DNA of 64,000 nucleotides from Arenicola marina (taxonomy: Eukaryota; Annelida; Polychaeta; Arenicolidae). Below are positions 1 to 64,000 of this stretch, piece after piece. The notes beneath the pieces are model-generated. The model saw only the letters and a program-made list of their open reading frames with translations. It made no database searches and had not been told where the DNA came from. Position 1 is the stretch's first letter; every line of letters begins with the position of its first letter. The stretch is from the NCBI GenBank assembly GCA_964019135.1, contig OZ025265.1:24837143-24901142 (forward strand). Reading direction: 5' to 3'. The position numbers and the translations under genes are program-made.

Positions 1-474
1 ATATATACGTATATGTATATGGGATTCCAACACACGCCACGCCCCCATAAAAGATATTTTTGCAACGTTATGAAGTATTTATGGTTTAAGTACGTTTTTA
101 TTTTCCTGTTTCATTTCAATCTGTGATTATCAGTGTTTTTCTTTTTCCCACCCACCATCCCTGTAATCGCGATTTTATATTCACTATTTGTCCATGAAAT
201 TTGCTTGTTGATATGCATCTTGTTTGTTGCCTTTGATGGGGGAAATTTAATTGTGAACCGTCAATAAACATTTTATTGGCCTTTCCTACATCACCGGGCA
301 GGGTAATTTCATTTCATTTTTCGTCTGTAATCGTTGATTATGAGCACGAAAGTGAACACTCTGCATTGGTTTTATTGCTTTATTATAAAACAATGTTTGT
401 CCTAATGAACACGATGCAGACGATGTGTCCATGCCACAGAGCGGGGAGTTACTGTGCCATAGATATTTCGGTAT
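1..474. other. 3' flank of the sulfotransferase gene
   Basis: This stretch holds the putative 3' UTR of the minus-strand sulfotransferase, with AATAAA signals on the minus strand at 384-379, 376-371 and 277-272. The first 20 bases are AT-alternating. I see no other gene. Confidence 0.5.
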
Positions 475-2854
475 TTAGTAGTCAAACAGGAAGCTGTCAT
501 CGTCAAGGAGTTTCGATAACATTGCGTTGAAAGGCTTGTGGAAGTCACGCAGCAGGGATCTCGTGTTTTCCAACATGCGTGGATGCCTCGGACCCCGGAC
601 CTTAACCTTGGTATGGCTCACCGCATGGGGGGCTGGAACGATGAATATCAACAAATCACAAAACAGCTTTGGATCAATAAAAAGATGTTGACAAAACGAG
701 TTGCTCCATGCATTCTTCCATCCGTTTAGTGGTCGAAAGTGGCTTTGCCTTGGCCAACAAAATCTGGGGACGGATTTATGGCCAGGAAAGTCTTTAGGTC
801 AGCAAATTTCTTATGTTCATCGAATGCGCTTTTTATCGGTAATTACAGACTTTTGGCTCATAAAAAAGCCAGACACAAACGCAATAAAGGAAAATTACCG
901 AATACACTTGCCAGTGCGAGCTTGAAAGGCGTACGGAAGCAGCACTAATGGAGCAGAGGAGAAATGTATGTGTGGAGATCTCCTGATGACTTACGTAGAT
1001 CAAGGAAGTGAAAGACCTTGTTGGCTGTGCCGGGCTCATCTTTCTTGTAGTCCTCGAGACGAATAACCTTGAATTGTTCACTGGGAAAGATCTCGAGCCA
1101 GTCGCGAACGAATGGGAAATACATCCCTAGTCTCAAGCTGACCTGGGGAAGAGCGAAATCGTATTGGTACGAAATCGTATTGAATAGACATATATATGTT
1201 AATACTTCAACATATACGGTTGGAAAGCCCCTCTGATTCTACGCTGTTTAGGTTTACCGCAACGTGGAGCGATTGTGATGAAGAAACCAGCGTCCTCTAC
1301 CGGGAGAGTGACGAATCTTCCTGCATGATGACTATTTCCTCACCTTTGTGATCGGAGTAATATTGTACACACAGAATCGGATTGTGTCGTTGTTGAGACA
1401 TTGCTTCATCCTGCTAATTTCCTGTAGAGTCATCTTGTGAAACTCTGCTGGCCCCAGTGTTGGACGGTCTTTGTTGAAGTAACAGTAGTCGGAATACAGC
1501 CTACAAACATCAACGCATATATATTAACAACGTATTTTCACTTTGCCCTGATATAGTTATGGAAGTTCTGCTCAGTTCTTTCAGTTCTGTTTTATTAATG
1601 TTTCTATTTTTAGTTTCGTTTTTTGTTCTGGCTATTGTTTTTATTTTTTGGTGCTCACAAGTGACGCATAATCACATTTAAGCTGAGTATGCTGTAAATG
1701 GCGATGCAGTTTATATTGTTAAAGTTGCATGTGGAGCTGTTTCGCTGTTTTTGAATGCCAAATTTGCGTATCAGAACACAAACCTAAGGCCTTAAGGTTC
1801 ATAACAGACAACAAACACCTACCATATCGCTCACCAATTATCTGCCAATGAGCAAAACATTTCAAATTCATGAATTGTCCGCCACAAAAATGAAAACTTG
1901 TGCTGATTTGAAACGTCATAAACGTGTGTACACAAGTCGTTTACCGGTGCCACCGACAGGGGCGCCCAAGCGCTAAATTATATGAGACAATAGAAGCGTC
2001 CGGAGCGCCACTTTTTCTTTGGCGGTGGCCGTTGACACTGCTTGTGGTCAAAGGTAACATTTCCTGCTTATGTTTATTTTGGTACAGGCGTTGCAACGGT
2101 CAGCTCCACATGTAACTTTAATATTGTGTCGCTATAATATATCTGTATCTCCCCCCCCCCCTTACACACACACATCGCCCTAGGGCATCGTTATATAGTG
2201 AGAACATTTACCCACAATGGATAGGGAAAGTAGGAGAAAGATCGAAGACCTGTAGACTGGGATATCATAAGAAGTATCTGCGTCAACATTTGAAGACCCC
2301 TGTAGACTGGGATATCCCAAGTCAACATTTGAAGAGACCTGTAGACTGGGATATCACAAGTCAACATTTGAAGAGACCTGTAGACTGGCATATCACAATT
2401 CAACATTTTGTAAGAGACCTGTAGACTGGGATATCACAAGTCAACATTTGAAGAGACCTGTAGACTGGGATATCACAAGTGAACATTTGAAGAGACCTGT
2501 AGACTGGCATATCACAATTCAACATTTTGTAAGAGACCTGTATGGGATATCACAAGTCACCATTTGAAGATACATGTAGACTGGGATATCACAATTTAAC
2601 ATTTTGTAAGAGACCTGTAGACTGGGATATCACAAGTCAACATTTGAAGAGACCTGTAGACTGTGATATCACAAGTCAACATTGAAGAGGTCACTTTTGG
2701 TCAGAGTAGGAAGTGACATATACTGATGGTCGGGTTGGTGCCTTAGGCCATCTTTGTGCACACATTGGATGTAACGGGCCCTGAAACTAATGAGAGAGTA
2801 ATTGTGATATGGAACACTTGGGATATATGTATATATATATATATATATACCCAG

Positions 2855-2888
<34 letters not shown>

Positions 2889-2893
2889 CCCAG

Positions 2894-2924
<31 letters not shown>

Positions 2925-5900
2925 GATTCCAAGATTTTTTCAATTCATTACATATTAATTATTCTAGTCATTGCATTATGGTGATAGCAGTAAACAGACG
3001 AACCTCTCAGTTGGATCTCGCAAAATGAGTAAAATTTTCGCCTGTGGTACGAAGTGCTTGATGTAGTGGGCGATTATAATCTTGGGCTCGGGAAGTCCAG
3101 CGTTGCCAGGAACTTGCCGCCACGCAGGTGATACAAGCTCCATGATGCTGCCATCGACTGAAGAGGTAAACGTGTACTTGTGACACAAGGAGCCATTAAG
3201 ATATTTGTTTTCAGGAAAAACTAGCGACGCAGTGAATAAAAATCATACGCGGTTGGATATTGTACCAAACTAAGCCATTTTTCGCGTTACAATTCTGCAC
3301 ACAAGTGGAATATTTTTCCATCATACTATATGTGTCCAATATTGTTAAAAGCGTCCCGCTTTTACATTTGGTGACGTAAATATATTGTTTTATTAACAGA
3401 TAACGGTGAAAGATACGTATTAAACATAACATTCTTGCATTAGCTTGCAACGACCATGTGAGCGACATGATTGTCTGACAAAAGGAATGCGATTGTCTCA
3501 CAGGAGCGATGTGATTGTCTGACAAGAGCCATCGGCACGTGGTACCGTTAGCCTGACCCGTCATGCCTGGGTGTTCGACATTAGCAGATTCGTGTCTCCC
3601 GATCAAGGTGATGGGTCGTTACATTTTTTTTTTTTTTGAAATTCTTATTGAAATAAATGGACTTTGTCTTACTGGTCATTCCCGGGTGCTGAGTTCTGTT
3701 CGATGATGACATGATTTGCTGCAGCTTCATCGCCGCCGTGTCATAAAGATCGATATACTGAGTAAAGGGGACTGAAATGAGAAACATGAACGTCATTGAT
3801 GACCCGGTCATATGGCACATTTGCACAAAATGTGGTACAATGATGCTACAGTAAGAGGTTATGTCGTTAATTAACTGTAACTGGAAGATAATTAGAAGGA
3901 TTTGTTCAAACTCGGTTCGAGGCCCGTCGAGAGTTGGAAAAAACAGACCCGGGTTCGCTTCCCCACGGGCGACCCTTTTGACTTTGAATACCCATATCTC
4001 TAAATTATTGCACATTTGTCAAAGTATGTGCGCCTATAATTAATGCTTGCACCATTGTTAAATTGATTTAAAATGTAAAATTGAGCAAAATTTGCTAGCC
4101 ATCCTGTCTAACGAGCACTCTACTCTCGCGAGCCCTCCTGCCTAACGAGCACTCTACTCTCGCGAGCCCTCCTGTCTAACGAGCACTCTACTCTCGCGAG
4201 CCCTCCTGCCTAACGAGCACCTAACTCTCGCGAGCCCTCCTGCCTCACTAGAACTCTACTCTCGCGAGCCTTCCTGCCTAACGAGCACTCTACTCCCGCG
4301 AGCCCTCCTGCCTAACGAGCACCTAACTCTCGCGAGCCCTCCGGCCTCACTAGAGCTCTACTTTCGCAAGCCCTCCTGCCTCACTAGAACTCTGCTCTCG
4401 CGAGCCCTTCTGCCTAACGAGCACATAATTCTTGCAAACCCTCCTGTCTAACAAGCACTCTACTCTCGCGAGCCCTCCTATCTAACGAGGTCTCTACTCT
4501 AGGGGAGCCCTCCTGCCTAACTCTCGCGAGCCCTCCTGCTTCACTAGCACTCTACTCCCGCGAGCCCTTCTGCCTAACGATCACTTAACTCTCGCGAACC
4601 CTCCTGCCTAACGAGCACCTAACTGTCACGAGCCTTCCTGTCTAACGCGCACTCTACTCTCGCGAGCCCTCCTGCCTAACGAACACTCTGCTCTCGCGAG
4701 CCCTCCTGCCAAACGAGCACCTAACTCTACTCTTGCGAGCCCTCCTGCCTAACGAGCACCTAACTCTACTCTCGCGAGCCCTCCTGCCTAACGAGCGCCT
4801 AACTGTCACGAGCCCTCCTGTCTAACGAGCACTCTACTCTCGCGAGCCCTCCTGCCTAACGAGCACCTAACTCTACTCTCGCGAGCCCTCCTGCCTAACG
4901 AGCGCCTAACTGTCACGAGCCCTCCTGTCTAACGAGCACTCTACTCTCGCGAGCCCTCCTGTCTAACGAGCACTCTACTCTCGCGAGCCCTCCTGCCTAA
5001 CTAACGCCTAACTCTCGCGAGCCCTCCTGCCTCACTAAAACTCTACTCTCGCGAGCCCTTCTGCCTAACGAGCACATAACTCTTGCAAAGCCTCCTGTCT
5101 AACGAGCACCTAACTCTCTCGAGCCCTCCTGCCTAACGAGTACCCAACTCTCGCGAGCCCTCTTGTCTAACAAGCACTCTACTCTCGCGAGCCCTCCTAT
5201 CTAGCGAGGTCTCTACTCTCGCGAGCCCTCCTGCCTAACTCTCGCGAGCCCTCCTGCCTCACTAGCACTCTACTCTTGCGAGCTCTTCTGCCTAACGAGC
5301 ACTTAACTCTCGCGAGCCCTCCTGCTTAAAGAGCACTATACTCTCGCGAGCCCTTCTGCCTAACGAGCACCTAACTCTACTTTCGAGAGCCATCCTGCCT
5401 AATTCCAGCGAGCCCTCCTGCCTCGCTAGCACTCTACTCTCGCGAGCCCTCCTGCCTAACGAGCACTCTATTCTCGTGAGCCCTTCTGCCTAACGAGCAC
5501 TCTACTCTCGCGAGCCCTCTTGCCTATCGAGCACCTAACTCTTGCGAGCCCTCCTGTCTAACGAGCACTCTACTCTCGCGAGCCCTCCTGCCTAGCGAGC
5601 ACTCTATTCTCGCGAGCCCTTCTGTCTAACGAGCACTCTACTCTCGCGAGCCCTCCTGTCTAACGAGCACTCTACTCTCTCGAGCCCTTCTGCCTAACGT
5701 CTGAGCACCTAACTTTCGCGAGCCCTCCTGCCTAACGAGCACTCTATTCTCGCGAGCCCTTCTGCTTAACGAGCACCTAACTCTCGCGAGCCCTCCTGCC
5801 TAACGAGCATACTTTCGCGAGCCCTCCTATCTAACGAACACTCTACTCTCGCGAGCCCTCATGTCTAACGCGCACCTAACTCTCGCGAGCCTTCCTGCCT

Positions 5901-8780
5901 CACTACCACTCTACTCTCGCGAGCCCTCCTGCCTAACGAACACTCCACTCTAACGAACCCTCCTGCATGGGCAATTATTTACAGATAAAGGCAAATTTGC
6001 ATAGGGGCAGAGGTGGAGGATTAGGTCATGGTTTTGAGAAGCGCGGAAACCAACCCCTCCTCCCTTTCGCACCTCTAATCTCGGCTCTGAAGGGATATCT
6101 TTTTCGTCATTGACCCGCTTTACGTTGCAAGCCCTTTTTGTCTTTTTCCCCCGGCAAACCGACTCCATGGACACCATCCCATGACCCTATGATGAGACCA
6201 AAACTTCCCAGTCTTACTCTACAAACGTAGTGCTCATATCACGTTGTGTGAAATATACTCTCTGTGGGGTGACTTTATGACAGTGTTAGTGCATAGCAGT
6301 ATCTTAACTTTAATTTGTATTTGTAATGAAAAAAATATGGAGGTGTCACCACCAGCATGGCCATCATCATCATCATCGCAGTTCTCATCATCATCATTGC
6401 AGTCCTCATCATCATCATAATCATCACCACCACCATCATCATCATCATCGCAGTTCTCATCATCATCATCGCAGTCCTCATCATCATCATCATCATCACC
6501 ACCACCATCATCATCATCATCATCGCAGTTCTCATCATCATCATCGCAGTCCTCATCATCATCATAATCATCACCACCACCATCATCGCAGTTCTCATCA
6601 TCATCATCGCAGTCCTCATCATCATCATAATCATCACCACCACCATCATCATCATCGCAGTTCTCATCATCATCATCGCAGTCCTCATCATCATCATAAT
6701 CATCACCACCACCACCATCATCGCAGTTCTCATCATCATCATCATCATAATCATCACCACCATCACCACCACCATCATCGCAGTTCTCATCATCATCATC
6801 GCAGTCCTCATCATCATCATAATCATCACCACCACCATCATCGCAGTTCTCATCATCATCATCGCAGTCCTCATCATCATCATAATCATCACCACCATCA
6901 TCGCAGTCCTCATCATCATCATAATCATCACCACCACCATCATCGCAGTTCTCATCATCATCATCGCAGTCCTCATCATCATCATAATCATCACCACCAC
7001 CATCATCGCCATCACCATCATCGCCACCATCATCATCATCATCACAGTTGTCATCATGTATACATATTAGATTCCTATGAGTTGCTATGGAGTTCTCCAG
7101 GCGCTTACCTTTATTCGAGTGATAGCTCCAATACATCGGTTCCTTATATCCCCCTTCGACCACCAGTGGGTGTTGTATGAGAGTATGGTACAGGTCTGTG
7201 GTGCCGCACTTGGCTAATCCGATCTGGTACAACAGCGGCAGGCACCGCAGTCGCCTGCTTTGGCCCCGAGCCCGCTTCCGACCAGCGCGAGCGAAGTATT
7301 TCAAAAACATTGGTCTTCTTGTGGCTCTGAACCAGTTGTTGCGGTAGGGATCCCCTGGGGACATCGGTTCGTACCAACAGGGATTCCGGTAGTTAGTAAG
7401 GTAGCGCCGAGGAATCTGGAAAATCGATGGGTTGGGAAGTTTCACATGAATAATTCGGGAACCAGGCGTTGTGCAAACTATCAAGACGGGAAATGGCGGG
7501 CTTAGGATCGGGGTGGTGCAGTGGGCTGGGTGTACCCGGAGGGAGGGGGAGGGGGGTATCGACAAAGGGGGAGGGCGCTTATTGCGACTGCCACAAGCAT
7601 AGTCCGAAATGTCTTTTATTCATATGGGTTTTCGGACCAGTGACGGCGTACCGAGCAAAAATCTTACAAAATAAACGTCAAGGGAGCTGTCACGCATGAA
7701 GGCATGCGTCTGGTAAAACTGTCAAGACTTCATATGAATAAAATAACGACAGTGCTTTTCGGCCTTTTCGGCCGTCTTTGGTACGTGGACAATCACTGGT
7801 CCAACTTCTATATTCCTAATATGGAAAGATCACCTTAATTTATTTTGTCAGTAAGTTCAGTAAATATGTCCTTAATTTGGAAAGCATTTGCAAATTAAAG
7901 TATTGTTCACCTACTGTAGTTCCTTGATTCAGCGTGACACGTCTTTGTGATAACGACGGTATTATTCATTTATTATCTACTATAAAGCATGTCTGGATAT
8001 AGCCTGAAAACAAGACGTTACCGTCGCTAGACAGTTGTAATGGACGACAAGTAAATTAATTGTCGTCCATTACCAACTCTCTAAGGAAAGTAACGTCTTG
8101 TTTTCAGGCTAGTCAGGATATAACATTATAACTGTTATGCCTTGCAATAAAATACTACTTTATCACTAAGTATGCATGGCCTGACACCTGCACGCTCAGA
8201 ATCCCTAAACAGGTGTAATAAACCGGTGATATACACAGTGGGGGGGGGAGGGTGGGGGGCGTAGCGGGGGTAGTACTTGTTGGGAAATTGCTGGGTTTGG
8301 GAAGGTTCCACGGAAAAGTCCTTACGTTCAGCTCTCAAGACAAGATTATATTCTACGCCAGATCTACTGTTACGTTATAAAGCCTGTTAAATGTTACAAT
8401 TCTGTGAAAAGATAAAGCTGATTTTTCATTTCAGTTTACTATGCGAATTATTTTAATTAGCGAGAAATATCTGTATGCCATAGCTATATATTATCTTGTG
8501 CCAAACAAAGGTATGGGACGTTAAACATCGGATGGAGGTGATAACATATACTTGCCTCGGCATACTTGATCCACTGCTGTCTGTTTGCGGTAGGCCACAA
8601 TGTCTGATCCGGATTCCCACTAATATTCGTGTAATCATTATTTGCAGTCAATGTCAAGACGTCTGGGCGCTTTAGGGAAAGATATCCGCAACACAGGAAC
8701 ATGCCTAGGGTTGTGATTGCCACAGTTATCGTGGCAATGCGGCGCCTGCCTATTAAACGGCCGGGGTAACACACAGCCAT
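475..8780 (-). CDS. CHST15-like carbohydrate sulfotransferase, complete seven-exon gene
   Basis: Exons on the minus strand are 8780-8552, 7477-7109, 3771-3673, 3157-3004, 1500-1344, 1142-995 and 632-475. All junctions are GT-AG, the phases agree, and the joined CDS is 1314 nt (437 aa). Residues about 15-35 are a single hydrophobic segment after an Arg-rich N-terminus, as in type II Golgi proteins. The 5'-phosphosulfate-binding loop of PAPS-dependent enzymes is at about 161-171 (QIGLAKCGTTD) and the 3' site at about 276-289 (LILRDPTERLYSDY). The C-terminus (LLRDFHKPFNAMLSKLL) matches the end of the CHST15/GalNAc4S-6ST family. N-glycosylation sequons (NIS, NRT, NDT, NIT) suit a luminal domain. 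The family transfers sulfate from PAPS to GalNAc 4-sulfate in chondroitin sulfate; the exact acceptor here is unknown. It is shorter than human CHST15 (561 aa), mainly in the stem. The start is the first ATG before the membrane segment. AATAAA signals on the minus strand lie at 384-379 and 376-371. Confidence 0.88.
2246..2692. repeat. 39-bp tandem repeat in sulfotransferase intron 4
   Basis: About eleven units sharing GACCTGTAGACTGGGATATC followed by an ACAAGTCAACATTTGAAGA half. Some units have ACAATTCAACATTTTGTAAG instead, giving two alternating variants. The array lies inside the 1501-3003 intron. Confidence 0.9.
2822..2925. repeat. AT microsatellite
   Basis: Runs of (TA)n with two interspersed TATACCCAGTATATA blocks, within sulfotransferase intron 4. 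Short open frames rich in Tyr and Ile across it are artefacts of the repeat. Confidence 0.95.
3465..3535. repeat. Short degenerate repeat, GATTGTCTGACAA family
   Basis: Three copies of a roughly 25-bp unit with core GATTGTCTGACAA, inside sulfotransferase intron 3. Related units reappear at 36165-36400 and 48560-48775. Confidence 0.6.
4095..5960. repeat. 32-bp minisatellite in sulfotransferase intron 2
   Basis: Close to 58 units built from CTCGCGAGCCCTCCTGCCTA followed by ACGAGCACTCTA, with length variants of 26 to 40 bp. Each unit carries the 8-bp perfect palindrome CTCGCGAG. There is no long open frame. Confidence 0.95.
6352..7050. repeat. TCA/TGA trinucleotide array with higher-order units
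   Basis: A (TCA)n array interrupted by regular GCAGTTCTC, GCAGTCCTC and CACCACCAC blocks that make a higher-order unit of about 60-75 bp. It lies in intron 2, starting about 60 bases after the exon 2 donor. Read on the minus strand it extends the exon 2 frame as Asp-rich sequence; read on the plus strand it gives His- or Ile-rich sequence. These open frames follow from the 3-bp period and are not evidence of a gene. Confidence 0.95.
8000..8111. mobile_element. 112-bp foldback MITE with 9-bp target-site duplication
   Basis: The ends are TAGCCTGAAAACAAGACGTT and its exact inverted complement, and the inverted repeat continues inward (TAATGGACGACAA against TTGTCGTCCATTA) almost to the centre. 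It is flanked by GTCTGGATA on the left (7991-7999) and GTCAGGATA on the right (8112-8120), a 9-bp target duplication with one mismatch. A 9-bp duplication is typical of Mutator-like transposases, so a MULE-driven MITE is likely. It has no coding capacity. Confidence 0.8.
8221..8275. repeat. G-rich low-complexity tract in the sulfotransferase 5' region
   Basis: A GGGGGGGG run followed by GGTGGGGGGC, inside intron 1 of the sulfotransferase. Open frames across it are not supported as genes. Confidence 0.6.
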
Positions 8781-9144
8781 GGTTTGTAATCCTTCGTATT
8801 TATCCTCAGCACATTGACCGTGTTCATGACACTATTATTAGGCGTTGTGAAATTATGCATTCGTCAGTATTCCGCTGACTGAAACGCATTAAGAAATTGG
8901 CGTTCTTTACATGTGATCAGTGGCAGATATAAAACCTGGTCCCTTGGGCGTCTCTCCGTCACTGGTAACCATACAAAACCGCACTACCATCCATCGTCCC
9001 TGCGTGGCCCTGTCCGCCCAACCGCATCATTCCATACTTGCAAGGGTGGCCGTCGGTGGCTCGCTGTGACAATTACATGGCCCCAAGCAAGTATAGGTGT
9101 AATATTTCTCGCCCGGTTTTCGCCCGGAATTAGTTAGCTTACTT

Positions 9145-10895
9145 ATGTGACTGACCGTAACTATGGAGATTGGTACATGTGTGGCTGACCGTAACTATAG
9201 AGATTGGTATATGTGTGTCTGGCCGTAACTATAGAGATTGGTACATGTGTGGCTGACCGTGACTGTAGAGATTGGTACATGTGTGGCTGACCGTAACGGT
9301 AGAGATTGGTACATGTGTGGCTGACCGTAACTATAGAGATTGGTACATGTGTGGCTGACCGTAACTATAGAGATTGGTACATGTGTGGCTGACCGTAACT
9401 ATAGAGATTGGTACATGTGTGGCTAACCGTAACTATAGAGATTGGTATATGTGTGGCTGGCCGTAACTATAGGGATTGGTACATGTGTGGCTGACCGTGA
9501 CTGTAGAGATTGGTACATGTGTGGCTGACCGTAACTATAGAGATTGGTACATGTGTGGCTGGCCGTATCTATAGAGGTTGGTACATGTGTGGCTGACCGT
9601 AACTATAGAGATTGGTACATGTGTGGCTGACCGTAACTGTAGAGATTGGTACATGTGTGGCTGACCGTAACTGTAGAGATTGGTACATGTGTGGCTGACC
9701 GTAGCTATAGAGATTGGTACATGTGTGGCTGACCGTAACTATAGAGATTGGTACATGTGTGGCTGACCGTAACTGTGGAGATTGTTACATGTGTGGCTGA
9801 CCGTGACTGTAGAGATCGGTACATGTGTGGCTGACAGTAACTGTAGAGATTGGTACATGTGTGGCTGACCGTAACTGTAGAGATTGGTACATGTGTGGCT
9901 GACCGTAACTATAGAGATTGGTACATGTGTGGCTGACCGTAACTATAGAGATTGGTACATGTGTGGCTGACCGTACTATAGAGATTGGTACATGTGTGGC
10001 TGACCGTAACTATAGAGGTTGGTACATGTGTGGCTGACCGTAACTATAGAGATTGGTACATGTGTGGCTGACCGTAACTATAGAGGTTGGTACATGTGTG
10101 GCTGACCGTAACTATAGAGATTGGTACATGTGTGGCTGACCGTAACTATAGAGATTGGTACATGTGTGGCTGACCGTAACTATAGAGATTGGTACATGTG
10201 TGGCTAACCGTACTATAGAGATTGGTACATGTGTGGCTGACCGTAACTATAGAGGTTGGTACATGTATGGCTGACCGTAACTATAGAGGTTGGTACATGT
10301 GTGGCTGACCGTAACTATAGAGATTGGTACATGTGTGGCTGACCGTAACTGTAGATATTGGTACATGTGTGGCTGACCGTAACTGTAGAGATTGGTACAT
10401 GTGTGGCTGACCGTAACTATAGAGATTGGTACATGTGTGGCTGACCGTAACTATAGAGATTGGTACATGTGTGGCTAACCGTACTATAGAGATTGGTACA
10501 TGTGTGGCTGACCGTAACTGTAGAGATTGGTACATGTGTGGCTAACCGTACTATAGAGATTGGTACATGTGTGGCTGACCGTAACTGTAGAGATTGGTAC
10601 ATGTGTGGCTGACCGTAACTGTAGAGATTGGTACATGTGTGGCTGACCGTAACTGTAGAGATCGGTACATGTGTGGCTGACCGTACCATAGAGATTGGTA
10701 GGCTACATGTGTGGCTGACCGTAACTATAGAGATTGGTACATGTGTGGCTGACCGTAACTGTAGAGATTGGTACATGTGTGGCTAACCGTAACTGTAGAG
10801 ATTGGTACATGTGTGGCTGACCGTGACTGTAGAGATTGGTACATGTGTGGCTAACCGTACTATAGAGATTGGTACATGTGTGGCTGGCCGTAACT
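9145..10895. repeat. 34-bp minisatellite upstream of the sulfotransferase
   Basis: About fifty units of GGCTGACCGTAACTATAGAG plus ATTGGTACATGTGT with scattered substitutions (CTATAG/CTGTAG) and some 33-bp units. It begins about 365 bases upstream of the sulfotransferase start codon. Minus-strand frames such as MYQSLQL arise from the period and are not genes. Confidence 0.96.
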
Positions 10896-11019
10896 GATGT
10901 TTTAGTAGCTCTTCAAATTTGGCGGGAGGTAAGAAACAAGTACGTTTCGCTTAACGTGTGTACCCCCCACCAAAGTTAAAGAGCTGGTACAACACGGTCA
11001 GCCAGACAGGTACCCATAA

Positions 11020-11692
11020 GCGCTCACCGCCGTTGATCATGTTTTATCATAGTCAGTACCGTGCCCGTCAGCACACGGCGGCCCTGTAACGGGTCGAGGG
11101 GAGTAAGCTATTTAACCCGCAAAATAAAAAAAATAAAAAAATCGACCAGGCAGGGATTGACAGTTTATGAGTTTATTCTGAAAGAAGGCAGGGCCTCCAC
11201 CACAGCTTCTTCATGGGAGGGTACGAGTGTGCCGCCCCCCCCCCCTCCCCCCGAAAGACGACAGCAAAGGGGACATAAACCTCGCGACAGGGGCTTAAAT
11301 ACTGGAATCTATGGCTCCCACAATGCAACACAAATCAAGGTCAAGGCCGCTCAACGTTTCCGACAGACGACGTGTGCGCGATTCAAAACAAAACACAGCA
11401 CAACTGTCAGTTATTAAAAGTTAAATTGCAAGTTAGAAAGAGACTGACAGCGGAAATTAAGAAGATACCAAGGTAGGAAAATGTATAAAGTAGACCTGGA
11501 ATACACCTGGAGTCCTGATTCTCTAAATCTAATTAAGGAGATACAGATGAAAAGTAAATCCAAGTGACAACTGTCAAAATCGATTACGTGACATATATAA
11601 ATTATCATACACCTAAGCATTATACATAGGGCCGCCGTGCGCTGACGGACACGTACAGTACTGATTAGCCTACGATCAAAGGAGGTGAGCGC
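11020..11692. mobile_element. Nonautonomous DNA element with imperfect terminal inverted repeats
   Basis: The left arm (11020-11087) and right arm (11627-11692) are imperfect inverted copies. Matching blocks in order are GCGCTCACC, TTGATC, TCAGTAC, CCGTCAGC and CACGGCGGCCCT. The interior of about 540 bp encodes no recognisable transposase; the plus frame at 11061-11417 starts inside the left arm and has no family features. No convincing target duplication was seen. This is best read as an old MITE of unknown superfamily. Confidence 0.55.
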
Positions 11693-11699
11693 CCGAGCA

Positions 11700-12960
11700 T
11701 TTACCGATACCTACAGTTACTGTCAAGCCCCAACCTTTCCAGATATATGTATATATAGCGTCAATCTGGCCGTTTCGGTCACTTTTACTTTTCAGCTACG
11801 GTCTTCATCGGATAGCCGACAAGATTGAAATGCCGGCATCATCGCAGAAAACATCCAAAGGCATTAGAAATGGATAGTACTAAAAATTAAAGCACAGCAA
11901 ACTTGAAGGAAACTTATATCGAAAGGACAACACATACGACTACGCAATGACATGTTTATTATGTTTTTACCGCGATTTGGTATTTCAGCCGACATATCTT
12001 CCGCCATCTTTGGTCGACCGTATATCAGTTACGGGCGGCCGCTTGCGTGCAGTGGACCTGTCCCACCATGCAATTCAACTTTCCCGAGCAGTCGGGCATG
12101 TCCCTCCCTGTTAACTGGTTAGCATGCAGCTATGCAGCCGCTCTTGTTTTGAATCGGGCCGTTCAAATTCGTACATGAATTAGCTGACGTACGGTGATGG
12201 CTTGCTTCTTTTGTGGAAAAGTGGGATTCGGGTATTTTTGCACCCTGCGTTTTAACGGGTGTTTTCGGTGGTTAGTTTATTTTACCTGTTTTACCTTTTC
12301 GGGGTTCTGGATCGGGCACGGGGGTTTTTGGGACCCCGTGGCTCCAGAACAGACTGAATAGCGAGCAGGGCAGACGTGTTAGTAGAGATAGGAAACCGGT
12401 ATCCTACCCTAACAGCCTTGCGGCTTCACTCCACCATCTCACCACCCTACTGTAGCGCACGCCTTACCTAGTCCAGACAATCCGGAACGAACCTGGGAAT
12501 TTATCCCCTACGATAAATGAGAAGTACGCTAAATTTTCCCCCTACCCTTCTGGGTGTAAAAAGGGTGTCCGTTACACTTTGAGTGAGTAATTAATGCTTT
12601 ACGGGTGCGCTTTGATAACAAAATAAACCAACAACATTTTGGCGTTTGGGGTGACATCACTCCGCATCACCATATTAATATACGACCAATCCTATGATTG
12701 AGATTGCTTTACCGTGATTGAGTGTTCTTATTATTTAACGGGTTTGGTTTAAACATATTTATTTAACGAGGATACCCCGAATAGCATAGGCTAGGAACAT
12801 GGGGCTTCCTCAAAAAAATGAAAAGCAATATGTTACAATGTAAAACAAAATATGCAATAGTACAATGGTACAATGGCGAGGCAAGTTTGGTCACATATAA
12901 CGGTATATGAAAGGAGACAGGAAGAGGGAAGAGGGATAGACTTACAGGCTTACTCCAGAC
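11700..12960. other. Unassigned intergenic DNA
   Basis: I recognise no gene here. A 54-codon plus frame opens at 12200 (MACFFCGKVGFGYFC) with a CxxC pair but has no homologue I can name. The 12700-12960 part probably belongs to the 3' end of the LINE fragment at 12964-13345, which reads on the minus strand. Confidence 0.4.
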
Positions 12961-12963
12961 AGA

Positions 12964-13345
12964 TTATTGATATTTGAAACGATGAGTAGATGCAACAAAT
13001 GTAGATATGGCGTCAATTATAATAGAGTTTGCAGTAAGACGCTCGTGGCCGTAGAGGAATAAATGTACAATATCTTTTCGATTGAGGTCATGAGTTATTC
13101 TAATAAGACTGCCGATTAAACATTCTCTTTCGCGGTTATAATTAGGACAGTCGAGAAAAAAATGCATAACAGTCTCACTAACAGCACCACATGAACAGTA
13201 GGGGCTTTCGTTGCATAGTTTATCGTACAGATGTTTGTTTAAATTGCTGAAACCCAGTCGCATTTGCGCTAATGTCACCTGCAATTTTCTTGAACCCATT
13301 AAAACGGGTTTAAGAATCTTTCTGGTAGATTTTCGGGTTATGTTG
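12964..13345 (-). mobile_element. LINE fragment: C-terminus of reverse-transcriptase ORF
   Basis: The minus-strand frame reads through LAQMRLGFSNLNKHLYDKLC, then CSCG, then ETVMHFFLDCPNYNRERE. This is the Cys/His-containing C-terminal segment found after the reverse transcriptase of many invertebrate non-LTR retrotransposons. It ends in a stop at 12964 with AT-rich sequence downstream. Endonuclease and polymerase regions are absent, as expected of a 5'-truncated copy. The clade is uncertain (CR1, Jockey or a related group). Confidence 0.7.
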
Positions 13346-13958
13346 ATGAATTATGTTGATGAAAAGGTTGCCTGGCCGAAGAGACGGCTTGGTCGTTGCA
13401 TAATATTAGATCGTGATTATTATGTAAAATAAGAAAATTTCTGGAACTTTGTCATAGTATATTTTTAACCCCTGGGCAAGAGAGCTTCTCCAGCTAAGTT
13501 ATGATTGGTTGAGGGGGCCTCAATTGTCAACTTGAGTGAGTGCGTAAAAAATCGAATTGGCAATTGTTTACGCTATTTTTACCGATATTTCCGTAAAACT
13601 TGCAGTGATTGCCCTTAAACTCAGTGACCCCCAGGGAACATGAAACGACGACCTAATTAATTAAGTCGTACATTAATTTCTTAGGTGACAATTACTTTTG
13701 TGCACATGATGAAGCTCAATGAACAACAACTGTCGGCCTGGAAGTGAGGCAAAAGAAGAAGTACGGGCTTCTTATGACCTTTGTCTCCGTTGGCTCAATG
13801 GCCTCTAATGGCAGCCATTGCTAGGACACGCTTTACACATCTGTCTCCCCCCCCCCGCCCGCTTCTTTGCTAAACCCTAGAAAATGATATGGCTAGACAT
13901 TAAGGCGTCACAGTGGTGGTGACCCCCCCCCCCCCCACACACACACAAGTTCAGACTG
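13346..13958. other. Intergenic DNA with poly-C and CA tracts
   Basis: No gene seen. It contains a CCCCCCCCCC run near 13846 and a C-run followed by CACACACA just before the 12-bp array. Confidence 0.4.
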
Positions 13959-16900
13959 CCCCAGTCTATGCCCCAGCCTATGCCCCAGGCTATGCCCCAG
14001 TCTATGCCTCAGTCTATGCCCCAGTCTATGCGCCAGTCTATGTCCCAGTCTATGCCCCAGTCTATGCCCCAGTCTATGCCTCAGTCTATGCCCCAGTCTA
14101 TGCCCCAGTCTATGCCCCAGTCTATGCCCGAGTCTATGTCCCAGTCTATGCCCCAGTTCATGCGCCATTCTATGCCCCAGTCTATGCCCCAGTCTATGGC
14201 CCGGTCCATGCCCCGATCCATGCCCCAGTCCGTTCCCCAGTCCATGCCCCAGTCCATGCCCCAGTCCATGCCCCAGTCCATGCCCCAGTCTATGCCCCAG
14301 TCCATGCCTCAGTCTATGCCCCAGTCTATGCCCCAGTCTATGTACTTATCCATGCCCCAGTCTATGCCCCAGTCCATGCCCCAGTCTATGCCCCGGTCCA
14401 TGCCCCAGTCCATGCCTCAGTCTATGCCCCAGTCTATGCCCCGGTCCATGCCCCAGTCCATGCCTCAGTCCATGCCCCAGTCCATGCCTCAGTCTATGCC
14501 CCAGTCTATGCCCCGGTCCATGCCTCAGTCTATGCCCCAGTCTATGCCTCAGTCTATGCCCCAGTCTATGCCCCAGTCCATTCGCCAGTCCATGCCCCAT
14601 CCATGCCCCAGTCTATGCCCCGGTCCATGCCCCAGTCTATGCCCCAGTCTATGCCCCAGTCTATGCCCCAGTCTATGCCCGAGTCTATGCCCCAGTCCAT
14701 GCCCCAGTCTATGCCCCAGTCTATGCCCCAGTCTATGCCCCGGTCCATGCCCCAGTCTATGCCCCAGTCTATGCCCGAGTCTTTGCCCCAGTCCATGCCC
14801 CAGTCCATTCCCTAGTCCATGCCCCAGTCTATGCCCCAGTCCATGCCCCATCCATGCCCCAGTCTATGCCCCAGTCCATGCCCCAGTCTATGCCCCAGTC
14901 CATGCCCCAGTCCATGCCCCAGTCCATGCCCCAATCTATGCCCGAGTCTATGCCCCAGTCCATGCCCCATCCATGCCCCAGTCTATGCCCGAGTCTATGC
15001 CCCAGTCCATGCCCCATCCATGCCCCAGTCTATGCCCCAGTCTATGCCCCAGTCCATGCCCCATCCATGCCCCAATCTGTGCCCGAGTCTATGCCCCAGT
15101 CCATGCCCCAATCTATGCCCGAGTCTATGCCCCAGTCCATGCCCCAGTCCATGCGCCATTCTATGCCCGAGTCTATGCCCCAGTCCATGTCCCAATCTAT
15201 GCCCGAGTCTATGCCCCATCCATGCCCCAGTCTATGCCCCAGTCTATGCCCCAGTCCATGCCCCATCCATGCCCCAGTCTATGCCCTAGTCTGTGCCCCA
15301 GTCCATGCCCCAATCTATGCCCGAGTCTATGCCCCAGTCCATGCCCCATCCATGCCCCAATCTATGCCCGAGTCTATGCCCCATCCATGCCCCAGTCTAT
15401 GCCCCAGTCCATGCCCCAGTCCATGCGCCATTCTATGCCCGAGTCTATGCCCCAGTCCATGCCCCAATCTATGCCCGAGCCTATGCCCCAGTCCATGCCC
15501 CAATCTATGCCTGAGTCTATGCCCCAGTCCATGCCCCAGTCCATGCGCCATTCTATGCCCGAGTCTATGCCCCAGTCCATGCCCCAATCTATGCCCCAGT
15601 CTATGCCCCAGTCCATGCCCCATCCATGCCCCAGTCTATGCTCTAGTCCATGCCCCAGTCCATTCCCCAGTCCATGCCCCAGTCTATGCCCCAGTCTATG
15701 CCCCAGTCCATGCCCCATCCATTCCCCAGTCCATGCCCCAGTCCATTCCCCAGTCCATGCCCCATCCATGCCCCAGTCTATGCCCCAGTCTATGCCCCAG
15801 TCCATGCCCCATCCATGCCTCAGTCTATGCCCTAGTCCATGCCCCAGTCTATGCCCCAGTCCATGCCCCAATCTATGCCCGAGTCTATGCCCCATCCATG
15901 CCCCAGTCTATGCCCCAGTCTATGCCCCAGTCCATGCCCATCCATGCCCCAGTCTATGCCCCAGTCTATGCCCCAGTCTATGCCCCAGTCCATGCCCCAG
16001 TCTATGCCCTAGTCCATGCCCCAGTCTATGCCCCAGTCCATGCCCCAATCTATGCCCGAGTCTATGCCCCATCCATGCCCCATCCATGCCCCAGTCTATG
16101 CCCCAGTCCATGCCCGAGTCTATGCCCCATCCATGCCCCAGTCTATGCCCCAGTCTATGCCCCAGTCCATGCCCCATCCATGCCCCAGTCTATGCCCTAG
16201 TCTATGCCCCAATCTATGCCCGAGTCTATGCCCCATCCATGCCCCATCCATGCCCCAGTCTATGCCCCAGTCCATGCCCGAGTCTATGCCCCATCCATGC
16301 CCCAGTCTATGCCCCAGTCTATGCCCCAGTCCATGCCCCATCCATGCCCCAGTCTATGCCCTAGTCTATGCCCCAGTCCATGCCCCATCCATGCCCCAGT
16401 CTATGCCCTAGTCCATGCCCCATCCATGCCCCAGTCTATGCCCCAGTCCATGCCCCAATCTATGCCCGAGTCTATGCCCCATCCATGCCCCATCCATGCC
16501 CCAGTCTATGCCCCAGTCCATGCCCGAGTCTATGCCCCATCCATGCCCCAGTCTATGCCCTAGTCTATGCCCCAGTCCATGCCCCATCCATGCCCCAGTC
16601 TATGCCCCAGTCTATGCCCCAGTCCATGCCCCATCCATGCCCCAGTCTATGCCCCAGTCCATGCCCGAGTCTATGCCCCATCCATGCCCCAGTCTATACC
16701 CCAGTCTATGCCCCAGTCCATGCCCCATCCATGCCCCAGTCTATGCCCTAGTCTATGCCCCAGTCCATGCCCCATCCATGCCCCAGTCTATGCCCCAGTC
16801 TATGCCCCAGTCCATGCCCCATCCATGCCCCAGTCTATGCCCCAGTCCATGCCCCAGTCCATGCCCCATCCATGCCCCAGTCTATGCCCCAGTCCATGCC

Positions 16901-16982
16901 CCATCCATGCCCCAGTCTATGCCCCAGTCTATGCCCCAGTCCATGCCCCATCCATGCCCCAGTCTATGCCCTAGTCTATGCA
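13959..16982. repeat. 12-bp minisatellite, about 3 kb
   Basis: Tandem units of CCCCAGTCTATG and CCCCAGTCCATG. The first 640 bp are nearly pure 12-mers. After about 14595 an 11-bp variant, CCCCATCCATG, recurs and shifts the reading frame, and blocks of several units form a longer higher-order repeat that was clearly copied many times. The plus strand gives open frames of MPQS, CPSL/CPSP and HAPVYAPV type up to 798 codons, and the minus strand gives HRLG and DWGM types. All frames being open is a property of the unit, so I do not call a protein. Confidence 0.95.
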
Positions 16983-18104
16983 CTGCCTATTGTATGTGTA
17001 TCCCTGGCCGTCGTCGTGCCCTACTGTATTGCTTGGTCTGGCGTATCCATGCGCTCCACTGCGAACTGCCATTGAGCGAACCTTGCGACGCGTCAAAGGG
17101 TCATATCTCTAGGCTGGGACAGGTCTTCTGCCTGGTACACTCAACTTGTAACAGTGCTCTCCCGAGCATGTCGATAGGGCTACGCCCTATGTCCATTAAC
17201 TATTCACACCACTCATCACTCTCGGACCTTCGACTCACTCCGCTAGCGCTCCATTATATCTCTGTTGTCGCCTACTTCCTCAATGCATTCGCACACTCAC
17301 TCGCCAGGGCGGCGCTGGGGACCCAGTCTAAGCCTAATAACACACGGTATCAGGCGATGGAAGGAAATAGTTCACTCTCAATTAGAACTTGTTAAAAATG
17401 GTACAAGATGTATTGTGCTGTATTAAATACGCAGAGCTCGTTAGTTTTATGTTTATTCTTGAAAATTAGAATGTTGCAAAAAATTACAGCTGAATTGATA
17501 GTTTTTCAAGAATCTTGGAATTTGCCCGCGGACGACAGCAGCGGAATAAGCTGAGCTTGCGTATCGCCACCTAGCGAATGGGAGCTTGACCAGTGAAGTC
17601 CAGGGCATTTAGGGGCAACGGAACCAGTTTAGACCGTTACTTTTCCATCAATCGCCATCTTGTCCTCGAATGACCCAACGATATGCACTTAATCGTTTGC
17701 AGGTCGCTGTCTGGGTCTCGCGACTTACGGGCCACAGTCCAAGGTCGTCACGGCACACTACCGTAATGTCCTATATGTAAAACACCAGGCTTCGTTTATT
17801 GTCCGCGAACATAAATAGCTAATACACCAACAGTTTTTTTTACGTGTTTTACGCAGAGTTACGTATATTCTTGCTTATAAGTCGATGCATCGCCTACCGC
17901 CGTTCGCTGCTCGCGAAATCACCGAGGTACGTGCCTCCAAACTCCTATTTTGGTGCGAATTATATAAGAGAATTTACGGTAAAAACTGCTACTGAATTTG
18001 TAGCGTGGAAATACTTCAGGGCGCCCGTTGAGTTGCACGAAGGCCAGCAGTCGATATAAAAAAACAACCCTGGCTAAGCTCAAACATGAGGTGAGTACTG
18101 TAAA
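16983..18104. other. Unassigned intergenic DNA
   Basis: Unique sequence after the 12-bp array. An open plus frame runs from the array into this region to 17395, but nothing in it is recognisable. I see no tandem repeats or terminal inverted repeats. Confidence 0.4.
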
Positions 18105-19125
18105 AATCATCAGTCCAAGATACGGGATATTGTTCAGCCTCCATAATACGGTTAAACAGCACGGCCAGTAATGGTACACACACATTTTGGCTGTGCTTTA
18201 GCATCTCGGCAACAATGCCATCTGGTTCCGGTGACTTACCATTAGGAAGCGTCTTTATTGCAATTTCGATTTCTGATTCAGTGAAGTTATCGTTCAGAAT
18301 CACCGGTTCATTATGCTCACAAGTGAGGCAGCTTGCCTGATGCTGCGTTAGGTACTCCTCAATAATTTCATTTTGCCTGTTTGATACTTTAACCTTCGCA
18401 TTGAGCAACTGTTTCTTTTGGGTTTTTTACACGCTTTCCAACACTCATCACTCGAATGTAAGCTATTTTTGAGTTCGTCTCTCTTTCTTTTCTCACAATC
18501 TCTCTTCCTTTCTCTTAAGATCATATTGTACTTCTGTCTACACTCAATATAATCGTACATGAGACTGTCTGTCCTGTGTTTTCTGAACGGGTTAGAAGCT
18601 ATTAGCTTTGCTTTCTATGCATGTTTACATATTTTATCCAAATATTTTGCTTTCCTGTTAACTCCCTTTTGGGACATCTATCTTTTTTTATACTGGACGC
18701 ACTATAATAAAACAGTTCATTTAGTTTACTGACAGCCTCCTCGATTGCCCCGGCCTTGGATTAACTGCTCAACGTTAGTGATTGTTTCCTTCGCGTGACC
18801 ATCTTTCATTTTCTGATCAAACTCAGTCGCTTCGGATAAGACCAGCAATACTGCGTCCTTTGCTAATTTTTCTTATATTCTTTTGCCACAGAAGGAATCT
18901 TGCAACACTTCATGTCTACCGCGATTAGTAAATGCGGAGATTCAGGTTTACTGAAGACGTTAAAATATAAGACATGCTGGAAGAGTTCACCTGATATGAT
19001 GGCGTAGCCAATGAGCGGTTTGCCGAGATGACTGATATAGGTATAGCTACCCTCTGCGTCTCCTGTGGCTCTTCCGTTTACAATACGTACATCTTGAGCC
19101 TTACAAAACTCCACAAGACTAATAC
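18105..19125 (-). mobile_element. LINE fragment: end of endonuclease to start of reverse transcriptase
   Basis: On the minus strand, 19114-18866 encodes the end of an APE-type endonuclease (LEFCKAQDVRIVNGR-like start, then YTYISHLGKPLIGYAIIS and PESPHLLI). The 18560-18348 part encodes the basic linker (RQKYNMILRERKRDCEKRKR). The 18408-18105 part encodes the start of reverse transcriptase (FTESEIEIAIKTLPNGKSPE followed by PDGIVAEMLK). The pieces lie in more than one frame and the polymerase core is missing, so this is a dead fragment of a CR1/L2-like or related LINE. A foldback element sits directly at its upstream end. Confidence 0.75.
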
Positions 19126-19147
19126 CATATTAATATTACCATATATT

Positions 19148-19353
19148 CCGCATTTCATTCGTAACATTCTCGCAGCCATTCGAAGTGGCGGCAAATTCCC
19201 AGGTTTTACCGGTTTACCTCGTGGAACAATGCTGGGCGCTCGCGCTCCCAAGACGTTGTCGCGAATCTCTACAATAATAATAATATTGTAGAGATGCGCG
19301 ACCACGTCTTGGGAACGCGAGCGCCCAGCATTATTGTTACGAATGAAATGCGG
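19148..19353. mobile_element. Foldback element with nested inverted repeats
   Basis: The outer ends are a perfect 18-bp inverted pair, CCGCATTTCATTCGTAAC and GTTACGAATGAAATGCGG. Inside, 19225-19276 and 19284-19338 form a second long inverted repeat (AACAATGCTGGGCGCTCGCG against CGCGAGCGCCCAGCATTATT), separated by an (ATA)n loop. It lies at the edge of the LINE fragment ending near 19125. It has no coding capacity. Confidence 0.75.
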
Positions 19354-19852
19354 ACTATCGCCGGTATTGTGGACATCCGCAGCTCTGTAGAGAAACACAC
19401 TGTAGGTTAAGAGAACATTTAAGGTATGTAGAATCAAAATATAATAAGGCTTGGACGTGGTATTCACCCACAAATTGATACTAGGCAGATTGAATTGGAG
19501 GGGTTTCAAATCGCTGAGGTTTGCAAGCTGCACTTCAGGACCCTGGCCGAGCGGTAGCGAGGCCTCGATTCTTCAGGGCTAGGATGTATCCAGCATGTAC
19601 CCAGGGTGTATCCGACATGTATCAATGATATATCCAGAATGTATGGTATGGTGCTATACGAATAACCTTGTTGCGGTTTTCCAGCATATGCTGATGTATG
19701 ATGTATCCTCCTGTATCGAACCCACATGACATATTCTCCCATGAATCCGGATAACCCGCTCCAGTAACATAAGAGAAATGACACACAAGCTCAATCATTA
19801 ATCACATCCTCACTGATTCGGGGTTGTATTTGGCTCGTATCCGGGGATGTTT

Positions 19853-20021
19853 TTAGCGCACTAGACCGCAGATCAATAGGTCCTGGGTTCGAATCCGGGC
19901 TCGGGCACCTAATCTGGGGCATGTTTCATTCCTTCATCCTTCATCGTCTCGGGAGGTTCCTTGGCCCAATTTAGCCTGTATGTGCACAAAAGTGGCCTAA
20001 AACACCAACATTCCATTCCAT
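19853..20021 (+). mobile_element. tRNA-derived SINE, 5'-truncated, with 13-bp target duplications
   Basis: The body starts inside a tRNA-like D-loop (TTAGCGCACTAGACC), has a perfect Pol III B box (GGTTCGAATCC) and the tRNA 3' stem CTCGGGCACC, then a unique tail ending in ATTCCATTCCAT. Identical 13-bp direct repeats TCCGGGGATGTTT flank it at 19840-19852 and 20022-20034. The A box is missing, so this copy is truncated by roughly 20 nt at the tRNA head. Confidence 0.85.
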
Positions 20022-20180
20022 TCCGGGGATGTTTAACGGCACTCATGTCGCCGGCCTTTTCACCAACAAAGACCGCAGTATTCATTCGATCATCCGCAAT
20101 AACGAGTCAATGTCGTTTCGAGGTGATATGTATTGAAGAAATGTTAGACCTCAAGACATGTATCATATTTGTAGTAAACG

Positions 20181-20345
20181 TTAGGCGTGAGTAAAACGTG
20201 AGCTATGCGGCACCAATGTTTCGCCTTTACATGGAACAACGACCGGAAAAATGAACTCATATGGGGGACTTGATGGCACCATTATGACTTAGACATGTGA
20301 GCTGATGGGAGGTCTAAAATAGACCGATGCACACTCCGACAGGAA
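20181..20345. repeat. Dispersed repeat copy, related to 25460-25625
   Basis: The stretch from AAACGTTAGGCGTGAGTA to ATAGACCGATGCACACTCCG matches 25460-25625 with scattered differences. It shares blocks such as CAATGTTTCGCCTTTACATG and GAACAACGACCGGAAAAATG. At 25602 the same sequence runs into a small MITE, so this copy may be a truncated MITE plus flank. Confidence 0.7.
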
Positions 20346-21051
20346 GCATTAATTGTCGTCAATTTAATTTTACTAGATAGCACAGTTATGTACTAGCTAA
20401 AGAACGATCTGGAATGCATTCGCCAAAATAAAGCACGAGACCCGATAGCGTCGAGTGGTTTATTTGGGGAATGTACGACATCGAGTCCTTTAACGTACTT
20501 ATAAAGTTGTTATAACAAGGCATTGGTTCTGCTAATGATTTGCGTGGTTTACTTTGCATGTTTGGACACAGGACATCGACTATTGTATCAAATGCACTGC
20601 ACGACTAATAGTGAGCATTAGGGAAACAACGGTTTGGCCTTAAAATGACAAAACGACCGATCAGCTAATGTACCAGTCAATGTGACGCCCCAGGGTGGAG
20701 GGCGGGGGTGGGAATGCATGGGAGAAGTGAACATTTTGACAGTCTTGTTTTCTAAATCCCCACTCAAGGGTCAAGTCACCCCGTTTAACTTTCCTGAGGC
20801 ACTATTAGGCATTTAACGTTTCTAATCATAAAATAGATCATCCATATATGTCATGTCTTGTTCAAAAATGTTCCACTTGCATTCGACAAATTCTTTTGCT
20901 TTGCCTCGTCTTCAGACATGCATTCGCAGAAAAAAAAATATGAAGGAAATTCCTTTGGGCTGTGATACGTACGGGCAAAACGTTAGAAAGGCGATTTATA
21001 CGTTGTCCCGCAAACGGATCCCGCACACGTATCTATGTAGGTCAGTGGCCT
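20346..21051. other. Unassigned intergenic DNA
   Basis: No gene, RNA or repeat structure that I can support. The short plus frame at 20853-21080 has no recognisable features and runs into the transposon that begins at 21052. Confidence 0.4.
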
Positions 21052-24000
21052 CCCTTATGAAAAAGTACTATGGTCCATAACTATAGTAATACTATAGTTT
21101 TCATAACTATAGTAAATCGGTGGTAATTTCGTGCACAATAGTACTGTACTATAGTATTACTATAGTAATACTATAGTTATCTAGACTATAGTAATACTAT
21201 AGTTATCTAGACTATGGTAATACCATAGTCATCTGGACTATAGTAATACTATAGTTATCTTGACTATAGTAATACTATAGTTATCTTGACTATAGTAATA
21301 CTATAGTTATCTTGACTATAGTAATACTATAGTTTTGGCAGCCATAGTATCACTATGACCTGGAATACCATAGTAGTAAAGTGTATATAACTATGGCAGA
21401 TATGGCACAGGCCCATGTCATGGGGTATCAGCTTTTCCAAAATGATGACAACAGTACTGCAATAATAAATCATGGTATTTTTGTCATATCATATCATCAT
21501 TTATCATTGCACCTATACAAAATCATTTTATAATGCATGTATAGATATATGTACACATCAACCACAAATATTGCAAAAGACCTGCATTTTGTCCTTTTAT
21601 CTCTTTTATTCATACTTTTGGTTTTATGCACTGGTATACTGGTAATCAGAAATTTGAGTTAGAAATCAGAAACATTTTCCATGTAAAAATAATCTGGTAT
21701 TGTCGCAAACTGCAATAATATAGTAATAAACAGACATTGTATAATATGGAGCTCAAATTCATCACTTTTAAAGATATTATTGAAATACCAAAAGGTATAC
21801 ATGCAGCGTCTTTGGGAAGCATTGGTGACTCTGCAAATATTAAACATAATAGAAATTTCAGTGATTTCATTAAGGAATAACTGTCTGTATGCATATACAA
21901 TTTGTTATAGATACCGGCTTATGTACTCGCATAAATAAAACTTGAACGCCAAAGGCATATCAGATCAGCATCTTTGGGAAGCATCAATTGATGACTCTCT
22001 GCAAATATAAAATATAATGTAAATACATTGATATCATCAGCAACTTCTGTATGTATATTCATATACAATTTGTTGTAGATACCGGCACATGTACTCAAAT
22101 AATTGGGTAGGCCATTTTTTTCTTTTCTACTAGATAAATTCCAAGCTGGAACTGAATATACCCAGTAGATGAAATCCCAACTGGGCAAGCCTATAGCATG
22201 CAGGACAAGTACTGACACAAGTTTGAATTTGTGCAGGTCTCTCACCATGCCCAGCGATGACGCCAGCATTTACAACTCCCATTAATTGGGCAGCCCACTA
22301 CCGCTGTATGGGTCATAAAAACCTGCCTCTCCCCCAACTTTGTCGATGCGCAACGGCGCACACATGTGGCAAGTACTGTTGCCGGCCTGTGTACTTCTCT
22401 GCCGATGAAGGAGGGTCCAGAAGCCATAAACTAGGCGAGGCTCTTGTTACAAGACGCAGGTATCCACTGGCCGGGATGAGATGGGTGCAGTGGGAAGTCC
22501 TCTTTCACTGCTGACTGCAAAGGGCGCGGACCCACCCCGTCGGCTTCGAGCCCCTCCATCTGTACGCTCTGCTCTATCATGGGCTCCATGATAGCATCCC
22601 ATCCCCATCTCTTCGTACATACACACGTCTCTAAGAGCGAAACAAGCAAACCTACCTGTTTCAATGTCACACCACGTATCATGGCCGACACAAATTCTTA
22701 ACCTGTAATTGTACTTGGAGCGTGAATGCGCTGATTACAAAATACAAACCTGACGCCCATTTACACCGATAAACAGCGAGATTTGACACCCGTTTACAAC
22801 GGCGATCGATTGTATATGTTACCAATGAATAAAAGATGGATACTTTTAAATTTAATTTCAATAACGTTATAGCTTTTAGTGCCGACCGAAACGCAGTTCT
22901 CATCGTGGTTTTTCACTTAAGGTTATTATTTCAAGAAAAGATAAATAACGGACCGGCGGGGCGCACAAAGAAGCAGGTGCATTCAAACGCCCCTGCCAGT
23001 GTGCAGACCGGTTGGCCCAGTCGGTATCAAACGTCGCACGTTTGATCGTGTTTGATTGCGCGTTCAATACCTCATATTGAGGCAAGACCATAGTGTAACT
23101 ATTCAGTAATCCCACGGTAACAAACTGTCTAAATACTGTAGTATTAGTATGGTGGGTATAGTAATAAGCTACTACATTAACTACCATCGTAGTTCCAAGT
23201 ATAGTATTACTATGGTAGGTATTGTAATATTATTGTACTCCTAGTAAAACAATAGTAATCCTCTAGTAACTACCATCGTAGTACCTATAATACTCCTACT
23301 GATACTATAGTAATACTATAATACTTCTACCAATACTATAGTAATATTATATATATATACTCCTAATGATACTATAGTAATACTATAGTACTCCTTGTGA
23401 AACTATAGTAAACATAAAGTAACTGTCATCATAGTCCTGCTAACTATAGTATTACTATGAAAACTATAGTAATACTATAGTACTACTAGTGAGACTATAG
23501 TAATCCCATAGTAACTACCATAGTATTTCTAAATAACTATAGTATTACTATACATGACATAGTAATACTATGAAAACTATAGTATTCCCAGTGAGACTAT
23601 AGTAATCCTAGTGAAACTATAGTAATCCTATAGTAAATACCATAGTATTTCCAAACAACTATAGTATTATTATGAAAACTATAGTAATACTATAATACTA
23701 CTAGTGAGACTATAGTAATCCCATAGTAACTACCATAGTATTTCTAAATAACTATAGTATTACTATACATGACATAGTAATACTATGAAAACTATAGTAT
23801 TCCCAGTGAGACTATAGTAATCCTAGCGAAACTATAGTAATCGTAGTGAAACTATAGTAATCCTATAGTAACTACCATAGTATTTCCAAACAACTATAAT
23901 ATTATTATGAAAACTATAGTAATACTATAGTACTCCTAGTGAGACTATAGTAATCCTATAGTAACTACCATAGTATTTCTAAATAACTATAGTATTACTA

Positions 24001-24194
24001 TGAAAACTATAGTACTACTATGAAAACTATAGTAATACTATAGTATTCCTAGTGAGACTATAGTAATTGTATAGTAACTACCATAGTATTTCCAACTAAC
24101 TATAGTATAACTATACAAGACATAGTAATACTATAGTAATACTATGAAAACTATAGTTATACTATAGGATAACCATAGGATATTTTCATAAGGG
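21052..24194. mobile_element. 3.1-kb nonautonomous DNA transposon with subterminal ACTATAGT arrays
   Basis: The ends are inverted: CCCTTATGAAAAAGTACTATGG on the left, with the reverse complement of the right end reading CCCTTATGAAAATATCCTATGG (12 perfect bases, then imperfect). Both subterminal regions (21068-21380 and about 23080-24190) are arrays of ACTATAGTAATACTATAG. The half-unit ACTATAGT is a perfect 8-bp palindrome. The core, 21400-23080, includes a direct duplication of about 165 bp (21781-21943 and 21945-22110). No transposase is recognisable. A target duplication is not clear. Repeated palindromes near the ends could be binding sites for a transposase supplied in trans. Confidence 0.65.
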
Positions 24195-24210
24195 CTATTT
24201 CACGTACATA

Positions 24211-24982
24211 GTTTAGCCGGCTACGTAGCCCCGAGGGACCCAGGAGTCACAGGCTCCTCCCTAGGGTCCCGAAGCAGCGCATTGACGCTGCCGCCAAAAT
24301 CAAACAGATTATTGAAAATAAATAAATTTAAATTACTTTTACGCTGTGCGCAATGATAAACAAATATGGCGGTTAGCTCATGTGCAAATGTACTTGAAGT
24401 GGCGCCATCTGGCGGTGAATGTTAGCGCCATATATTGCGCATACGCGCCTCGGTACTCATTCCCTTTGAATGCTCATTCGATACGGCATGGTGAGCAGAC
24501 ATAAACACGCTTGAAAATAACACCAAAAATACCGATTGCTTCACAACATAAGAAAGGAATGAGCACCGAGGCGTGTATGCGCAATATAGCGTTAACATTC
24601 ACCGCCAGATGGCGCCACTTCAAGTACATTCGCACATGAGCTAAGCACCATATATGTTTATCATTGCGCACAGCGTGAAAGTTGAAGCAGCGGACTAAAT
24701 CGCCTCGGATACCTTTATAATATGAGTAAAGACGTCAACTTGAAGGTTAAGTAATAGATTAAGTTGCATAGAATAAGGAAATATTAAGATACACGCATGA
24801 TACTCCCAGAAAGTAATTTAAATTTATTTATTTTCAATAATCTGTTTGATTTTGGCGGCAGCGTCAATGCGCTGCTTCGGGACCCCAGGGAGGAGCCTGT
24901 GACTCCTGGGTCCCTCGGGGCTATCGGCTACGGGGCTTTTACATGATAACTTTAGCCGACTAAGCCCCGTGGCCGGCTAAAC
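24211..24982. mobile_element. 772-bp long-TIR (foldback) DNA element
   Basis: It begins GTTTAGCCGGC and ends GCCGGCTAAAC. Long inverted arms follow: GAGGGACCCAGGAGTCACAG against CTGTGACTCCTGGGTCCCTC, then GCAGCGCATTGACGCTGCCG against CGGCAGCGTCAATGCGCTGC, then a further arm around CGCCATCTGGCGGTGAATGT against ACATTCACCGCCAGATGGCG. The loop near 24475-24550 encodes nothing recognisable. The right arm contains about 110 extra bases. It starts only 16 bases after the 3.1-kb transposon. Confidence 0.8.
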
Positions 24983-25141
24983 TGCGTTCGTTAAATCCGC
25001 CACAGGGTCACATTTAGGGATATGTTCAATCGAAAACGTAGTGCAATAACTCTCTAATATTTATAAACATGTACCCTAACCGACAATCACGTAAAATCTG
25101 CCAGCAGAGATTGAACGAAACGATTCCCTGGCTTCTGGGCT

Positions 25142-25404
25142 ATAGACCGATCCGCACTCGGACACTAAGCCCCACCCACACTTGAGTCCATTTGCCTCAA
25201 TCGTGAGTATGAAATTGACAATCACAGCTGATGCTAGGTACAAGTGAGCAGTGCTCATCTCTGAAACTGAAAACAAAGTGACATAATGCTTTGTTCATCC
25301 AATTTGTTTGTCCGACATAACGCACGTGGAAGACCTTTTTCATCACTTGGTTGGATAAAAGCAAGATCGACGTCAGTAAATGGCTGACGCCTGGATCGGT
25401 CTAT
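25142..25404. mobile_element. Small MITE, ATAGACCGATCC family, copy 1
   Basis: Ends ATAGACCGATCC and GGATCGGTCTAT are perfect inverted 12-mers about 263 bp apart. The interior (AGCCCCACCCACACTTGAGT, TTGTTTGTCCGACATAACGC) is shared with copies at 25602-25869, 32859-33123 and 51808-52073. Noncoding. Confidence 0.8.
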
Positions 25405-25459
25405 TGCCAATGGGTGACATATTTTAAGTAAGAGAAAACATTTCGTGCTTTCTCCTTAC

Positions 25460-25601
25460 CCTAAACGTTAAGCGTGAGTAGTATGTGGACTATGCTGAAC
25501 CAATGTTTCGCCTTTACATGGAACAACGACCGGAAAAATGAGCTCATATGGGGGACATGATGGAACTGTTATGACTCACGTGGCCTGATGGGAAGTCTAA
25601 A
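25460..25601. repeat. Dispersed repeat related to 20181-20345
   Basis: Shares CAATGTTTCGCCTTTACATG and following blocks with 20181-20345, and abuts MITE copy 2. Confidence 0.65.
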
Positions 25602-25869
25602 ATAGACCGATGCACACTCCGACAGTATGCCCCACCCAACTTGAGTCCATTTTCCTCAATCGTGAATATGAAACTGACAATCGTTGCTGATGATAGGTAC
25701 ATGCAAGTAAGCAGTACTTATCTTTGAAACTGACAACACAGTGACATGATTCTTTGTTCATCCGACTTGTTTGTCCGACATAACGCACGTGAAATACGTA
25801 TTTTCGTCACACGATTGGATAAAAACAAGAGTTACGTCAGTGAATGATTTCAAGCCTAGATCGGTCTAT
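25602..25869. mobile_element. Small MITE, ATAGACCGATCC family, copy 2
   Basis: The left end is ATAGACCGATGC and the right end AGATCGGTCTAT, a slightly diverged version of the family termini. The interior aligns with copy 1 through CCCCACCCAACTTGAGTCC and TTGTTTGTCCGACATAACGC. Confidence 0.75.
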
Positions 25870-26217
25870 TGCCAATAGGTGACATGTTTTAAGTAAGAGA
25901 AAACACTCGGAAGTTGTTGATTGCGTTGTTCAGAATCCACTCGGCCAACGCCTCGTGTGTTCTGAACAAATTTCTCGGGCTTTCTCATTACCATACAGAT
26001 GGCAGTGTTAAGTACAAAGTCAGTGGACGGTCTGTACCCGTCGAAAGGTACCAAACAAACAACCGGCGTTTCGCGCCAAAGCCTATTTATAGTCGAAATT
26101 TGTTTATTGCTACAAGGTATTGAATCAGGGTCAAGCCAAATCGAGTAAAAATGAAATATTAGGGCTTTGTGCGGAAGTTATTTCCTGTTACATTATCCAT
26201 GGCTCTCATTCTTCCAG

Positions 26218-29200
26218 GTTTCCAGGTATTATACTAAAGCGCCTCCTAACGACGAGCGGCGTCACTGCTCGTATCGCTAGGGGTTCAGACTTGCAAGTGC
26301 CTCCTGTCACTCTCCACGACTACGTGTTCCGCAAGATGGCGCCATTTGCAGATAGGACGTGCCTGGTAAGCGGTAATTCAGCTGGTACTCATACTCATGC
26401 AAGTAAATAAAGACGTCTGGCGCCGTTGTGTTACTGACGTTATTGAGGTGACTGCCCCATAAATATCCATGGCGTTGCTGCCGGCTGGCGAATCAAATGA
26501 AGATTAGAATGTTGCAGTGTTCACTTTGGTCTTAATTAACGAACTAACAATATCCACACGATTCATTATTGAAAGTTGTTGTTTGAAAACAACTGTAACC
26601 TGTCTCCTATGCTATATATATCATTCATTTATTTTATCATTCAACTCAGATTGATAAAGGGACAAATCGAACCTATACTTTCGAAGAGGTCATCGACTTG
26701 TCCAGACGAACCGGATATGGCCTCAGCCAGCTGGGCATGCGCAAAGGCGAGACGATGGTTATATGTAAACACAACTCGGCGGATTACGTCATCGGTCTGC
26801 TTGGCGCGCTGTCGACAGGAGGCGCTGTCTGTCAGATAAACCCGGCAAGCACTCTGTGTAAGTCACTGTGTGTCACCAGTACATCAAGCGATTGCCTTGA
26901 TTTGGTAGGGGCTTAACGACACTGTCTGCCTGTACAACTATATCGCGGCATTGATCTAGACACATGTTATATGTATGACACAAGCGTAGGGTATACGAAT
27001 ACAACCATGCATATAATTGTGTGAACCGTGCCGAATATTACTTGCCTATGGCTCCATTCACCTAAATCCGAGTTAGTGTAACTACTCCACCCCCCGTGTC
27101 TTTGCGCTCCCTGTGTTATTATATCTACTATATTGTATCATTATTCAGATGAAATGAGGCATTGTTTTGGCGAGTTCAAAGACAACAAGCCTAAGTTTGT
27201 GTTGGCCGACCCGGAGTATCATTCCGTGCTGAAACAAACGTCAGTAGAAGACAATCTGAAGGTGAGGCTCAATGTTACGCCAGCAAAGATACTAACGTTA
27301 ATGTTGGGTATGTTGATGACACTTTAAGTCACAGGACTCACATCATCCTGAAACTAGTTCAAGGCAACTCGTTTGGCACAACCATCCAAGACGGGGGGCC
27401 ATCCTGAAACGCCGAAGTCAATGCAGGGAGGGTATGACATTTACGCCAAAGTGGATGCAGTCAAGGTATGACATTTACGCCAAAGTGGATGCAGGGAGGG
27501 TATGACATTTAGTGGCGCTTGGTCATTGCCGACTGTGCTGCCACTTATTGCTATTTTTTATTGTAATATATCCCGTAATTTTTGGTGGCCGGCTTTATAT
27601 CTCTGCACGTCTGTTCGCTGTACGGCATTCTGTGTGATGTCGACCGCGGCTCGCTAGGACGTCCGCGCGCGATATAAATAAACCGCGCAGTTATATGTTA
27701 AAATTGCTGTTTTACAGACTCAAAGAGATATAAAAAATATGCATCAGCATTTTGAGATACTTTTATTCTTGATTCTAAAGTTTAAAAAAATCTAAGATGT
27801 CGCATGTAAGTACTCTGCTTTAATCGAGATACCATCAGCTAGACATTTCAAGATGGTTGGATGGCAGGCTATGTTGCGTGCTACTGAAGATAAGTGCCCC
27901 GTTAAACCAGTCTACTGGCCCACCAATGGAAGACGTTCTTCTAAATTTTACTTAAATTTCTTTCCCACGTAGCGCCAGTGCCTCGCTCTTGCATGTACTT
28001 ACACTGGAAACTAAATAACTGACCCCTGGTTCAGGCACGCATCGTCCCGAGCCGAACGAACCTAGTCCGCAGAGCCAGTGTTTAGCTTTATTAAACGCGG
28101 ATGACCATTTAGATAATAATTAGACCGTTATTCAAAAATCGTGCATCGCTACAGCAACGGCCACAGAGCACCACATATAGCTTGACTTGTTCACTGGTAA
28201 CCGTCACTGTGGGCCACGCCATACGGCACGGTAATGAAGTTTGTGATCACCCTTATTAGTCGCCCTCCGCACCTCAACGTCCTGTATTATGTAACTACTT
28301 AATTATGCCATCATGTCTGTAGACAACATCCGCTCATTGAAGTTAAACCTGCCACCCAATCCACTGTTCATTATCGCAAAGAGTTCCATTCCTTTCACAT
28401 CTAACCGTATTTATTCAGTTCACGCTGATCACATCCGGCGAGGAGAGCGACGGATGTGACGTCACAATGACATCGCTGTCGTCATCCCCGAGCTCTGTGA
28501 CGTCACAATGGGACGGCGGACAGGGTGTGGACCCGGAGACGAACCCGGCGGTGATTTTATTCAGCAGCGGGACGACCGGTCTGCCCAAGGGAGTCGTCCT
28601 GTCTCACCGTAACGTGGTGGCCACTCTCTGCGCCATCGAGGGCTTAGTACACCAAGGAACCGTCGCCATCACTGTGTTCCCAATGTACCACGCCGGCGGC
28701 TTGGGGGCAGATTACTTGGCGAAAATGATCAAAGGGATGACTCAGGTCATATACCCAAGATTTGATTTTGAACAATTCCTGAAGGCGACGGAAATGTACA
28801 AGGTAGGTATTATGTCCGTAACAAATTCGGGATTGTTTTATCCGAGGGTCGATGCGGTTATACATTTATGAGCAAAGTAACGAGGCAAATGTCGCTTTTG
28901 TGTTAATAAAATCATGGTGTGTGTGCCTGTTTGACGCACGTGAACACAGCCCGGGATAATGGCAGAGGCTGGGTGACAAGGGGTACCCCAGATGCACGAA
29001 ATGTACTGATCACCGATCACGGCGATGACACCAGCTGGTGTGCCGATCGCCTGTTACCCGATAGCAACTATATAAGTCATTTCACGCATCATTACATAAT
29101 AGAAAGTAAAATATTGTCATATGTGGTGAACAAAACTAACCGAATGATGTGAATCGAAACAGCACTGCATCGTCATGTATGTAGTAAATTAAAGTTCTAT

Positions 29201-32200
29201 TCACATTAAGTCAGTCTTATATTTTGGGCCCCCCCCCCCAACCCTTCCCCCTCCCCTCCTCCCCCGCTTTTACATGCGCCCCAAATAGCCGGAAGAGGCC
29301 GTTGTGCCGCCACCGGTCGTTGTCCTGCTGGCCAAGTCCTCATTGGTTGATAAGTATGACGTCAGCAGTGTGCGCAAAGTGCTCACGGGGGCTGCGCCGA
29401 CCAAACAGGAAGTGGAAGAAGAGTGTCGGGCAAGACTCGGAAACCCGGCGTTCGTTCAAGGTCAGGATCATTAAATTGAATTTCGTTTTCCTGCAAAAAT
29501 ACAAGGCGAGGTCTTTGGAAGCTGTCACAATCGTTTTAGTTACTTTTTTGAACAGACGGCAGGAGATACTTAGTAGGAATGCATGCTTCTGTTGTGGCAT
29601 TCGTGATTGCACAGATATGATTTAAACACGTGCGTTTGCACCGAATGAACCCCAAATGCAGTGGTTTCTATACTTTCTGGTGTCAAACAGATGTTTAATG
29701 ATGTATAGATATTACACTTTATACTGTGTACATGGACATCCGGATTCATGGAAAAGTAGTCTTCAGAATTGCCCCATAAACATATGGTGTATACAATCTC
29801 TATCTGGATTTTCGCAATTTCATTCGTACGACGAAAAGAAATGTTCCAATGCGTCATATAGCGGGAGCGGATAGGTTGGGGAGAGTGGGGAATCGGGAAG
29901 TTACGGATCCGCTTTATTGCGGCATCGATAAGAAACTGAACCCCGACCCCCCCGCCCCCTCGCTCAGACCCCTCTCTTCACTACCACCACCACCTTTTTT
30001 CAATATCCGGCTTTTTGTAGTCTACGGTATGTCGGAGGCCACTTGTGTTGTCACTTTGAAGAGGACCGAAGACGGACACCGGAAGCCTGCCAGCGTGGGA
30101 ACTGTCCTGCCGGGAAGTGAAGCCAAGGTCAGCGCTACTTATTTCGACATTGAAGATCCGCTATTTCTCTGTTATAAAATATGCAAATAAAGGCGAACGA
30201 TTAGATGAATTGTTTGTCTTAAACGTTGACCGGGAAATCTGACTATCGCCATAATTCGCTTACCAGGTCCTACATCGGGACCCAGAGATCCTTTGCTGTT
30301 AGAACTGCAAAAAAGGCGAGTAGAATCAAACGACGACTTATTGATATACGGACGCCCGTAGCAGTATGATGAATATAAACAGTTGTAATGAATTGATGCA
30401 TTCGCGGTAACAGAAGTAGCGTTAAGAGCTTCCTATGACTGAGGCATGAGTCTGTGACTTGCAGGTCATCGACCCGGCCACCGGTGAGATGATGGGACCG
30501 GAAGAACAGGGCGAGATCTGTCTGCGCGGGCCGCAAACCATGATGGGATACCTCAACAAACCGGACGCAACGGCCGCCATGGTGGACAGAGACGGCTGGA
30601 TTCACACTGGTAGGACGGGATTGACGCATATAGGCTCTGATTTTCTAACCTGAAAGACATACAAAAATTACTCCAGTTAAGGCAAAACTAATTACACAAT
30701 TGACATGGAGTGTTCATCTGTTTCTTGATGTTCTAATGCCAGCGCCGTGGGCCTTTTTAGACCAGCTCTTGACGCTCCAACGTGTTACTATAATGACTTT
30801 GATTTAACATCTGTGACATGACATTATTATTCCGTTGGGAAAAAAAGTTGTTAAAGTTTTGGTTCTTTCAGGCGATCTTGGGTGTTACGACAATGATGGT
30901 CATTTCTACGTGCTTGACAGGATCAAGGAACTCATCAAGTACAAGGGATATCAGGTGGGTATGCTGTAGCCAAGGACATCAGGTGGGTATGATGTAGACA
31001 GGGACATCAGGTGGGTATGATGTAGACAGGAATATCAGGTGGGTATGATGTAGACAGGGACATCAGGTAGGTATGATGTAGACAGGGACATCAGGTGGGT
31101 ATGATGTAGACAGGGACATCAGGTGGGTATGATGTATACAGGGACATTAGGTGGATATGGTGTAGACAGGGACACCAGGTGGGTATGATGTAGACAGGGA
31201 CATTAGGTGGATATGGTGTAGACAGGAACATCAGGTGGGTATGATGTAGACAGGGACATCAGGTAGGTATGATGTAGACAGGGACACCAGGTGGGTATGA
31301 TGTATACAGGGACATCAGGTTTGCTATGATGTAGACAGGGACATCAGGTGGGTATGATGTAGACAAAGACATCAGGTGGGTATGATGTAGACAGGGACAC
31401 TAGGTGGGTATGATGTAGACAAGGACATCAGGTGGGTATGATGTAGACAGGAACATCAGGGGGGTATGATGTAGACAGGGACATCAGGTGGGTATGGTGT
31501 AGACAGGGACATCAGATGGGTATAATGTAGACAGGGACATCAGGTGGCTATGATGTAGACAGGGACATCAGGTGGCTATGATGTAGACAGGCGCATTAAG
31601 TGAGTAAGAAGTAGACAGGAATATCAGGTGGGTATGATGTAGACACGGAAATCAGGTGGGTATGATGTAGACAGAGACATCAGGTGGCTATGATGTAGAC
31701 AGGTACATTAAGTGAGTACGAAGTAGACAGGGACACCAGGTTGGTATGATGTAGACACGGACATCAGATGGGTATGATGTAGACAAGGAAATCAGGTGGG
31801 TATGATGTAGACAGGGACATCAGGTGGGTATGATGTAGACAGGGACATCAGGTGGGTATGATGTAGGCAGGGACGTCAGATGGGTATAATGTAGACAGGG
31901 ACATCAGGTGGGTATGATGTAGACAGGGACATCAGGTGGCTATGATGTAGACAGGCACATTAAGTGAGTATGATGTAGACAGGGACATCAGGTGGGTATG
32001 ATGTACGCAGGGACGTCAGATGGGTATGATGTAGACAGGGACATCAGGTGGGTATGATGTAGACAGGGACACCAGGTTGGTATGATGTATACAGGGACAC
32101 CAGGTGGGTATGATGTAGACAGTGACATCAGGTGGGTATGCGACCGTCACCGGCAAATGCTCGACTTATATCAATACATAAAAACTGCAGTTGGTCGCGA

Positions 32201-33596
32201 GCCAAAATTATTCAAATGTGCACAAAATGACATCTTTGCTAGGTGGCGCCAGCAGAGCTGGAAGCCGTTATCCTCGAACACCCGGATGTAGCTGACGTGG
32301 GTGTGATTGGCGTCCCAGACAAGATGGCGGGCGAGCTGCCCCGGGCCTACGTGGTCAGACAGCCAGGGAGCAAGGTCACGGAGAAGGACATCGGACAACA
32401 TGTCGCAGGTACGTGTAGCGAAAACCGGCCAACGAACGCCCACAAAATCGTTAGGAAGAGACATGGATACTGCTTTTTTTGTGTAGTTTTATATATTTTT
32501 TATATTTACTTATTCCGTTGCTGTGACAACTATCAGTGCAATAATTCATTTATTATTTCCTGAACATCTGCTTGTTGACCCATTCTGAGTTCTCTCGGGC
32601 ATCATATGACCCAATGCCCCCTGCTTGAGTATGTAAATATACTATTACAAGGTTATTTAGGCATACGACCCGGCGGGCCGAGTGAACTATTGTCGGCGAA
32701 TCACAGAATTGAGGATTGTTCCTTACAAAGTGACGATAGTCAGAATGCCTTCCAGACAATATAGCTTTCGCCATCCGTAAATCGAAAATGATAATTGGCC
32801 GAGCATTCAACAACTAACATTGTACGATCAAAGGTCCGATGCTCTCCCAGTGAGCTAAATGACCGACCTATGCTCCGACACTAAGCCCCGCCCACGCTTG
32901 AGTCCTTTTTCTTCAGTCGTGAGTATGCAATTAACAATCATAGCTGATGGTAGGTACAAGTGAGAAGTACTCATCACTGAAACTGACAACAAAGTGACAT
33001 GCTGCTTTGTTGGCCCGACTTGTTTGTCCGACCTGGACGCACGTGGAAGAGCTTTTTATGGCACATGATTGTATAAAAGAAGCCGTGACGTCAGTGTATG
33101 ATTGACAGCCTGGATCGGTCTATTAGCATCACAGAGACCGGTCGCTCCTCCTTCTGACCTCGCAATCCACTACCCAGCCAAACTTGCCATAATAACACCC
33201 TTAATCTTGGTGAGGTGGTTTCTACTACTTATCTTGTGTGGTTGATCTATCAATTTATTTCATTAGTTTCCCTAAACTTCTTGCAAATAACAGTTACAGA
33301 ACTTCTGGAGTGACTTGACCAGTAACAATTCTAGTTGTGTACTCATAGACTATAACTCGTGTATGCTAATAATATCGAAAGGAACATTTCAAACAAATGG
33401 CAAATCAACAAATGTGTGTGTATGATGTATGTGTATGTGATTATCGAATCGTTTTTCTTTGTACTTAGATAAAGTGTCGCACTACAAGAAGCTGAGAGGA
33501 GGGGTGGTCTTCATTGAAGCCATCCCCAAGCTGGCCAGCGGTAAAATTCTTCGAAGGAATCTCCGTGACCGAGCAAAGCGAGAGGCAACCACTTGA
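26218..33596 (+). CDS. Acyl-CoA synthetase, 4-coumarate-CoA-ligase-like (left arm, copy A)
   Basis: Exons: 26218-26365, 26650-26857, 27149-27261, 28419-28802, 29289-29460, 30021-30127, 30465-30609, 30872-30954, 32243-32408 and 33469-33596 (TGA). All introns are GT-AG and all phases match, giving about 550 codons, the usual length for this ANL-superfamily group. Landmarks: AMP-binding loop [11 protein letters not shown] (about residue 204), VYGMSEA (about 342), GWIHTGDLG, hinge [12 protein letters not shown] (about 440), and [11 protein letters not shown] near the end with the catalytic lysine. The enzyme should activate a carboxylic acid to acyl-AMP and then acyl-CoA; the substrate is unknown. 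The first mapped exon begins in mid-codon after CAG and lacks an obvious start codon, so a short 5' exon is probably missing. The N-terminus is Arg-rich, a possible mitochondrial presequence; there is no SKL-type peroxisomal tail. Exon 4 carries a Ser/Thr/Asp-rich insert before the AMP loop. Confidence 0.9.
27418..27510. repeat. Short tandem repeat in intron 3 (left arm)
   Basis: Two to three units of about 41 bp containing GGTATGACATTTACGCCAAA. The same repeat is present in opposite orientation at 58757-58845 in the right arm. Confidence 0.7.
30946..32140 (+). repeat. 28-bp minisatellite made of splice-donor copies (left arm, intron 8)
   Basis: About 42 units of ACATCAGGTGGGTATGATGT followed by AGACAGGG. 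The array starts at the exon 8/intron 8 junction itself: the exon ends GGATATCAG and the intron starts GTGGGTATG, so each unit repeats the donor CAG|GTGGGTATG. It ends about 100 bases before exon 9. Common variants are GTAGGTATG and GTGGCTATG. Confidence 0.95.
32859..33123. mobile_element. Small MITE, ATAGACCGATCC family, copy 3 (intron 9, left arm)
   Basis: The right terminus GGATCGGTCTAT is intact and the left terminus is diverged (ATGACCGACCT). The interior matches copies 1 and 2. It lies in intron 9 of the left acyl-CoA synthetase and has an exact counterpart in the right arm at 51808-52073. Confidence 0.7.
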
Positions 33597-35149
33597 TGTA
33601 CAAAACTCATGTTGAGAGGGACAACTGGAATCCACGTAGGAGCAATGCGAACACAGTTTACAGTGACGACTATAGCACACGTGGTGCAGTATACTTATGT
33701 CATCCGCTTGGAGGACGTTCTAGACGATTTAATGCAATATTTTGTTTAAGAGCATTCCATATCTATGGACTTTTGACCTTCAAGTAATGAGGTTCGCTGC
33801 TATCGTTTCTATGTCCCTTAGGCGTAGGCGTAGGAAAATTGTTGCGATTGGGGGGGGGGGGGGGCACAACCAATACGTACCAAGGGCATGAGCATGAATT
33901 CTTAAAGGAGGAGGGTGGGGGGGGGGGGCCATACCTTAAGAATGCACGTAAAAGCCTTAGACCTAGGTGACCGTGGTGACACAGTCTAAAATAAATGAGC
34001 GGATATGAGACAATAAACAAAATCAAATTGCCGAGTCGAGATTCGAGGTTACTAGCTGTTTAGTCATCGGCTGTTTTACAATTTTACAAAAGTTCAGCAG
34101 CATGGGATTTAATGTTTCTCTATTCGCTTTATGTTGCGTGTTTTTCGCGCAAAACCCACGTTACACGCGAGTTGCACAGTAAAGGCAATATACTGCATTG
34201 ATTCTTGGTTATGTATAGGACCTGATATGACGCGCCCATACAAAGATGCTTTAACTTTATCGTGAGGTTTCAGGGGCGGATCTAGGAATTTGCCAAGGGG
34301 GTAGGGGGGGATTGCTCTCTGAAAACTTGCGAACCGCGGGGCGGGGGGGGGGGAGTGCTCTCTGAAAAACTTACGACAGGGGTGGGGGGGGGGGTGCTCG
34401 GAGAAGCTGACTTTAACAGTGTTTGTTCAGGTTCCCAATGGGGGGGGGGTTGCCCCGTAACCCCACCCCCCGAGGTCTGCCCCTGCGGTTTGACCAAGAA
34501 AATTATTACGTGTTATTTTGGTCAGCAAAATATTGGAGGGGGGGGGGGGGTCCCGGATGCCCCGGATGCCCCCCCCCCGGTTCCTCCGCCTATGCTAGGT
34601 ATTCTATACTTGTATTCTATACTTGTCTTGTTGGCTAGGTGATCCCTGAAGTCGTCTTAGCATATCGATCCCTTGTTAAGGTGTCGCATGGTATATACTA
34701 TTATATAATTAACATTGTATTTATGTGAACAGTATATTTTTGTCTGTAAAATGTGCGTAATAAAACATCACACTTGGTGATTTATTACATGGCCGACCAC
34801 ATACCGCTTTCCTTCCAGGGCGTAACCAGTGTCATCCTATCATTGCGAAGACCTTCTGGTCTGGTATCCTGTATATTTGGTGCGACAGAGAAAAAACCAA
34901 AAACCTTATAAAACGTGATCATTTGATTTTGAAACAATTTCTTTATCTACACGGTGAATAAATTCAAGAGGAACATGTAAAGCAGCTGTTGCTGTTGCTG
35001 TTTGCATAATGTTACTAAATCTATTAAACCCTTCATTTAGGTTCTTTGGAATCCTTATCTTACAGACTTCTCTCCTGACGCGTACATCAGTGGATTGCGT
35101 ATAGTTGTCTGGTTTGTGATTGGTGTTGCCAAGGGAACATATGCGCGTT
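33597..35149. other. 3' UTR and downstream of left acyl-CoA synthetase, with poly-G runs
   Basis: AATAAA occurs at 33990-33995 and 34012-34017 as candidate polyadenylation signals. Several runs of 8-14 G lie at 33850, 33920, 34345, 34387, 34440 and 34540, and a matching set of C runs lies in the right arm. Pro-rich open frames through them are artefacts. Confidence 0.55.
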
Positions 35150-35400
35150 TTACGTAGTAAATCAGTTTTATGATGCCACGAGATCCATCATAACGTTCTG
35201 CGTTCTGCGTACAAGATTCACTGCCCTCTGCGTTAGGATGGCGACGCTATGACTTTGTAAACCAGCAGCCTCCGTCACGTGACTCGTTCGAGGCCATGTG
35301 ACCACACAGACGCTGAGTGCCTCCTGTCGCCATCTTGCTGCGAGAAGGTCACAAGCCTTTGCAACTAATTTATCCCCATCGCCGCCGATATAGCTTCTTG
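35150..35400 (-). repeat. Dispersed repeat, LINE-associated (left arm)
   Basis: Contains GATCCATCATAACGTTCTGC, CCTCCGTCACGTGACTCGTT and CGCCATCTTGCTGCGAGAAG. Copies occur in the right arm (49530-49770) and independently in the spacer at 41765-41990. It directly adjoins an L1/Tx1-like reverse-transcriptase fragment, so it may be LINE untranslated sequence or a separate repeat. Confidence 0.55.
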
Positions 35401-35975
35401 CTCTACTATAATTATTAATACACCAACACTATATAAAGTTATATATAATATCTATGGAGCGTCTGTAATTTGGCCCAAACTTCATTTGCTTTACCACCTT
35501 ATGCAGAAAAACACCAGCTAACTCTATAAAATGTCCTCTCGAAATCTAAGATAACCATTAAGACAAATACATGTTTGTGTATCGTATTATGTCTGCAGCT
35601 GTCTTTATGTCTTGTGCAATATATTGCCCTTTTTCATAGCCACCTCGATCATTGCTGACTGGTTTGTTAAAAAGCAGGTGCAATCTTTTGGCTAGAACAA
35701 GGTCGTTAAGATTTTGTTATCAGTATTTAGGAGGCTCAAATGGCGCCATGATGAAATGTAGCAAAGGTATTTATCGGCTTTGGGGATTAAAGTGAAAACT
35801 TCTCTTCTTTGTTCATTGCTTAGCGTATTATTATTTATAATTGCATAGTTTTAAGCTTTCAGAATAGTCTTGTAGATTTGGCCAGAAGAATTTATAGAAT
35901 TCTGAAATAAAGCCGTCACTTCCCCTGCTTTATTATTAGACATCTTATAAAGAGCTTCTAAATATAGAAACAACT
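35400..35975 (-). mobile_element. L1/Tx1-like LINE reverse-transcriptase fragment (left arm)
   Basis: This is the counterpart of 48960-49520. Read on the minus strand in more than one frame it gives pieces resembling L1-clade reverse transcriptase, including WRPISLLNTDNKIL-like and FLHKVVKQ-like segments. It is heavily decayed. Confidence 0.6.
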
Positions 35976-36164
35976 GCACGAAGATGTTTGTTAGAAGGAT
36001 CCAAAAGGTACTGTGTGTACGATGTATTTTTCATTTCCGTGTGTGTATTTTTCTTTTGCACAATCATAAGTTTGCCCTTTTGCTGGTCGGTTTGCGATGT
36101 AAGTAGTGAAACGCACATGTTTCATATGAAACACACGCATAAATATCACATTGTCCGCGAAGTG

Positions 36165-36400
36165 TAGCATGATTGTCCGATAAGAACCATGCCATTGTCT
36201 GAAAAGAACAATGCCATTGTCTGAAAAGTGCAATGTGACTGTTTGAGAATAGAAATATTTGTGCCTGACAAGAACCACGTGATTATCTGACAATAGCATT
36301 GTGATTGGCTGACAGGAGCCATACCATGGCATGATAAAAAGAAAACCGGTTACTGTCTGGCCGGAACAATGACATTATCTAACAAAAACAATGTCCTTGT
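36165..36400. repeat. Degenerate ~22-bp repeat, GATTGTCTGACAA family (left arm)
   Basis: Around ten units such as GATTGTCCGATAAGAACCAT and GATTGGCTGACAGGAGCCAT. The right-arm counterpart is at 48560-48775, and the same family occurs at 3465-3535 outside the palindrome. Confidence 0.7.
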
Positions 36401-36613
36401 TTGACGCGAATTAGAGATACATGTACTTTGTTTTCCAGAATTCCTGCCTTTTTGTTGGTCTCAGTAAGGACGGAGTATTTGTTGGTTAATTTAGCCTTGT
36501 CATGTTGCAATAAAACTATATGATTTTATTCCGTCCCAATCTGTCCTAATCTAGCTAAATGCCCTGGGAAATTCGGCAGATTAAATCTTTTTATTATTTA
36601 TGCTTCAATTCTG

Positions 36614-36790
36614 ATTGATAAAGAAACAAATCGAACCTGTACGATCGAAGAGGTAATCGACTGGTGCACACGAACCGGGTATGGCCTCCTACGATGGCTT
36701 CATGTAAACACGATTCGGCAGATTATGTCATCGGCCTGCTGAGCGCGCTGTCGACAGGGGTATGTCTAGTGATCCCCGCACGCGCTGGGT
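36614..36790 (+). pseudogene. Relic acyl-CoA synthetase exon 2 (copy B, left arm)
   Basis: Aligns with functional exon 2 (26650-26857) from ATTGATAAAG to the donor GTAAGTCA, but is 177 nt instead of 208. The 31-nt deficit breaks the frame, and the acceptor AG before the exon has become TG. The translated start still reads IDKETNRTCTIEEVIDW. The counterpart is at 48153-48329. Confidence 0.85.
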
Positions 36791-37859
36791 GTAAGTCATA
36801 ATCCCCTCGTAAGTTACGCACGAAAATTGCATTTTTGTCTTAGCCTCACCAGCTCTCTGTGGTGGTGCTCATGATTAAGAAATCCTCTTCACTTTTAGCA
36901 CTTTCCTGAAGACAATTCGCACTTAATACAAAAGCGCTCCCTGGCGAAACATTAGAACTAGCGTAAGCTGGTACCGCCCGTACTCATATACTGATGAGCG
37001 AAGTTAGTGCCTGGGAACCAGACTAGAACTAGCGTACGTTGCAATACCTCTCGGCGTTGTTTCCCCCGTGTCAGAGAAACATCTGCATTAATCAAAGGCT
37101 TGCAATGAACTTTATGCATGTCAGCATATGAACATCTGGCAAATGAATGAAATGAGTACATAAGGCGAGATATTGTGGCTGGAACCTAAATCGTTTTGCG
37201 AGCTTGCGTGTGGAGCTAGTGCCGTGGGCAGGTAGCTACAAATGCCATGGCCATAGCAGTCATTGATTATCTGATAGTGACATACATCGCAGACGCAATA
37301 CGGATGGAATGGAATTAGTTGTCCAGTAGGCCAGATTCCTGGAACAACGTACGTACAACGTAGAGTAACTTTGCGTACCAAGATAACCCAACAAGTTGGG
37401 GATTTCTAAGATAAATTGGTCTCGGTGACCACTCATTGTTTTTAGCTTATTATGTTACAGCATAATCCAGTGACATGCTGTACAAGTCTGAAATATTTAA
37501 TGACTTTTTAACATTGTGGCAGAAAGTTACTAAATTAATATCTCACAAGGTTCCCGGTATTACCATATAGATTATCATATATTCCCCTAATTTTACATTT
37601 AAATATTATTTAATGTAGATTTATGCATAGGCCTATGTATTGGATACTGTTATCTTCATAGATGTGAAGACATTGATAGCTTCCGGAACTGTTTGTGCCA
37701 ATGAATCAATATTTTCCACGGTGACACCGAGTCTAGTGGCGTAGCGTAAGTGGCGTTTATGAATACGGCCCTTGGCGCATTACATAGATACCAAGTGGCA
37801 TTTGCTTTGATGAGATTACCATGCACCGATTTTGTGTACCGGACCACAGACAGAATTTT

Positions 37860-38130
37860 ACATCCCTGGCTCCTCTATTCATTCATTCATCTACGCTGAG
37901 ACAGAAGCTTACTTCCCTGGCTCATCTATTCATTCATTCATCTACGCCGAGTTCCCGCAGACAGAAGTTTACTTCCCTGGCTCCTCTATTCATTCATTCA
38001 TCTACGCCGAGACAGAAGCCTACTTCCCTGGCCCCTCTATTCATTCATTCATCTACGCCGAGTTCCCGCAGACAGAAGTTAACTTCCCTGGCTCCTCTAT
38101 TCATTCATTAATCTACGCCGAGTTCGAGTT
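37860..38130. repeat. 48/57-bp tandem repeat (left arm)
   Basis: Five alternating long and short units containing CTCTATTCATTCATTCATCT and ACAGAAG..ACTTCCCTGGC; the long unit adds TTCCCGCAG. Open frames SFIYAEF and SSTPRQK types are artefacts. The counterpart is at 46800-47090. Confidence 0.85.
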
Positions 38131-38308
38131 CGAGCGTATAATATTTAAGAATTATTTTACAAAATATTGCGAAATACATATACTTTTGCCCTGCATCTAC
38201 AATCGTAAATATATTTCTTTGCTAAAAGAATGATATGATTTTTCATACAACCGCCTCTAGATATATCGCCCAAACAAACCATTGACGAACTTAATTCCAT
38301 GGTCAACT

Positions 38309-38540
38309 TTATTTGGTGCAATCCCAGAACATCTGTTCTATTGTTTCTACGCTATTGCGACAGGAGGAGCACGTCTTTGAATCCCACAGTTTACAGATGT
38401 ATAAACATCTGTTAGTCGGCAACGCTCTGGTAACTAATTTATATTGAATAAAATTGATATTTTGTTAACACTTGCCCCAGCCTTGCTCCGACATAATTGT
38501 ACTGTATATTTGACACCATTTTTTTTCACTTTGAATGGTT
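38309..38540 (-). mobile_element. LINE zf-RVT-like fragment (left arm)
   Basis: This is the minus-strand counterpart of 46463-46690. The LVTRALPTNRCLYICKLWDS, CSSCRN and ETIEQMFWDC segments are preserved, but the upstream part differs from the right arm. Confidence 0.6.
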
Positions 38541-38836
38541 ACTTCAATTGAGGCTAACATTGTATGGTACACAAAGTTACACACCCTTTTCCCTTTTTAA
38601 AATTTCGCCGATGTAAATCTTTTCGCAACCAATTTCAATCGACTCATTTTCTTAAGAATAGTCTCCCCATTGTTGGGAATGCTGTTAATCGAACCTTCAT
38701 AGTCTTATAGATTCATACGAATGCTGCTTTTTTGCTGAAATGCACCTAGCTTCATGATCCTGATTTACCATAATTACTCCAGCTAACATTTTCTCCCTCA
38801 GTTTAATGCAATATATTATATTTTATCATCATTCAG

Positions 38837-38917
38837 GTGAAATAAGACATTTATTTTCTGTGAGTTCCAAGAAAACAAGCCTAAGTTTATGTTCGCTGAC
38901 CCGGAGACAAGCTTAAG
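38837..38917 (+). pseudogene. Relic acyl-CoA synthetase exon 3 (copy B, left arm)
   Basis: After an intact acceptor CAG, the sequence aligns with functional exon 3 (27149-27261; [15 protein letters not shown]) but lacks about 32 nt in its second half, and the donor is degraded (GCAAGG). It lies downstream of relic exon 2 in the same orientation, so both belong to one decayed gene copy. The counterpart is at 46065-46145. Confidence 0.8.
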
Positions 38918-39440
38918 GGCAAGGGCTAGCTTCATGCCAGATATTAAATTCCATCAGAAATGCTTCACAATTGACACATAGTTGGCTCAATATTTCCTTC
39001 TTCAGTTAAAAAAAGGTACGGTCACCTAAATCTGTTTTTATTATGAGCAACAGACTATCTGTCCATAATTTGGTAAAAATGTTATATGACAGCATAGCAC
39101 CCATGGCGTTGCCATAAAATTCAACAGTTTGATACTTACAAGGGCTGAACGTTATGCTACACCTTTTACTGAGCAAGTACCTTTTTTTGTTTTTCCCATG
39201 ATTATTACACTAAGACACAGGTCGATGCAAAACATCACAAGTTAACCAATTCAATTCACGGATAAAAAGTGTCTATGCCAACTGGGGGGTGCCTATATAT
39301 TGACATGCGTATCTTTCTAAACAAGCGGCGACATAAACTTTTTCTATCATATGTTTGACGTGGTCGATTTCTAACAAACTATTAACTTTTTCACGGTTAG
39401 TTTTCTTTTCACACATACTTGGAAAAGAACGTAAAACTGC

Positions 39441-39617
39441 TCACAATATATGTAGATTAGCAAGGTAGGCCAAATCAATAATCGGGCGACCATCAATAGT
39501 TTCAAACGTTTTTAGCTTATTTAAGTACCAGAGGAACTTCCTTGCCTTTCTGTCTATTAGACGACCCTGTCGCTTTACTGCACTGGTAATACGTCGGCTT
39601 CTTAGTCTACTAGACAT
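39441..39617 (-). CDS. 58-aa basic ORF, probably transposon-derived (left arm)
   Basis: This is the left-arm counterpart of the ORF at 45358-45534, described there. Confidence 0.25.
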   Translation of the reverse strand: MSSRLRSRRITSAVKRQGRLIDRKARKFLWYLNKLKTFETIDGRPIIDLAYLANLHIL

Positions 39618-40126
39618 GTTGCGATTCCTATATTATCGCTCAGGTTCGTGACGGATAACACGGGCGGCCACTAGGCGGCAACAGTACTTTCTCTTAGTAG
39701 CACTGGAGATCGCCAGTGGGCGCCTGTGTTCTCTATCTCTTGTCCTATAGGTGATACAAACGAAACAGTGCAAGTGTTGATACTTTTCTTTGTTAGTTTT
39801 CGTGTTTTACTAATCACAGTTGCAGAAGATAAATGAAATGAAATGATACTTTCTGGTAATAGAGATAGATAGTTTATTGATAACTGTCAGTGCCAACGTG
39901 CAGCGAAGATCCTTACATGAAGGTCTAAACTTTTCTTGATACACAATGAAAGGTTTTAAACAAACAAAAATGGATATTAAACGCATGCATTAAAGCGTTT
40001 AGAACGTCTTTCAAGCGGATGACATATGTATGCTGGACCATATGTGGTATTGTCTTCACTGTAATGGTGTGTCTGCAATGCTCACAGGTGGATTCCAGTT
40101 GTTCCCCGCAGCATGAGTTTTGTACA

Positions 40127-40254
40127 TCAAGTAGTTGCCTCTCGCTTTGCTCGGTCACGGAGATCCCTTCGAAGAATTTTACCGCTGGCCAGCTTGGGGA
40201 TGGCTTCAATGAAGACCACCCCTCCTCTCAGCTTCTTGTAATGCGACACTTTAT
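40127..40254 (-). CDS. Acyl-CoA synthetase exon 10, copy C (left arm)
   Basis: The exon is 128 nt with an intact acceptor TTTAG. It encodes [20 protein letters not shown], then [20 protein letters not shown], then TT and a stop, so the catalytic lysine is present. It differs from copy A by N to D after KILRR. It is transcribed opposite to copy A of the same arm. Exons 1-8 of this copy are not in the window and may lie in the gap. Confidence 0.85.
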
Positions 40255-40544
40255 CTAAATACAAAAAAACGATGTTATTATTAAACAAGTTGCAATTAAG
40301 GAGTAAATCTTAGACTGTTACAGTTTACGATTCTGGGCAACTGGCCATTGTGAGGAGGGGGGGTGAGGGGGTCGTGTTCCCAGATCATGAAGAATAAACT
40401 TTTTTATTCCCCGGTCACGATGAATTTAAAGGAGAACCCCACCGCATACAATGGAAGGGAGGATACATGATACCAAATTGACGATTTCCCAATACACGGT
40501 TATTTAATATTAAAATTCCCAGTTCTCGATTAATGAATATCCTT

Positions 40545-40690
40545 GAGCACGGCGTTCAGCTGATTCCCAATTCCCAGTTCACGAAGAATTAGTTTCCTCA
40601 TTCCCAGTTCACGAAGAATTATTTTACTCATTTCCAGTTCACGGTGAAATAAAAAGCCCATTCCCGAGGAGCGGAAATACCCCTTGCCCC
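40545..40690. repeat. Short tandem repeat, CCCAGTTCACGAAGAATTA (left arm)
   Basis: Three to four units of about 27 bp with core CCCAGTTCACGAAGAATTA in intron 9 of copy C. The right-arm counterpart is at 44300-44440. Confidence 0.65.
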
Positions 40691-41165
40691 TCTTCATTGT
40701 GACGCCGATTAGCTCAGTGCTCGGTCCTTGCATTGGACCTCGGATTGTTATAAAGTTCAATGCTCGACCAATTTTCTTTTTCGACTTACCGATGGCAACA
40801 ACTACATTATCTTAAAATTATGGTCTTCGTATGTTCGTCAGTTTGCTAAGGACAATCCTCGATGCTAATCTGTGATTCTGCGACAATCAGAAGATTGATT
40901 CATTCGTCTCCGCCAGGTCTCATGTCTACATATTGTTGTAATAGCTTCTTTAAATACTCACACACAGATAACTGGGTCACGTGGTACCCGAGAAAACTCC
41001 GCATTGGTCAATAAGCGAATTGTTTTGGAAATAATGAGCAATTATTGCACTGATACATTGTCACGGCAACGGAATAAGTGAAAATGAAATACTAATATTA
41101 TATTAAATTGACACAAACTAAACAGTTAACATTTCTCTTTCTAACGCTGTTGAGGGAATACGTAC

Positions 41166-41331
41166 CTGCGACATGTTGTTCAATGTCCTTCTCCGTGACC
41201 TTGCTCCCTGGCTGTCTGACCACGTAGGCCCGGGGCAGCTCGCCCGCCATCTTGTCTGGGACGCCGATCACACCCACGTCAGCCACATCCGGGTGTTCGA
41301 GGATAACGGCTTCCAGCTCGGCTGGCGCTAC
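41166..41331 (-). CDS. Acyl-CoA synthetase exon 9, copy C (left arm)
   Basis: The exon is 166 nt with intact acceptor and donor and the same phase as exon 9 of copy A. It encodes [20 protein letters not shown], then [18 protein letters not shown], then [18 protein letters not shown]. One residue (G to E before QHV) differs from copy A. Introns around it are diverged from copy A, so it is a paralogue rather than a recent duplicate. Confidence 0.85.
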
Positions 41332-41505
41332 CTAGCGAAGATATCATTTTTTTGTATAATTTTAGGAGTCTGCAAATACAGCCATGGGATAGGAAAATAC
41401 ATGATATCCCATTTAGTCTCTGCAATATTATAACCACCAGACCAGCAGTTTTTATTTATGAAGGTCCCCTTGACACACTCGGCGGACTCGCGGCTATGTT
41501 TGGGG

Positions 41506-43270
41506 CAAACAACAAACGCCTGCATGGTAAGGTTGAAACATGGGGTTAATTAATAACCCAAGAACATGTAATGACCAGCCGGCATCGGTACGCGCGTGAG
41601 CAACCTGACCTGACGTATCAGCGACTGTGCGAAGCAATTGCTGCCGGTATGAGACCTATAATGCGTGTGTTTGCACCAAAGGTGGGGCAGGAGACATCAC
41701 CAACACGCCTAATACAAAATGGTGAGGTTATGTACAAATAAAAAAGAAACTGACCAGAAGGCAGAACGGCGGCGATGGGGATGGACGGTGGGAAAACGAG
41801 CGAAATTTAATTGTGAAGTGTTGTGACCGTCCCGCAGCAAGATAGCGATCGGACGCACTCGTCTGTGTCTGTGTGGTCACATGGCCTCGAATGAGTCACG
41901 TGACGGAGGCTGGGGGTTGACAAAGAACCTTGTACGCAAAACGTTATGATGGATCTCGCGGCATCATAAAACTGATTTACTGCGTAAATCGTGTTATTTT
42001 CTTTTATTCCCGTTTCACCCGCAACAGGTAACGGCACATGCATACAAATAAACAATAAACTGTGAAACTGACCATTTCAATAGGGGCACCACTTTCGGTG
42101 AAAATTGCACAAACTGGATCCCCTTACTGTATCCGATGCGGCATCACTCTGTGAGCAAGTTTGACTTGAAAAACCTGAGACAAAAGTTGGCGACCGGGCT
42201 TTCAAAATCCTCGGCGCGCCTGTTCTCCAGCGTCATTTACCGAAAACAAGCACTGCACCAAGTTCTGCGCAGCGTGTACACACACAGCAGTGAAAACAGA
42301 ATGGCCACAAGGCAACGAAAGTTTGAATCAAAATCTGACAGGAAAAGGGATCGAAGGGGCAGGGACAGAGAAAAAAATTCGTCCCTTTCTTATCTACAAG
42401 GTTACGAGATTATGCATGCATCTCCAAATTACAATACGATCAAACGTTGCTACATTTATACGAAGAATACGCTTGACAAAGCTTGTATCCTCAAAACATC
42501 TCTTGTATGAGGAAGTATCATTGGAATAGTGTTTGACATTCTTTTCAGTGCATTTTGCGTTCAGTGACACATGCAAAATTAAGGGATCTTGACATTTCAC
42601 CTTGTTTAAGAAATATATACCAGATTTCTATTTCATATAGTTTGAATAAGGTAACTTCTCTTTGTGGTTTCTTCGTAGAAATGCTGAATAGTTCACCTGA
42701 TTACATGTACCGTCTGTCTCGTTGCGCCAAAGTTCGCTCCAGCAACCCTAGACTGAGTTATGATATCCTTTTGGTATTCTGTGTGATATCGCAGTTTTAT
42801 ATTGAAACGGTTGTTTTACTCCACGAATTATAAACCATAAGCACGATAGTTTTAGTTTGATTCAAATAACAAAAAGTATCTAAGAAGGCGCATGTGAAAA
42901 GTACATCAAATATCTTGTCCCTGTGATAACATGGCAACCTAATATCCACTCTCTCTCTCTCTGATAAGATAACAACCGTATATATCTTGTCTCCCCTATA
43001 GGATAACGGCATGATTTCCGCTGTCTCTGCGATGTTGTAACAAGCTGATTTAACCCAAATGTTGTAGCACAGTGACACCCATGGTCCCAGCGATACTGTA
43101 ACCATGTATATTCCTTCGGCTCTACCACAGGAAACGTGTGTGATACTCGTTGTCTCTGAGAACATAACCATCAGACAGCTTGTGTCTCTGTGACACGATA
43201 GTAACCTGATACTTCATGTTTCAGTGGCACTACTATGGGATAACCACGTGCTTTCCCTGTCTACATCATA
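41506..43270. other. Palindrome spacer, single copy
   Basis: Sequence present once, between the arms. It holds a dispersed-repeat copy (41765-41990), no recognisable exon, and a degenerate tandem region at 42890-43254 with recurring GATAAC and TGTCTCTG motifs. The last 16 bases before the gap (CCCTGTCTACATCATA) match the 28-bp intron 8 minisatellite in reverse orientation. Confidence 0.65.
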
Positions 43271-43470
43271 NNNNNNNNNNNNNNNNNNNNNNNNNNNNNN
43301 NNNNNNNNNNNNNNNNNNNNNNNNNNNNNNNNNNNNNNNNNNNNNNNNNNNNNNNNNNNNNNNNNNNNNNNNNNNNNNNNNNNNNNNNNNNNNNNNNNNN
43401 NNNNNNNNNNNNNNNNNNNNNNNNNNNNNNNNNNNNNNNNNNNNNNNNNNNNNNNNNNNNNNNNNNNNNN
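43271..43470. other. Assembly gap of exactly 200 N
   Basis: 200 consecutive N. The round number suggests a placeholder of unknown true size. The left edge lies in intron-8-type minisatellite and the right edge is the exact end of the inverted repeat. Confidence 0.99.
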
Positions 43471-43644
43471 CCCCAAACATAGCCGCGAGTCCGCCGAGTG
43501 TGTCAAGGGGACCTTCATAAATAAAAACTGCTGGTCTGGTGGTTATAATATTGCAGAGACTAAATGGGATATCATGTATTTTCCTATCCCATGGCTGTAT
43601 TTGCAGACTCCTAAAATTATACAAAAAAATGATATCTTCGCTAG

Positions 43645-43810
43645 GTAGCGCCAGCCGAGCTGGAAGCCGTTATCCTCGAACACCCGGATGTAGCTGACGT
43701 GGGTGTGATCGGCGTCCCAGACAAGATGGCGGGCGAGCTGCCCCGGGCCTACGTGGTCAGACAGCCAGGGAGCAAGGTCACGGAGAAGGACATTGAACAA
43801 CATGTCGCAG
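43645..43810 (+). CDS. Acyl-CoA synthetase exon 9, copy C (right arm)
   Basis: Mirror of 41166-41331, with the same length, splice sites and DIEQHVAG ending. It reads outward from the gap on the plus strand. Upstream exons would have to lie in the gap. Confidence 0.85.
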
Positions 43811-44299
43811 GTACGTATTCCCTCAACAGCGTTAGAAAGAGAAATGTTAACTGTTATTTTGTGTCAATTTAATATAATATTAGTATTTCATTTTCACTTA
43901 TTCTGTTGCCGTGACAATGTATCAGTGCAATAATTGCTCATTATTTCCCAACAATTCGCTTATTGACCAATGCGGAGTTTTCTCGGGTACCACGTGACCC
44001 AGTTATCTGTGTGTGAGTATTTAAAGAAGCTATTACAACAATATGTAGACATGAGACCTGGCGGAGACGAATGAATCAATGTTCTGATTGTTGCAGAATC
44101 ACAGATTAGCATCGAGGATTGTCCTTAGCAAACTGACGAACATGACGAAGACCATAATTTTAAGATAATGTAGTTGTTGCCATCGGTAAGTCGAAAAAGA
44201 AAATTGGTCGAGCATTGAACTTTATAACAATCCGAGGTCCAATGCAAGGACCGAGCACTGAGCTAATCGGCGTCACAGTGGAGAGGGGCAAGGGGTATT

Positions 44300-44440
44300 T
44301 CCGTTCCTCGGGAATGGGCTTTTTATTTCACCGTGAACTGGAAATGAGTAAAATAATTCTTCGTGAACTGGGAATGAGGAAAATAATTCTTCGTGAACTG
44401 GGAATTGGGAATCAGCCGAACGCCGTGCTCAAGGATATTC
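44300..44440. repeat. Short tandem repeat, TAATTCTTCGTGAACTGGG (right arm)
   Basis: Mirror of 40545-40690. Units of about 27 bp in intron 9 of copy C. Confidence 0.65.
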
Positions 44441-44720
44441 ATTAATCGAGAACTGGGAATTTTAATATTAAATAACCGTGTATTGGGAAATCGTCAATTT
44501 GGTATCATGTATCCTCCCTTCCATTGTATGCGGTGGAGTTCTCCTTTAAATTCATCGTGACCGGGGAATAAAAAAGTTTATTCTTCGTGATCTGGGAACA
44601 CGACCCCCTCACCCCCCCTCCTCACAATGGCCAGTTGCCCAGAATCGTAAACTGTAACAGTCTAAGATTTACTCCTTAATTGCAACTTGTTTAATAATAA
44701 CATCGTTTTTTTGTATTTAG

Positions 44721-44848
44721 ATAAAGTGTCGCATTACAAGAAGCTGAGAGGAGGGGTGGTCTTCATTGAAGCCATTCCCAAGCTTGCCAGCGGTAAAATT
44801 CTTCGAAGGGATCTCCGTGACCGAGCAAAGCGAGAGGCAACTACTTGA
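44721..44848 (+). CDS. Acyl-CoA synthetase exon 10, copy C (right arm)
   Basis: Mirror of 40127-40254, 128 nt ending in TGA, with [12 protein letters not shown] intact. AATAAA at 45097-45102 is a plausible polyadenylation signal about 250 bases downstream. Confidence 0.85.
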
Positions 44849-45357
44849 TGTACAAAACTCATGCTGCGGGGAACAACTGGAATCCACGTGTGAGCATTGC
44901 AGACACACCATTACAGTGAAGACAATACCACATATGGTCCAGCATACATATGTCATCCGCTTGAAAGACGTTCTAAACGCTTTAATGCATGCGTTTAATA
45001 TCCATTTTTGTTTGTTTAAAACCTTTCATTGTGTATCAAGAAAAGTTTAGACCTTCATGTAAGGATCTTCGCTGCACGTTGGCACTGACAGTTATCAATA
45101 AACTATCTATCTATATTACCAGAAAGTATCATTTCATTTCATTTATCTTCTGCAACTGTGATTAGTAAAACACGAAAACTAACAAAGAAAAGTATCAACA
45201 CTTGCACTGTTTCGTTTGTATCACCTATAGGACAAGAGATAGAGAACACAGGCGCCCACTGGCGAGCTCCAGTGCTACTAAGAGAAAGTACTGTTGCCGC
45301 CTAGTGGCCGCCCGTGTTATCCGTCACGAACCTGAGCGATAATATAGGAATCGCAAC

Positions 45358-45534
45358 ATGTCTAGTAGACTAAGAAGCCGACGTATTACCAGTGCAGTAA
45401 AGCGACAGGGTCGTCTAATAGACAGAAAGGCAAGGAAGTTCCTCTGGTACTTAAATAAGCTAAAAACGTTTGAAACTATTGATGGTCGCCCGATTATTGA
45501 TTTGGCCTACCTTGCTAATCTACATATATTGTGA
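45358..45534 (+). CDS. 58-aa basic ORF, probably transposon-derived (right arm)
   Basis: Opens with MSSRLRSRRITSAVKRQGRL and closes with IDLAYLANLHIL before TGA. It is Arg/Lys-rich at the start. It has no homologue I recognise; a short leader rich in CGCC blocks upstream and LINE fragments nearby suggest the start of a LINE ORF1, but this is a guess. An identical frame occurs in the left arm at 39617-39441 on the minus strand. Confidence 0.25.
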   Translation: MSSRLRSRRITSAVKRQGRLIDRKARKFLWYLNKLKTFETIDGRPIIDLAYLANLHIL

Positions 45535-46064
45535 GCAGTTTTACGTTCTTTTCCAAGTATGTGTGAAAAGAAAACTAACCGTGAAAAAGTTAATAGTTTG
45601 TTAGAAATCGACCACGTCAAACATATGATAAAAAAAGTTTATGTCGCCGCTTGTTTAGAAAGATACGCATGTCAATATATAGGCACCCCCCAGTTGGCAT
45701 AGAAACTTTTTAGCCGTGAATTGAATTGATTAACTTGTGATGTTTTGCATCGACCTGTGTCTTAGTGTAATAATCATGGGAAAAACAAAAAAAGGTACTT
45801 GCTCAGTAAAAGGTGTAGCATAACGTTCAGCCCTTGTAAGTATCAAACTGTTGAATTTTATGGCAACGCCATGGGTGCTATGCTGTCATATAACATTTTT
45901 ACCAAATTATGGACAATTGACAGATAGTCTGTTGCTCATAATAAAAACAGATTTAGGTGACCGTACCTTTTTTTAACTGAAGAAGGAAATATTGAGCCAA
46001 CTATGTGTCAATTGTGAAGCATTTCTGATGGAATTTAATATCTGGCATGAAGCTAGCCCTTGCC

Positions 46065-46145
46065 CTTAAGCTTGTCTCCGGGTCAGCGAACATAAACTTA
46101 GGCTTGTTTTCTTGGAACTCACAGAAAATAAATGTCTTATTTCAC
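46065..46145 (-). pseudogene. Relic acyl-CoA synthetase exon 3 (copy B, right arm)
   Basis: Mirror of 38837-38917: intact acceptor, internal deletion, degraded donor. Confidence 0.8.
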
Positions 46146-46462
46146 CTGAATGATGATAAAATATAATATATTGCATTAAACTGAGGGAGAAAATGTTAGC
46201 TGGAGTAATTATGGTAAATCAGGATCATGAAGCTAGGTGCATTTCAGCCAAAAATCAGCATTCGTATGAATCTATAAGACTATGAAGGTTCGATTAACAG
46301 CATTCCCAACAATGGGGAGACTATTCTTAAGAAAATGAGTCGATTGAAATTGGTTGCGAAAAGATTTACATCGGCGAAATTTTAAAAAGGGAAAAGGGTG
46401 TGTAACTTTGTGTACCATACAATGTTAGCCTCAATTGAAGTAACCATTCAAAGTGAAAAAAA

Positions 46463-46690
46463 ATGGTGTCAAATATACAGTACAATTATGTCGGAGCAAG
46501 GCTGGGGCAAGTGTTAACAAAATGCACCATAGACAAAGGTTTGCGATCCTTTCAATATAAATTAGTTACCAGAGCGTTGCCGACTAACAGATGTTTATAC
46601 ATCTGTAAACTGTGGGATTCAAAGACGTGCTCCTCCTGTCGCAATAGCGTAGAAACAATAGAACAGATGTTCTGGGATTGCACCAAATAA
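46463..46690 (+). mobile_element. LINE zf-RVT-like fragment (right arm)
   Basis: The open frame ends LRSFQYKLVTRALPTNRCLY, then ICKLWDSKTCSSCRNSVETI, then EQMFWDC. This resembles the zinc-binding segment after the reverse transcriptase of L1/Tx1-like LINEs (FQYKL.HR.LPTN, CxxC, E(T/S)xxHLFWEC). The polymerase domain is absent here. Confidence 0.7.
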
Positions 46691-46799
46691 AGTTCACCAT
46701 GAAAAATCATATCATTCTTTTAGCAAAGAAATATATTTACGATTGTAGATGCAGGGCAAAAGTATATGTATTTCGCAATATTTTGTAAAATAATTCTTA

Positions 46800-47090
46800 A
46801 ATATTATACGCTCGAACTCGAACTCGGCGTAGATTAATGAATGAATAGAGGAGCCAGGGAAGTTAACTTCTGTCTGCGGGAACTCGGCGTAGATGAATGA
46901 ATGAATAGAGGGGCCAGGGAAGTAGGCTTCTGTCTCGGCGTAGATGAATGAATGAATAGAGGAGCCAGGGAAGTAAACTTCTGTCTGCGGAAACTCGGCG
47001 TAGATGAATGAATGAATAGATGAGCCAGGGAAGTAAGCTTCTGTCTCGGCGTAGATGAATGAATGAATAGAGGAGCCAGGGATGTAAAAT
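46800..47090. repeat. 48/57-bp tandem repeat (right arm)
   Basis: Mirror of 37860-38130, units containing AGATGAATGAATGAATAGAG. Confidence 0.85.
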
Positions 47091-48152
47091 TCTGTCTGTG
47101 GTCCGGTACACAAAATCGGTGCATGGTAATCTCATCAAAGCAAATGCCACTTGGTATCTATGTAATGCGCCAAGGGCCGTATTCATAAACGCCACTTACG
47201 CTACGCCACTAGACTCGGTGTCACCGTGGAAAATATTGATTCATTGGCACAAACAGTTCCGGAAGTTATCAATGTCTTCACATCTATGAAGATAACAGTA
47301 TCCAATACATAGGCCTATGCATAAATCTACATTAAATAATATTTAAATGTAAAATTAGGGGAATATATGATAATCTATATGGTAATACCGGGAACCTTGT
47401 GAGATATTAATTTAGTAACTTTCTGCCACAATGTTAAAAAGTCATTAAATATTTCAGACTTGTACAGCATGTCACTGGATTATGCTGTAACATAATAAGC
47501 TAAAAAAAATGAGTGGTCACCGAGACCAATTTATCTTAGAACTCCCCAACTTGTTGGGTTATCTTGGTACGCAAAGTTACTCTTCAAGTACATTGTTCCA
47601 GGAATCTGGCCTACTGGACAACTAATTCCATTCCATCCGTATTGCGTCTACGATGTATGTCACTATCAGATAATCAATGACTGCTATGGCCATGGCATTT
47701 GTAGCTACCTGCCCACGGCACTAGCTCCACACGCAAGCTCGCAAAACGATTTAGGTTCCAGCCACAATATCTCGCCTTATGTACTCATTTCATTCATTTG
47801 CCAGATGTTCATATGCTGACATGCATAAAGTTCATTGCAAGCCTTTGATTAATGCAGATGTTTCTCTGACACGGGGGAAACAACGCCGAGAGGTATTGCA
47901 ACGTACGCTAGTTCTAGTCTGGTTCCCAGGCACTAACTTCGCTCATCAGTATATGAGTACGGGCGGCGGTACCAGCTTACGCTAGTTCTAATGTTTCGCC
48001 AGGGAGCGCTTTTGTATTAAGTGCGAATTGTCTTCAGGAAAGTGCTAAAAGTGAAGAGGATTTCTTAATCATGAGCACCACCACAGAGAGCTGGTGAGGC
48101 TAAGACAAAAATGCAATTTTCGTGCGTAACTTACGAGGGGATTATGACTTAC

Positions 48153-48329
48153 ACCCAGCGCGTGCGAGGATCACTAGACATACCCCTGTCGACAGCGCGC
48201 TCAGCAGGCCGATGACATAATCTGCCGAATCGTGTTTACATGAAGCCATCGTAGCAGGCCATACCCGGTTCGTGTGCACCAGTCGACTACCTCTTCGATC
48301 GTACAGGTTCGATTTGTTTCTTTATCAAT
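48153..48329 (-). pseudogene. Relic acyl-CoA synthetase exon 2 (copy B, right arm)
   Basis: Mirror of 36614-36790: 177 nt, same 31-nt deficit, and acceptor AG lost. Sharing the same damage shows the arms were duplicated after copy B decayed, or that they are versions of one sequence. Confidence 0.85.
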
Positions 48330-48559
48330 CAGAATTGAAGCATAAATAATAAAAAGATTTAATCTGCCGAATTTCCCAGGGCATTTAGCTAGATTAGGAC
48401 AGATTGGGACGGAATAAAATCATATGGTTTTATTGCAACATGACAAGGTTAAATTAACCAACAAATACTCCGTCCTTACTGAGACCAACAAAAAGGCAGG
48501 AATTCCGGAAAACAAAGTACATGTATCTCTAATTCGCGTCAAACAAGGACATTGTTTTT

Positions 48560-48775
48560 GTTAGATAATGTCATTGTTCCGGCCAGACAGTAACCTGTTT
48601 TCTTTTTATCATGCCATTATATGGCTCCTGTCAGCCAATCACAATGCTATTGTCAGATAATCACGTGGTTCTTGTCAGGCACAAATATTTCTATTCTCAA
48701 ACAGTCACATTGCACTTTTCAGACAATGGCATGGTTCTTATCGGACAATCATGCTAAATTTCGCGGACAATGTGA
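48560..48775. repeat. Degenerate ~22-bp repeat, GATTGTCTGACAA family (right arm)
   Basis: Mirror of 36165-36400, seen here as ATGGTTCTTATCGGACAATC-type units. Confidence 0.7.
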
Positions 48776-48959
48776 TATTTATGCGTGTGTTTCATATGAA
48801 ACATGTGCGTTTCACTACTTACATCGCAAACCGACCAGCAAAAGGGCAAACTTATGATTGTGCAAAAGAAAAATACACACACGGAAATGAAAAATACATC
48901 GTACACACAGTACCTTTTGGATCCTTCTAACAAACATCTTCGTGCAGTTGTTTCTATAT

Positions 48960-49520
48960 TTAAAAGCTCTTTATAAGATGTCTAATAATAAAGCAGGGGA
49001 AGTGACGGCTTTATTTCAGAATTCTATAAATTCTTCTGGCCAAATCTACAAGACTATTCTGAAAGCTTAAAACTATGCAATTATAAATAATAATACGCTA
49101 AGCAATGAACAAAGAATAGAAGTTTTCACTTTATTCCCCAAAGCCGATAAATACCTTTGCTACATTTCATCATGGCGCCATTTGAGCCTCCTAAATACTG
49201 ATAACAAAATCTTAACGACCTTGTTCTAGCCAAAAGATTGCACCTGCTTTTTAACAAACCAGTCAGCAATGATCGAGGTGGCTATGAAAAAGGGCAATAT
49301 ATTGCACAAGACATAAAGCCAGCTGCAGACATAATACGATACACAAACATGTATTTGTCTTAATGGTTATCTTAGATTTCGAGAGGACATTTTATAGAGT
49401 TAGCTGGTGTTTTTCTGCATAAGGTGGTAAAGCAAATGAAGTTTGGGCCAAATTACAGACGCTGCATAGATATTATATATAACTTTATATAGTGTTGGTG
49501 TATTAATAATTATAGTAGAG
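48960..49520 (+). mobile_element. L1/Tx1-like LINE reverse-transcriptase fragment (right arm)
   Basis: Translated pieces in different frames resemble the L1-clade polymerase in order: a PKADKYLCYIS region, WRPISLLNTD-like residues with KILT, a GQYIAQDIKPAADIIRYTN segment, then FLHKVVKQMKFGPNYRRCID. Several frame changes and stops separate them, so the copy is long dead. The dispersed repeat at 49530-49770 follows immediately. Confidence 0.65.
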
Positions 49521-49529
49521 CAAGAAGCT

Positions 49530-49770
49530 ATATCGGCGGCGATGGGGATAAATTAGTTGCAAAGTCTTGTGACCTTCTCGCAGCAAGATGGCGACAGGAG
49601 GCACTCAGCGTCTGTGTGGTCACATGGCCTCGAACGAGTCACGTGACGGAGGCTGCTGGTTTACAAAGTCATAGCGTCGCCATCCTAACGCAGAGGGCAG
49701 TGAATCTTGTACGCAGAACGCAGAACGTTATGATGGATCTCGTGGCATCATAAAACTGATTTACTACTTA
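49530..49770 (+). repeat. Dispersed repeat, LINE-associated (right arm)
   Basis: Mirror of 35150-35400, and also similar to 41765-41990 in the spacer (GGCGGCGATGGGGAT, CACGTGACGGAGGCTG, AACGTTATGATGGATCTCG). Confidence 0.55.
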
Positions 49771-50339
49771 AAACGCGCATATGTTCCCTTGGCAACACCA
49801 ATCACAAACCAGACAACTATACGCAATCCACTGATGTACGCGTCAGTAGAGAAGTCTGTAAGATGAGGATTCCAAAGAACCTAAATGAAGGGTTTAATAG
49901 ATTTAGTAACATTATGCAAACAGCAACAGCAACAGCTGCTTTACATGTTTCTCTTGAATTTATTCACCGTGTAGATAAAGAAATTGTTTCAAAATCAAAT
50001 GATCACGTTTTATAGGGTTTTTAGTTTTTTCTCTGTCGCACCAAATATACAGGATACCAGACCAGAAGGTCTTCGCAATGATAGGATGACACTGGTTACG
50101 CCCTGGAAGGAAAGCGGTATGTGGTCGGCCATGTAATAAATCACCAAGTGTGATGTTTTATTACGCACATTTTACAGACAAAAATATACTGTTCACATAA
50201 ATACAATGTTAATTATATAATAGTATATACCATGCGACACCTTAACGAGGGATCGATATGCTAAGACGACTTCAGGGATCACCTAGCCAACAAGACAAGT
50301 ATAGAATACAAGTATAGAATACCTAGCATAGGCGGAGGA

Positions 50340-51075
50340 ACCGGGGGGGGGGGCATCCGGGGCATCCGGGACCCCCCCCCCTCCAATATTTTGCTGACCA
50401 AAATAACACGTAATAATTTTCTTGGTCAAACCGCAGGGGCAGACCTCGGGGGGTGGGGTTACGGGGCAACCCCCCCCCCCATTGGGAACCTGAACAAACA
50501 CTGTTAAAGTCAGCTTCTCCGAGCACACCCCCCCCCCCCCACACCCCTGTCGTAAGTTTTTCAGAGAGCACCCCCTCCCCGCCCCCGCCCCGCGGTTCGC
50601 AAGTTTTCAGAGAGGAATCCCCCCTTGGCAAATTCCTAGATCCGCCCCTGAAACCTCACGATAAAGTTAAAGCATCTTTGTATGCGCGCGTCATATCAGG
50701 TCCTATACATAACCAAGAATCAATGCAGTATATTGCCTTTACTGTGCAACTCGCGTGTAACGTGGGTTTTGCGCGAAAAACACGCAACATAAAGCGAATA
50801 GAGAAACGTTAAATCCCATGCTGCTGAACTTTTGTAAAATTGTAAAACAGCCGATGACTAAACAGCTAGTAACCTCGAATCTCGACTCGGCAATTTGATT
50901 TTGTTTATTGTCTCATATCCGCTCATTTATTTTAGACTGTGTCACCACGGTCACCTAGGTCTAAGGCTTTTACGTGCATTCTTAAGGTATGTGCCCCCCC
51001 CCCCCCACCCTCCTCCTTTAAGAATTCATGCTCATGCCCTTGGTACGTATTGGTTGTGCCCCCCCCCCCCACAAT
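50340..51075. repeat. Poly-C/poly-G rich segment downstream of the right acyl-CoA synthetase
   Basis: Runs of 8-14 C or G near 50343, 50382, 50468, 50527, 50995 and 51060, matching the left arm with length differences of a few bases. Pro-rich open frames here are artefacts. Confidence 0.7.
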
Positions 51076-51325
51076 CGCAACAATTTTCCTACGCCTACGC
51101 CTAAGGGACATAGAAACGATAGCAGCGAACCTCATTACTTGAAGGTCAAAAGTCCATAGATATGGAATGCTCTTAAACAAAATATTGCATTAAATCGTCT
51201 AGAACGTCCTCCAAGCGGATGACATAAGTATACTGCACCACGTGTGCTATAGTCGTCACTGTAAACTGTGTTCGCATTGCTCCTACGTGGATTCCAGTTG
51301 TCCCTCTCAACATGAGTTTTGTACA

Positions 51326-54300
51326 TCAAGTGGTTGCCTCTCGCTTTGCTCGGTCACGGAGATTCCTTCGAAGAATTTTACCGCTGGCCAGCTTGGGGAT
51401 GGCTTCAATGAAGACCACCCCTCCTCTCAGCTTCTTGTAGTGCGACACTTTATCTAAGTACAAAGAAAAACGATTCGATAATCACATACACATACATCAT
51501 ACACATACATTTGTTGATTTGCCATTTGTTTGAAACGTTCCTTTCGATATTATTAGCATACACGAGTTATAGTCTATGAGTACACAACTAGAATTGTTAC
51601 TGGTCAAGTCACTCCAGAAGTTCTGTAACGATTTTTTGCGTTATTTGCAAGCAGTTTAGGGAAACTAATGAAATAAATTGATAGATCAACCACACAAGAT
51701 AAGTAGTAGAAACCACCTCACCAAGATTAAGGGTGTTATTATGGCAAGTTTGGCTGGGTAGTGGAATGCGAGGTCAGAAGGGGGAGCGACCGGTCTCTGT
51801 GATGCTAATAGACCGATCCAGGCTGTCAATCATACACTGACGTCACGGCTGCTTTTATACAATCATGTGCCATAAAAAAGCTCTTCCACGTGCGTCCAGG
51901 TCGGACAAACAAGTCGGGCCAACAAAGCAGCATGTCACTTTGTTGTCAGTTTCAGTGATGAGTACTTCTCACTTGTACCTACCATCAGCTATGATTGTTA
52001 ATTGCATACTCACGACTAAAGAAAAAGGACTCAAGCGTGGGCGGGGCTTAGTGTCGGAGCATAGGTCGGTCATTTAGCTCACTGGGAGAGCATCGGACCT
52101 TTGATCGTACAATGTTAGTTGTTGAATGCTCGGCCAATTATCATTTTCGATTTACGGATGGCGAAAGCTATATTGTCTGGAAAGCATTCTGACTATCGTC
52201 ACTTTGTATGGAACAATCCTCAATTCTGTGATTCGCCGACAATAGTTCACTCGGCCCGCCGGGTCGTATGCCTAAATAACCTTGTAATAGTATATTTACA
52301 TACTCAAGCAGGGGGCATTGGGTCATATGATGCCCGAGAGAACTCAGAATGGGTCAACAAGCAGATGTTCAGGAAATAATAAATGAATTATTTCACTGAT
52401 AGTTGTCACAGCAACGGAATAAGTAAATATAAAAAATATATAAAACTACACAAAAAAAGCAGTATCCATGTCTCTTCCTAACGATTTTGTGGGCGTTCGT
52501 TGGCCGGTTTTCGCTACACGTACCTGCGACATGTTGTCCGATGTCCTTCTCCGTGACCTTGCTCCCTGGCTGTCTGACCACGTAGGCCCGGGGCAGCTCG
52601 CCCGCCATCTTGTCTGGGACGCCAATCACACCCACGTCAGCTACATCCGGGTGTTCGAGGATAACGGCTTCCAGCTCTGCTGGCGCCACCTAGCAAAGAT
52701 GTCATTTTGTGCACATTTGAATAATTTTGGCTCGCGATCAACTGCAGTTTTTATGTATTGATATAAGTCGAGCATTTGCCGGTGACGGTCGCATACCCAC
52801 CTGATGTCACTGTCTACATCATACCCACCTGGTGTCCCTGTATACATCATACCAACCTGGTGTCCCTGTCTACATCATACCCACCTGATGTCCCTGTCTA
52901 CATCATACCCATCTGACGTCCCTGCGTACATCATACCCACCTGATGTCCCTGTCTACATCATACCCATCTGACGTCCCTGCGTACATCATACCCACCTGA
53001 TGTCCCTGTCTACATCATACTCACTTAATGTGCCTGTCTACATCATAGCCACCTGATGTCCCTGTCTACATCATACCCACCTGATGTCCCTGTCTACATC
53101 ATACCCACCTGATGTCCCTGTCTACATCATACCCACCTGATTTCCTTGTCTACATCATACCCATCTGATGTCCGTGTCTACATCATACCAACCTGGTGTC
53201 CCTGTCTACTTCGTACTCACTTAATGTGCCTGTCTACATCATAGCCACCTGATGTCTCTGTCTACATCATACCCACCTGATTTCCGTGTCTACATCATAC
53301 CCACCTGATATTCCTGTCTACTTCTTACTCACTTAATGCGCCTGTCTACATCATAGCCACCTGATGTCCCTGTCTACATCATAGCCACCTGATGTCCCTG
53401 TCTACATTATACCCATCTGATGTCCCTGTCTACACCATACCCACCTGATGTCCCTGTCTACATCATACCCACCTGATGTTCCTGTCTACATCATACCCAC
53501 CTGATGTCCCTGTCTACATCATACCCACCTGATGTCCTTGTCTACATCATACCCACCTAGTGTCCCTGTCTACATCATACCCACCTGATGTCCTTGTCTA
53601 CATCATACCCACCTGATGTCCCTGTCTACATCATAGCAAACCTGATGTCCCTGTATACATCATACCCACCTGGTGTCCCTGTCTACATCATACCTACCTG
53701 ATGTCCCTGTCTACATCATACCCACCTGATGTTCCTGTCTACACCATATCCACCTAATGTCCCTGTCTACATCATACCCACCTGGTGTCCCTGTCTACAC
53801 CATATCCACCTAATGTCCCTGTATACATCATACCCACCTGATGTCCCTGTCTACATCATACCCACCTGATGTCCCTGTCTACATCATACCTACCTGATGT
53901 CCCTGTCTACATCATACCCACCTGATATTCCTGTCTATATCATACCCACCTGATGTCCCTGTCTACATCATACCCACCTGATGTCCTTGGCTACAGCATA
54001 CCCACCTGATATCCCTTGTACTTGATGAGTTCCTTGATCCTGTCAAGCACGTAGAAATGACCATCATTGTCGTAACACCCAAGATCGCCTGAAAGAACCA
54101 AAACTTTAACAACTTTTTTTCCCAACGGAACAATAATGTTATGTCACAGATGTTAAATCAAAGTCATTATAGTAACACGTTGGAGCGTCAAGAGCTGGTC
54201 TAAAAAGGCCCACGGCGCTGGCATTAGAACATCAAGAAACAGATGAACACTCCATGTCAATTGTGTAATTAGTTTTGCCTTAACTGGAGTAATTTTTGTA

Positions 54301-57300
54301 TGTCTTCCTGGTTAGAAAATCAGAGCCTATATGCGTCAATCCCGTCCTACCAGTGTGAATCCAGCCGTCTCTGTCCACCATGGCGGCCGTTGCGTCCGGT
54401 TTGTTGAGGTATCCCATCATGGTTTGCGGCCCGCGCAGACAGATCTCGCCCTGTTCTTCCGGTCCCATCATCTCACCGGTGGCCGGGTCGATGACCTGCA
54501 AGTCACAGACTCATGCCTCAGTCATAGGAAGCTCTTAACGCTACTTCTGTTACCGCGAATGCATCAATTCATTACAACTGTTTATATTCATCATACTGCT
54601 ACGAGCGTCCGTATATCAATAAGTCGTCGTTTGATTCTACTCGCCTTTTTTGCAGTTCTAACAGCAAAGGATCTCTGGGTCCCGATGTAGGACCTGGTAA
54701 GCGAATTATGGCGATAGTCAGATTTCCCGGTCAACGTTTAAGACAAACAATTCATCTAATCGTTCGCCTTTATTTGCATATTTTATAACAGAGAAATAGC
54801 GGATCTTCAATGTCGAAATAAGTAGCGCTGACCTTGGCTTCACTTCCCGGCAGGACAGTTCCCACGCTGGCAGGCTTCCGGTGTCCGTCTTCGGTCCTCT
54901 TCAAAGTGACAACACAAGTGGCCTCCGACATACCGTAGACTACAAAAGCCGGATATTGAAAAAAGGTGGTGGTGGTAGTGAAGAGAGGGGTCTGAGCGAG
55001 GGGGCGGGGGGGTCGGGGTTCAGTTTCTTATCGATGCCGCAATAAAGCGGATCCGTAACTTCCCGATTCCCCACTCTCCCCAACCTATCCGCTCCCGCTA
55101 TATGACGCATTGGAACATTTCTTTTCGTCGTACGAATGAAATTGCGAAAATCCAGATAGAGATTGTATACACCATATGTTTATGGGGCAATTCTGAAGAC
55201 TACTTTTCCATGAATCCGGATGTCCATGTACACAGTATAAAGTGTAATATCTATACATCATTAAACATCTGTTTGACACCAGAAAGTATAGAAACCACTG
55301 CATTTGGGGTTCATTCGGTGCAAACGCACGTGTTTAAATCATACCTGTGCAATCACGAATGCCACAACAGAAGCATGCATTCCTACTAAGTATCTCCTGC
55401 CGTCTGTTCAAAAAAGTAACTAAAACGATTGTGACAGCTTCCAAAGACGTCGCCTTGTATTTTTGCAGGAAAACGAAATTCAATTTAATGATCCTGACCT
55501 TGAATGAACGCCGGGTTTCCGAGTCTTGCCCGACACTCTTCTTCCACTTCCTGTTTGGTCGGCGCAGCCCCCGTGAGCACTTTGCGCACACTGCTGACGT
55601 CATACTTATCAACCAATGAGGACTTGGCCAGCAGGACAACGACCGGTGGCGGCACAACGGCCTCTTCCGGCTATTTGGGGCGCATGTAAAAGCGGGGGAG
55701 GAGGGGAGGGGGAAGGGTTGGGGGGGGGGCCCAAAATATAAGACTGACTTAATGTGAATAGAACTTTAATTTACTACATACATGACGATGCAGTGCTGTT
55801 TCGATTCACATCATTCGGTTAGTTTTGTTCACCACATATGACAATATTTTACTTTCTATTATGTAATGATGCGTGAAATGACTTATATAGTGGCTATCGG
55901 GTAACAGGCGATCGGCACACCAGCTGGTGTCATCGCCGTGATCGGTGATCAGTACATTTCGTGCATCTGGGGTACCCCTTGTCACCCAGCCTCTGCCATT
56001 ATCCCGGGCTGTGTTCACGTGCGTCAAACAGGCACACACACCATGATTTTATTAACACAAAAGCGACATTTGCCTCGTTACTTTGCTCATAAATGTATAA
56101 CCGCATCGACCCTCGGATAAAACAATCCCGAATTTGTTACGGACATAATACCTACCTTGTACATTTCCGTCGCCTTCAAGAATTGTTCAAAATCAAATCT
56201 TGGGTGTATGACCTGAGTCGTTCCCGCTATAATTTTCGGCAAGTAATCTGCCCCCAAGCCGCCGGCGTGGTACATGGGGAACACATTGATGGCGACGGTT
56301 CCTTGGTGTACTAAGCCCTCGATGGCGCAGAGAGTGGCCACCAAGTTACGGTGAGACAGGACGACTCCCTTGGGCAGACCGGTCGTCCCGCTGCTGAATA
56401 CAATCACCGCCGGGGTCGTCGCGGGGTCCACACCCTGTCCGCCATCCCATTGTGACGTCACCGAACTCGGGGATGACGACAGCGATGTCATTGTGACGTC
56501 ACATCCGTCGCTCTCCTCGCCGGATGTGATCAGCGTGAACTAAATAAATATGGTTAGATGTGAAACGAATGGAACTTTTGGCCTTAGTGAGCAGTGGAGT
56601 TAGTGACAGGTTTAACTTTAATGAGCGGATGGTGTCTACAGACAGCATCGCATAATTTATAGTTATATAACAGGCCTAATGTTCAGATGCAGAGGGCGAC
56701 TGATTAGGGTGATCAGAACCTTGGCTTCCGTGCTGTATGCCTTAGACTACATGAGAGACTACATATATTCATTGCGAATATAATATGGATAGGTGCTACC
56801 TAAAACATGCGAGCGCATATTTATTAATTCAGCTATTCTGTGGGGATACATTTAGATTAATATTCAAAATAAATCCCACTTAGGCTTGCCATAATGCATA
56901 TCTTTTGGCGGGATGACTTATACCATGCAGGTGCATATGATTCGGTTGCTTAGCAACTCCCATTGTGACGTCATTTCTATAACATTTTGACGTCACAACT
57001 ACGTAGTTGGCATCCGTCCGTCTGCGAGAGACGATGGATTTGCAGCTTTGTTTGGTTTAAGTTATACGATTCGCAACGCGGCATTTACGCTTATGACTAA
57101 GTAAGCCTATCTGTGATCGACAGAGCTTATCACAGTCATCACAACGGTAACTACTCATTATTATAGCCGCGGCAAAGTCTCAAATTCCGCTTTAAACGTT
57201 AAATTCTTGTTGTTAATAAATTGTTGAACATAAGATGTATTTTTTGGTGAAATCGGCAAGTTTCATTGATATATATACATATATGTCTTACAGTAATCGT

Positions 57301-60300
57301 TTTTCGACGGAAAACAACGCACGCATGCGTACATAACATGCGATCCCTTCGGCTTTCCCCAGTGAAGGTCGACTTCAGGTGGATTTCACCAGCTCGTAAC
57401 AGTATGGGCTTCATATAGGACTTCGTCATTTTTTTCACGTGTGTGTTAAGAATAAGAGCTAAAGAGCTCGCTACGCTCGCTTTCATGCTGAACATATAAA
57501 ACAATCTAGGTGGCGCTACGCTCTTCGACCGCTTCTGTCACGAATCACCTTGAATGATAGTCAAATATTGAATAGCGCATAATAAACTGTTCTGCGTTTG
57601 ACTGAGAGCGTGTTTTAATACGCATACGCTGGGTTCGCACATAGTTGTAGCAATGCTCGGCGTACAATAGTCCAATAGATGTGTGCAGCGCCACCCTGGC
57701 GGGTGAGAGTGTGAATGTATGGAGGGTGTATACGACAGCTGAGACATAAAAGGCGCCTAGCGGACACATAACACGGCGTCTGGCGGAGAAATAACACGGC
57801 GCCTAGCGGAGACATAACACGGCGATCAGCGGAGACATAACACGGCGATCAGCGGAGACATAACACGGCGCGTAGCAGAGATATAACACGGCGCCTAGCG
57901 GAGACATAACACGGCGCCTAGCGGAGACATAACAAGGCGCCTAGCGGAGACATAACACGGCGATCAGCGGAGACATAACAAGGCGCCTAGCGGAAACATA
58001 ACACGGCGCCTAGCGGAGACATAATATGGCGCCTAGCAAAGACATAACAAGGCGCCTAGCGAAAACATAACACGGCGCCTAGCGGAGACATAACACGGCG
58101 CCTAGCGGAGACATAACACGGCACCCAGCGGAGACATAACCAGGCGCCTAGCAGAGACATGACAAGGCGCCTGGCGGAAACATAACACGGCGCCTAGCGG
58201 AGACACAACAAGGCGCCTAGCGGAAACATAACACGGCGCCTAGCGGAGACATAACACGGCGCCTAGCAAAGACATAACAAAGCGTCTAGCGGAAACATAA
58301 CACGGCGCCTGGCGGAGACATAACACGGCGCCTAGCGAAAACATAACAAGGCGCTCAGCGACGTGTGTCGAGGGCGGAGTGTACAGTTTACGCCCTTCGC
58401 ACACGGCTTTAATTTTTTTACGGCTCGGGATTCGGCAATTATATGAAAAGAAACAAGGAAGAAACAAAGAACACTTTCCATCACGAGGCACTTCACTACG
58501 GTAGACGTACGGTAGATATCCTTCTATATTACCATATACAGCTGAGGGCACAGGCGCCGCAGATCGACTGACACAGGCCGGGAGGGGGGGGGGGTCTCGC
58601 ACCGCTATGTAGGCGGTGCGCGACCCCCCCCCCCCCCCCCGGCCTGTGTCAGTCGATCTGCGGCGCCTGTAGCTGTGGTGTCTCGGTATAAGCATCGCAA
58701 TAAGTGGCCGCCAAGTCGGCATTTGTTGAACAAAGACACTCTCTCTGCATCGACTTCAGCGTAAATGTCACACCCTCCCTCAATCGACTTTGGCGTAAAT
58801 GTCATACCCTCCCTTCATCGACTTTGGCGTTAAAGTGTCATTTAAGAATCACCGCCCCCCCCCCCCCAACACCTTCCCCCGTCTTGGATGTGTCGTGCCA
58901 AACGAGTTGCCTTCAACGAGTTTCAGGATGACGTGAGTCCTGTGACTTACAGTGTCATCGACACACCCAACGTTAACGTTAGTGTCTTTGTTGGCGTAAC
59001 ATTGAGCCTCACCTTCAGATTGTCTTCTACTGACGCTTGTTTCAGCACGGAATGATACTCCGGGTCGGCCAACACAAACTTAGGCTTGTTGTCTTTGAAC
59101 TCGCCAAAACAGTGCCTCATTTCATCTGAATAATGATACGATACAGTAGATATAAGTACACTTGTAGCGCAAAGACATGGAGGAGTGGAGTATATAGTCG
59201 TATTTAGAGAGGATAGGATAGTTGAGTGGATCATCCACTGGCAAGTAATCCACTCCATGTGGTCTAGTCCACAACACATGTACATGTTTATATATCCTAC
59301 ACTTGCGCTACACTTATTACATTGATATGTCTCGATCAAGACCGCGATATATATATATATATATTTATATATAACCTTTATTTATTTTACGAGGTTCACA
59401 ACAGCGAATTCACATATAAATGTTCACCTCGGATAGCACAAACAGAAGTGTAATTGATCAACAGCAACGCAAATACAGAAAAAAATCAGTCATTTGACCT
59501 AATTGAACGACCGGGCAATAATCAGTTTGACATCTTAAGAAAAACTAATACGAGAAACCTTTGGTACTGAATATGTAGCGAATAATAGATTGAAACATTA
59601 ATGTATTATCTTCAATGGTAAATCCTGATGAACCGTGGAAGAGCAGGTCGCACATGATGTCATATATAGTTGTACAGGCTCATAATGCCTATAAAACCCT
59701 GCCAGATCAAAGTAAATGCCACTTGATATATCTGTGACACGCCAGAACTTACACATAGTGTTTGCTGGGTTCACAAGACAGACAGCGCCCCCTGTCGACA
59801 GCGCGCCCAGCAGACCGATGACGTAATCCGCCGAGTTGTGTTTACATATAACCATCGTCTCGCCTTTGCGCATGCCCAGCTGACTGAGGCCATATCCGGT
59901 TCGTTTGGACAAGTCGATGACCTCTTCGAAAGTATAGGTTCGATTTGTCCCTTTATCAATCTGAAGTTTACACAACGCCCAAGAAATATAGCGTAGACAG
60001 GTCAACTTTTCAGTTTTCAAATACCTACTTGGGAATAAATAATGAATTTCATATATGTTGTTAATTCGCTTATTTAGTAACAACTTATAATTCGTATCTG
60101 CAGTTTAAATTACAGCAAAAGGAACAATATTGAGACAATATTGAGATGTAATATTTTGATGACGTACGGTGTATATAAAGGGATGTTGTACTTTGAATAG
60201 TAAGAGAAAACCCGACGTTCCTCGATATCCAAGATTGGAACATACTCACACCCAATCTATGGCTATGTCGCATCCATCTGCCTGGCCTGGTGCCACGGCC

Positions 60301-60522
60301 CCAACCTTCGTTCTTGTCAGGAAGGAAACCTTATTACATATATGAGTATGAGTACCAGCTGAATTACAACGTACCAGGCACGTCCTATCTGCAAATGGCG
60401 CCATCTTGCGGAACACGTGCTCGTGGAGAGTGACAGGAGGCACTTGCAAGGCGGGGCCCCTGGCGACGCGAGCGGTGACGCCGCTCGTCGCTAGGAGGCG
60501 CTTTAACAGGACTCCTGGTAAC
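51326..60522 (-). CDS. Acyl-CoA synthetase, 4-coumarate-CoA-ligase-like (right arm, copy A)
   Basis: Minus-strand exons: 60522-60375, 59960-59753, 59125-59013, 56539-56156, 55670-55499, 54939-54833, 54495-54351, 54088-54006, 52689-52524 and 51453-51326. Each has the same length and phase as in the left gene, with GT-AG introns and no disruption, so the two genes are equally intact. Motifs are as in the left gene ([41 protein letters not shown]). I count about 25 amino-acid differences in exons 1-4 (for example ETNPAVIL against ATTPAVIV) and one in exons 5-10 (V to I at the end of exon 5). A stop lies upstream of the first mapped exon without an intervening Met, supporting a missing 5' start exon. 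Intron 3 is 1.3 kb longer than on the left because of a minisatellite and a foldback insertion. Confidence 0.9.
51808..52073. mobile_element. Small MITE, ATAGACCGATCC family, copy 4 (intron 9, right arm)
   Basis: Mirror of the copy at 32859-33123, with one intact terminus (ATAGACCGATCC). Confidence 0.7.
52795..54014 (-). repeat. 28-bp minisatellite made of splice-donor copies (right arm, intron 8)
   Basis: Mirror of 30946-32140: about 43 units, read on the plus strand as CATACCCACCTGATGTCCCT plus GTCTACAT. It begins at the exon 8 donor (exon end 54006). Unit order is almost the same as on the left. Confidence 0.95.
57745..58365. repeat. 23-bp minisatellite, right arm only
   Basis: About 26 units of CGGCGCCTAGCGGAGACATA followed by ACA, with GATCAG and AAGGCG variants. 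It lies in intron 3 of the right acyl-CoA synthetase and has no counterpart in the left arm. Confidence 0.93.
58550..58670. mobile_element. 121-bp perfect-arm hairpin with G/C runs, right arm only
   Basis: ACAGGCGCCGCAGATCGACT and AGTCGATCTGCGGCGCCTGT are exact inverted complements. They continue through GACACAGGCCGG, then a G-run of about 10 facing a C-run of 17, and close on GCACCGC/GCGGTGC around a 7-base loop. It could be a tiny foldback insertion. It is absent from the left arm. Confidence 0.75.
58757..58845. repeat. Short tandem repeat in intron 3 (right arm)
   Basis: Mirror of 27418-27510, units with TTTGGCGTAAATGTCATACC. Confidence 0.7.
59349..59372. repeat. AT microsatellite in intron 2 (right arm)
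   Basis: (AT)n run; not found at the matching place in the left arm. Confidence 0.85.
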
Positions 60523-61120
60523 CTAGGAGAATGACAATCGGATAACTACACGTAAATTATGACGTCAGGTGTGTTGCTGACGACCTACGCCATTTATTTT
60601 GTATCATTATTCCTTTCTGGTCCAGGTTAAGGCAGCACTCACCTCATGTTTCAGAGTCGCCAGAGCTGTGTAGACTGCTGCTCTTCCTGCAGTGCGAAGG
60701 GCGTACTGACGGATTGCCACACTATACGTCTCTAGTCCCTGTTACCGTAATACCCCCCCCCCCCACCACCACCACACCCCCCTCCCTACATAATGTCGCA
60801 CCAGAATATGGCAGAACCGTCCGCGTTAGAAGGAAGGTCACTAGGGTGCACTAGAGTACACGGGAAGGCAAAACTGAGCCTGTAAAACCTGCCTGGCGTG
60901 ACATACTTATGATAAGTGCTATACAGAAAAGTACGACCTACAAAAAATGTGCGTCAAAGTGATTCACGTTTTTTTTATTTTGGCATGAACGAATCTGGAC
61001 CCAGTTAGATGATCCCGGCTACACGCAAAACTCCTTTTTGTTTTGTGACCCCATATGTCACAGCAACCCGTCGTGCTATTGCGGTTTGGCCTATAAAAAT
61101 AAACGGCTGAATTCTGCGCG
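60523..61120. other. Upstream region of right acyl-CoA synthetase
   Basis: No recognisable exon. It includes a C-run followed by CACCACCACCACAC at 60753-60778. A missing first exon and promoter of the right gene should lie here or further right, but I cannot place them. Confidence 0.4.
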
Positions 61121-61124
61121 GACC

Positions 61125-64000
61125 GGGATCTAACTCCACGGGGTCTCACTCCACGGGGTCTCACTCCACGAGGTCTCACTCAGCGGGGTCTCACTCCACG
61201 AGGTCTCACTCAACGGGCTCTCACTGCACGGGGTCTCACTGCACAGGGTCTCACTCCACGAGGTCTCACTTAACGGGGTCTCACTCAACGGGTCTCACTC
61301 CACAGGGTCTAACTCCATGTGTTCTTCCTCCATGTTGTCTCCCTCTACGGGGTCTCACTCTACGGGGTCTAACTCCACGGAGTCTTACTCCACGGTGTCT
61401 TACTCCACGGGGTCTCAATTCACGGAGCACCACGCCACGGGGTATCACTCGACGGGGTCTAACTCCAAGGGTCTCACTCCACGGGGTCTCATGAGGTCTA
61501 ATTTCACGGGGTGTAATTTCACGGGGTCTAACTCCAAGGGGTCTAACTCCAAGGGGTCTAACTCCACGAGGTCTCACTACACGGGGTCTCACTCCACAGG
61601 GTCTCACGAGGTCGAATTTCACGGGGTCTAATTCCACGGGGTCTCACTCCACGGGGTATCACTCCACGGGGTCTCACTACACGGGGTCTAACTCTGTGGG
61701 GTCTCACTACACGGGGTCTATTTCTGTGGGGTATCACTCCACGAGGCCTCACTCCAAGGGGTCTCACTCTGAGGGGTCTAACTCCAAGGTGTCTAACTCC
61801 ACGGGGTCTCACTACACATGGTCTCACTCCACGGGGTCTCACTCCACGGGGTCTCACTACACATGGTCTCACTCCACGGGCTCTCACTCCAAGGGGTCTC
61901 ACTACACATGGTCTCACTCCACGGGGTCTCACGCCAAGGTGTCTAACTCCACGGGGTCTCATTACACATGGTCTCACTCCACGGGCTCTCACTCCACGGG
62001 GTCTCACTGCACAGGGTCTCACTCCACGAGGTCTCACTTAACGGGGTCTCACTCAACGGGTCTCACTCCACGGGGTCTCACTCCAAAGTGTCTAACTCCA
62101 CGGGGTCTCATTACACATGGTCTCACTCCACGGCGTCTCACTCCACGGGGTCTCACTACACAGGGTCTTACTCCACAGGGCTAATTGCACGGGGTCTAAC
62201 TCCACAGGGTCAAACTACGGGGTCTCACTCCACGGGGTCTCACTCCACGGGGTATAACTCTACGGGGCCTCACTCCATGGGGTCTAACTCCACGGGGTCT
62301 AACTCCACGGGGTCTCACTCCACGGGGTATCACTCCACGGGGTCTCACTCCACGGGGTATAACTCTACGGGGCCTCACTCCATGGGGTCTAACTCCACGG
62401 GGTCTCACTCCACGGGGTCTCACTCCACGGGGTATAACTCTACGGGGCCTCACTCCATGGGGTCTAACTCCACGGGGTCTCACTCCACGGGGTCTGACTC
62501 CACGGGGTCTCACTCCACGGGGTATAACTCTACGGGGCCTCACTCCATGGGGTCTAACTCCACGGGGTCTCACTCCACGGGGTCTCACTCCACGGGGTCT
62601 AACTCCACGGGGTCTCACTCCACGGGGTATAACTCTACGGGGCCTCACTCCATGGGGTCTAACTCCACCAGGTCTCCCTCCACGGGGTCTCACTCCACGG
62701 GGTCTAACTCTGTGAGGTCTCACTCCACCAGGTCTCCCTCCACGGGGTCTTACTACACGGGGTATCACTCCACGGGGTATCACTCCAAGGGGTCTCACTC
62801 CACGGGGTCTCACTACACATGGTCTCACTCCACGGGGTATCACTCCACGGGGCCTCACTCCACGGGGCCTCACTCCAAGGGGTCTCACTCCACGGGGTCT
62901 CACTCCACGGGGTCTCACTCCACGGGGCCTCACTCCAAGGGGTCTCACTCCACGGGGTCTCACTCCACGGGGTCTCACTCCACGGGGCCTCACTCCAAGG
63001 GGTCTCACTCCAAGGGTTCTCACGCCAAGGGGCTAACTCCACGGGGTCTCACTACACATGGTCTCACTCCACGGGTTCTCACTCCACGGAGTATTACTCC
63101 ACGGGGCCTCACTCCAAGGGGTCTCACGCCAAGGGGCTTACTCCACGGGGTCTAACTCCACGGGGTCTCACTCCACGGGGTCTCACTACACGAGGTCTCA
63201 CTCAACGGGCTCTCACTGCACGGGGTCTCACTGCACAGGGTCTCACTCCACGAGGTCTCACTTAACGGGGTCTCACTCAACGGGTCTCACTCCACAGGGT
63301 CTAACTCCATGTGTTCTTCCTCCATGTTGTCTCCCTCTACGGGGTCTCACTCTACGGGGTCTAACTCCACGGAGTCTTACTCCACGGTGTCTTACTCCAC
63401 GGGGTCTCAATTCACGGAGTACCACGCCACGGGGTATCACTCGACGGGGTCTAACTCCAAGGGTCTCACTCCACGGGGCCTAACTCCAAGGGTCTCACTC
63501 CACGGGGTCTCATGAGGTCTAATTTCACGGGGTGTAATTTCACGGGGTCTAACTCCAAGGGGTCTAACTCCACGGGGACTCACTCCACGGGGTCTCACTA
63601 CACGGGGTCTCACTCCACAGGGTCTCACGAGGTCGAATTTCACGGGGTCTAATTCCACGGGGTCTCACTCCACGGGGTATCACTCCACGGGGTCTCACTA
63701 CACGGGGTCTAACTCTGTGGGGTCTCACTACACGGGGTCTATTTCTGTGGGGTATCACTCCACGAGGCCTCACTCCAAGGGGTCTCACTCTGAGGGGTCT
63801 AACTCCAAGGTGTCTAACTCCACGGGGTCTCACTACACATGGTCTCACTCCACGGGGTCTCAATCCACGGGGTCTCACTACACATGGTCTCACTCCACGG
63901 GCTCTCACTCCACGGGGTCTCACTACACATGGTCTCACTCCACGGGGTATAACTCTACGGGGCCTCACTCCATGGGGTCTAACTCCACGGGGTCTCACTC
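61125..64000. repeat. 15-bp minisatellite with a 2-kb internal duplication, runs off the window
   Basis: Units of CACGGGGTCTCACTC and variants (CTAACTC, GTATCAC, CAAGGGG). The stretch beginning near 61201 is repeated beginning near 63193 (offset 1992) with the same order of rare variants, for example the TCCATGTGTTCTTCCTCCAT block at 61313 and 63305. Because 15 is a multiple of 3, long frames are open on both strands (STGSH on plus, RGVRP on minus, up to 395 codons); I do not call them proteins. Confidence 0.95.

What the first reader, a model, noticed from the sequence alone, without database searches (positions are those of the whole stretch)
30946..32140. Minisatellite seeded by a splice donor: about 40 tandem 5' splice-site copies in intron 8
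The exon 8 end and donor (GGATATCAG|GTGGGTATG) are the first unit of a 28-bp tandem array in which nearly every unit repeats CAG|GTGGGTATG. The spliceosome therefore meets dozens of equivalent donors in a row, with the real one at the array edge. Some units carry GTAGGTATG, arguably a better donor. Both arms keep the array. Known: tandem duplication of AGGT segments has been proposed as a way to make introns. This looks like the repeat-expansion version of that process, which I have not seen described at this scale.
Basis: partly seen in the sequence, partly recalled or inferred. Interest (0 to 1): 0.85.

Follow-up and report, generated by a model that had tools for sequence, protein, structure and literature searches.

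The report
Repeat arrays grown from splice sites
In this animal genome, short DNA repeats have grown out of the point where a gene's exon ends and its intron begins, leaving dozens of look-alike splice sites in a row; this is seen in several unrelated genes and apparently twice in one gene family, and in the gene studied here it lengthened an intron that already existed rather than making a new one.

Summary
The array is real: 28-bp units, 42.7 copies at 30944-32140 and 43.7 copies mirrored at 52792-54016. It starts 11 nt inside exon 8; 23 of 43 left-arm units carry the identical donor. "Seeded by the donor" holds; "making an intron" does not. Of 36 gene copies chosen because exons 8 and 9 are split here, 27 have the intron without a donor array.

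The mode recurs. Four distant relatives carry an array at the same junction whose unit copies their own last 22-23 exon bases (exact in two, one mismatch in two) plus six intron bases; a short-alignment tree rejects one clade (AU p = 0.004). Of five other donor-bearing arrays, all on C1, in a capped list, three begin at a coding exon's donor (ALDH1L1-like, HDAC6-zinc-finger-like, lustrin-like); two starts were not seen.

Best reading: tandem duplication across the junction, tolerated because the first donor still works, then minisatellite growth with mostly neutral decoys. Later donors would bring a stop or frameshift in four of five gene cases. Human IFI6 is the closest precedent. No RNA data were available.

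The parts
30872..30954 (+). exon 8 of the left-arm acyl-CoA synthetase/luciferase-like gene, ending ...[10 protein letters not shown], phase 0 at its end
   Evidence: sequence; tblastn coordinates; luciferases and 4-coumarate-CoA ligases in PDB; PF13193 above its cut-off for the exon 7-9 peptide
30944..32140 (+). 28-bp donor-bearing tandem array, 43 in-register units, first 11 nt inside exon 8
   Evidence: TRF; unit walk
30955..30963 (+). first donor GTGGGTATG, the one that keeps the reading frame
   Evidence: sequence; read-through stop at codon 5 for any later donor
30955..32242 (+). intron 8, 1288 nt, most of it array
32141..32242 (+). unique 3' part of intron 8; the TATG before it (32137-32140) fits a deletion junction when compared with L047
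   Evidence: 90% identity over 110 nt to the L047 intron tail
32243..32408 (+). exon 9, VAPAELEA...
52792..54016 (-). mirror copy of the array in the right arm, 44 in-register units
   Evidence: TRF; unit walk
54006..54088 (-). exon 8 of the right-arm gene copy (inner edge from tblastn; outer edge by mirror of the left arm)
52690..54005 (-). intron 8 of the right-arm copy, 1316 nt
52525..52689 (-). exon 9 of the right-arm copy (matched part)

Best explanation
A tandem duplication happened across the exon 8/intron 8 boundary of an acyl-CoA synthetase (luciferase-like) gene and then expanded into a minisatellite. The first copy keeps the exon end and the working donor; the later copies lie in the intron and are removed with it, so the event is tolerated and only lengthens a pre-existing intron. 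The extra donors are decoys that mostly drift and homogenise like the rest of the unit. The same kind of event occurred in other genes of this genome. Shown by sequence: array position, exon-derived unit, the intron being older than the array, recurrence. Inferred: that the first donor is the one mainly used, that growth was by slippage or unequal exchange, and that the decoys are neutral.
For: Array starts 11 nt inside exon 8 in the window and 23 nt inside in L069-L072. 27 of 36 split-gene copies have the same intron without a donor array. L069 and L070 units equal their own exon's last 23 nt plus GTCAGT, L071 and L072 with one mismatch. The two array groups are separate clades; one clade rejected, AU p = 0.0038. 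ALDH1L1-like exon: 19 exon nt copied, 39-bp unit. HDAC6-zinc-finger-like exon: 22 nt copied, 50-bp unit. Lustrin-like exon: array begins at the donor, only CAG shared. GT positions diverge about like positions outside the donor: Wr 0.047 against 0.060, L070 0.045 against 0.046, L071 0.062 against 0.059; L048 0.000 against 0.051. Any later donor gives a stop at codon 5 in the window gene.
Against: No RNA was seen, so use of the first donor is not shown. In the window's own group only 10 of the last 11 exon nt match the unit (9 of 11 in L048), and the rest of the unit cannot be traced to the exon. Taken over the whole donor (-3 to +6), units diverge more than elsewhere in 3 of 4 arrays: Wr 0.075 against 0.060, L070 0.101 against 0.046, L071 0.115 against 0.059; L048 goes the other way, 0.022 against 0.051. 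In L070 and L071 this is mainly a GTAACT variant, which pairs with U1 as well as GTCAGT does, but strict neutrality is not shown. Both acyl-CoA synthetase groups have period 28, which independent origins do not predict. The tree rests on 76 columns and the L069-L072 branch is long (0.59). L048 has a shifted frame at the start of exon 8, so its splicing may not be under selection.
Confidence: 0.76

Rival explanations
1. Intron birth by repeat expansion: duplication of an AGGT segment in an exon made this intron.
For: The junction reads CAG|GT in exon context, and more distant relatives match across this site in one piece (for example C10 at 42% identity, query 2-71), so the intron was gained or lost at some deeper point.
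Against: 27 of 36 split-gene copies have the intron at the same phase-0 site with no array there; the 36 were picked for being split, so they cannot speak to the intron's birth, only to its being older than the array. The arrays are confined to two clades.
Confidence: 0.04
2. One ancient array in the ancestor of the whole family, kept in two clades and lost in the others.
For: Both clades have period 28, and in both the unit crosses the same junction.
Against: The units differ and each fits its own exon end; a single clade is rejected (AU p = 0.0038, on 76 columns); it needs several losses that leave no repeat at the donor.
Confidence: 0.16
3. Regulatory device: decoy donors catch U1 and divert a fraction of transcripts to stop-containing, degraded forms, with array length as the dial.
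For: 24 of 42 left-arm decoys pair with U1 as well as or better than the true donor; later donors give early stops in the window gene, L069-L072 and the lustrin-like gene, and a frameshift or stop in the HDAC6-like gene; copy number differs between near-identical copies, 43 and 44 units.
Against: GT positions are not conserved more than the rest of the unit in Wr, L070 and L071 (L048, with none of 25 changed, is the exception); 27 of 36 copies do without.
Confidence: 0.12
4. Protein repeat: downstream donors add repeat-coded residues, as reported for IFI6.
For: In the ALDH1L1-like gene the 39-bp unit is in frame and open for 192 codons of the part read.
Against: Excluded for the window gene: 28 is not a multiple of 3 and codon 5 is a stop.
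Confidence: 0.02
5. Assembly artefact.
For: Long tandem arrays are hard to assemble, and the window is a large inverted repeat (mirrored rows).
Against: Copies differ by whole units and by scattered point changes, and the same architecture occurs on C1, C2, C8 and C20. Reads were not available.
Confidence: 0.03

Closest known systems
IFI6 / 6-16 minisatellite (Turri, Cuin and Porter 1995; title seen in reference lists, and one sentence in PMC4526556)
   Same: A minisatellite whose units supply several splice donors; PMC4526556 says that two downstream repeat units serve as donors, giving three mRNAs.
   Different: IFI6 units are short (12 bp is recalled, not seen) and alternative donors encode isoforms. 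Here units are 28-50 bp, decoys mostly lead to stops or frameshifts, the window array has 43-44 units, and several unrelated genes of one genome have such arrays.
[quoted passage not shown] potato RdRp case, passages of PMC4974935)
   Same: Tandem duplication of a segment holding or crossing a splice site; the potato case crosses an existing intron-exon boundary.
   Different: There a new intron results from one duplication across the 3' side of an intron. Here the 5' side is duplicated dozens of times and no new intron is seen.
Fission-yeast multiple duplication of a 24-bp AGGT exonic segment (as cited in PMC4974935)
   Same: Several tandem copies of a short AGGT unit with an intron across them.
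   Different: Units are exonic and few (introns cross four and two copies); here the unit crosses a pre-existing junction.

Membership tests
Minisatellite supplying multiple splice donors (IFI6 kind) | tandem array begins at an exon's donor and its units repeat that donor | tested here: met
   TRF start 11 nt inside the exon; 38 of 43 and 40 of 44 units keep GT
Minisatellite supplying multiple splice donors (IFI6 kind) | more than one unit is used as a donor in RNA | not testable with these tools
   no RNA data
Minisatellite supplying multiple splice donors (IFI6 kind) | downstream donors keep an open frame (my reading of the isoform claim, not a stated criterion) | tested here: not met
   stop at codon 5 in the window gene; of the five gene cases only the ALDH1L1-like one stays open and in frame
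Intron gain by tandem duplication (Rogers) | intron absent in relatives without the duplication | tested here: not met
   27 of 36 split-gene copies have the intron and no donor array
Intron gain by tandem duplication (Rogers) | unit contains AGGT and derives from the exon | tested here: inconclusive
   AGGT is present and part of the unit is exon-derived (23 nt in L069 and L070, 10 of 11 nt in the window), but the unit also holds intron sequence
ANL superfamily acyl-CoA synthetase / luciferase-like gene (host gene) | AMP-binding C-terminal domain and luciferase-like alignment through the exon 8/9 junction | tested here: met
   PF13193 50.7 bits against cut-off 24.5; best PDB match 5.5e-52; PF00501 on this part 27.3 bits, below its cut-off 29.9
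ANL superfamily acyl-CoA synthetase / luciferase-like gene (host gene) | enzyme activity or substrate | not tested
   sequence only

The most novel reading that the evidence does not exclude
Junction-crossing duplication is a standing, genome-wide route by which this lineage lengthens introns: donors are captured into minisatellites about as freely as other sequence, and the resulting rows of decoy donors make splicing efficiency depend on copy number, giving fast-evolving control of gene output through stop-containing transcripts.
Probability: 0.12. Interest if true: 0.85.

Novelty: new variant of a known kind. Interest (0 to 1): 0.62.

Why it matters
It asks how the spliceosome picks one donor among dozens of near-equivalents only 28 bases apart, a natural experiment on exon definition and 'first come, first served' choice. 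It shows a route of intron lengthening that starts in coding sequence, seen in several genes of one genome. Because near-identical copies differ in unit number, and relatives have none, the effect of decoy number on splicing can be tested directly.

Tried and rejected
Tried: whether the window unit's first 16 bases also come from the exon. They do not reach significance (shuffling only the head: 523 of 5000 as high for the consensus, 2406 and 3031 of 5000 for the first units of Wl and L047). Shuffling the whole unit gives 1, 71 and 112 of 5000, driven by the ten bases before the donor.

Tried: whether donors attract arrays. Counting CAGGTRAGT, 4284 triple hits against 27868 single hits (15.4%) compare with 1482 against 11198 (13.2%) for the reversed pattern. 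Counts are of hits, not arrays, so a few large arrays weigh heavily, and the tool calls repeat counts lower bounds. No clear attraction; the motif sits in arrays about as often as its mirror image.

Tried: selection on decoys. GT alone changes about like the rest of the unit in Wr, L070 and L071 and not at all in L048 (25 units); the donor as a whole (-3 to +6) changes more than the rest in Wr, L070 and L071 and less in L048. Left open.

Of the five donor-bearing arrays in the capped list, all on C1, three start at an exon donor. C1:1094676 proved to be a minority variant in a 42-bp array whose usual motif there is CAGATAAGT (882 pattern hits), start not seen. C1:22498674 runs on to at least 22503757, start not seen. 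Neither is counted as donor-seeded.

Rows left out: L073 (exon 8 only) and L074 (exon 9 only) were not paired. One search listed 97 matches; I took the copies with separate exon 8 and exon 9 hits near each other, so being split is a condition of entry. Not followed: the single-piece matches across the junction, two exon 9 copies at 41167 and 43642 in the window, and exon 8-only matches near C20:27.2-27.4 Mb. Eight alignment columns at the end of exon 8 were dropped before the tree so that the repeat could not drive it.

One search stopped with an error after the ALDH1L1-like case; the HDAC6-like and lustrin-like cases were done.

Literature: searches listed no survey of donor-seeded arrays; the library lacks most subscription papers. 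The 1995 paper itself (PMC306954) and a 2004 gene-family paper (PMC343271) are not held.

Full report
What is there. The window lies on contig C20 of an unnamed 867-Mb genome; I take it for an animal from its gene content. A 28-bp array of 42.7 copies occupies 30944-32140, and a mirror copy of 43.7 copies lies at 52792-54016. The gene is an acyl-CoA synthetase of the luciferase / 4-coumarate-CoA ligase kind: the joined exon 7-9 peptide matches an ancestral-luciferase structure at 5.5e-52 and Pfam AMP-binding_C above its cut-off. Exon 8 ends ...KYKGYQ at 30954 and exon 9 starts VAPAELEA at 32243. The array begins 11 nt inside exon 8. In the left arm 38 of 43 units keep GT and 23 of 43 carry the identical donor; in the right arm 40 of 44 and 25 of 44.

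Is the intron new? Not with respect to the array. I compared 36 exon 8/exon 9 pairs: the two window arms and 34 others. They were picked because one search showed exons 8 and 9 as separate neighbouring hits, so that all 36 are split here is a condition of entry; that the split is at the same codon, in phase 0, is a result. TRF finds an array crossing the donor in 9 of 36: the window pair, L049, L047, L048 and L069-L072. In 27 of 36 there is none at the donor; four of those 27 have other repeats deeper in the intron. So the array was added to an existing intron. More distant family members match across the junction in one piece at 30-42% identity (for example C10), so how the intron itself arose is a separate question not addressed here.

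A second, cleaner case in the same family. L069 and L070 (C8) and L071 and L072 (C2) have arrays whose unit is CATCAAGTACAAGGGTAACCAG|GTCAGT, the end of their own exon 8 plus the six first intron bases, starting 23 nt inside the exon. The match is exact in L069 and L070 and has one mismatch in L071 and L072. With the repeat-bearing columns removed, the two array groups fall in separate clades; one clade for all nine is rejected (AU p = 0.0038). The tree has only 76 columns and this branch is long. Two origins are the simplest reading, but both have period 28, which I cannot explain.

Other genes. A whole-genome pattern of three CAGGTRAGT donors spaced like a minisatellite gave 4284 hits against 1482 for the reversed pattern. 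The listed places (a capped list) come from five arrays, all on C1. Three start at a coding exon. An ALDH1L1-like exon ends FRYFAGWCDKIQ| (PDB match 1e-24; Aldedh above cut-off), with 19 exon bases in its 39-bp unit. An HDAC6 zinc-finger-like exon ends ENWVCLSCHQ| (7.9e-6; zf-UBP 0.014 and below its cut-off), with 22 exon bases in its 50-bp unit. A cysteine-rich lustrin-like exon (6.5e-5 but below its cut-off) is followed by a 34-bp array that begins at the donor and shares only CAG with the exon. Of the other two, one is a minority variant in a much larger array and the start of the other was not reached. The ratio of motif to reversed motif is 2.5 for single sites (27868 against 11198) and 2.9 for triples, so arrays hold donors roughly in proportion to how many there are; counts are of hits, so this is a coarse test.

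How it works. The simplest model is a tandem duplication across the junction followed by slippage or unequal exchange. The first copy keeps coding sequence and donor in place; everything after it is intron. Are the later donors neutral? GT positions change about as much as positions outside the donor (Wr 0.047 against 0.060; L070 0.045 against 0.046; L071 0.062 against 0.059), with no change at all in L048. Over the whole donor, -3 to +6, three of four arrays change more than elsewhere (0.075, 0.101 and 0.115) and L048 less (0.022 against 0.051). In L070 and L071 the excess is mainly a GTAACT variant whose U1 pairing equals that of GTCAGT, so I see no clear sign of decoys being kept or removed. 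The decoys are good: 24 of 42 in the left arm and 27 of 33 in L070 pair with U1 as well as or better than the first donor (recalled U1 letters). Using a later donor would bring a stop at codon 5 in the window gene, 8 in L069-L072 and 4 in the lustrin-like gene, all within the first unit; in the HDAC6-like gene the second donor shifts the frame and later ones meet a stop at codon 18; only the ALDH1L1-like unit stays in frame, open for 192 codons. So the first donor is presumably the one used; that is inference, since no RNA was available.

The far edge. In the window the array ends GTGGGTATG|CGACCG, which looks like a last original donor. Relatives suggest otherwise: L047 and L048 share intron sequence after their arrays (aligned pieces of 285, 267 and 54 nt at 79-82% identity, spread over some 835 nt of L047), and L047 then reaches the window's tail through ...GGC|TATGCGACCG (90% identity over 110 nt); L048's tail has diverged and does not show it. 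The window copy therefore most likely lost about a kilobase by a deletion joined at TATG.

Against known things. The human IFI6 (6-16) minisatellite is the precedent for many donors in a row; I know it here from titles in reference lists and one sentence in PMC4526556, not from the paper itself. The AGGT-duplication model of intron gain (passages of PMC4974935) shares the duplication but predicts a new intron, which is not seen. What appears new, as far as seven answered literature searches show, is the recurrence in several unrelated genes of one genome and apparently twice at the same exon of one family, with units that include up to 23 coding bases.

Limits.

Noticed in passing
L083 (C1, from about 605783 to at least 612276): ALDH1L1-like gene with an array of more than 6 kb starting at the exon donor; unit 39 bp, in frame and open for 192 codons of the part read, so later donors could add 13-residue repeats to the protein.
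   Followed up: partly
L114 (C1:2204162-2205620): HDAC6-zinc-finger-like exon whose last 22 bases and donor form a 50-bp array.
   Followed up: partly
L069-L072 exon 8 end: The array-bearing genes read KGN or KGS at exon 8's end, where most of the other compared copies have an aromatic residue (KGY, KGF, KAF; others KGS, KGL, KGH); array units may have converted the exon.
   Followed up: no
L063, L075-L078 (C20:27.26-27.41 Mb): Five paralogues have a GC donor (CAG|GCGAGT) at the same intron.
   Followed up: no
L048 exon 8 (C20:24929 kb): Frame is shifted at the start of exon 8 in this array-bearing copy; it may be a pseudogene.
   Followed up: no
window 41167 and 43642: Two further exon 9 copies in opposite orientation near the centre of the inverted repeat, with no exon 8 match listed beside them.
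   Followed up: no
C1:1090055-1094700 and beyond: A 42-bp array with 882 pattern hits (up to 3 mismatches), about 37 kb if contiguous, usual motif CAGATAAGT in the part read, in which CAGGTAAGT is a minority variant.
   Followed up: partly
window 57737-58354: A 23-bp array of 27 copies that TRF lists in the right arm only, so the two arms seem to differ by whole arrays.
   Followed up: no
acyl-CoA synthetase arrays of C20 and C8/C2: Both apparently independent arrays have the same 28-bp period at the same junction; unexplained.
   Followed up: partly
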